Positions 1 to 35,460 of a DNA stretch of 35,460 nt are shown here, one piece after another. Origin of the DNA: Halalkalirubrum salinum (GTDB taxonomy: Archaea > Halobacteriota > Halobacteria > Halobacteriales > Haloferacaceae); assembly GCF_005543295.1 (NCBI RefSeq), contig NZ_SRSG01000030.1:1-35460 (forward strand). Direction: 5' to 3'. The notes below the pieces were generated by a model. That model was not told the origin of the DNA. It worked only from the letters and a program-made list of their open reading frames with translations, and made no database searches. The first letter of the stretch is position 1. The number at the start of each line of letters is the position of its first letter. A program made the translations under genes and the position numbers.

Positions 1-1
1 A

Positions 2-82
2 GACGCTCAAAAGATCCACAAGCAGCGACCAATCCTCCAAGAACGGCTTGCTACCACCATCCAACCGACTGCTGAGGCTTAG
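2..82 (+). CDS. 3' end of a truncated gene (partial at window edge)
   Basis: An open frame runs from the window edge to a TAG stop and would encode 26 residues ending ERLATTIQPTAEA. The composition looks like an ordinary protein tail. The rest lies outside the window, so no function can be given. It may also be a chance open frame. Confidence 0.3.
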   Translation, partial: DAQKIHKQRPILQERLATTIQPTAEA

Positions 83-413
83 CTAAAGACCAATGGTCAG
101 AAGGTATATATAATATCAAAAGACAAATATTTCTGCGTGTAAAAATTGTCTGCAAGACATAATTGAGCTAATGACAAATTTGGGATTGGCATCTCTGTAG
201 CACGATATCTACTGTTTTTAGATCTCATCCGAATCGCATTGTTACCTCCCAAAAAATTATAAAAAATAATATGTATTTGCTCACTTCTGTGTTGGTACGA
301 GTGACAAGGACCTACTCAGCGGAAGAATTGAGATCGACTCCCGTGGGGTTGTTTTGATATTGGCCTGAATTATCCGTGAGCAATTTACTCAAGACTCCAA
401 TCGCCCTCTTGCG
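83..413. other. AT-rich gene-free stretch
   Basis: I see no convincing coding frame, RNA gene or repeat here. The stretch is AT-rich and leads into the TATA box of the gene at 444. Confidence 0.5.
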
Positions 414-423
414 TTTTATATAT
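414..423 (+). promoter_or_regulatory. TATA box of the tandem nuclease-like gene
   Basis: TTTTATATAT lies 21-30 bases before the ATG at 444, the archaeal TATA spacing for a leaderless transcript. It supports the start at 444 over the internal ATG at 546. Confidence 0.5.
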
Positions 424-443
424 CAATCATATCAAAATTTAGT

Positions 444-1763
444 ATGATAAATAAACTGATAATTAACCAATATAGAGCGTGCGGAGTGAAGAATATAATC
501 ACGGCTACCCAAAGCACATATGTAGTGTCAAACAATATTTTCAGTATGACTAACAGTATCTGGCCGCCTCTTGAGGATCTAGTCAGAGACGGTAAATCAA
601 CCCCACTGCAAAAAAATACGCTTCCCCACTGGGCAAATCCTGTGGAAAGAGAAGAAAATTATCACCATGCAATTCGCCGTCTTTTTGAAACGAGTAACTG
701 GCCTACTCTTTCAGTTCGTGGACCCGAAGCTGGGATAGGTAGTTCAAAAGTTGACATTCTCATCAACGTATCGCTACCCGATGAGAACAAATTTCAACTT
801 GACGATCAGATCGGAATAGAAATAAAAACGGCAGTTGATGCGTTTGAGACCGACACTAGTAACTTAGAACAGGTGATTGATCAAGCTAAGACCGGAAAAA
901 TTGATCGGCTCTATGTTTGTACGCCAGAGACAGACCATGACGATGATACTCGATTAGATATACACCCCGAGGTATCTCAGCTAATCAATCGTCTTGAATT
1001 GGGCCAATCATCGATAGCATTTCGTGGTATCAAGGGGACGGTCCGGAATTCACAATCAAGAGAAATTTCTAAAACAGCATATTATGTGAAGTTGCTTAAC
1101 GAGAGTAAAGAGAAATTGTTCAGGGAACTAAAACGAAGGGGTGATCTTGGAACCGTCAAGCAGAATCTAGAAGAGTACGATTCTGCATCGATAGAAGGTC
1201 ATTCTTCTACTATGAGAGATCAGTGGATAGATCCTGTTTTACAAGAGGTTGGTATCTTACGCTTCGACGTAGAGACCGGAAATTTACGTGTTCAAAAAGA
1301 GGCATCTTATTTTGATCGCACATCTGATTGGACTTCAAGACCGAAAGTTACTGAATCAGATGTTGCTCATGCCGTCTGGTGTCACTACGTTGAACAACCA
1401 GATGTCGATGTCGCTGTTGAAGTTGAGCTACCAAGCCTTGTTAAGATAGACGATCCTAATATGGTTGAACGGTTCTTTGGTGAGACATCCACTCGGAGTG
1501 CTCCACGAATTGATCTATTGATTACTACAGGCGATTCAATGACTGGTATTGAAGTCAAGGGCCCCGATCCCGATTGGAACCGATTATTCACTGAGCAAGT
1601 ACCAACGTATCACAGGGCATCTGAATTAGATAACATTCTTATTGCAGTCCCAGATGACGAAATAGAGGTAGCTAAATCTCATCTTGGTTCTGTAGATCTC
1701 TCTGTCGGACTGCTCAAGTGTTCTGACCCTCTTGGTGACTCTCAAATTGAACAAGTCTTGTAA
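444..1763 (+). CDS. protein with two PD-(D/E)XK nuclease-like domains
   Basis: The 439-residue protein is not recognised as a named family, but it carries two copies of a restriction-endonuclease-like core. The first has an aspartate in KVDILINVS (about D104), then GIEIK (E126, K128) after a short loop. The second has RIDLLI (D357), then GIEVKG (E370, K372). Each core is followed by a strand reading LYVC or ILIAVP, as in PD-(D/E)XK folds. No signal peptide or membrane segment is visible. It stands alone, with degraded sequence downstream. A role in DNA cleavage or defence is inferred from the motifs; a transposon-associated or DNA-repair nuclease is an alternative. An internal ATG at 546 (MTNSIWPP) could be the true start, because residues 1-34 are AT-rich and look unlike the rest. 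Confidence 0.6.
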   Translation: MINKLIINQYRACGVKNIITATQSTYVVSNNIFSMTNSIWPPLEDLVRDGKSTPLQKNTLPHWANPVEREENYHHAIRRLFETSNWPTLSVRGPEAGIGSSKVDILINVSLPDENKFQLDDQIGIEIKTAVDAFETDTSNLEQVIDQAKTGKIDRLYVCTPETDHDDDTRLDIHPEVSQLINRLELGQSSIAFRGIKGTVRNSQSREISKTAYYVKLLNESKEKLFRELKRRGDLGTVKQNLEEYDSASIEGHSSTMRDQWIDPVLQEVGILRFDVETGNLRVQKEASYFDRTSDWTSRPKVTESDVAHAVWCHYVEQPDVDVAVEVELPSLVKIDDPNMVERFFGETSTRSAPRIDLLITTGDSMTGIEVKGPDPDWNRLFTEQVPTYHRASELDNILIAVPDDEIEVAKSHLGSVDLSVGLLKCSDPLGDSQIEQVL

Positions 1764-1800
1764 TCGATACCTTCCTCTGCATCACTCTAGGCCACTCTTG

Positions 1801-1936
1801 GAGGGATTTTTCGCTCTGAACAGTAATATCGTATCATAATGAATCCTGCGGCGGCGACGATGATTCCCAGCCAGTACTTGTCAGTGTTCTTCAAATTGGT
1901 ATCGCCTTACGTCGAAATACATCAAAATCCGGCTCT
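1801..1936 (-). pseudogene. degenerate copy of the small membrane protein at 11728-11940
   Basis: On the minus strand, fragments RILMYFDVRRYQFEE and, in another frame, NTDKYWLGIIVAAAGFIM can be read. They match the intact protein at 11728-11940 (GILMYFDAKRLNLKS, PDTYWLGVIVPAAGFIV). The DNA also aligns along its length. A frameshift and a stop separate the two parts and the N-terminus is gone. Confidence 0.65.
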
Positions 1937-1958
1937 GTTAAATTCTTCATACCTGATC

Positions 1959-2519
1959 TTAGATTGAATTTTGATGTGCGTATCTACTCCCCGTCGGCTG
2001 TGGTGTCACATCTACGTTCGGTAGCTCTCCTTGGTCGTATAATGAAGCAGGATATACAGAAATAAAACTACCATCAAGATCTGAGCACCGCTCTGCATAG
2101 GCTGCCGACAGTACAACTTGATTGCTATCACGCAATTCATAAAGTTCGTCCGGAAAACCCGTAATTAGGGACACTCGTGCCCCTCCATGCTCTCCTGCCT
2201 CGAAATCTGATATCTTGAGTGATTGGAGCGTACAGACGCCTACCAATTCTACTTCCGGATGATGATAAATAGATATGTCTGAGAGGATTGCCTTGTTCTC
2301 CTCTTTATGATAATACCAGGCAACCATTACGTCATGTTTTGCCGTGCAGTTGGGATCTCTGAGAAAATCAGGATTTTCTAAAACTTCATCTATGGTAAAT
2401 CCAACTTCGCTAACTAGTCTCTCTGGCAAGTGAATTCTAGATGTAGATCCGCTCGCCGAGACCTCGACTCTTCTTTCAGGTGGATAAGTCTTAGACGAGG
2501 CAATTGATGGTTGTGTCAT
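1959..2519 (-). CDS. hypothetical haloarchaeal protein, 186 aa
   Basis: The protein is soluble and acidic, with no signal peptide or membrane segment. I do not recognise the family. The N-terminal 50 residues contain a basic-hydrophobic pattern (RRVEVSASGSTSRIHLPERL) reminiscent of an AbrB-like beta strand start, but this is weak. The middle is beta-rich with hydrophobic strands (VMVAWYYH, VELVGVCTL, ARVSLITGF). TATAAAA (minus strand TTTTATA) lies about 35 bases upstream and supports the ATG at 2519. The gene stands alone. Confidence 0.55.
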   Translation of the reverse strand: MTQPSIASSKTYPPERRVEVSASGSTSRIHLPERLVSEVGFTIDEVLENPDFLRDPNCTAKHDVMVAWYYHKEENKAILSDISIYHHPEVELVGVCTLQSLKISDFEAGEHGGARVSLITGFPDELYELRDSNQVVLSAAYAERCSDLDGSFISVYPASLYDQGELPNVDVTPQPTGSRYAHQNSI

Positions 2520-2550
2520 CTATCTAATTATTATTCAATTTGCTCTCACT

Positions 2551-2557
2551 TATAAAA
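2551..2557 (-). promoter_or_regulatory. TATA box of the 186-aa gene
   Basis: TTTTATA on the minus strand, about 32-38 bases before the ATG at 2519, would give a leader of only a few bases. Confidence 0.4.
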
Positions 2558-2744
2558 CCTCGTGAGTATTATCTAATCTCTAACAAGTCCAAGAAATCAA
2601 TCGGAAATCTGATCAGCAGATCACGACGACGTGTTTTAACGCATGTAACCTTGGGTTGATCACGGGCGTACGCGCAGACGTATATCGATCATTTCTGCCG
2701 GATTCGAGGCTTGAAACACAACTGAGTAGATCTCACGTCGCCAG

Positions 2745-2912
2745 CTAGTCGGTGGTGGTATTGGCTGTCCCCTCTACTGTACCGGTCGGAGCTTCCCGAT
2801 CGTCTCCGGTGTCAGTTTCTGAGGCGACGATCGTTGCACCGCCAGCAACCCCGAGGGCGGTCACAATCGCCCAAACAACCGAGCGACGTGAGACAAATCG
2901 ATGACGACTCAT
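2745..2912 (-). CDS. small exported or membrane-anchored protein, 55 aa
   Basis: I chose the ATG at 2912, which overlaps the stop of the preceding gene as ATGA, over an upstream in-frame start. The product begins MSRHRFVSRRSVVWAIVTAL. It has an RR pair before a hydrophobic stretch of about 20 residues, then a short acidic threonine-rich tail (DTGDDREAPTGTVEGTANTT). This fits a Tat-like or plain N-terminal anchor. The function is unknown; the overlap implies co-translation with the 67-residue protein before it. Confidence 0.4.
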   Translation of the reverse strand: MSRHRFVSRRSVVWAIVTALGVAGGATIVASETDTGDDREAPTGTVEGTANTTTD

Positions 2913-3112
2913 CGCTCTTGGGCCTCCGTGAGATAGCGACCGTCGGTCGAGGCTTGGCAAATCAATTCTGTGGATGACAGACCATGCATCCGCTCGATAT
3001 CGGCGATCAGCGACTCAATCCGAGCCTGTCGCCACAGTGGATCGTGTGGGTGGAGATGCTCGTCTAACGCTTCGACAACAATGCACCAATCTTGGGGATG
3101 CCAGTCCTGCAT
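2909..3112 (-). CDS. hypothetical protein, 67 aa
   Basis: The protein begins MQDWHPQDWCIVVEALDEHL and is helical and acidic. An open frame extends upstream to a GTG at 3157. A strong TATA box (3139-3146) lies inside that extension, 27-34 bases before the ATG at 3112, so the shorter start is preferred. Its stop overlaps the start of the next gene by four bases. The family is not recognised. Two Trp and several His residues are noticeable but form no known motif. Confidence 0.4.
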   Translation of the reverse strand: MQDWHPQDWCIVVEALDEHLHPHDPLWRQARIESLIADIERMHGLSSTELICQASTDGRYLTEAQER

Positions 3113-3138
3113 CAATACGGCTGGTGTCGGGATCATAT

Positions 3139-3146
3139 ATAAAATA
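3139..3146 (-). promoter_or_regulatory. TATA box of the two-gene unit 3112-2745
   Basis: TTTTATAT on the minus strand lies 27-34 bases upstream of the ATG at 3112. This placement decides that start. Confidence 0.5.
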
Positions 3147-3307
3147 TCGGTAGCCACAGCCGACTATAGAGCGGCTGACACACCCACTATGTTGACCTTC
3201 TCAATCGCTCAATGCAGACGAACCATTTATTACTCCCAAAGACACATCGACTGATTTCATGACATTACGTTGTTAGTTTGGGGCTTTATCACGGAAAGTA
3301 CGATACA

Positions 3308-4474
3308 TTAGTTGAGGGGGTATTGCCACTCGCTCCGTGTTTTATCGTGGATATTGCCATCAATTTTTACTGAAGTGAGTAGTCGGAATTTCTTGTCATC
3401 AGGTGGTGACAAATAAATCCGCTCTTTTTTTGATTCATCACTTTCAATTGTTCCAACCATTGATGAATCTCCATATACGCGTTCGTTTTCATCTTCAAAG
3501 CCAGCGTGGAATGACGTGTTGCGAGCGTCTGCCCCACCCTGGTTGGTGATTTCCACATCCACCGCAATTTCATTCGAATTTGTAACTTCAGTAGCGTAGC
3601 CGTATACTAATGTTGGATATTTACTTCTGACAGGTATGAATCGTGCGTTTGTACTTCCATCCCAATCAGGCATCTGTCCGACGGCATACTCGTCTGTGCC
3701 TTCAACATAATAATATCGATCCCCATTGTATTCATAATACGTTCCTGGGAGTGAGGAGTCACCTTTGACTCCTAATGCCATATGAGCTTCTGGTTCAGTA
3801 TCAGGCATATAAAGAAGTACACAGCCGTAACCCATCTGCGATAAAAAGGCTGAGAGTAGAATCGCGGAATCTTCACAATCACCACCTTGCTCAATAAGCG
3901 TCTCAACAGGATATTGAGAATGTTGATCAAAACCGGTACTAACGTCGTCCGGTGTATACTCCATCTGTTGGACAAACCTAATCACCAAATTTACAGTTTC
4001 CCTCTCATTCAACCCATATTCATTGGCTAGACGTTCGAATTCATCTGTGAAATTGCTAATATAAGGTTCTCCGTAGGCATCAGTTATATACGTACCATAG
4101 TTTCGACTTCGACTATACCGGTTAGCATAATATCTTCCAAGCGAACGCGGGAGATCCATTTCATACCACCAATCATACCCAACGGCCGCCCACTCGTATC
4201 TGTGGCTGTGTTTCCCTCCAATATCAGGTGGCCAAGTAAACCCGGTGATCCCATGGAGATATTCCAATTTAATCTCTTCTTCTGCAGGTTCTTCCTCAGC
4301 AGGCTCCTCTTCCACAGGTTCTTCCTCAGCAGGTTCCTCTTCCACAGGTTCCTCTTCACCAGAGTCTGCCTCTGATTCCGATACTTGCTCAGGATCACCA
4401 GAACGTTCTCCACAACCTGCTATAGAGACAACACCCAGTGTCCCGACTCCCGATAATAGCTGTCGGCGGTTCAT
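3308..4474 (-). CDS. secreted lipoprotein with transglutaminase-like domain
   Basis: The 388-residue protein begins MNRRQLLSGVGTLGVVSIAGCG: an RR pair, a hydrophobic core and a lipobox with Cys21, so it is probably Tat-exported and lipid-anchored. Residues 40-68 are an acidic E-E-E-P-V/A repeat, a likely spacer off the membrane. A transglutaminase-like (cysteine protease fold) domain follows, with Cys200 in GGDCEDSA and His231 in EAHMALGV; the third catalytic acid is probably near 256-262. From about 300 there is a beta-sandwich tail (VTNSNEIAVDVEITNQGG) like CARDB/FxLYD domains of haloarchaeal surface proteins. It would act outside the cell on peptides or proteins; the substrate is unknown. 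A TATA box lies 24-29 bases upstream, and the gene appears to be monocistronic. Confidence 0.75.
   Translation of the reverse strand: MNRRQLLSGVGTLGVVSIAGCGERSGDPEQVSESEADSGEEEPVEEEPAEEEPVEEEPAEEEPAEEEIKLEYLHGITGFTWPPDIGGKHSHRYEWAAVGYDWWYEMDLPRSLGRYYANRYSRSRNYGTYITDAYGEPYISNFTDEFERLANEYGLNERETVNLVIRFVQQMEYTPDDVSTGFDQHSQYPVETLIEQGGDCEDSAILLSAFLSQMGYGCVLLYMPDTEPEAHMALGVKGDSSLPGTYYEYNGDRYYYVEGTDEYAVGQMPDWDGSTNARFIPVRSKYPTLVYGYATEVTNSNEIAVDVEITNQGGADARNTSFHAGFEDENERVYGDSSMVGTIESDESKKERIYLSPPDDKKFRLLTSVKIDGNIHDKTRSEWQYPLN
4274..4354 (-). repeat. 15-bp tandem repeat coding the E-E-E-P-V/A linker
   Basis: About five 15-bp units, alternating as 30-bp pairs, encode EEEPV and EEEPA. The repeat is in frame, so copy-number change would only lengthen or shorten the acidic linker. 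Confidence 0.7.
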
Positions 4475-4497
4475 GTTTATTACTCTATATTAGACAC

Positions 4498-4503
4498 TAT
4501 AAA
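4498..4503 (-). promoter_or_regulatory. TATA box of the transglutaminase-like lipoprotein gene
   Basis: TTTATA on the minus strand, centred about 26 bases before the ATG at 4474. Confidence 0.4.
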
Positions 4504-4504
4504 T

Positions 4505-5024
4505 TTACTCCAAAATATGATTATTCTCTCTAATGGGACAGTCTAGTTCAGTATAATAGTAACGGAGTTTGTTATTCTTATCAGGATATGACGATTCAAT
4601 AGAGTCATTCAGATGTGATTGAGCGATAGTTTTGTGATAGCGACCCAAGTGGTATTAAGCAATGACTGGGGGCCAAGGTGATCTAGTAGGGCTGACTATC
4701 GGACTTATCTACGAAATATGATGTATCGACACTGTTTGTACTATTAATATTTGATAAGAATGATATGCTGAATACAGAGGTTATGATCCATTCGAGAAGT
4801 TTTTATTTTGTCATCTGAATCCTTAACCACCCGATTGAGCCGGCCTGTGAGCTTAGTAGCAAGTTTAATCCTCTAAAATTCCGTTAGAGCTATGACTTAG
4901 TTGGGCGAAATAATAGGAATATTGTAATATACTTGTTTTGGTATATACGTGTTCAAAATTTCTTCAAAATGAGTTTTTAAAATTACCAGTAGAAACAAGT
5001 GGTTAATGAATTTAATAAGATATC
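4505..5024. other. AT-rich stretch with only a 19-codon remnant
   Basis: I see no full gene. At 4662-4721 a short plus-strand frame reads MTGGQGDLVGLTIGLIYEI. It resembles the start of the next gene (MGGSDKGAITLLIGGVLYGI) and may be a truncated duplicate or a very small peptide gene. Confidence 0.3.
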
Positions 5025-5285
5025 ATGGGGGGTTCGGATAAAGGAGCTATTACGCTTCTAATCGGTGGGGTGCTCTACGGTATTCTCAAGTTAGGAGGCG
5101 AATTTGTTAGAGTATTTGATGTGGTAGTATATGCTCTTCGGGAAAGTTTCATTTTGAGACTGACGATAAACAGGATTGGCCAAGCAGTTGCTGAGATAGA
5201 ATTAACCATTGAAACAATAGTGCTTGGTCTTCTTACTGTCTTTCTTGTAATTGCGATTTTGGATTATGTATTAACTGAGATATAG
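5025..5285 (+). CDS. small membrane protein, 86 aa
   Basis: The product has a glycine-rich hydrophobic N-terminus (ITLLIGGVLYGILKLGG), an amphipathic middle and a clear C-terminal membrane helix (IVLGLLTVFLVIAILDYVL). It probably has two membrane passes. The family is not recognised. It stands in an AT-rich neighbourhood, 188 bases before the ComEC-like gene. Confidence 0.45.
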   Translation: MGGSDKGAITLLIGGVLYGILKLGGEFVRVFDVVVYALRESFILRLTINRIGQAVAEIELTIETIVLGLLTVFLVIAILDYVLTEI

Positions 5286-5472
5286 TATCGCTGTATTGAC
5301 CGATCAGACCTGAGGTGAATATAGTGATGATTCGGTGCGAGGTACAAGCCCTGTATTCAACACGGCCGCTAAAATCTATCACTAATTGAGGCATTCAACA
5401 AGGCCGGTGTATCCATCGAACTAGGCAATGGCCTGGTAAAATTTAGAAATATACTGCAGCAAAAGACTAAGA

Positions 5473-6915
5473 GTGACCTTTCCCAGACTTCTATGCGTGT
5501 CACGCGTAGAATCGAGTCGGATTGGTATTGTTCTTGTTGTAGTGCTTCTCGCTGGCTGTGCAGGCGGGCTCTCAGGGGGCGATACTGGGAGTACGGACAA
5601 CACTTCAGATCCTGTCGAGTCGTCGGGAGAGAGTGTCGGTTCGCTCGAAGTCCACTATATCAACGTTGGACAGTCAGTCAGTACACTAATTATTTTGCCG
5701 GACGGGGAGACGATGCTCGTCGATACAGGGCACTACAACGACGACGGAGAACATGTGTTAGCGTACCTGCGTCAGCACGAGATCGATCGCATTGATCATT
5801 TAGTGACATCGCACGGCGATGCTGACCATATCGGAGGCAATGCAGCGATCATCGAGCACTACGAAACTGAGGCAGATGGTATCGGAGCGGTGTACGACCC
5901 AGGAATCACGGCCAGCACAAACACGTACTCAGAGTATCTTGATGCGATCGAAGCTCACGAGGTCACACTGTATGAGACCCGAGAGGGCGATACGATCGAC
6001 TTTGGTGACGTGGATGTGAATGTGCTTGGCCCGCCAGATCCGTATCTTGCGGACGAAGACAGGAATGAGAACAGCATCGTGCTGAAATTAACGCACGGAA
6101 CGACAAGTTTTGTGCTGACCGGTGATGCGGAAGCTGAGCAAGAAGAGTACCTTGTTGATGAGTACGGCGACGAGCTGCGAGCGACGGTCCTGAAGGCTGG
6201 CCACCACGGCTCGTCAAGTTCTACGAGCGATGCACTGCTTGATGCTGCCCAACCACAGGCCGTCGTCATCTCAAGTGCTTATGACTCGCAGTATGGACAT
6301 CCTCACGACGAAGTCTTAGCGCGTCTCAGCGAACGATCGATCCCGACAATGTGGACCGCCACACACGGCGATACTGTGTTCGTGAGTGATGGGACGAACG
6401 TTAGTATCCAAACTCAGCAGGATGCGTCAACGGACCCGTCAGAGATCCGCTCTAGCGATCCAATTGAGCCGGCAACCGGGCCAGACCCTGTCGAACAGAC
6501 CCGTATTACGGGATCTGATGAAGTTGTCTCAATCGATCAGGATACTGAGGAAGATGATTCCGGTGATAGTGATTCGACTGCTGATGGAGAGCTCAGCATT
6601 GCAGAAATCAATGCTGACGCTGAAGGAGATGACCGAGAAAATCTCAATGAGGAGTACGTCGTGTTTGAGAACATGGGAAGCGAACCGCTTGATTTGAGCG
6701 GGTGGACTGTCGAAGATGCGGCAGGGCGGTCGTACACGTTCCCTGCTGGTGTTGAGGTAGAGCCGAATGCGACGATCACGTTGCGAACGGGAAGCGGGAC
6801 AGACACTGAGACAGAATTATTCTGGGATTCAGGATCTCCTGTTTGGAACAATGACGGCGACACAATCATTGTCAGTGACGACGACGGAACAGTTGTATTA
6901 GAGGAGACATACTGA
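5473..6915 (+). CDS. ComEC-like metallo-beta-lactamase lipoprotein with lamin-tail domain
   Basis: The 480-residue protein has an N-terminal hydrophobic segment ending in a lipobox (LLAGC, Cys29), so it is lipid-anchored outside the membrane. Residues 58-315 form a metallo-beta-lactamase fold of the ComEC/Rec2 C-terminal type: VGQSVSTLIILPDGETMLVDTG, then SHGDADHIGG (H114, D116, D118, H119), then VLTGDAEAEQE and KAGHHGSSSS. After an acidic linker (about 315-375), residues 378-480 match a lamin-tail-like beta-sandwich (IAEINADAEG, EYVVFENMGSEPLDLSGWTV). Related haloarchaeal proteins are predicted extracellular nucleases; the activity here is inferred. The start is GTG, and a GTG at 5497 is possible. 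The stop overlaps the next gene, so the pair is an operon. Confidence 0.8.
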   Translation: MTFPRLLCVSRVESSRIGIVLVVVLLAGCAGGLSGGDTGSTDNTSDPVESSGESVGSLEVHYINVGQSVSTLIILPDGETMLVDTGHYNDDGEHVLAYLRQHEIDRIDHLVTSHGDADHIGGNAAIIEHYETEADGIGAVYDPGITASTNTYSEYLDAIEAHEVTLYETREGDTIDFGDVDVNVLGPPDPYLADEDRNENSIVLKLTHGTTSFVLTGDAEAEQEEYLVDEYGDELRATVLKAGHHGSSSSTSDALLDAAQPQAVVISSAYDSQYGHPHDEVLARLSERSIPTMWTATHGDTVFVSDGTNVSIQTQQDASTDPSEIRSSDPIEPATGPDPVEQTRITGSDEVVSIDQDTEEDDSGDSDSTADGELSIAEINADAEGDDRENLNEEYVVFENMGSEPLDLSGWTVEDAAGRSYTFPAGVEVEPNATITLRTGSGTDTETELFWDSGSPVWNNDGDTIIVSDDDGTVVLEETY

Positions 6916-7211
6916 TGACAGAACTTGATGTGGAAGATGGCACCTACACGGCCGTTGTCGATGCGATCGAAGACGATCTCGCCAGAGTCTTTTTTGAAGC
7001 CGACGGCACTGATGTTGGCAGCGCTCTCGTTGATGAGGACGTGTTGCCGACGGAAGGCAGACACGCTGACGCGATCCTTACTGTGACGGTGCAAGATGGA
7101 GTACTACAAGAGATTGAGTACGAACCAGACCAGACCGCTGATCGAAAAGCAGCTGCACAGGACCGATTCGATCGTTTGTCGAACCGGCTGTCGGATAAAG
7201 AAGATCAGTAG
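6915..7211 (+). CDS. DUF3006 family protein
   Basis: The 98-residue acidic protein begins MTELDVEDGTYTAVVDAIEDDLARVFFE and continues with a second strand-rich part (ILTVTVQDGVLQEIEYEPD). This is the DUF3006 pattern. The gene starts inside the stop codon of the ComEC-like lipoprotein gene (TGATG). DUF3006 genes commonly follow ComEC-like MBL genes in both bacteria and haloarchaea. A regulatory or chaperone role for the MBL partner is inferred only from this pairing. Confidence 0.75.
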   Translation: MTELDVEDGTYTAVVDAIEDDLARVFFEADGTDVGSALVDEDVLPTEGRHADAILTVTVQDGVLQEIEYEPDQTADRKAAAQDRFDRLSNRLSDKEDQ

Positions 7212-7237
7212 AAGACTGCAGCTCTCGGCGAGTGAAT

Positions 7238-7299
7238 GCGCTGAGAAGGGCCGATAGGAGACTCACAGCCGGGCAGCCAGACTCACAGCACGACCATAT
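7238..7299. repeat. 62-bp direct repeat, copy 1
   Basis: This stretch matches 8806-8867 at 57 of 62 positions with no gaps. On the minus strand the bases upstream still show weak protein-level likeness to the fossil at 8831-8959 (YGRAVSLAARL versus YGRAVSPAPRP). The repeat is therefore best read as two decayed copies of the 3' end of one gene. Confidence 0.75.
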
Positions 7300-7514
7300 T
7301 ACGTCTAACCGGCAGCCAGCAGGTGAATACTCTGAAAGAGTTGTCTCGCTATGATCACGGTACTTCTTGGGTTGTCTCTACGGTTGTAGTTGAGATTTCT
7401 TCGACGAAGCAAAGAAACAGCACAATAAATAATGGCGCTCTTGGTCTCGTGTTCGCCCCATCTGTTTTGGCGTGAATACTTCGAATTCGGGAATTCCGAA
7501 AAGGAGAGGTCTCT
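7300..7514. other. gene-free stretch with an imperfect palindrome
   Basis: No gene is seen. At about 7481-7500, TTCGAATTC and GAATTCCGAA form a near-perfect palindrome just beyond the stop of the nuclease-like gene on the minus strand. It may be a transcript-end hairpin; no good T-tract follows. Confidence 0.3.
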
Positions 7515-8633
7515 TCAGGTTGAATCAAATATCGTATGAGATAGTTCGACTAACTCGATGTATCGAGCCGCGACACGCTCAATAAATGCATCTCGTCGAA
7601 GATCCGCGATCTCGATATTCTCCCATGTGTCCACCACAATTCGCAACGATTCTCGATCGCTAACTAGGAAATTTCGCTCCTCAAATCGATTGCGGTGCTT
7701 CTGAATGGTTTTCACCGCAGATGAACTCCCATCACCCGACGCATCGATTGCAACCTTCACTTCGTTGTCCCCGTAGGGATTTACCCGTAACGCGTATCTG
7801 ACAGCATTTGGATGACCAGGCGCTCTCGATTCGAGATACGGGTAGTTAGTCGTGAGATTTCCGAGAACGGAGTCCATATGATCAGTGCTTAAAATATCTT
7901 GCAGATGGGGGAATGCCTTGGTGAATACCCCGATTGTGAAAACCCGATCACCAGGCTTCGACTGCGTAGGTTGTCGTGAACGGGTTTCGTCGTAATCAAC
8001 GATGGTCACGGCTCCAAAACAAGTCTCACCAGATGGAAGGTCGAACCGTTGGAGTTCTACAGCTTGGATGTCAAGCCCCTGGTCTCGAAGCCATCGTGTA
8101 GACTGACGAGTCTGGGGCGTAATGCGCTCTGCGACGATGACCATCCGCTGTCCCTGATTGAGTTCCCAAGGGTCTCGGTCCTTGTCGAAAAACGAATTGA
8201 AAGCTCCAATTAGCGAGTCTTGTTGCGCGACTTCTGATGGGACTACGCAACCTTTGGCGACGTATTCCTCACGGAGTGCGTCTAGATCATGGTAACTGAA
8301 TCTGTCGAGGGCCTGTGCGTACAATTGAGGTTGGCTAACAATACTCGCCTCGGAGGCGGACTTAGATCCGGAGGTACCCATCTTAATTTCGACCACAACA
8401 CAATTACCGAACCGATCGAGACCGATCAAATCAGCTTCGCCGGTCGGGAGACTAGGTTGCCGAGCGAAGAGTAATAATCGCTCATCGAGAATGGCATCTG
8501 GCGACGCATTAAGCCATTCTTCTAGTTTGCCTTCACCCTCTCCTCCTTCATCACCAGCAGGTAAAATCGGTCGCTCTTTTGCTGGCATCGCTGTCGGGGA
8601 TTTTTTTATGGAACTAGATTGGAAGATACGCAT
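7515..8633 (-). CDS. NucS/DUF91-like PD-(D/E)XK endonuclease-like protein
   Basis: The 372-residue soluble protein has an N-terminal nuclease-like core: GKLEEWLNASPDAI, then GEADLIGLDRFGNCVVVEIKMG, with D68, E82 and K84 as the likely metal-binding and catalytic set. This pattern is shared with NucS/DUF91 and related haloarchaeal proteins. The second half (KTIQKHRNRFEERNFLV, LRRDAFIERVAARYIELVELSH) is helical and resembles DUF4268-like C-terminal regions, but this is uncertain. I chose the ATG at 8633 because TTATTAAG lies about 27 bases upstream; GTG at 8645 and ATG at 8588 (MPAKERPIL) are alternatives. It is flanked by two copies of a 62-bp repeat. A role in DNA repair or defence is inferred. 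Confidence 0.6.
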   Translation of the reverse strand: MRIFQSSSIKKSPTAMPAKERPILPAGDEGGEGEGKLEEWLNASPDAILDERLLLFARQPSLPTGEADLIGLDRFGNCVVVEIKMGTSGSKSASEASIVSQPQLYAQALDRFSYHDLDALREEYVAKGCVVPSEVAQQDSLIGAFNSFFDKDRDPWELNQGQRMVIVAERITPQTRQSTRWLRDQGLDIQAVELQRFDLPSGETCFGAVTIVDYDETRSRQPTQSKPGDRVFTIGVFTKAFPHLQDILSTDHMDSVLGNLTTNYPYLESRAPGHPNAVRYALRVNPYGDNEVKVAIDASGDGSSSAVKTIQKHRNRFEERNFLVSDRESLRIVVDTWENIEIADLRRDAFIERVAARYIELVELSHTIFDST

Positions 8634-8805
8634 ACAACCGTTCACTCATGTCCTGTTATTAAGTTATCTGGTGGAGAGACTGATTAGATCGGCTTACTAA
8701 GACAACGAACAAGATCGAATTTGTACCTGAAAGTGGGTGTGAGTAAGAGCGTGCAAATCTATTCTATAGAATGTTCTATTATCCACCAATTTTCGGCGAA
8801 GGAGT

Positions 8806-8867
8806 GCGCTGAGAAGGGCCGATAGTAAACTCACGGCCGGGGAGCCGGACTCACAGCACGACCATAT
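8806..8867. repeat. 62-bp direct repeat, copy 2
   Basis: Partner of 7238-7299. Both copies have the same orientation, and the pair flanks the nuclease-like gene 7515-8633. Confidence 0.75.
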
Positions 8868-8959
8868 CGTATCCCACTGCCAACAATCAGGCACATAGCC
8901 GCGAGAATGAGTGGCGCGTACCTACAGGCGATCGCGTAGCAGATCTGGGAGAAGTACAC
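8831..8959 (-). pseudogene. 3' fragment of a small membrane protein gene
   Basis: A minus-strand frame reads MYFSQICYAIACRYAPLILA, followed by AMCLIVGSGIRYGRAVSPAPRP and a stop. It contains one convincing membrane helix. The frame is open only to a TAG near 9001 and lacks a promoter. The paralogous sequence at copy 1 is riddled with stops. It is probably a gene remnant, but a real 42-residue membrane peptide cannot be excluded. Confidence 0.3.
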
Positions 8960-9032
8960 GCTAGGGTCGCCGATTAGTACACCTCTGGGGTAGCATACCT
9001 ATCGTTTTCACTTTCACTGTGGTCGGCTCAGG

Positions 9033-9044
9033 TATTTATAAATA
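9033..9044 (+). promoter_or_regulatory. TATA box of the small zinc protein gene
   Basis: TATTTATAAATA is a palindromic, near-ideal archaeal TATA box. Transcription would start near 9061-9066, leaving a leader of roughly 45 bases before the ATG at 9109. Confidence 0.45.
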
Positions 9045-9108
9045 GAACACAAAATTGTAATTGGAACTTGGGCATTGTCACACGCTCCAAGTTCCCCTCC
9101 CCTTACCC

Positions 9109-9258
9109 ATGTCACAAGCAGCAACCAGTCTCGGTACGTGCCCCTTCTGTGGAACGCTGGTCTCGCCAAGCGAGATACTTATCGAATACAAAGTCGAAGG
9201 TGAGCACCGCCTGTACGCTGAATGCTCTGACTGTAAGGAGCCAGTTCGGCCACAATAA
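9109..9258 (+). CDS. small CPxCG zinc-ribbon protein (DUF7837-like)
   Basis: The 49-residue protein begins MSQAATSLGTCPFCGTLVSP and carries a second pair, CSDC, before the end (CSDCKEPVRPQ). The two CxxC pairs make a single zinc ribbon. Small proteins of this type (LIEYxxxGExRxYAEC) are widespread in haloarchaea and mostly uncharacterised; some related small zinc proteins act in stress or biofilm regulation. An in-frame TTG at 9061 would add 16 residues without zinc-ribbon character, so the ATG at 9109 is preferred. Confidence 0.65.
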   Translation: MSQAATSLGTCPFCGTLVSPSEILIEYKVEGEHRLYAECSDCKEPVRPQ

Positions 9259-9398
9259 TCGTCACTCCCCAAGAGCGAACCTCATTATCCGAGCCACCGG
9301 TGGCACATGATCTTCTGCAGATCAATCACTGCAGTGTGATGTCGATATCCCTGACTACCAACCGAGAATTCGGTTATATTTACGATCCTGTACGGGAG

Positions 9399-9890
9399 CT
9401 ACCTGAGATCACCAGCACCAACCAGTACTGGCACTAACAGCCCGTTGACTGATTTCTGTTCTTCTTTTTGCTTGCCGAGCATAGCAGCTCGGAACATCTC
9501 GTTTCGGACAGCAGCTTTCTGTGCCTCCGCTGCAGTGGCCACAGCAGCGCCCGATTCAAACGCATCGTCTGAAGCCGATATTGGCATGAGATAATCCATC
9601 TCGACAAATCCCGGATCAAGATGGCCGAACACGATCTCGTCGCCATCACGGCAGTAAACTCCCGCAATCATTGCCGCTTCGATCCCGTCGGTTGTCGGCG
9701 GTGCCTCACTGTTTATTTTGAGTCCAAAAACTAGCGTTGCACTGGTCTGTGTCGGCAGTTTAGCAACCGCAGTCCGGGCCGTTCGCAGTGGCTCTTCGAA
9801 CATGGCGTGCCACTCCCGTGGTTCAAAATCAGAGAGTAACTTAGCGATACTTTTTGTTAGAACAAAATCGTCTTCTACGAGATGAGTCAC
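9399..9890 (-). CDS. hypothetical protein, 163 aa
   Basis: The protein starts at GTG (GTGACTCATCTC), overlapping the TGA of the upstream partial gene. It is soluble, with alternating strands in the middle (TLVFGLKINSE, MIAGVYCRDGDEIVFGHLD) and an alanine-rich helix near the end (AAVATAAEAQKAAVRNEMF). I do not recognise the family. The overlap with 9887-10102 shows that these were once a two-gene unit. The upstream partner now has no start, so expression is doubtful. Confidence 0.45.
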   Translation of the reverse strand: MTHLVEDDFVLTKSIAKLLSDFEPREWHAMFEEPLRTARTAVAKLPTQTSATLVFGLKINSEAPPTTDGIEAAMIAGVYCRDGDEIVFGHLDPGFVEMDYLMPISASDDAFESGAAVATAAEAQKAAVRNEMFRAAMLGKQKEEQKSVNGLLVPVLVGAGDLR

Positions 9891-10102
9891 TTTGGCCGAA
9901 TCGAGAGCTCTCCGGTTACTTGGCTGATAGCAAGTGTGCCGTCATGATGTTTGAGTGATTCAGGGTGAGCCAAAATCATCTGTTCAAGCCGATCGGCAAG
10001 ATCAATTTCATCTGCAAGCAGGAACTCAGCAGCCGTCAAATCGAGATCGATGGCGAATCGGGTCTCATCGAGCGTCGGTTCAACAGCAATTCCGTACGAA
10101 AG
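9887..10102 (-). pseudogene. 5'-truncated gene, 71 codons remain
   Basis: The minus-strand frame reads SYGIAVEPTLDETRFAIDLD and continues with normal protein composition to IRPK and a TGA. No ATG or GTG is present between the upstream TAG (10103-10105) and the body of the frame. The gene therefore seems to have lost its 5' end at a junction near 10100, next to the promoter of the plus-strand gene at 10165. The family is not recognised. Confidence 0.45.
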
Positions 10103-10126
10103 CTACTTTACTTCTTAGAGTGGGAT

Positions 10127-10136
10127 AAATTATAAT
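10127..10136 (+). promoter_or_regulatory. TATA box of the 337-aa membrane protein gene
   Basis: AAATTATAAT is centred about 33 bases before the GTG at 10165 and 25 before the TTG at 10156. Confidence 0.4.
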
Positions 10137-10164
10137 TCATACCCACCTCTTCATATTGGTATCT

Positions 10165-11178
10165 GTGACATCCCCCGATGATAGTCAGCTTACCCAGTCC
10201 GACAAAGACATTGTAGAATTGGTTCGGGTAATTAATAGGGTCACACATATCTCTCCAACAGACAGAACTTGGGATAAGGAGTTCATTGTTCGGAATAATT
10301 CTGATGAAGATAAGAGTTATATTTTTATTCCCCTTGTTGAGTTCCGATTGAATTTGGAAGTATTCGATGAAGATGACACCCGTCTCAATTACTTCCCAAA
10401 TAGTGAGGTTGATAACCTACTTCGCAAGCTACGAGATGATAGCGAAGAGGAATATGAGAAGATCGAAAAAAGATTCGGCGGGATAGAATATAAACTTCTT
10501 ATTCAGTTACCACAAAATAATCCAATCCGACCAGGTGAGCTACGTACAATAAGAATTTCTTACGGACAGTACGAGGCGGTGAGGTATCATCGCCTCTCAG
10601 ACCGCCCGTGGGTCTGTAATATTCCTTGGAAACAAAAATTTTTCACAGTACCTTCATTCGTCGCTCGGGCTCAAAGGTCATCATATGAGACACACTCTGA
10701 GCACTTCGTGGTTGAGGGGCCGGCGGGCTACGCTACTGTCGCTGATACTTCAACCGAACACTCAGATCGTGATGGATTCTATGAACGGGGGTACGGCAAA
10801 GACACCCAAGTTCTCTCAACCCGTCTTCCACCGCCAACAGATGATGGATATACTTGGAAACTAGCATACGAATTAATCTCCGTCAGACGAGGTCTTATGA
10901 AGTTACTTACCGCCTTTTGGGTCGTGAGTTTCATCACTGTGCTCACGATCATTGTAGCTCAGTTGCTAGACCTTAGTGGATGTATATCACTTAACAAGAC
11001 TTTATTTGGATCTAGTTACCAGACCATTGGGCAGACATACTCTGCTGGCTTGGTTACCGGGCTGGTTGGTGTTATATTTCGGGTCCGTACTCAGTGGGCA
11101 AGCCGATACCGGATTCTGTGTCTGGTGCCGTTGCTCTTACACATAGCCTCATGGATACTTTGGCATCTTGTAACTTGA
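10165..11178 (+). CDS. hypothetical protein with C-terminal membrane helices, 337 aa
   Basis: Residues 1-230 are soluble and beta-rich (WDKEFIVRNNSDEDKSYIFI, RPGELRTIRISYGQYEAV). They are followed by three membrane segments: LLTAFWVVSFITVLTIIVAQ, a glycine-rich segment GLVTGLVGVIF, and ILCLVPLLLHIASWILWHLV. The layout is an N-terminal sensor-like domain followed by a membrane anchor. Similar unnamed proteins occur in haloarchaeal accessory regions. I cannot assign a function. The start could be TTG at 10156 or GTG at 10165; the latter is commoner. AT-rich composition suggests recent acquisition. Confidence 0.55.
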   Translation: MTSPDDSQLTQSDKDIVELVRVINRVTHISPTDRTWDKEFIVRNNSDEDKSYIFIPLVEFRLNLEVFDEDDTRLNYFPNSEVDNLLRKLRDDSEEEYEKIEKRFGGIEYKLLIQLPQNNPIRPGELRTIRISYGQYEAVRYHRLSDRPWVCNIPWKQKFFTVPSFVARAQRSSYETHSEHFVVEGPAGYATVADTSTEHSDRDGFYERGYGKDTQVLSTRLPPPTDDGYTWKLAYELISVRRGLMKLLTAFWVVSFITVLTIIVAQLLDLSGCISLNKTLFGSSYQTIGQTYSAGLVTGLVGVIFRVRTQWASRYRILCLVPLLLHIASWILWHLVT

Positions 11179-11234
11179 TATGGGGGTGGGAATTATGGGA
11201 AGAGTACAAGTATCTGGGGTACGGAGATAGGCAT

Positions 11235-11375
11235 ATGACGGATCAAGGGACTAACAATAGTCAAGTAAGCCGGAAAGGAGATGCTTTGGAGCAACTTGTG
11301 AGCGTCGCAGTCTCCGGTAGCAGTGTCCGGACTGAGCCGGGGACTGACCCAGATGAAATGTCGAACGACAACTAA
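11235..11375 (+). CDS. short hydrophilic ORF, 46 aa
   Basis: A frame from ATG reads MTDQGTNNSQVSRKGDALEQ and ends DPDEMSNDN. It is acidic and disordered-looking, 56 bases after the membrane protein gene. The frame is also open upstream into the preceding gene. It may be a small partner gene or chance; no family is recognised. Confidence 0.3.
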   Translation: MTDQGTNNSQVSRKGDALEQLVSVAVSGSSVRTEPGTDPDEMSNDN

Positions 11376-11434
11376 TCCCTTGTGTAGTGGATGTTGTCTA
11401 TTCTCAGTAGTAATCGGAGATCAACATAGCCAGA

Positions 11435-11608
11435 GGCGACGCAGTTGGGTTCGTTGACGAGCGATGGTATACAATACAAACTGAGAAGTGCTCGACAGCT
11501 GCTGATGTAATTTAACAACGCCGCGATAGCATAGATGAAGGAGTTCATGATGCTGTCGATGATGAAGAAATGAAGAGCAATCTACGCGATCTTGGTTATA
11601 TAGGCTAA
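11435..11608 (+). pseudogene. C-terminal gene fragment with an internal stop
   Basis: One reading frame gives GDAVGFVDERWYTIQTEKCS, then a TAA at 11513, then QRRDSIDEGVHDAVDDEE and MKSNLRDLGYIG with a terminal TAA. The ending (D-EE-x3-LRDLGY) resembles the C-termini of haloarchaeal sulfatase/alkaline-phosphatase-superfamily proteins. The rest of the gene is absent. No other gene is seen between 11376 and 11727. Confidence 0.3.
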
Positions 11609-11727
11609 TTTGGCACCTACCGATCTTCGTACAGAAATTTGTCTCTGCGGCTTTATCGAGACGCTCAAAGAGACACATTCAGACACAGTTCCGACTTGTA
11701 CAGAATAGCTGGCTGGCAGGTGAGACG

Positions 11728-11940
11728 CTACGAGTTATCTGTTTCCTTCTTTGGGAGGCGCTTCCGCTCAGAAACATAATACAGAATCACAATGAACCCT
11801 GCGGCAGGCACTATTACCCCCAACCAGTACGTATCCGGGCTCTTCAGATTAAGCCGCTTTGCGTCAAAATACATCAAAATCCCGATCGGAATCTGAATGG
11901 CGATCGCCCCAACAATGAGTAAATAGGCCAGCTCAGCCAT
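11728..11940 (-). CDS. small two-helix membrane protein, 70 aa
   Basis: The product begins MAELAYLLIVGAIAIQIPIG and has a second helix WLGVIVPAAGFIVILYYV, with a basic tail (SERKRLPKK). The loop (YFDAKRLNLKSPDTY) is conserved with the decayed copy at 1801-1936. The ATG at 11940 is preferred over an upstream start because a TATA-like TATTATGAT lies 25-33 bases before it. Haloarchaea have many such proteins; the function is unknown. Confidence 0.55.
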   Translation of the reverse strand: MAELAYLLIVGAIAIQIPIGILMYFDAKRLNLKSPDTYWLGVIVPAAGFIVILYYVSERKRLPKKETDNS

Positions 11941-11964
11941 TGTGATTTGTCTGTGACGCGATAT

Positions 11965-11973
11965 CATAATAGT
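11965..11973 (-). promoter_or_regulatory. TATA-like box of the 70-aa membrane protein gene
   Basis: TATTATGAT on the minus strand, 25-33 bases upstream of the ATG at 11940, supports that start. Confidence 0.3.
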
Positions 11974-12081
11974 CCCGCCAAGAGCGTCTATCTACAAGGT
12001 TCGGAGTTCTCATCGACCGGCCGTTTCAGCTGCAGATATCTCTGACACATTAGATGTGAAGAAGGCCAAAGACCCCCGGAA

Positions 12082-12107
12082 TAAAAAATCACGCCCTACG
12101 GGTGGGC
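12082..12107 (-). terminator. hairpin plus T-run ending the RAMP/HNH operon
   Basis: On the minus strand GCCCACCCGTAGGGC can form a 4-bp GC stem and is followed after three bases by TTTTTTATT. It lies 10 bases past the HNH stop codon. T-rich ends are the usual archaeal termination signal; the hairpin itself may be incidental. Confidence 0.5.
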
Positions 12108-12116
12108 ATCAGTCGA

Positions 12117-13181
12117 TCACAGCGCAGTGTCTGCGGCTTCGAGTGCGTCAATCGCGGCGTGGAGCTTCTCGCGCAGTGCTGTTCGATCGGCTTCTCGCTG
12201 ATCCTCATCAGCAGCCATAGAGTCTGTTTCAGCGGTGCTGAGTCCGTCAACTACGCCCCAGGCCTCGATTGGTTCGAGATCGTCGTTGAGCGTCTCAGCG
12301 AGTGTCCGCTGTTGGTCGCCGTCAGCCGGGTCAGGCTCAGGCTCACCACTACTGTCGTCGCGGCTGGCGTCTCGATCTGCCGACTCTCGATTGCCATGCA
12401 AAAACACGCTGAGCGGGAATCCGAAGGCACAGGCGCGCTTCTCCTTGTTGAACGTTGTGCGCCGCGAAACGTCTAAGACATCCATGATCGCATCACGGCT
12501 AATACCGCGATTTACGGCCTGCCGCACCTGTTCATCCTCAAATCGCTGTATCAATAGCCGCGGGTCATCGGGGACGTGCCCCCGAGCCGATGTTTCGATC
12601 TGCTCAGAAAGTCCCCACTCACCCGTTTCGATGTCCTTGTCAACGATCTGTTGATCACGCGATTCGACGATATTATCCAAGCCCATCAGTGTCCACAGCC
12701 GTTCGCGGACGGCTGCGACGGACAAATCGATATTTAGCGCGGATACAATATCGCCCGTACGCGCCGGCCCTTGATCTGCTAGATACTGCAGGATCTCGAT
12801 ATCCTGGGGCAGCAGCACATTCAAGTCTGTGTCGGTCAGCGGTGTGGGCGAGTCGGCCGGCGTCGATCGCAGATGGATCCAATTATGGCAGGACCGACAC
12901 AGCGTCGTCAAATTTTGTGGATCGTCTTCGTCGATGTTGTCTGGGTTTCGTTCGATGTGGTGGATATGCAGCGAAGCGAGTCCGCCACGCTCGGGCCCAA
13001 GCCGGCCGCAAATCCGACATTGATGGCCGTCGCGGTCTAACACCTCAGATTGGCGCTGTTGACTCACAGTGCTGTGGCAATTGTCTGGGTCCGGGGTCTC
13101 GGACTCACCGCTATCGGTAGCTTCGGTCTGTTTTCGATGCAACTCGTCGCGGGTCTGATCGGCGGTATTGTTTGTAGCCAT
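12117..13181 (-). CDS. HNH endonuclease of the RAMP (HRAMP-like) operon
   Basis: The 354-residue protein has an HNH nuclease domain at about residues 42-105. CRICG and CRSCH are the two zinc pairs, HIHHIE carries the catalytic histidines, and the final CHNWIH closes the motif. Residues about 125-190 look like a winged-helix (ILQYLADQGPARTGDIVSAL). A further helix-turn-helix-like patch follows (GISRDAIMDVLDVSRRTTFN), then a disordered acidic tail. This is a DNA-cleaving effector with its own DNA-binding modules. It lies 117 bases after the last RAMP gene in the same direction, and a terminator-like signal follows. HNH and other nucleases are reported partners of the HRAMP module; here it would be the only visible nuclease and could replace Cas3 or Cas10. 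Confidence 0.75.
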   Translation of the reverse strand: MATNNTADQTRDELHRKQTEATDSGESETPDPDNCHSTVSQQRQSEVLDRDGHQCRICGRLGPERGGLASLHIHHIERNPDNIDEDDPQNLTTLCRSCHNWIHLRSTPADSPTPLTDTDLNVLLPQDIEILQYLADQGPARTGDIVSALNIDLSVAAVRERLWTLMGLDNIVESRDQQIVDKDIETGEWGLSEQIETSARGHVPDDPRLLIQRFEDEQVRQAVNRGISRDAIMDVLDVSRRTTFNKEKRACAFGFPLSVFLHGNRESADRDASRDDSSGEPEPDPADGDQQRTLAETLNDDLEPIEAWGVVDGLSTAETDSMAADEDQREADRTALREKLHAAIDALEAADTAL

Positions 13182-13298
13182 GATCGGTCTATTGCAATCG
13201 TTGGTAATCGCGTCGCCGGGTAGCTATCCTGTGGTGTATCGCTTCAATTGGATTCTCGGGTGGATCGTCTCAGTGCCGTCGAGCGGTGGTTAGCTGCC

Positions 13299-14279
13299 TC
13301 AGTGATCACCTCGATCAGAAACACGATCATCGCTCGCCGGCCGAACCCAAAGCTCGCCGAAGCCATATCGTGCATGCGTCCCGATCCGCAGCACGCCATT
13401 CTTCGCTGTCTCAATTGGCGCATCGCCCGCATAGCCGACGCGCTGTCCGTGATCGATCGTCTCGATCTCATACACTGATCCATCGGCAGCCAGCCGCTCT
13501 GCGCGCCGGCGCAGCCCATCGCTCGCATCTCGTGTCGGCTCAGTCGTCGAGTCGCTCACGCGGCCATTACGTCCGTCTGAGCGAGCCACGTCCCACCACC
13601 ACGGCACTGACTGGTCATCAGCACCAGGATAGGAACTTGCAGTCACAAATGGCGAGATGAGCTCTATGACGTGCTCATCAGCCGCCGCCAGCCGATCGAA
13701 CGACAACTCGTCGGTATCGATCAGCTGTGAGTCTACGTGCGACAGTGCGCCAAATCCGTAGTTGCGTCCGCCGCCAACCTGCAATCCATCGAGGACCTCT
13801 GCCGGCACCGGCAGGATCTCATCATCAACGGCCGAGCCAGCATGCAGATAACAGTGGACGTACCATCGCACACCCCGTTTCGAAGTAGCGAACTCGGGCG
13901 GTCGGCCAAACCATGTCACAGGCGCAAACGTCACTCGACCGCCGTGGGTCTGCATCGGATGGGCGTTGTGCACATCACGCGGCCGTGACGATTTCAACCA
14001 CCGGTGTGCGGCATCACGTAACAGAAACAAGTCCTCGTAGGACTCGACCGGCGGTAATTCCGATCCGATCTTGCCGAGCGACCCGCTCTGTGAGTGCCAC
14101 GCCGGATACGAGCCGTACTCGCCGGGCAAGAAGACACCGTGGCTCACGCACAGCGCTCGTCGCGTCGCCGACTCAACTCGCTGAGCGATCGCATTGTACA
14201 GCGCATTCCCGGTCACGTAGTACGGATGGCCATAGTACTCGGCGTCCAATTGGAACAGAACCTGTTGGATCCGGCTCAT
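13299..14279 (-). CDS. diverged RAMP protein (Cas5-like, with G-rich loops)
   Basis: The 326-residue protein contains two glycine-rich loops typical of RAMP proteins: LQVGGGRNYGFGALS at about 165-180, and a C-terminal IGTHARYGFGELWV at about 300-313. The end-placed loop resembles Cas5/Cas6 RNA-recognition folds. The N-terminus (YYVTGNALYNAIAQRV) resembles the first RRM helix of such proteins, with a histidine-rich stretch near 120. It starts in the stop of the preceding gene (ATGA). I infer that it is the Cas5 homologue of the HRAMP module, binding an RNA end or capping a Cas7-like filament. Whether it processes RNA cannot be decided from the sequence. Confidence 0.6.
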   Translation of the reverse strand: MSRIQQVLFQLDAEYYGHPYYVTGNALYNAIAQRVESATRRALCVSHGVFLPGEYGSYPAWHSQSGSLGKIGSELPPVESYEDLFLLRDAAHRWLKSSRPRDVHNAHPMQTHGGRVTFAPVTWFGRPPEFATSKRGVRWYVHCYLHAGSAVDDEILPVPAEVLDGLQVGGGRNYGFGALSHVDSQLIDTDELSFDRLAAADEHVIELISPFVTASSYPGADDQSVPWWWDVARSDGRNGRVSDSTTEPTRDASDGLRRRAERLAADGSVYEIETIDHGQRVGYAGDAPIETAKNGVLRIGTHARYGFGELWVRPASDDRVSDRGDH

Positions 14280-15574
14280 CGAGCACCCCCATCAGATCCA
14301 CTCGAACGACGTGACTGCGATGTTGGATCCGTCTCTCCACCACTGCCAGAATTCTTGGGAGCCATGAGGACATGCTGGCCCTCGCCAGCCAGCGATCGGC
14401 GCATGCCATCCCCCGACACTTCTTCGATGAACTGCAACGCCACCGACCACGATCGAATCCGCCGAAGCTGTGCATCCACGACCATCCGCAGGCGTGCGTC
14501 GTCCACCTGAAACGGATGGGCTGGGAGCCGCGACCACACGTCCGCAAACGATCGCGCCGGAGCCGGGCCCAGCGACGCTGCTGGTCGATCGCCGGGGGCT
14601 GCCGTCACATCGATCGTCAACGTCGGCGACCACAATACCGTCTCAAACGACGTCACCGCCTCGCTCGCCCTCGCCGCTGCTGCTGTCCTCGTCTCAGCAG
14701 CCGCCTCACCGGGCGTCACCGCCACATACAGATCCTCGAACGCGTACCCGTCGCGGTACGCCGACAACAAGGCACCCGCCAGCAGTACGTGGTATTTTAG
14801 CGATGTGTACGGATAGAATATCGACTCGTTGAACGCCGCCGCGACGTCGCTCGTGAGCCACGCTGCATGCAACTCCGCCGGATCGTCAGATTGAATCAGC
14901 TCTCGGAATCCACCGTCCGTCGCTGCCAAGATCCGATCAGACTCGGCCATCGCTTCACCGGTGACGAGGGATAATCGGAACGGCGACGCGTGATTCGACA
15001 CCGTCTGCTCGGGCTCGCCCCGTGGCCGGCTCAACAACGCTGCATCCCGATCGGCACCCATCGGGACCGTCTCGTTGACGCGAACGCCATACCACTCGTC
15101 GTGTGCGGCTGTGTGTTCCCGACCACGCAACTTGTGCACGTCGTGGCGGTACACCGCGACCAATGGATCTGCCTCGGTTCCGCCAGTTTCCTCACTCGGG
15201 AGATCCCCCTCTCCCTTCGCAATCTCACTAGGCTCACTCGGGAGGCCCCCCTCTCCCTTCGTAATCTCACCAGTCTCACTCGGGGCACCCCCCTCTCCCT
15301 TCGTAATCTTGCTCGCAAAATCTTCATCTACCCCATCAGGCTCACTCGGGAGACCCCCCTCTCTCTTCCCAATCTTGCTCGGGAACTCTTCATTTTCCTC
15401 GCCAGTCTCACTCGGGACACCCCCCTCTCCCTCCGTAATCTTGCTCGGGAAATCGTCATTTTCCTCGCCAGTCTCACTCGGGACACCCCCCTCTCCCTTC
15501 CCAATCTTGTTCGGGAAATCTTCATCTAACCCACCAGGCTCACTCGGGAGGCCCCCCTCCCCATCACCACTCAT
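14276..15574 (-). CDS. uncharacterised RAMP-operon protein with repeat-encoded N-terminus
   Basis: The 432-residue protein sits between the two RAMP genes with four-base overlaps on both sides. Residues 1-130 are a low-complexity acidic region made of GEGGLPSETG-like units, encoded by the minisatellite at 15193-15560. The folded part starts near 135 (DPLVAVYRHDVHKLRGREH) and includes YPYTSLKYHVLLAGALLSAY and a beta-rich TSFETVLWSPTLTIDVTA. It ends with a helical RMVVDAQLRRIRSWSVALQF before a serine-rich tail. I infer that it is the conserved protein of unknown function reported with the haloarchaeal Cas5/Cas7 pair, perhaps a large- or small-subunit stand-in. The N-terminal extension may be specific to this strain. 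Confidence 0.6.
   Translation of the reverse strand: MSGDGEGGLPSEPGGLDEDFPNKIGKGEGGVPSETGEENDDFPSKITEGEGGVPSETGEENEEFPSKIGKREGGLPSEPDGVDEDFASKITKGEGGAPSETGEITKGEGGLPSEPSEIAKGEGDLPSEETGGTEADPLVAVYRHDVHKLRGREHTAAHDEWYGVRVNETVPMGADRDAALLSRPRGEPEQTVSNHASPFRLSLVTGEAMAESDRILAATDGGFRELIQSDDPAELHAAWLTSDVAAAFNESIFYPYTSLKYHVLLAGALLSAYRDGYAFEDLYVAVTPGEAAAETRTAAAARASEAVTSFETVLWSPTLTIDVTAAPGDRPAASLGPAPARSFADVWSRLPAHPFQVDDARLRMVVDAQLRRIRSWSVALQFIEEVSGDGMRRSLAGEGQHVLMAPKNSGSGGETDPTSQSRRSSGSDGGAR
15193..15560. repeat. in-frame minisatellite: seven G-string units
   Basis: Seven copies of the core CACTCGGGASACCCCCCTC begin at 15193, 15235, 15277, 15343, 15409, 15475 and 15541. The spacings are 42, 42, 66, 66, 66 and 66 bases, all multiples of three. 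On the coding strand each core reads GAGGGGGGTSTCCCGAGTG and encodes GEGG-x-PSE. The 66-base units also share a second half encoding EENDDFPSKI-like residues. The same core recurs outside any gene at 29165, 29392, 29783 and 29874. Confidence 0.9.
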
Positions 15575-16590
15575 CGGCCATCACCCTGCGTATCGTCAGC
15601 AGCACGCGAGTCACTGTCATTTCCACGAGCACTGGCACCATCGATCGCTGGCGGCAGCTCGCCATCCTCGTCGCTCAGCGATTCTTGTAGCGCCCGCACG
15701 AACTCTTTGCGGTACACATCTCGCCATTTTGTGTCTTTTGTCCGCATCGCCGTTGTCGGCTTCTGCGCACGATTATACACTCGGCGAATCTCTCGATCGG
15801 TGTACAGCGGATTTACCAGCCCGACATCCACGATACCCGCGCCGAAATTCCGTGCGCCGCCAAGCTGAAACTCGTACTTGGAGTTGTAGGCGTCCAAAAA
15901 CGACACCGCCTCGATCAGCAACCCAACAAATTCTGGGCGCAAAGATCGTAACTGCAGCAACCACGTTCCTTCGAGGTTCCCGACGACATCACGCGTCGCA
16001 TGCCGCAACGGCTGCCCCCCATCGGCCTCATTCCGCGATCGCACCTGCGTGTGCAACTGGCGGAAATGCGCTTCTGCCTCGCCATTCAGTACATCGACTT
16101 GCCGCCGGATCGGCGAGAACGACACCGGATGCCGGATCAACTCGCCTGGCTTCGACCCGAAGCCACCAAACAACTCGTACACCACACAGCCCGTGTCGCT
16201 ATCGCCCTCATCAACGCAGGATCCTTTCTCGTGATACCCCGCGTCGAGGTCGCGTTCGTACACGTTCGCGCGCTTGTAGTCCGCGTTTGGCTCACCAGGG
16301 TGACAGGCTGTCGCGCCTCCAATCTGCAGCACGCGTTCGCACCCATGGCGCAGCCATCCCGACAAGGCAAACGACGATATCTGCCCGCCAATCTGATTCA
16401 TCGGATCATCCGCCTCGTAGCGATCCGCCGACGCATGATGCCGATCCGTTACGATCCCGTCGCCAGGTGCAAGCAAGTCCGCATCCATCCCGATGTAGAC
16501 CTTGGGGAACGTCGATTCCGACAGCGCCGGCAGATCATATTCGCCATCCAAGTGTGCCGTCTCGAAGCCGTCCGCGTCGGCTGGTCTCAC
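15571..16590 (-). CDS. diverged Cas7-like RAMP protein
   Basis: The 339-residue protein starts at a GTG overlapping the previous stop (GTGA). It has the Cas7/Csm3/Csf2 arrangement. An N-terminal strand-loop reads VYIGMDADLLAPGDGIVTDR. A helix after a conserved glycine (SSFALSGWLRHGCERVL) occupies the place where Cas7 proteins read G-x-LR. A cysteine- and aspartate-rich insert follows (about 125-165). A glycine loop FQLGGARNFGAGIVDVGLV lies near 265-283. Cas7 proteins polymerise along guide RNA as the backbone of class 1 effectors, and that role is inferred here. It may be closest to type IV Csf2 or type III Csm3 among named families. Confidence 0.65.
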   Translation of the reverse strand: MRPADADGFETAHLDGEYDLPALSESTFPKVYIGMDADLLAPGDGIVTDRHHASADRYEADDPMNQIGGQISSFALSGWLRHGCERVLQIGGATACHPGEPNADYKRANVYERDLDAGYHEKGSCVDEGDSDTGCVVYELFGGFGSKPGELIRHPVSFSPIRRQVDVLNGEAEAHFRQLHTQVRSRNEADGGQPLRHATRDVVGNLEGTWLLQLRSLRPEFVGLLIEAVSFLDAYNSKYEFQLGGARNFGAGIVDVGLVNPLYTDREIRRVYNRAQKPTTAMRTKDTKWRDVYRKEFVRALQESLSDEDGELPPAIDGASARGNDSDSRAADDTQGDGR

Positions 16591-17222
16591 GCTACATCAC
16601 CTCCCAGCACATCATCTCCGTCATTTCCGTCAGGTGCGGTCTGGCTGTCGGCTGGGTCGGTATCCGACGCCATCCCCTGCTCGATCGCCGGACCCGGTAT
16701 CTCGCAGTGCATATCCCTTGAATCGGGGTGCGCAGTCTGTGTCTCGTGCGCTTGCTCGTCAACCTCGCTAACGCTCAGCTGATGACTTCCGTTAGCGGGC
16801 CGTGACTGCGCCCGCAGCGCTGCGTATTCTGCCGGTGTGTGCGCTTCACGTGAACCGACTGGGCTCACCAGCTCCACCTCCGGAGCCAGCAGTACTGACT
16901 GTGTGGACTGCGTCGCCGCGTCGCTCACCGTTCCGACCCGGCCCCTGACGATCAGCTCGCGCCGATCGCGGAAGCACGTCATCTCAGCAGTAGTCTTGTG
17001 TTCTTGACAAAAAATTGGACCGGCAGTATACGAAATCGTCGAAATCAGGCGACTAGCGTATACTGCAACCGAATCGCCTTCCTGCACAGGGTCGTCACAT
17101 ACATGACAGGTCTCGTCCCCTTCCCCGATAGCGATATGTTCCAACTGGTTTATATCTTCAATAAATAATTTGTCGATGCCTTCTTGTGCTTTTGTATTTG
17201 AATTTTTCATGGGTTCTTGCAC
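16587..17222 (-). CDS. zinc-binding protein leading the RAMP operon, 211 aa
   Basis: The protein has a zinc-finger-like first third: CHVCDDPVQEGDSVAVYASR, then a CQEH pair about 25 residues later (IFCQEHK). Similar C-x2-C...C-x2-H proteins are common but unnamed in haloarchaea. The rest (about 110-211) is disordered and acidic. It is the first gene of the operon; the next gene starts within its stop. The ATG at 17222 and the one at 17210 (MKNSNTK) are both possible. A TATA box about 100 bases upstream implies a structured leader. It may bind nucleic acid or bridge effector subunits; no function is known. Confidence 0.5.
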   Translation of the reverse strand: MQEPMKNSNTKAQEGIDKLFIEDINQLEHIAIGEGDETCHVCDDPVQEGDSVAVYASRLISTISYTAGPIFCQEHKTTAEMTCFRDRRELIVRGRVGTVSDAATQSTQSVLLAPEVELVSPVGSREAHTPAEYAALRAQSRPANGSHQLSVSEVDEQAHETQTAHPDSRDMHCEIPGPAIEQGMASDTDPADSQTAPDGNDGDDVLGGDVA

Positions 17223-17233
17223 CAGATGTGGAA

Positions 17234-17260
17234 CCCAGCCTGGGTGCTACAACACCTGGG
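17234..17260 (-). promoter_or_regulatory. hairpin in the leader of the RAMP operon
   Basis: On the minus strand CCCAGGTGTTGTAGCACC is followed by CAGGCTGGG. The outer CCCAG/CTGGG and inner GTG/CAC pairs can form a bulged hairpin just before the first start codon. On the plus strand the same stem is followed by ATTTTTTTG, so it could also terminate transcription coming the other way. Confidence 0.4.
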
Positions 17261-17317
17261 CATTTTTTTGATTCATGCCCTCTGGCTGAGTTCACAACCA
17301 TCTTTTAAACTGCGGTG

Positions 17318-17325
17318 TATATAAA
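17318..17325. promoter_or_regulatory. bidirectional TATA element between RAMP operon and winged-helix gene
   Basis: TATATAAA on the plus strand reads TTTATATA on the minus strand. On the minus strand it would start the RAMP operon near 17295. On the plus strand it would start near 17347, close to an ATG at 17344. Copies of TAAACTGC flank it at 17306-17313 and 17370-17377, possible operator half-sites for the winged-helix protein. Confidence 0.45.
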
Positions 17326-17343
17326 CCTTTGGTCGTTCGACTA

Positions 17344-17391
17344 ATGGAAATCATCCCAGCAATCATTAGTAAACTGCAACCAATGTCGTAA
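17344..17391 (+). CDS. possible 15-codon leader ORF before the winged-helix gene
   Basis: MEIIPAIISKLQPMS starts about where a leaderless transcript from the TATA box at 17318-17325 should begin, and stops two bases before the next ATG. It could be a translated leader that delivers ribosomes to the regulator gene. Chance is a real alternative. Confidence 0.2.
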   Translation: MEIIPAIISKLQPMS

Positions 17392-17393
17392 AT

Positions 17394-17630
17394 ATGAGCG
17401 ACCGGAAGCGTGACGAGAGCAGTGGTCGGTTCAGCGAGGAGTATCCTCGGGAAGATTTTCTCCGGGCACTTGAGGAACTCGGCGCGACCGGGACGACAGA
17501 CGTGGCGGAGTACGTCGGTTGTGATCGACGGACAGCGTATCTGAAGTTACAAAATCTTGAAGAGGAGGGGAATATCGAGAGCCAGAAAGTCGGAAATGCA
17601 CTACTGTGGAAATTAGTACCCGATTCGTGA
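17394..17630 (+). CDS. winged helix-turn-helix regulator, 78 aa
   Basis: The small protein reads EDFLRALEELGATGTTDVAE YVGCDRRTAYLKLQNLEEEG in its centre: two helices of a helix-turn-helix, followed by a wing (NIESQKVGNALLWKL). This is the ArsR/MarR-type fold common in haloarchaeal single-domain regulators. It is divergent from the RAMP operon across a 170-base region with a shared TATA element, so control of the operon and of itself is the likely role. No ligand or metal-binding cysteines are grouped; the single Cys is in VGCDRR. Confidence 0.7.
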   Translation: MSDRKRDESSGRFSEEYPREDFLRALEELGATGTTDVAEYVGCDRRTAYLKLQNLEEEGNIESQKVGNALLWKLVPDS

Positions 17631-17849
17631 GAAATTAACACTGTTCGAGTCCGATCGTCTTACTAACCGCGTCAAGCGGATTAGTGTGGAATTACCCTAT
17701 TGAAATCCCTTGCTGGTCATAATTTTTAACCCCTCAGTTGTATACAACGTACAAATGTCGCATAGACTTGCTGAATTAATCGTGGCTGTCATCTATCGAT
17801 CTAAACTCTTGTAATGTAAGCGGTGTTTCCATTGAGCCAGTATAATAAA

Positions 17850-19004
17850 CTACTCACCATTACAAGAGGTGCATCGAATCCTATTCGAAATGTATCTAAG
17901 TGGGTTTTCAGCAGACAGAGATCGATTACAAATATCACAATTAACCTCCTCCGTCACGCCAACACCCGTGCCGTATCCCAGTACTAAGGAGGCAATAGAA
18001 CTGCCATCATTTAATTCGAACTCGACATCGCCGCGTTCGTACTCAACTTCGGTAATAGTGACTGGGGTAACGACCACTTCTAATCCGTGTCGGTCACGAA
18101 TCTCACGCTGTTGATCCGGATATCCATGCTCGCGTCGGCGACGTAATTCATTGAGATCGGTCTCAATCTCTTCAAGCTTCGATTTACATTCTCGGCGCTC
18201 TTTCAGTGCCTCAACTCGCTCAGTCTGGTTCTTGTGGTCAATCAACTCGCTGAGATCTTCGATCTTTGACCGAAGACGAGTAATTTCTGTCTCGCACTCA
18301 TCTTCCCGCTGCTGTTGTAATTGCCGGTACTCTTCGAGTTCAGCGTCAGCAGCCCGAGATGCCTCTTGATGGATCTCATCGATCTGTGGTTGTATGGCTG
18401 AGAGAAGCGGTTCCCGGGATGCGTCAACCAAGCGTTCTACCTGTTCCGGTTCGATCGCAATATCCCCAGATTGGATGGTCGCAGATTCCTGTAGCAAGGT
18501 TAGAAAAGTCTCGTCAATGTTTGGGAGAATCTCTGTAGAGCGAACATCGATAGCAATGCTTCGCAAGAACTCTTGTTGATACTCGCTCACGGTCTCAACA
18601 GTTACCCGAAAGAGTACGACCAGTGCGCTTCGATCGTAGTAGGGTGTAAATTCGATGTTTGATACAGAGATTTCACTTTGTTGGAGCCAGTCTGGCACAA
18701 TGACATCTGTGTCACTGGTGTCGATAGAGATGCCACCGATCGGTGCACGGTCGGTTGCGTCGTCAAGAACCGATTGGAAAAACGAGCTTTCAGGGTGGAG
18801 TTGCTCGTACGTCTCGTCTGGTTCTTCGACGGAACCACAGAGAAGAGCGTGTTTGCCTTTCGGTAGGTCTGTCTCCACATTCTCCGGGATAGTTAGCTGC
18901 CACTCATCGCCTTGTATTTCGATCTGACAACCGAGAGACCGGAGATAACTCGCTGTGAAGGTCTCAACTGCAGACTGGGTCACCGGTACGGCGGCGTCAG
19001 TCAT
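17850..19004 (-). CDS. coiled-coil and zinc-ribbon partner of the SNF2 helicase
   Basis: The 384-residue protein starts at ATG 19004, eight bases inside the helicase gene (MTDAAVPVTQSAVETFTASY). Residues 1-190 form a mixed soluble domain. About 200-300 is a long charged coiled coil (EEYRQLQQQREDECETEITR and onward). Near the end comes a zinc ribbon with CDIC and CTSC. The overlap implies one operon and a stable complex. Comparable helicase-adjacent proteins occur in haloarchaeal accessory loci; they may load or regulate the translocase. The family is not named. Confidence 0.6.
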   Translation of the reverse strand: MTDAAVPVTQSAVETFTASYLRSLGCQIEIQGDEWQLTIPENVETDLPKGKHALLCGSVEEPDETYEQLHPESSFFQSVLDDATDRAPIGGISIDTSDTDVIVPDWLQQSEISVSNIEFTPYYDRSALVVLFRVTVETVSEYQQEFLRSIAIDVRSTEILPNIDETFLTLLQESATIQSGDIAIEPEQVERLVDASREPLLSAIQPQIDEIHQEASRAADAELEEYRQLQQQREDECETEITRLRSKIEDLSELIDHKNQTERVEALKERRECKSKLEEIETDLNELRRRREHGYPDQQREIRDRHGLEVVVTPVTITEVEYERGDVEFELNDGSSIASLVLGYGTGVGVTEEVNCDICNRSLSAENPLRYISNRIRCTSCNGE

Positions 19005-20748
19005 CGCTTGCCCCCAGATCGAATCCCTCGAAAACACCGCTATTGAACTCTTCTAATTTCTCAGCGAGATCACGCTGCTCTTGGAGATCGACAGCCATCG
19101 CGTCGAAGTCGTTTTCTAGATCAACCTCAGAATCGGCGTTAACCAAGCGCTCGAAAATCTCGTCCTCGAAGCTTTTCCCAGATTCTTCCAACCGGGTGAG
19201 TATCTCGCTCAGTTCACCGACGCTCTGTTGGAAGAGGTCGATTTTGTGGAACAGACGCTCAAGTACGTACTCTTCGACGGTATCTGTTAATGCCATATTG
19301 AACACGTAGACTTGCCGCTTCTGACCGATACGATGGATCCGGCCAATACGTTGTTCAACGCGCATTGGATTCCACGGGAGGTCCCAGTTCACCAGAATAT
19401 TGCAGAATTGAGCATTCCGTCCTTCGGACATTGCGTCTGTCGAAACGAGAATCCCGCCCTGTTCCTCGAAATTCTCGATGATGTCCTCTTTCTCTTGGCT
19501 AGAGTGACTACCATTGAACGAGTGGACTGTGTACCCTTCTGACAGCAGTCGTTCTGCCACGCGGCGTTGTGTAGCCCGGAACTGCGTGAAGACGATCACA
19601 CGTCCTTTCTCGACGTTCTCACGCGCCTCTTCAACGATATCGAGTAGTCGCTCTTGTTTGGTGACCGCGTCAATGTTATTGATTAAGTCCAAAATCGACT
19701 CTAACTCTTCGGCGTGCGTGAGTTCTGACTGATCGTCGAGTCTCTTCCGAATCGTCGTTTCAAGGGCCTCAGGGCTACTGACGACCTCTTTCTGCAGGAG
19801 CATCAACACCAGTTTCTGTCCTTGGTCCTGACTGTAGGCTCCCTTCACGTAATCGGATACAGCCTGGTAGAGCTCGCGTTCTGCCGGTGATGGATCGAAC
19901 TTCCGTGTGTCAACCCGGCGTTCGGTAAAGTCTACATCTGTGTCTTCACGCCGATTTCGGATCATCACCTTGTTCAGCCGGTCCTGTAGCTCGTTACGGT
20001 TAACGAGGGTTTCCTGATCGCTATTGATGAAGTACTGGTGAAACACGTCACGTGTTCCAAACAGACCCGGACGGAGCAGTGAGACAATGTTGTAGAGATC
20101 AGTGAGTTCGTTCTGTATCGGTGTCGCTGTGAGGAAGAACGCATAATTATACGATAAATTATCAATCAGCTCGTACCGATCCGTCTCCTCGTTCTTCACG
20201 TAGTGGGCCTCATCGAGAACAAGAACGTCCCAGTCGCGTCTGAGCACCGTCTGTCGGTATCTCTCGCTTTTAGCCGTGTCGATGCTGGCGATGATGTAGT
20301 CGTGATCATCAAACCCGCTGAATTCGTCGTCATAGTTGCAGACAAACTCTAAGCCGAATTTCTCTCGGAGCTCTGCTTGCCACTGTTTGGCCAATTGGGC
20401 AGGCGTGAGGATGAGGACGGAGTCGTTGGTTTCGCGGAAATGCATTTCTTTGAGTATCATCCCGACCTCGATCGTCTTCCCGAGGCCGACCTCGTCTGCG
20501 AGTAATGCCTTCCCGTCCATCTCGAACAGAGCCCGGTAGGCTGCATCGACCTGGTGTTCGAGCATCTTGACTGAATTCTCGTCAAGTTGTTTTAGTGATC
20601 GAAGTTCAGAGTCAGGCTGACCGGCTTGTAGACGAACGGCTTGAACAGTATGACGGTGATTTTCACTTGTCTCACTAGGGTCCGCGTACAGAACATCGTC
20701 CACTGGCTCATGGGTGACCTCGATGTCCACGAGGTCAAAATCGCTCAT
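18997..20748 (-). CDS. SNF2/RapA-type DEAD/DEAH-box ATPase
   Basis: The 583-residue protein carries the full SNF2-family set. Motif I is LLADEVGLGKTIEVG (about 83-95), motif II VLDEAHYVK (177-185), motif III LTATPIQNELTDLYN (206-220). Motif V lies in STDAMSEGRNAQFCN and motif VI in RIGRIHRIGQ (about 465-475). SNF2 ATPases translocate on double-stranded DNA without unwinding it. The RapA-like architecture matches helicases seen in haloarchaeal defence islands, including the DrmD class, but no DrmA, DrmB or DrmC gene is nearby. It is co-transcribed with the coiled-coil zinc protein. It may serve the DUF499/DUF1156 pair 2.3 kb away, although an integrase relic lies between. Confidence 0.8.
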   Translation of the reverse strand: MSDFDLVDIEVTHEPVDDVLYADPSETSENHRHTVQAVRLQAGQPDSELRSLKQLDENSVKMLEHQVDAAYRALFEMDGKALLADEVGLGKTIEVGMILKEMHFRETNDSVLILTPAQLAKQWQAELREKFGLEFVCNYDDEFSGFDDHDYIIASIDTAKSERYRQTVLRRDWDVLVLDEAHYVKNEETDRYELIDNLSYNYAFFLTATPIQNELTDLYNIVSLLRPGLFGTRDVFHQYFINSDQETLVNRNELQDRLNKVMIRNRREDTDVDFTERRVDTRKFDPSPAERELYQAVSDYVKGAYSQDQGQKLVLMLLQKEVVSSPEALETTIRKRLDDQSELTHAEELESILDLINNIDAVTKQERLLDIVEEARENVEKGRVIVFTQFRATQRRVAERLLSEGYTVHSFNGSHSSQEKEDIIENFEEQGGILVSTDAMSEGRNAQFCNILVNWDLPWNPMRVEQRIGRIHRIGQKRQVYVFNMALTDTVEEYVLERLFHKIDLFQQSVGELSEILTRLEESGKSFEDEIFERLVNADSEVDLENDFDAMAVDLQEQRDLAEKLEEFNSGVFEGFDLGASDD

Positions 20749-20777
20749 GTAGTTGGAGAGTTAGTTGACCGTCAAAT

Positions 20778-20918
20778 ATGTTTTGTAGCGGTACTTTTTA
20801 TTCCCCCATCCCAACGTGGACAAAAGCAATCTACGTATATCTTACAAAAGTAGGTAATGCAGGGCCGAACGCACCACAGGAAGCGAAGGAAGCGATTGAG
20901 GAAGCATCTAATTACTGA
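20778..20918 (+). CDS. possible 46-aa ORF in the helicase upstream region
   Basis: ATG at 20778 opens a frame reading MFCSGTFYSPIPTWTKAIYV and ending GPNAPQEAKEAIEEASNY. The second half has normal protein character, as if it were a C-terminal fragment. It overlaps the promoter of the divergent helicase gene. No family is recognised. Confidence 0.25.
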   Translation: MFCSGTFYSPIPTWTKAIYVYLTKVGNAGPNAPQEAKEAIEEASNY

Positions 20919-20981
20919 AACTGACTTTCCATATCATAAAGACCAAGAGGTTAATTTGCTGTTAGGAAAGAAAGTTCGACA

Positions 20982-21671
20982 ATGGAAGAGGCGTGGTTAC
21001 AGCATCTATTTTCCGTCATTGGCTTGTCACTTGGTACATTAGGTGCGGCAGTAGTACTTGCAGCTGATTGGTCAACTGTAGAAAATTTTCTCATCAAAAT
21101 TGGAAGGAGAGATAGGTTCCTCTACCGAGTTCCACTACTTGGCTACCCATTTAGACAGGCGAAGAGATTAGCGGATTTAGATAGTGCTTTTGAAACGGTC
21201 TTTCTGTCAAATAAGGATATTCATCGCTCAGACTCCGGTTTTCAGACATTGAAGAGAGTGGTTGTCAGGGTAGTCAATAATGATAGATTGAATCTTGGTA
21301 CATTTGATTCACATAAAGTGAATAGCACAGATTTTGAGCAAATAAGTCTTAACGACTTTCCTGTTCCGCTTCAACCCGGCGATACCGGCGGATTGAACGC
21401 CTATTGTATATTGTACGATAGCCAAGATAACAGTACAGGATGGATTAGAACGGGAAGTCTGAGAAATGCCACAGTAAACTACTCGCAGGACTTGGTTTCA
21501 AAAGCAGGAGCGAGCCTCTTCATCGGTGGCTTCTTTCTACAATTAATTTCTGAACTTGTCTCAATACCCGTTTACCCCACGATCAGAGTCCCTCACGTCG
21601 TGGTTGGTGTAGTGGCTATCTGTATCGTGCTTGCTATTCCCGGTATTTGCGAACAGATGGATGTAGAATGA
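20982..21671 (+). CDS. hypothetical membrane protein, 229 aa
   Basis: The protein has an N-terminal membrane helix (LFSVIGLSLGTLGAAVVLAA), a soluble middle of about 125 residues (RFLYRVPLLGYPFRQAKRL onward) and two closing helices (GASLFIGGFFLQLISELV and VVVGVVAICIVLAIPGI). GGAAAG precedes the ATG by about 12 bases. The DNA is AT-rich relative to the helicase next door, suggesting separate arrival. The function is unknown; membrane proteins of this layout sometimes act as effectors in defence islands, but nothing in the sequence proves this. Confidence 0.5.
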   Translation: MEEAWLQHLFSVIGLSLGTLGAAVVLAADWSTVENFLIKIGRRDRFLYRVPLLGYPFRQAKRLADLDSAFETVFLSNKDIHRSDSGFQTLKRVVVRVVNNDRLNLGTFDSHKVNSTDFEQISLNDFPVPLQPGDTGGLNAYCILYDSQDNSTGWIRTGSLRNATVNYSQDLVSKAGASLFIGGFFLQLISELVSIPVYPTIRVPHVVVGVVAICIVLAIPGICEQMDVE

Positions 21672-21786
21672 TTCGTGTGTCAAAAAATTTCGTCCGATGC
21701 TCTCCCTCTCCGCGTGAGAGTTCCATATAGCGAGAAAAGAACTCCCGAATTAGATCGGCGAAAAGTTCCACGTCGGTGAATAGTTT

Positions 21787-22827
21787 TTATACCCTGTTGA
21801 GGGAGTTAGAGTTCCTCAAGATATCCGCGTCGTTTTCCACCTTCTGTTCCTCAGTCCGTTTGTCGTAGTGCTTGTCCAACACGTCCTGCCCAAGGTTCAT
21901 TCGGTGTGAGACAACTTTCTCAGGGACGTCTTCAGATAGATGCCGGGTAATGCTCCCGCGTCGTATCGCGTGGGAACTCACATTTGAGGGACACTTGCTG
22001 TATCCCCATACTGTGCCGCTTCACACTCATCTGTATCCCTATCGTGCGGACACTCTTCACCGTAGTAACAGGGGCGGCTCGCCCTGTAGACGGCATCTCG
22101 AATACAGGATTTCGCTAGTCTTCCGCGCACACTTGTTAGGAGTGGCTCCCGACCGTGTTCATATGTGGCTTCAGGGCGTTGATGTTCAATCCAATTCTCT
22201 ATAATCCGGCAGACTTCGGGAGTTAGAGCGACTATTCGCTCGCCTTCATTCCCCGTTCTTTAGCGGAGTTCCTCTATCCGGGCAATTACGAATCTCAAGA
22301 CGTTCCTTCTCGCTATCGTAGTCACTCACATATAGTGAATAAAGTGACCCAAGGCGAATCCCCGTGTGCCACAGAAGTTCCAAGATGACGTGCCACCGTG
22401 ATGTGTACTCAAAACGCCGGAGATACGCAAGCACTTTTTCGGCATCTTCTGAGCGAAGAATCTCTTCACTTTGCTCATCATCCTTCTTCAGCACCGGCAT
22501 CACAATCTTGTCGTGAAGCCCTTTCTCAACGGCGTCAATTGACTCACACCACCTCAGAAAGATACGGAGCGCATCTAGTTGTCCCCGAAGTTTGATGGGC
22601 TTCAGGCCGTTCTCATCCCGACGCCACGTTTTGAACTCTTGGAGTTTCCGCCCCGTGAGTTCGTTCATATTGTCTATGCTCGCTTCATCAACACACCACC
22701 GGACGAAGTGCTTGAGGCGGTAATGATACCCGGAGAGGGTACTCTCGGATACTTCGTGTTTTCGTGCCTCAAGATACATCTCCTTCGCACGTCCCAGTGA
22801 TATGGGTTCTAGCTCGCGTTCGGTCAT
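21787..22827 (-). pseudogene. tyrosine recombinase (XerC/D-like integrase), two frameshifts
   Basis: The minus-strand reading starts MTERELEPISLGRAKEMYLE and keeps a core-binding domain, then the catalytic arginine (HTGIRLGSLY). It runs to GTPLKNGE and a premature stop at about 22246. One base on (in a GGGG run), the homologous frame resumes: EGERIVALTPEVCRIIENWI, continuing to ECPHDRDTDECEAAQYGD. A second shift near 21995 leads to SHAIRRGSIT (the HxxR motif) and LDKHYDKRT with the catalytic tyrosine. All catalytic parts are present but in three frames, so the gene is inactive unless the shifts are assembly errors. It lies beside a tRNA-like sequence, as integrases do. Confidence 0.8.
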
Positions 22828-22863
22828 TTCTTACCACCGAAACGCTTGAGCGACACCGAGAGC

Positions 22864-22937
22864 GCCGCCTTAGCTCAGTACGGGGGAAACCACCCGACAG
22901 CGTAGAGCTGCCCCCGGTTCAAATCCGGGAGGCGGCA
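22864..22937 (+). tRNA. degenerate tRNA-Phe-like sequence, probably non-functional
   Basis: The 74 bases begin GCCGCCTTAGCTCAG and end CCCGGTTCAAATCCGGG plus AGGCGGCA. The acceptor stem (7 bp) and T-arm are perfect and match haloarchaeal tRNA-Phe as I remember it, and the total length is the same. The middle does not form a normal D-arm or a 7-base anticodon loop and has no GAA anticodon. Instead CGGG(GGAAACCA)CCCG and CAGC(GTAGA)GCTG can pair. It may be an attachment-site relic of the neighbouring integrase or a remodelled tRNA-like RNA. Confidence 0.5.
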
Positions 22938-23029
22938 TCCTGATTCTATATAATATCCATTCAGCGGGCAAGGGAATTAGTCATCATAGTTTTTATCTAC
23001 GTAGTAGCAGTTCATGTACATATCAACAC

Positions 23030-26000
23030 ATGTCGGGAGCACACTCCCTGTCTAAGACTCTTGAGGACACGGTTACCCTCAGCCGTGAGCTTCGAGAGGA
23101 CGGACAGATAGACGGGCAGGTAAAACTCTACAACGTGGATGACGAGAACGAGTTCGAGTCTGACGCCGAGCTCTTTTTTGATCGCACATTAATGACTCAA
23201 GGGCTTCGAGAGGCCTTATCGATCCTCCGCGATTCGCTGACCGGTGATGATCCTCGTGGTACACACATTCTCTACGGGCCCTATGGGAGTGGAAAATCCC
23301 ACCAGATGGTGGCGTTGTACCATTGTTTCAACGAGCCCGTTGCTGCAGGTTCATGGGCGGCCGAGGAAATCGAGGGGTTCGAATCAGCGCTTCCGGAGTC
23401 GGCTATCCCGATTACGGTCGCTATACAGAACGAACAGTACGAATACCTCTGGGAGCCGTTTTTTGATGCACTTGGCTACGACCCTGGGACATACGAGTCC
23501 GGTGGTTACCCGGACATGCAGACGATTCAGGACGCCGTCGGCGACGACACCGTCGCATTCTTTGTCGATGAGCTTGAGGACTGGTTCGATACGTTACAAG
23601 GTGACCGCAAGAGCGCGAACAAGGCTTTCCTCCAATCTTTACTCGAATCCACTGCACTGTCGGATTTAGAGCTTTACACTATCGTCTCTGTTCTCCGTGA
23701 GGGCTCCGAAGTTCACGATATTCTGAACCGGGAACAGGCAGTTGAGGTCAACATGAATAACCAGGTGGACAAGCGGGAGGTTCTCCACCACCGATTGATA
23801 GATGACACTGACGAATCAGCCGCCCGTGAGATCGTGAACGGGTACTTCGACGCCTATGATCAGTCAGATCACGTCAACATGCCTGACAACCTTCTCTCAG
23901 AGATGCACGACCTCTACCCGTTCCATCCTGTTCTCCTTGATGCGCTTGAGACACGATACTACGCTGATGAGGGGAACCAGAACACGCGCGGGATGATCTA
24001 TCTCTTCTCGAAAGTTCTTCTCGAAATGCAGAACCAGACAAACCTGATCACCCACGGAGATATCGATGCGATCGAGTTTGAGGGCGAACTCTCCAAGATC
24101 AATTACGAACGACTGAACGCTGCGACCGGCGACATCAAGAATCGGGTAAATGAAGACGATGTTCCCCACGGTCGCCGCATTCTCAATACGATTCTCCTAT
24201 ACTCGCTGAAGCCGAGCGAGGGGGAAGGCGCGGGAGTTTCGGAGATCGTGATGGGGGCATACCAAACAGGGGGCCTTGTTTCCGACGTTGTACTTAACCT
24301 CGAACGACTACACGGCGTCGCTTGGCACCTCCACAAGCTGAACGGAAAATACGCCATTCGGGATCGTCAGAACCCGAATGCACTCATTCGCAATGCCGCA
24401 GTCGATGTCTCAGAGCGATCAGCGAAGGCCGAAGTCGCCGACTTCATCACCGATATCTTCGGGTCGAGTGCGTATCCTGTTGGTTTCCGAACTGACGATA
24501 TCCGAGACGTCCCTGACGACCGCGACATCAAGATCGTTGTGAAGGATGACCAGTGGACACAGGAAGAAGTCAAGCGCGTCATTACGAATGATAAACGTGG
24601 ACGGGAGTGGCGGAACACGCTCGTGTTCGTGCAGCCATCCGGTGACAAGGCGATTGAATCCGGGACTCGATATATCGATAAGGCACGGTATGTCGAAGGT
24701 GCCCGTCAAGTCCTCGCCGACGAATCTCTTGATGACGAAATCCGCGAGTCGATTCAGTCGATGAAGGACCAGGAAATAAACGAACTCCGTGAAGAGTTGC
24801 AGTTGCTCTATGGCGAAGTTTTAGACGGTGACAATCTACTCCAAGAGTTCAATCTCGCGGCACCGATGGATCTTGATGTCTACATCTCCGATGGACCGGA
24901 ACTCGATGCTTCAAATATAGCTGATTCTGCGGCGGCCGATCCTTTCGATCTGCAGACTCACGTATGGCACATAGTGTCGGACCTGATCGAGCGTCGCGGT
25001 GAGATCTCGATCGAGGACGTGTACGAGCAGTTTCTCCGTGACCCAGAACTCCCGATTCCCGGAAGCGCAAACGATGTATTAAACGCAACTGTGGAAGCCA
25101 TCGATGGGAAGCCCGTATTAGCTCGTGACTCTGGCGGCTTCCGTGACGACCTCTCGGGCAGTTCGCTTGATACCGTCTTGGTCCGGAAAGAGGACGTGGA
25201 CGTGTGGGGCGTGGATGAAGTCGAGCAGGAACTCCGACAGCGATTCGGAAGCGGGACCACAGCGCTCGATATTGGTGACTTTGAGTTAGAGCTGGTTGAG
25301 GATGGTGAGATCTGGCTTGATGGCGACAGCCATGATGTTGTGATGCGTGCCATCGGCCGACTGAACCGCGAGGACCAGTACGTGGTCGTTCGAGGTAACG
25401 AGATTCTCAATAAACCACAGTCGGACGCGACACTCCGGGATGTCGGGAGCGCGACGACTGTCGGCGGGTCGTATCTCGCCGACCGTATTGGAGAGGCAAT
25501 CGAGGCAGAGGGATACGCAAGCCTCGAAACGATCATCGGCGAGATTCGCGCGGACGAATCGGTGTTCCTCCCGCCAGACGAAACCGAGACGGCAGCCCGC
25601 GAGGCAGTGAACGAATTCCTCATCGACGAGTACGTGTTAGAAGCTGGCGGGCGGTATTTGGACTCTCTCGGCGACCGGAACCCGATGACGGTGAAGATCG
25701 TTCCCACTGTTTCCGACCGGATCGGCAAACAGATTCTAGACTATCTAAACGACCTTGATACCGGTGACCAGTTCACCGTGACCAAGGTCACCGATCGGTT
25801 CGACAGCTCCGTTACGGAGGACATGGTACAAACATTCCTGCTGCAGAACCTCGGCCGTGAGGAGGAACCAGTGTACGTCGTCGGGCCAACAGGGTCCGAG
25901 AAGTCGTCGGATTGGGTGCCGGGGTATCCGTTCCGGATCCCCGATGTCGGTTCAGAGACATGGCGGTTTGAGTACAACGGCGACGATGTTGCCGCCATGC

Positions 26001-26236
26001 GCAGGAAGTGGCGACGGGACCACCAGACCGGAACTGTCGAGTACGGCGATGTGACATTCATGCTTCCGGAGCGGGAGGGTGTTCCCAGCGTGCTTCAAGG
26101 GACGGCAGACATCGAACGCTCGCAAGTCAGTCTGACGCTTCGATCCGAGCAGGAGTACACCAAGGTACAGGACTTGTTTGAGCGAATGCCCGACCAGGCG
26201 TCGAGTCTAAAAATCGAGATTAGCTTCCAAAAGTAA
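23030..26236 (+). CDS. DUF499-type P-loop ATPase of a methylase-linked system
   Basis: The 1068-residue protein has a Walker A motif ILYGPYGSGKSHQM (about 80-93) and a Walker B-like VAFFVDELEDWF (about 174-185). A conserved patch LYPFHPVLLDAL follows near 298. The middle holds a long ATPase-associated region; the C-terminal half has winged-helix-like segments (VWHIVSDLIERRGEISIEDV) and a beta-rich tail. This is the COG1483/DUF499 type of large ATPase, usually next to a DUF1156 methylase, as here 167 bases downstream. It likely couples ATP hydrolysis to DNA sensing or movement. A TTTTTATC box lies 33-40 bases before the ATG. BrxC/PglY-type ATPases of BREX have a similar size but different partners. 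Confidence 0.7.
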   Translation: MSGAHSLSKTLEDTVTLSRELREDGQIDGQVKLYNVDDENEFESDAELFFDRTLMTQGLREALSILRDSLTGDDPRGTHILYGPYGSGKSHQMVALYHCFNEPVAAGSWAAEEIEGFESALPESAIPITVAIQNEQYEYLWEPFFDALGYDPGTYESGGYPDMQTIQDAVGDDTVAFFVDELEDWFDTLQGDRKSANKAFLQSLLESTALSDLELYTIVSVLREGSEVHDILNREQAVEVNMNNQVDKREVLHHRLIDDTDESAAREIVNGYFDAYDQSDHVNMPDNLLSEMHDLYPFHPVLLDALETRYYADEGNQNTRGMIYLFSKVLLEMQNQTNLITHGDIDAIEFEGELSKINYERLNAATGDIKNRVNEDDVPHGRRILNTILLYSLKPSEGEGAGVSEIVMGAYQTGGLVSDVVLNLERLHGVAWHLHKLNGKYAIRDRQNPNALIRNAAVDVSERSAKAEVADFITDIFGSSAYPVGFRTDDIRDVPDDRDIKIVVKDDQWTQEEVKRVITNDKRGREWRNTLVFVQPSGDKAIESGTRYIDKARYVEGARQVLADESLDDEIRESIQSMKDQEINELREELQLLYGEVLDGDNLLQEFNLAAPMDLDVYISDGPELDASNIADSAAADPFDLQTHVWHIVSDLIERRGEISIEDVYEQFLRDPELPIPGSANDVLNATVEAIDGKPVLARDSGGFRDDLSGSSLDTVLVRKEDVDVWGVDEVEQELRQRFGSGTTALDIGDFELELVEDGEIWLDGDSHDVVMRAIGRLNREDQYVVVRGNEILNKPQSDATLRDVGSATTVGGSYLADRIGEAIEAEGYASLETIIGEIRADESVFLPPDETETAAREAVNEFLIDEYVLEAGGRYLDSLGDRNPMTVKIVPTVSDRIGKQILDYLNDLDTGDQFTVTKVTDRFDSSVTEDMVQTFLLQNLGREEEPVYVVGPTGSEKSSDWVPGYPFRIPDVGSETWRFEYNGDDVAAMRRKWRRDHQTGTVEYGDVTFMLPEREGVPSVLQGTADIERSQVSLTLRSEQEYTKVQDLFERMPDQASSLKIEISFQK

Positions 26237-26403
26237 GGGAATCAAAGCTGGCTATTGTGTAATTCCAATTTAGACTTGAGAGTCATAACTGAAAGAAATG
26301 TGTGACGAATTGCGGATTTAGACCTGAGCCCCTACAATCCATTCCGACGACTGAGAATGCACACTTATGAGGGTCCTGAATAATCCATATCACATACTGA
26401 ATC

Positions 26404-29076
26404 ATGTCTGAGCAATCTGGGTCCTCGCAGGAACGGCACGAGCGTACGGAACTCCCCATCGAGCGGGGGTTCCCAATCGAGCGCGTGAACGAAATCGCCG
26501 AGAAAGAGGGCCGGGCGAAAATGTACTACCGGCCCATCTACACGATGCACAAGTGGTGGGCACGACGCTTGGGCTGTGTCTTCCGTGCGATCTCTCTGTA
26601 CACCCTCCTCGACGATCCGGAGAAGGTCTCAGTCTACGAGCCAGGCCACGAGGGCGGCACGCTCGCGGCCTACGGTGACGACGCCGACGGCAAGTCTGAT
26701 CTCGACGTTGCGTCGCTGCTCGAACGGGTGGACATGTCCAACCCGGAGAGTCTCTGGGAGCTCTATCCGAAAGACGTTCGCATTGAGGACAAGAAGATTC
26801 TCGATCCATTCATGGGTGGTGGCACATCGCTCGTTGAGGCATCCCGCTTCGGCGCGGAAGTCGTCGGAAACGATCTAAATCCCGTCGCTTGGTTCGTCAC
26901 AAAGAAGGAACTCGAAGCTGGCCAGACTAACGTCGAAGAACTTGAGAAAGCCTTTGAGCAGGTGAAAGAGAACGTCGCTGGCGAGATTACACAGTACTAC
27001 AAGACGCCCTGTCCGAACGGCGACCACGAGGCGGACGTGATGTACAACTTTTGGGTACGAGAACTCGATTGCGTTTCTTGTGGCCATACTGTTCCATTAT
27101 TCAAAGATTATCGCGTTGGGAAAGGCCGATATGGGGACAACAAGGGGACATACAGTGTTTTCTGTCCGGATTGTGAGTCAGTTGTCAATGTTGAGGATTG
27201 GCAAAGCGAATCAGTCTGTAGCGAATGTGGGAACTCCTTCGAACCCTCTGATGGAAACGTTGGGAGAGGGAATTACCACTGTACAGATTGTGGTCAAAAA
27301 TATTCAGTCACTGATGCTGTGGCAGAACAAGACGGCTACGGTCTCAGCCTATACGCTCTTGAATATTACTGCGGTATCTGTGACGAACAGGAAAGGAATC
27401 GGGCAGAAGTGAAAGGTTATAAGCGAGCAGAGAGGGTTGATCGTGAACTCGCACAAAGGGCCCGGAAGGAATGGAACGAAGCGGACGACCTCAAAGAGTT
27501 CGTCCCTCAGAGCGGAATCGCACGAGGAGCAATTACCGAATCCTCATCTATTAGCGGAAACGATCTGTTTCAACATGGGCTTGAAGATTGGACCGACGCC
27601 TACAGCCCACGACAACTTCTATGTCTCTCGAAGCTTCTTCGGTCGATAAGCGAGGTTGAGAGTGAGAATGTTCGAGAGTATCTTCTACTCGCATTTAGTG
27701 ATATGCTCCGGACCAACAACCTTCTGGTTGGTTACCAACACTCGAATAACCATATTAATGATATTTTTCAGACAAATTCTTTTGACGTACCACAGGAAGC
27801 AGCAGAGGCGAACGTCTGGGGAACAGAGTATGGAATGGGAACGTTCCAATCTATATGGGATATGATAATTAACGGCGTCAAATACGCTAGTGGCCCTACA
27901 GAACGATGGGTCGACGGTGGGGAAAAGAAAGAGACACCTGAGTTTGCACAACGAATCGCCGAGAACTTCTCACTCTCGCAGGGCGATATGCGCAATCTTG
28001 ACTTCGAAAACGAATTCGATGCGGTCATTTCTGACCCTCCGTACTACGATAATATTATTTATTCGGAGGTATCTGACTTCTTTTACGTCTGGCTACGTCT
28101 ACTCCTAAAAAACAAGTACGAGTGGTTTAGCCCCGACTACACACCTCGAACTGAAAGTATCGTCTCGAACCCTTCCGAGGGGAAAGATGTAGAAGATTTT
28201 GAGATAGAACTCAGAGAAGGGTTTGAAGTAGTTCACAAAAGCCTGGTTGATGATGGCGTCTTGACTTTCACCTACCATCACAGCGACTCTGAATCGTGGG
28301 GTGAATTACTCGAATCACTGTGTAATGTTGGGTTCGAAGTCACAGCCACCTACCCGATAACAGCTGACTTACATAAGTTCATTTCCGGCGAAGCAGTCTC
28401 TTTTGACATTATTGTTGTCGCCCGTCCGATCGACGACACAGAGCCTGCCTCGTGGAAGTCGCTTCGCCGCGATATCTACCGTACGGCTCGACAGACCCGC
28501 AGACAACTTGAGGAAAACCGTGATCTCTCCCGCGGTGACATCGGTGTGATGGAGATGGGCGCGTGTTTCCGTGAGTACTCCAAGCACCACGGGAAGGTAC
28601 AGCGCGACGGCGAGATCATGTCGGCGAAGGAGGTCGTCCAAGAAATCTACGGAATCATTCAGGAGGCCAGTGACATTGGCGTCGAAGACGTATTTATTGA
28701 CTTACTCGATAGCCCCGGCCCGTCGTTTGACGACGTTAACAAGCTTTGTCGCGGCACCAACGCCACACCAGAGGATCTCAAAGGAATGTGCCTGTACAAC
28801 ACCGACGACGGCTTCGAACTCGGCAAGTGGGACAATGAGAAGCGCCAGGCGTACATCCAAGAGCGAACCAATGGTAACGGTGATGAGCACCTCTCGAATC
28901 TCGACAAGCTCCAATTCCTCCGGTACCGATACGAGAAGGGACAGGCCGTACAAAACTACGTTGACAAGTGGGGCGTCGATGACGATCTGCGTGAGCTTGC
29001 CGGGCGGCTCGCGGACGTGACCGGTGATGACGCCTATACGCGCGTGCTCGGCGATCGGGACATCACGAGTTACTGA
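26404..29076 (+). CDS. DUF1156-type DNA methyltransferase with zinc ribbons
   Basis: The 890-residue protein opens with the DUF1156 signature (FPIERVNEIAEKEGRAKMYY and HKWWARRLGCVFRAI). Methyltransferase motif I is LDPFMGGGTSLVEA (about 133-146), with NDLNPVAW next. Residues about 203-330 hold five CxxC pairs (CVSC, CPDC, CSEC, CTDC, CGIC), a zinc-ribbon cluster probably for DNA contact. Motif IV is DPPYYDNIIYSEVSDFF near 544, which fits N6-adenine or N4-cytosine methylation. COG1743 proteins of this kind travel with DUF499 ATPases and helicases. Composition is mosaic: the stretch from about 27065 to 28420 is visibly AT-richer at third positions than both flanks, suggesting exchange of the target-recognition part. 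Confidence 0.8.
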   Translation: MSEQSGSSQERHERTELPIERGFPIERVNEIAEKEGRAKMYYRPIYTMHKWWARRLGCVFRAISLYTLLDDPEKVSVYEPGHEGGTLAAYGDDADGKSDLDVASLLERVDMSNPESLWELYPKDVRIEDKKILDPFMGGGTSLVEASRFGAEVVGNDLNPVAWFVTKKELEAGQTNVEELEKAFEQVKENVAGEITQYYKTPCPNGDHEADVMYNFWVRELDCVSCGHTVPLFKDYRVGKGRYGDNKGTYSVFCPDCESVVNVEDWQSESVCSECGNSFEPSDGNVGRGNYHCTDCGQKYSVTDAVAEQDGYGLSLYALEYYCGICDEQERNRAEVKGYKRAERVDRELAQRARKEWNEADDLKEFVPQSGIARGAITESSSISGNDLFQHGLEDWTDAYSPRQLLCLSKLLRSISEVESENVREYLLLAFSDMLRTNNLLVGYQHSNNHINDIFQTNSFDVPQEAAEANVWGTEYGMGTFQSIWDMIINGVKYASGPTERWVDGGEKKETPEFAQRIAENFSLSQGDMRNLDFENEFDAVISDPPYYDNIIYSEVSDFFYVWLRLLLKNKYEWFSPDYTPRTESIVSNPSEGKDVEDFEIELREGFEVVHKSLVDDGVLTFTYHHSDSESWGELLESLCNVGFEVTATYPITADLHKFISGEAVSFDIIVVARPIDDTEPASWKSLRRDIYRTARQTRRQLEENRDLSRGDIGVMEMGACFREYSKHHGKVQRDGEIMSAKEVVQEIYGIIQEASDIGVEDVFIDLLDSPGPSFDDVNKLCRGTNATPEDLKGMCLYNTDDGFELGKWDNEKRQAYIQERTNGNGDEHLSNLDKLQFLRYRYEKGQAVQNYVDKWGVDDDLRELAGRLADVTGDDAYTRVLGDRDITSY

Positions 29077-29164
29077 GTGTCGGTTCTGCTCCGCTGACTA
29101 GTCCACGCAGCGGTATTCTTTGTGACGGTGTGCCCTCAATTCATATTAGAGTAGTATGGGGGAA

Positions 29165-29181
29165 GGGGGGTCTCCCGAGTG
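29165..29181 (+). repeat. G-string element 1
   Basis: GGGGGGTCTCCCGAGTG, same core as the minisatellite at 15193-15560 (coding-strand sense). Confidence 0.8.
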
Positions 29182-29391
29182 TAGATGGTTGTAGACAGGT
29201 GATTCAGGCTATTAGCCGGTGATTCAATTTTTGACAAAACTCAATATACACCCGATCATATAACTGTCTCGCAGCGGATGCTGCCATCACGATCGTGTCG
29301 CTGCCCGGAATCGTCTTCGAACGTCGTCAGGTAGTGATTGATCGATAACTGCCGTGCGCTCACTGTGATCAGATCATATTTGGCGGGGGGA

Positions 29392-29408
29392 GGGGGGTGT
29401 CCCGAGTG
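29392..29408 (+). repeat. G-string element 2
   Basis: GGGGGGTGTCCCGAGTG, preceded by further G-runs (GGCGGGGGGA). Confidence 0.8.
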
Positions 29409-29459
29409 AACATGCGAAAAAACGGTGGGTTGGTAGCAATCCCATGAATACACACTACG

Positions 29460-29477
29460 TATAAACCCGGGTTTATA
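29460..29477. promoter_or_regulatory. 18-bp perfect palindrome with back-to-back TATA-like arms
   Basis: TATAAACCCGGGTTTATA is a perfect inverted repeat at the left edge of the AT-rich core. Each arm reads TTTATA outward, so it could be a protein-binding operator or a bidirectional promoter. Confidence 0.4.
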
Positions 29478-29741
29478 TTTACCTCACGTTAGTCTAACTA
29501 TCAAAATAAATAGATTTACTGTACTGCCTTCGTTAGCAGTTTGTACCGGTTTTAACCCACTTCTGCTTTACTACTGTTTGTCTACTACTGCTACTACTAC
29601 TATTACTAATCGAAAACGTTATATTAAACGTTAAAGAGCAATCGAAACAGATCAGTGAGATAGGAGGGTGTATGGACGGGATACGTGCTAAGACGTTGTT
29701 TTGACGCTGTTTTAGTGGGGGAAGAACCCGCCAAAAGGTGT

Positions 29742-29768
29742 GTTTCATGTGGAACGAGGGGGTCGCCC
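29742..29768 (+). promoter_or_regulatory. origin-box-like dyad plus G-string, copy 1
   Basis: GTTTCATGTGGAAC (29742-29755) is an imperfect dyad followed at once by GAGGGGGTCGCCC. A dyad followed by a G-run is the form of haloarchaeal origin recognition boxes. The dyad also resembles a bacterial parS site. Confidence 0.45.
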
Positions 29769-29782
29769 TTCTTATCGATTTT

Positions 29783-29799
29783 CACTCGGGGCACCCCCC
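29783..29799 (-). repeat. G-string element 3
   Basis: Plus strand CACTCGGGGCACCCCCC, the reverse complement of the left-side elements. Confidence 0.8.
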
Positions 29800-29834
29800 T
29801 CCCCCCCTTCGATGAAATAATCCACCAAAGGCAC

Positions 29835-29859
29835 GTTCCATGTGGAACGGGGGTCTCCC
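29835..29859 (+). promoter_or_regulatory. origin-box-like dyad plus G-string, copy 2
   Basis: GTTCCATGTGGAAC (29835-29848) followed by GGGGGTCTCCC. This is the second copy of a tandemly duplicated unit of about 92 bases (dyad, G-string, spacer, inverted G-string) that starts near 29731 and 29822. Confidence 0.5.
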
Positions 29860-29873
29860 TTCCCAGCGATTTA

Positions 29874-29890
29874 CACTCGGGACATCCCCC
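29874..29890 (-). repeat. G-string element 4
   Basis: Plus strand CACTCGGGACATCCCCC. Together with GGGGGTCTCCC at 29849 it forms an imperfect inverted repeat. Confidence 0.8.
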
Positions 29891-29947
29891 TTCCTCCCCT
29901 CCGTCTAAACGAGGAACTAATTCATTTCACTAGGCGACAGCAACCCG

Positions 29948-29957
29948 TTTTTTATCC
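29948..29957 (+). promoter_or_regulatory. TATA box of the 127-aa gene
   Basis: TTTTTTATCC lies 22-31 bases before the ATG at 29979. Confidence 0.45.
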
Positions 29958-29978
29958 TGTGAAACTGTAAATTAATCA

Positions 29979-30362
29979 ATGGCAGAACCCGGACGCATCC
30001 CCGGCCGCTACAATCTCGTCATTGAGGGGACGTACGACACCTTCGATCACCGAATGCCGATCGAGGAGTTTACCAAACGGCTTCAGAATGACGATGTCCC
30101 AGAAGAGGTCTCCGTAATCGGACTTGAAGAGGCTCTCTCGGACGACGAACTCCGAGCCGACCTCAAGACAGCGATGGATCGACGGGCGAACGATTTGGAG
30201 TATCAGAACCCGACAGTGCAGTTCGTCGTTGAGGGATCGTTCCATCGCCAGGGGAAAACATTCGATCTCCGCTACAATGACCGGCTCCACTCGTTACAGG
30301 ACGTGTTCGGTCCACAAATCGAACGGAAAGAGGACGGAAACTGGCTTGTTACGCCCTTCTGA
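29979..30362 (+). CDS. hypothetical protein, 127 aa
   Basis: The small soluble acidic protein begins MAEPGRIPGRYNLVIEGTYD and ends in a beta-rich segment (TVQFVVEGSFHRQGKTFDLR). It lies 902 bases after the methylase in the same direction, has its own TATA box, and ends nine bases before the convergent mcrC gene. The family is not recognised. Its place between a methylase and a McrBC pair, and codon use like the flanking GC-richer genes, suggest that it belongs to the island, perhaps as an accessory or control protein. Confidence 0.5.
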   Translation: MAEPGRIPGRYNLVIEGTYDTFDHRMPIEEFTKRLQNDDVPEEVSVIGLEEALSDDELRADLKTAMDRRANDLEYQNPTVQFVVEGSFHRQGKTFDLRYNDRLHSLQDVFGPQIERKEDGNWLVTPF

Positions 30363-30371
30363 GGCGTCCAC

Positions 30372-32132
30372 TTACAGCAGTTTCAATGGTCCTTCTTTCT
30401 TGACTTCTCCCGTATCTCGCTTGAGGAAATACAGATCGATCCAATCCTGGTGGTCTTTTTCATAGAAGACAGGGAGACAGGTCCATGTATACTCGTTACG
30501 TCGGCTACATCGTGTTTCGATCTGTTCCCGTGTCCAATCGCCACCATGTTCTAAATCGGAGCGATTCCGAACGTTGTACGAGTGTTCATCTGCTGCTGCT
30601 TTTACCACCTGAAGTGAGAAATCTTGAGGATTTTGGAATGCAAAAGGACCGCTCACGTCGCTCGCCTTGCTGAGATCGCTCTCGGTCACACCATCTAAAC
30701 ACAGTTTGTTCTCTGCAATAGCGTAGAACGGTTCGAGTTCCGGGTGGATCTCTACGAGAACGCTATGGAGGTATTTGTGTACGACTTCGTCATACTTGTC
30801 TAGCGAGAAGTCGCCTGTTGGTGAGACGATCTCCAACTCTGCGCCGGTTTGTGTAACTCGGCGGCGTCGCGGTTCGAGCAACGGACACAGGAATGCGAGT
30901 TTGTCGGCGTGCAGGAGGTAGGCGTAGCTGAACAACCGCGACCGGGACGGAGACTCCTTAACGGGATCGTGGCCTTCCGCGTAGTATTTGGAGTCGAGGA
31001 CAGCGATAGTTTCATCGCCCTGTTGGAGAGCGTGGTCGGGCTGGTGACTGATCTTGTTCTCTCCCTCGAACGGATTTACCGACGGTGAGGATGCAGCCTT
31101 GACATTGGCGAGCGAATCAAAGTGGTCGTAGGACTTGATATACGAGAGTTCGCGCTCGATCACCACCTGTGAGTACTGCTCGAACAGTGACTCCATGTTA
31201 AGGACGTAGTCCACGACCAACTCCCGAGGCCCGTCCTTGAGCTGCTGACCGAGCGACGACGACAACACTGCCTTTGCGACGTCGAACGCCTTTCGGTAGT
31301 ATTGGCGTTGTTTCGGCAAGTCACCGAGAGTGATGCGCCGATACTCGTCGATACGGCTTAACCCGCTGTCAACACCCATGGCTTCCAACCGTTCGATCTC
31401 CCGATGAACCTCCGAGAAGATGCGATCGTAGCCGGGATGGTCGTAATCCGAGGCATTCTGTCGGAATAGCCGGAGCAGCGTCTTCCCTGCATAGTGGAGT
31501 AACGAGTTCGCTGCGTTGTTGTACTCTGTTTCGTTTCGTATCCAATTTGGCTCAACAGTCCCACGCGCGTGGTTCAGAAGGGTTTGCTCGACGTCGATCT
31601 CTCCTCGACCCTCTAGACTGTTGGTCCGTCGGAGAATCAGATCCCGGATGTAGCCGTTGCGTTGGATAGTCTCAAGCCCCTCCAAGTAATTAATCGCCAT
31701 TACGACAAGCACGTCATCGAGTTCGATATCGTCAGAGAGGAAGTCCTGAAGTGGAATCCCGTGGTAGTCGATCGACCGATTCTGATCATACACTGCCAGG
31801 AGCATGTCGAAAATCGGTCCCCAGTCGATTTTTGGAGTGATCGTCACCTTCGATGACGGAGTCAAACTGACTGCTCCGACGATATCCGTCGCGGAGACGT
31901 GGATGATGTCGCCATCATCATCTTCCACAGTTACTGTGACAACGTCGTACTGCTGGTCGGAGTCGAGAGCATCTTGACTCTTTGTGAACACACCAGGGCT
32001 CTCTTGTGTGAATGATGCGCGACGAAGTTGATCAGTGATGGTTGACGGACAGTCCTCGATCCGAATCTCTCCTCGTTCGGGAATGTTGAACGTATCCTGC
32101 CCATACTGATACACTTCGTCGATGCGACTCAT
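30372..32132 (-). CDS. mcrC: McrC-like nuclease subunit of a McrBC system
   Basis: The 586-residue protein has the McrC layout. An N-terminal beta domain comes first (residues 1-130). GRGEIDVEQTLLNHARG follows near 175-191. The helical LNMESLFEQYSQVVIERELS near 311-330 precedes a PD-(D/E)XK site: HQPDHALQ (D366), then AVLDSKYYAE (D380, K382). McrC cleaves DNA when driven by the McrB GTPase motor at modified-cytosine or related sites. The gene starts inside the mcrB stop (TAATG), so the two are co-translated. It is longer than E. coli McrC because of extra N- and C-terminal parts. Confidence 0.8.
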   Translation of the reverse strand: MSRIDEVYQYGQDTFNIPERGEIRIEDCPSTITDQLRRASFTQESPGVFTKSQDALDSDQQYDVVTVTVEDDDGDIIHVSATDIVGAVSLTPSSKVTITPKIDWGPIFDMLLAVYDQNRSIDYHGIPLQDFLSDDIELDDVLVVMAINYLEGLETIQRNGYIRDLILRRTNSLEGRGEIDVEQTLLNHARGTVEPNWIRNETEYNNAANSLLHYAGKTLLRLFRQNASDYDHPGYDRIFSEVHREIERLEAMGVDSGLSRIDEYRRITLGDLPKQRQYYRKAFDVAKAVLSSSLGQQLKDGPRELVVDYVLNMESLFEQYSQVVIERELSYIKSYDHFDSLANVKAASSPSVNPFEGENKISHQPDHALQQGDETIAVLDSKYYAEGHDPVKESPSRSRLFSYAYLLHADKLAFLCPLLEPRRRRVTQTGAELEIVSPTGDFSLDKYDEVVHKYLHSVLVEIHPELEPFYAIAENKLCLDGVTESDLSKASDVSGPFAFQNPQDFSLQVVKAAADEHSYNVRNRSDLEHGGDWTREQIETRCSRRNEYTWTCLPVFYEKDHQDWIDLYFLKRDTGEVKKEGPLKLL

Positions 32133-33364
32133 TACTCGTAGGACCCCATCTGCCGTCTTTCCTGTTCAAGTTCGCGTTCAGCGAGCTTAGCTGCCGGGGC
32201 GAGGTCGAATTCCTTGAATTCGTCATTCAGTGCCCGGTAGTGTTCGGTAATTCGCTCTACCTGTGGGAACGCCGCTGAGTTCAACAGCCGGGGGACAATA
32301 TAGGTCCGGAAGGCTTGTCCAACCGAATCTGTCGGGTCATACTCGTATTCCCCGCCTTCTCGACAAGCGACGCCGACGAAGACAGCGACATCACGATAAT
32401 GCATTGGTCCGAACCGCATAATCGCACCCCGTGCTGTCGATTCGTTTCCATGGTTGATCCCTTCGTAGTCTCGTTCGAAGAGGCGGAGCAATTCACCGTC
32501 GTCGATATCCGTCTGTCCCGTGACGTGTGTATCGAGCCAGTCTCTGAACAGCTGTCGTCGTTTGTCTGCTTCGTATTCGTCTAACTCGATCATGGCGAAC
32601 CGCCGGGTGATCGCGTTGTCGAGTTCGTTCACTGTACGATCGGACATGTTCATCGTACAGATGATATTTACTCGCTCATCGAGTTCGATTGTCTCCCCCT
32701 CATCGGTCTCGAAAATTGTCTGATTCGGGTTTTCGATGGCAGTGTAGAGCGGCCCGAAAATCTTCGAGATGTCAGCCCGAGTAATCTCGTCGAGAATGAC
32801 ACCGTACTGTACATCGAACCGGCGAGCGCGTTGAACACCCTCCGAAACACAGCCGAGTTTGGTCCGATAGCTTAGCGATTCACCAGTGTAGTCGGGACTA
32901 ATTCCGCCAATGATGTCCGAGGGGGTCCATGATGGCGTCGCGGTATGGAGTGAGTATCCGATTCCCGTTTCTCGGGCCAATTGCTTTGCGAACGTTGTTT
33001 TTCCCGTCCCCGTCGGTCCATAGAGTACAACGGGTTTTCCTGCTTCGAGCGCAACTTTGGCGTTTCGTACAACGTCCTCAGGGACCAAGATGTCTTCAGG
33101 CGTATCATCACCCCGAAGACTCACGAGGCGCTTTAGCCGATCTGATGCGAGCCCTGACTCTAGTACAGCCTGACGAACTTTTCCGAGGCCGCGTTTGCCG
33201 TCATGGGTGATATCAAGCTCTTTGTCTTCAATGAGGTATGAGAGGACATCTTCATTGGCGGCATTCTCAATCGCTTCAATGACGGCATCTTCGACATGCC
33301 GAAGGATTCCGATCTCTTCTTTGGCCTCCTCTAGCGTATATGTATCGTCTGATGAATTACCCAT
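32132..33364 (-). CDS. mcrB: McrB-like AAA+ motor subunit
   Basis: The 410-residue protein has Walker A YGPTGTGKTTFA (115-126), Walker B YGVILDEITRADISKIFG (187-204), sensor 1 INIICTMNMSDR-like (about 228-239) and an arginine-finger region AITRRFAMIEL (about 248). The TRAD sequence right after Walker B replaces the MNRAD-like signature of McrB GTPases, so nucleotide choice is uncertain. The first 100 residues are helical and show no named recognition domain such as EVE, YTH or DUF3578; the target modification cannot be predicted. A TATA box (33391-33396) precedes the start. Confidence 0.8.
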   Translation of the reverse strand: MGNSSDDTYTLEEAKEEIGILRHVEDAVIEAIENAANEDVLSYLIEDKELDITHDGKRGLGKVRQAVLESGLASDRLKRLVSLRGDDTPEDILVPEDVVRNAKVALEAGKPVVLYGPTGTGKTTFAKQLARETGIGYSLHTATPSWTPSDIIGGISPDYTGESLSYRTKLGCVSEGVQRARRFDVQYGVILDEITRADISKIFGPLYTAIENPNQTIFETDEGETIELDERVNIICTMNMSDRTVNELDNAITRRFAMIELDEYEADKRRQLFRDWLDTHVTGQTDIDDGELLRLFERDYEGINHGNESTARGAIMRFGPMHYRDVAVFVGVACREGGEYEYDPTDSVGQAFRTYIVPRLLNSAAFPQVERITEHYRALNDEFKEFDLAPAAKLAERELEQERRQMGSYE

Positions 33365-33390
33365 TTTTACATAGGTGTATTCGAGGGTAC

Positions 33391-33396
33391 ATAAAA
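33391..33396 (-). promoter_or_regulatory. TATA box of mcrBC
   Basis: Minus strand TTTTAT, 27-32 bases before the ATG at 33364. Confidence 0.45.
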
Positions 33397-33760
33397 TCCA
33401 TCTGAAATTGGTGGATTATCGTCTAGTATAGGGTGTGCAGGGATACTGTCGTAGTCAACGTTGACCGTGAAGGCCGTCCCAAATAAATAACAGTAGTTAC
33501 AGAAACATCACCTCCGATGCTAGCGAACTTGGTAATAATGTACGCACTCTGCTTTGAAGGTAACATGTTAACTTGGAACTCAGATGAAGAAAATAACGTA
33601 GCTCTCGTGACGGCTACACGCTCTATATTTTGCACAGTTCGATCTCCCAATTTCGGCACAGATATCATTGTTTCGCTGGCTTCGGTAAGAGGGATAATAT
33701 TAATAAATACGCGAATAATACTTATTACGATTGATTCTAATTGACATATAGCAACATAAG
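33397..33760. other. AT-rich divergent region between mcrB and the Mrr-like gene
   Basis: Open frames occur on both strands but none reads like a real protein. TAATAA and TTATTA arms near 33700-33726 form a loose inverted repeat upstream of the Mrr-like gene. Confidence 0.4.
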
Positions 33761-35389
33761 ATGTGGCCACTCATTGCCATTATTATTGTAATTTTCATTG
33801 CCGCAGTTATAGTTGCTGCACTTTTTCGGGCAATCCTATTTGTGTATGATTTTCTACTTACTGTTTGGCCACTGACCCTTGGAATAGTTGTAGTGATTAT
33901 CGCTTGGTATAGTCGCAGATATTATAAGAAAAATGCCACATACGGCCATTTAAATCAGAGGATAGAGCTTATCCAACAAGAATATAGTAAAATATTCTCG
34001 TCGATGAATGATCTGGTTATGGTCTCTGAGACAGATATTCCATCGACTCATCGTTTAAAATATCTTACTGCATCATCTGATCCGGTTGAAAAGAGATTAT
34101 CCTATCTTTTTAAATCAGCCGGAGTATATAATAAATACATTGAATTAAACAAGAATATTTCTACTAACTTATCACAAGATAGCCTAAATTCACTTGTTGC
34201 AGATTTCGATCCACTTTCGTATAGTTCGGAGGAATCCCTCGAAAAAGATGTTGAGCGGCTTTCTAACGCATTTGACTGTTATCAGCAATATTCTAAAATA
34301 GCAGATGGGGACAAATTAGAAAGCCATCTCAAAGAGCGCCAGCTTGTCCCCCCAACTCCGAGTACCATAGACGAATTATCGGATAAGATTAGCCGGATTG
34401 AAACTCTCGTCAACCTTGTGGAGGCTTATTTCGGGGCTATGAATGCTTATCATACTCTACGGGGTGACCAAGATATCGAAGCATACGGCGAACTACAGGG
34501 AACCGTGGATAATGAGTTGTCGTCTATAAATAACAGTCAGGATATGAACACAACACTCAATAAGTTCACTCAAATAAAACGGCTATTTGATATCCACGTA
34601 AGTAACCCAGAAGAAACATATAAAACACAAGATATCATTGAATTAAGTGACCATATTTTATCAGGAAATTATACCCAATATACAAAAGCACCTGTCGATG
34701 CTTATGCCAAATTTGTCAATGTATTAGACAGTATTGAGCAGGAGGATACCTTGATGGTCTCGACTAAAGAAGAATTGCGCGATATTTTGAGGTTAAATAA
34801 GCCTATGGAATCGCCACAAGAGACGATCTCTCACACTAACCTCATCAACGATGTTATTCCCTTGTTGTCTCAACTCGAAACGGTGGATCAAGACTTGTTA
34901 CTCCCTACAAGTAGAGAGATTCATAATGAAATTCTCAGTGATCTAAAATCACAAGCATTAACAGAAAAAATAGTTTCTGAGAATTTGGAATTGATTACCA
35001 CAGCAAAAACCCTCGCCGACTTCATTGAGAAAAACAAGAAACACCCAACAGTGGATGTAGACCAGTGGGAGTCTGAAATTACGCAGGCTCTTGAAGAACG
35101 CTATCCTCAGAGACTCAAGCCACTTGACAAACACCGTGAGCGGATGCTAGATAACTACTGGGAGAAAGATGACCTGTATAAATTTGATTGGAAAGAGTTT
35201 GAGGAACTGATTGGCGCTCTCTTTGCGGCGGAAGGCTATGATGTAGAAGTCACAGAAGGAACGCACGATTTTGGAGTTGATGTTTATGCGGAAAATGATA
35301 ACGGAAAACTCGCAATACAGGTCAAGCAGTTTGCCGAAGGTAACCGAGTCGGACGGGAACCACTTCAGATCTATCCAAATGAAGTGTGA
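33761..35389 (+). CDS. membrane-anchored Mrr-like endonuclease, C-terminus cut short
   Basis: The 542-residue protein starts with two membrane helices (MWPLIAIIIVIFIAAVIVAA and a second ending LGIVVVIIAWYSRRYYKK). About 400 residues of helical, coiled-coil-rich sequence follow. The C-terminal Mrr-type nuclease core reads FEELIGALFAAEGYDVEVTE, then HDFGVDVYAENDNGKLAIQVKQ, with the catalytic D of GVD and the QxK motif. Normal Mrr domains continue about 40-60 residues past GREPLQ with a strand and helix; here the frame ends IYPNEV. The AT-rich coding differs from mcrBC. It probably tethers a nuclease to the membrane to cut incoming DNA; activity is doubtful if the fold is incomplete. Confidence 0.65.
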   Translation: MWPLIAIIIVIFIAAVIVAALFRAILFVYDFLLTVWPLTLGIVVVIIAWYSRRYYKKNATYGHLNQRIELIQQEYSKIFSSMNDLVMVSETDIPSTHRLKYLTASSDPVEKRLSYLFKSAGVYNKYIELNKNISTNLSQDSLNSLVADFDPLSYSSEESLEKDVERLSNAFDCYQQYSKIADGDKLESHLKERQLVPPTPSTIDELSDKISRIETLVNLVEAYFGAMNAYHTLRGDQDIEAYGELQGTVDNELSSINNSQDMNTTLNKFTQIKRLFDIHVSNPEETYKTQDIIELSDHILSGNYTQYTKAPVDAYAKFVNVLDSIEQEDTLMVSTKEELRDILRLNKPMESPQETISHTNLINDVIPLLSQLETVDQDLLLPTSREIHNEILSDLKSQALTEKIVSENLELITTAKTLADFIEKNKKHPTVDVDQWESEITQALEERYPQRLKPLDKHRERMLDNYWEKDDLYKFDWKEFEELIGALFAAEGYDVEVTEGTHDFGVDVYAENDNGKLAIQVKQFAEGNRVGREPLQIYPNEV

Positions 35390-35457
35390 TCGTGGAAGCT
35401 ACACAGAGACTCCTCTCAGAACTCAATCAGGAATACCGCGTTCTGCTAAAGAAATAA
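35386..35457 (+). pseudogene. unattached C-terminal coding fragment after the Mrr-like gene
   Basis: In another frame, directly across the Mrr stop, the sequence reads VIVEATQRLLSELNQEYRVL and LKK, then TAA. It looks like the tail of a different protein, suggesting a recombination or deletion joint just after GREPLQ. Confidence 0.25.
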
Positions 35458-35460
35458 CGG

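Follow-up and report, generated by a model that had tools for sequence, protein, structure and literature searches.

A cluster of inverted G-string elements with the layout of a haloarchaeal replication origin, and with no initiator gene beside it, lies in an intergenic slot of a defence island. The window, i.e. the whole stretch of DNA that we analysed, is one complete contig (C34; 35,460 bases) of a haloarchaeal draft genome that comprises 62 contigs and 3.4 Mb, with a completeness of 99.8%. We tentatively read the cluster as orphan elements resembling origin recognition boxes (ORBs), i.e. as an origin module that would have come from a plasmid or virus without its initiator gene and would now be non-firing cargo of the island. 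An origin captured without its initiator is the safest reading of the data presented below.

Layout of the cluster, its slot and its relatives

The inverted G-string elements flanking a core that the initial annotation had described are real: the G-element GGGGGAGGGGGGTGTCCCGAGTGWAAAT is present in four copies, which pair up as inverted repeats on both sides of a core of moderate AT content. The inner left arm (W2, 29385-29414, + strand, containing GGGGAGGGGG) and the inner right arm (W3, 29778-29806, - strand) are 93% complementary over 29 bp; for the outer left arm (W1, 29158-29187, +) and the outer right arm (W4, 29864-29897, -) the value is 82% over 34 bp. The core motif GGGGGNNNCCCGAGTG, with up to 2 mismatches allowed, was found 11 times in the window (0.65 expected), four times in the cluster and seven times within the ORF at 14276-15574 (-). 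Two dyads that are each followed by a G-run, also noticed at the outset, are indeed found on the + strand at 29742-29762 (GTTTCATGTGGAACGAGGGGG) and 29835-29853 (GTTCCATGTGGAACGGGGG); in shuffled sequences the expected number of such dyads with G-runs (GTTTCATGTGGAACGAGGGG at 29742, GTTCCATGTGGAACGGGGG at 29835) is 0. The proposed tandem duplication of about 92 bases on the right side proved real as well: a module of 91-93 bp, made up of dyad and G-element, is repeated at 29734-29917 (29734-29826 versus 29827-29917), with 69 of 90 aligned bases identical (77%), far above shuffles. The numbers of G-elements and dyads and the duplication are beyond chance.

The core (29415-29777) had been called AT-rich, which is true only to a modest degree: it contains 58% A/T (at most 68% per 100 bp), a value reached by 11% of all stretches of the same size in the window, compared to 71% in the core of the genome's own oriC1 and 63% in that of its origin on contig C17. 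Within the core we found a CTA/CTG triplet run (29582-29608) and, at its left end, a perfect 18-bp palindrome TATAAACCCGGGTTTATA (29460-29477), possibly a divergent TATA/operator element. A search of the cluster for a conserved structure or a terminator gave nothing above shuffles.

The whole window is a composite HRAMP/Hma/McrBC defence island. An operon at 12117-17222 (-) encodes an HNH nuclease, a Cas5/Cmr3-like protein, the 'mid' protein, a Cas7/Csm3-like protein and a zinc-finger-like protein. It resembles HRAMP, an array-less CRISPR derivative (PMC8730458, PMC12669027), in combining diverged Cas5 and Cas7 homologues with a nuclease (weak Cmr3 and Csm3 profile matches plus HNH), the assignment being made by gene content and host range rather than by the published HRAMP profiles. 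This five-gene block is conserved in the loci compared, and the Cas7-like protein is found in 45 of 170 genomes of the family. The same island holds an SNF2 helicase (HmaA/DrmD/BrxH-like; 18997-20748, -), a DUF499 ATPase (HmaC-like) with a DUF1156 methylase (HmaB-like; together 23030-29076, +), and McrB/McrC and an Mrr-type nuclease. Adjoining the DUF499 gene is a XerC-like tyrosine recombinase of 193 aa (22246-22827, -) whose C-terminal part is apparently missing. In Halosimplex pelagicum (L013:1-20381) the helicase, DUF499, DUF1156, a 127-aa protein, McrBC and the HRAMP genes form one block, which suggests a composite defence system. A circular plasmid contig was considered for the window and rejected, as the contig ends do not overlap.

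The cluster lies in the 902-base gap between the end of the DUF1156 methylase gene (29076), about 80 bp from its left edge, and the start of an ORF for the 127-aa protein (29979-30362, +), which is unassigned to a family and has relatives in 33 of 170 family genomes. In all four relatives read, this slot carries a different cargo, whereas three of the four, and also G097 and G224, have a conserved promoter region (about 29934-29978) ahead of the 127-aa gene; the origin-like stretch is therefore inserted cargo outside that operon. The conserved promoter region reads GACAGCATCCCGTTTTTTATCCTGTGAAACTG in the closer relatives.

Relatives of parts of the cluster were found by Blast searches of the stretch against the 170 family genomes (E values 1e-8 to 1e-11). 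The left arm W1, together with about 55-100 bp of flank, is homologous to single arms in three genomes (G354, G015 and G357; 75-85% identical) of what we call the Halorubrum group, an inferred label for genus g2, and the right module has a relative in G201 (76% over 95 bp). Pattern searches of 391 genomes of the class added single sites in G259 and G038 and a second one in G015. Nearly all of the Halorubrum-group genomes with such single arms have HRAMP; some of the arms abut MITEs, and none lies beside an orc gene. In fact, across seven genomes no orc gene is near a related arm, the nearest being about 38 kb away (G354). A MITE-like element with inverted ends starts on the core side of the arm in G357 and G201, and in G354 and G015 the arm is followed by the same end sequence; because the MITE-like element begins at this position in the former two, the single arms look like truncated remains of a complete cluster that survives in the window. 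Matches of plasmids to the Halorubrum arms were rejected, since their alignments cover the neighbouring MITE-like ends and not the arms. For the whole stretch we found no plasmid relatives and only seven chance-level phage matches, all to one short piece, and exact pattern scans of viral contigs gave apparent chance matches or none.

Initiators and known origins

That no initiator gene stands beside the site holds for the entire window, which contains no orc gene. Elsewhere in the genome, Orc/Cdc6 matches map to contigs C8, C17 and C46, with three on C46; a further match, on C10, stays below the family cut-off. The orc-linked origins of the genome follow a similar plan, with inverted G-string arms around a 325-bp core on C17 and a 160-bp core on C8, yet the repeats beside the orc genes on C8, C46 and C17 (TTCCAGTTGAAACAAAGGGGTGGGGGG, AACGATTGAAACAGTGGTGTGT, GACAGACGAAACGTACTCTCT and TTACAACTCGAAAAAGGGGGGAGAGGG) differ from the G-element. 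The orc-linked, origin-like region on C17 (L018:6983-7746) comprises at least five TTTTCGAGTTGTAA repeats on the same strand and, on the far side of an AT-rich core, an inverted one.

A G-element profile, built on ten sites (nine score 32-36 bits; the tenth, shifted by one base, 16), reached at best 12 of 38 bits at 36 loci around orc genes in eight genomes. No ORB-type match to the G-element was seen beside the orc genes of this genome and seven relatives, a negative that is strong but incomplete, because for many orc genes only about 600 bp upstream were covered. An active origin is thus unsupported. Two loci with the motif near orc genes were not counted as origin elements: in the first, the motif sits where the orc coding region begins; the second has just one copy, about 180 bp upstream. 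The dyads had been described as having the form of haloarchaeal origin recognition boxes, a claim that did not withstand the comparison with an oriC1 ORB profile, on which dyad 1 scores 8 bits (28-36 bits for real ORBs). Aligned as well as possible to the oriC1 ORB consensus, the dyads reach no more than nominal significance (p about 0.015 against shuffles, uncorrected and for two copies that are not independent).

The closest known systems include the haloarchaeal origins adjacent to orc/cdc6 genes, with their ORBs and halophile G-strings (oriC1, oriCa and oriCb families; Wu et al. 2012, PMC3528665): like these, the cluster is intergenic and has inverted G-string elements around a core, and like Hla_3512 and HQ2959A, as described there, it brings together ORB-like elements of two kinds. 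In contrast to these origins it has no adjacent orc gene, no match to any ORB family among those examined and a less AT-rich core, and its element also occurs within a protein gene. With the oriC1 enhancer of Haloarcula hispanica, which consists of G-rich inverted repeats inside the origin (PMC3936714), the cluster shares the GGGGAGGGGG/CCCCCTCCCC inverted pair, but in the cluster there are four copies and the G-string is joined to CCCGAGTGWAAAT. The dormant origins of Haloferax mediterranei (oriC4-cdc6H; PMC4595724) are similar to the cluster in being probably acquired and probably silent; unlike it, they have an adjacent cdc6 and can be activated. The origins studied in H. hispanica and H. 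mediterranei rely on their own linked cdc6 (PMC3936714; PMC4595724). As published haloarchaeal origins depend on such a linked gene, the cluster is unlikely to fire by itself.

We suggest the following sequence of events. An origin module of haloarchaeal layout would have been captured from a plasmid or virus, the initiator gene not being carried along, and kept as non-coding cargo in the variable slot of the composite HRAMP/Hma/McrBC island. Lacking a cognate Orc1/Cdc6, the cluster would most likely be silent; if it has a present role, it might serve as a decoy or regulatory array bound by an initiator-type protein, presumably of the Orc family, that is supplied in trans.

Repeat elements in HRAMP operons

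The seven motif copies outside the cluster are tandem G-elements (15191-15559, -; steps of 66 and 42 bp) in frame at the N-terminus of the HRAMP mid gene, 14 kb from the cluster, where they encode GG(V/L/A)PSE-type repeats in the first ~125 codons. Cluster and HRAMP gene are the only places with G-elements found in genome-wide searches of this genome. The mid gene of the sister species G075 contains five G-elements, and these N-terminal codons are missing from all other orthologues compared, i.e. among the compared loci they are specific to this genus. In coding and intergenic copies alike, a variable triplet (TGT, TCT or TGC) separates the G-run from CCCGAGTG. If the G-element were purely an origin element, its seven in-frame occurrences in a protein gene would be difficult to account for.

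Of the eight genomes that contain real G-elements, seven have HRAMP, compared to 45 of 170 in the whole family (binomial 6e-4, kinship not considered), and the distance from G-element to HRAMP is 13-45 kb in G000, G357, G038, G015 and G259. The association does not amount to a clean statistical test, because the cases from the Halorubrum group belong to a single island; in the other genomes read, the surroundings of HRAMP (10 kb) are free of G-elements.

A different kind of repeat occupies the gap between mid and Cas5 in the HRAMP operons of nine other genomes, as 2-5 direct copies of CA(C/G)T(G/T)GAAAC(A/G)GGGTGTGTG with steps of mostly 45 or 48 bp. Such repeats (CASTKGAAACRGGGTGTGTG) are located at e.g. 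L142:11884-12092, L144:8608-8817, L145:8139-8187, L150:11499-11566, L154:7984-8077, L271:1448-1661 and L275:1501-1568. In the 170 genomes, 22 of 24 matches to the repeat fall in the mid-Cas5 gap. In six Halorubrum-group genomes (L292-L297), one family of orc genes is preceded by inverted ORBs, TTTCACCGGAAACACGGTGTGTGTCTC, which share 15-18 of 20 bases with the HRAMP repeats, depending on the variant (reversed control 0). A coding origin of the mid-Cas5 arrays was rejected, as they are located past the mid stop codon and their frames carry stops. The intervals within the arrays were not treated as CRISPR-like spacers either, the steps being mostly 45 or 48 bp and some of the intervals mutually similar. 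For these intergenic arrays, 'ORB-like' is a better term than 'CRISPR arrays'. HRAMP has been published as array-less (PMC12669027), whereas short direct-repeat arrays are found in the operon here and in the nine other genomes, ORB-like in those nine. A match of the cluster dyads to the mid-Cas5 repeats was not significant (p 0.06-0.4).

Competing readings and implications

The captured-origin reading itself has to face that no Orc family was found with the G-element as its ORB (flanks of ~600 bp for many orc genes), that the dyads are only nominally similar to oriC1 ORBs and fail the profile, and that the core is only modestly AT-rich. A less probable but serious possibility is that the G-element is the HRAMP island's own recognition sequence, either DNA bound by HRAMP/Hma or a guide-like repeat RNA, so that the resemblance to an origin would be coincidental or exapted. 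The copies in the mid gene of both species, at an N-terminus that other orthologues lack, the over-representation of HRAMP among genomes with G-elements with linkage in five of them, and the repeat arrays of the other nine operons all speak for it. That the other HRAMP operons examined have no G-elements in their 10-kb vicinity argues against it, as does the single chromosomal island shared by the Halorubrum cases, which are not independent; in addition, the modules fold as single-stranded DNA no better than shuffles. The triplet variants common to coding and intergenic copies would fit, yet sequence exchange explains them too.

The initial annotation had offered an orphan origin or the remnant of an integrated plasmid, which fit the layout and rank among the better readings, while the G-element is the ORB of no Orc with examined flanks and never adjoins an orc gene. 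A working orphan origin fired in trans by Orc1/Cdc6, e.g. from C8 or C17, is improbable in our view. The layout, a faint likeness between the dyads and oriC1 ORBs and the visual resemblance of the G-element and the C17 ORB speak for it; against it stand that none of the Orc proteins of this genome has a well-matching ORB here (orc flanks partly covered), that the origins studied in H. hispanica and H. mediterranei need a linked cdc6, and that no clear skew reversal is seen at the site. We give equally little credence to a non-autonomous mobile repeat or recombination site spread through defence islands. It would account for the presence of the element both in several islands and within a coding region and for the MITE-like elements abutting two Halorubrum-group arms, but the copy number in the genome is low and no target-site duplication around the cluster is obvious by eye. 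A ParB/parS partition site, also raised at first, is extremely improbable, although dyad 1 matches the bacterial parS consensus at 13 of 16 bases (dyad 2 at 11): the 99.8%-complete genome encodes no ParB_N domain protein, while 10 of 14 control genomes were positive, and for ParB_N-type proteins this reading is therefore rejected.

With the captured origin as the preferred reading, the cluster is a caution against calling origins from motif layout alone. Even as a relic it means that complete origin-shaped modules can be captured without their initiator and kept in defence islands. The most interesting reading would be that HRAMP islands gather origin-recognition sequences to some end. It is rather unlikely, though conceivable, that HRAMP islands systematically carry ORB-like arrays and that HRAMP would act on, or be controlled by, origins and Orc1/Cdc6 initiators; the arrays concerned would be the direct repeats between mid and Cas5 (nine genomes), the G-elements in the mid gene (this genus) and the full inverted cluster. 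HRAMP might then, for example, recognise plasmid origins, with ORB-like arrays as decoys or guide templates. If the repeats are functionally tied to HRAMP, they would provide the first concrete handle on how an array-less CRISPR derivative chooses its targets, which would be selected via the origin sequences or the initiator proteins of incoming replicons.
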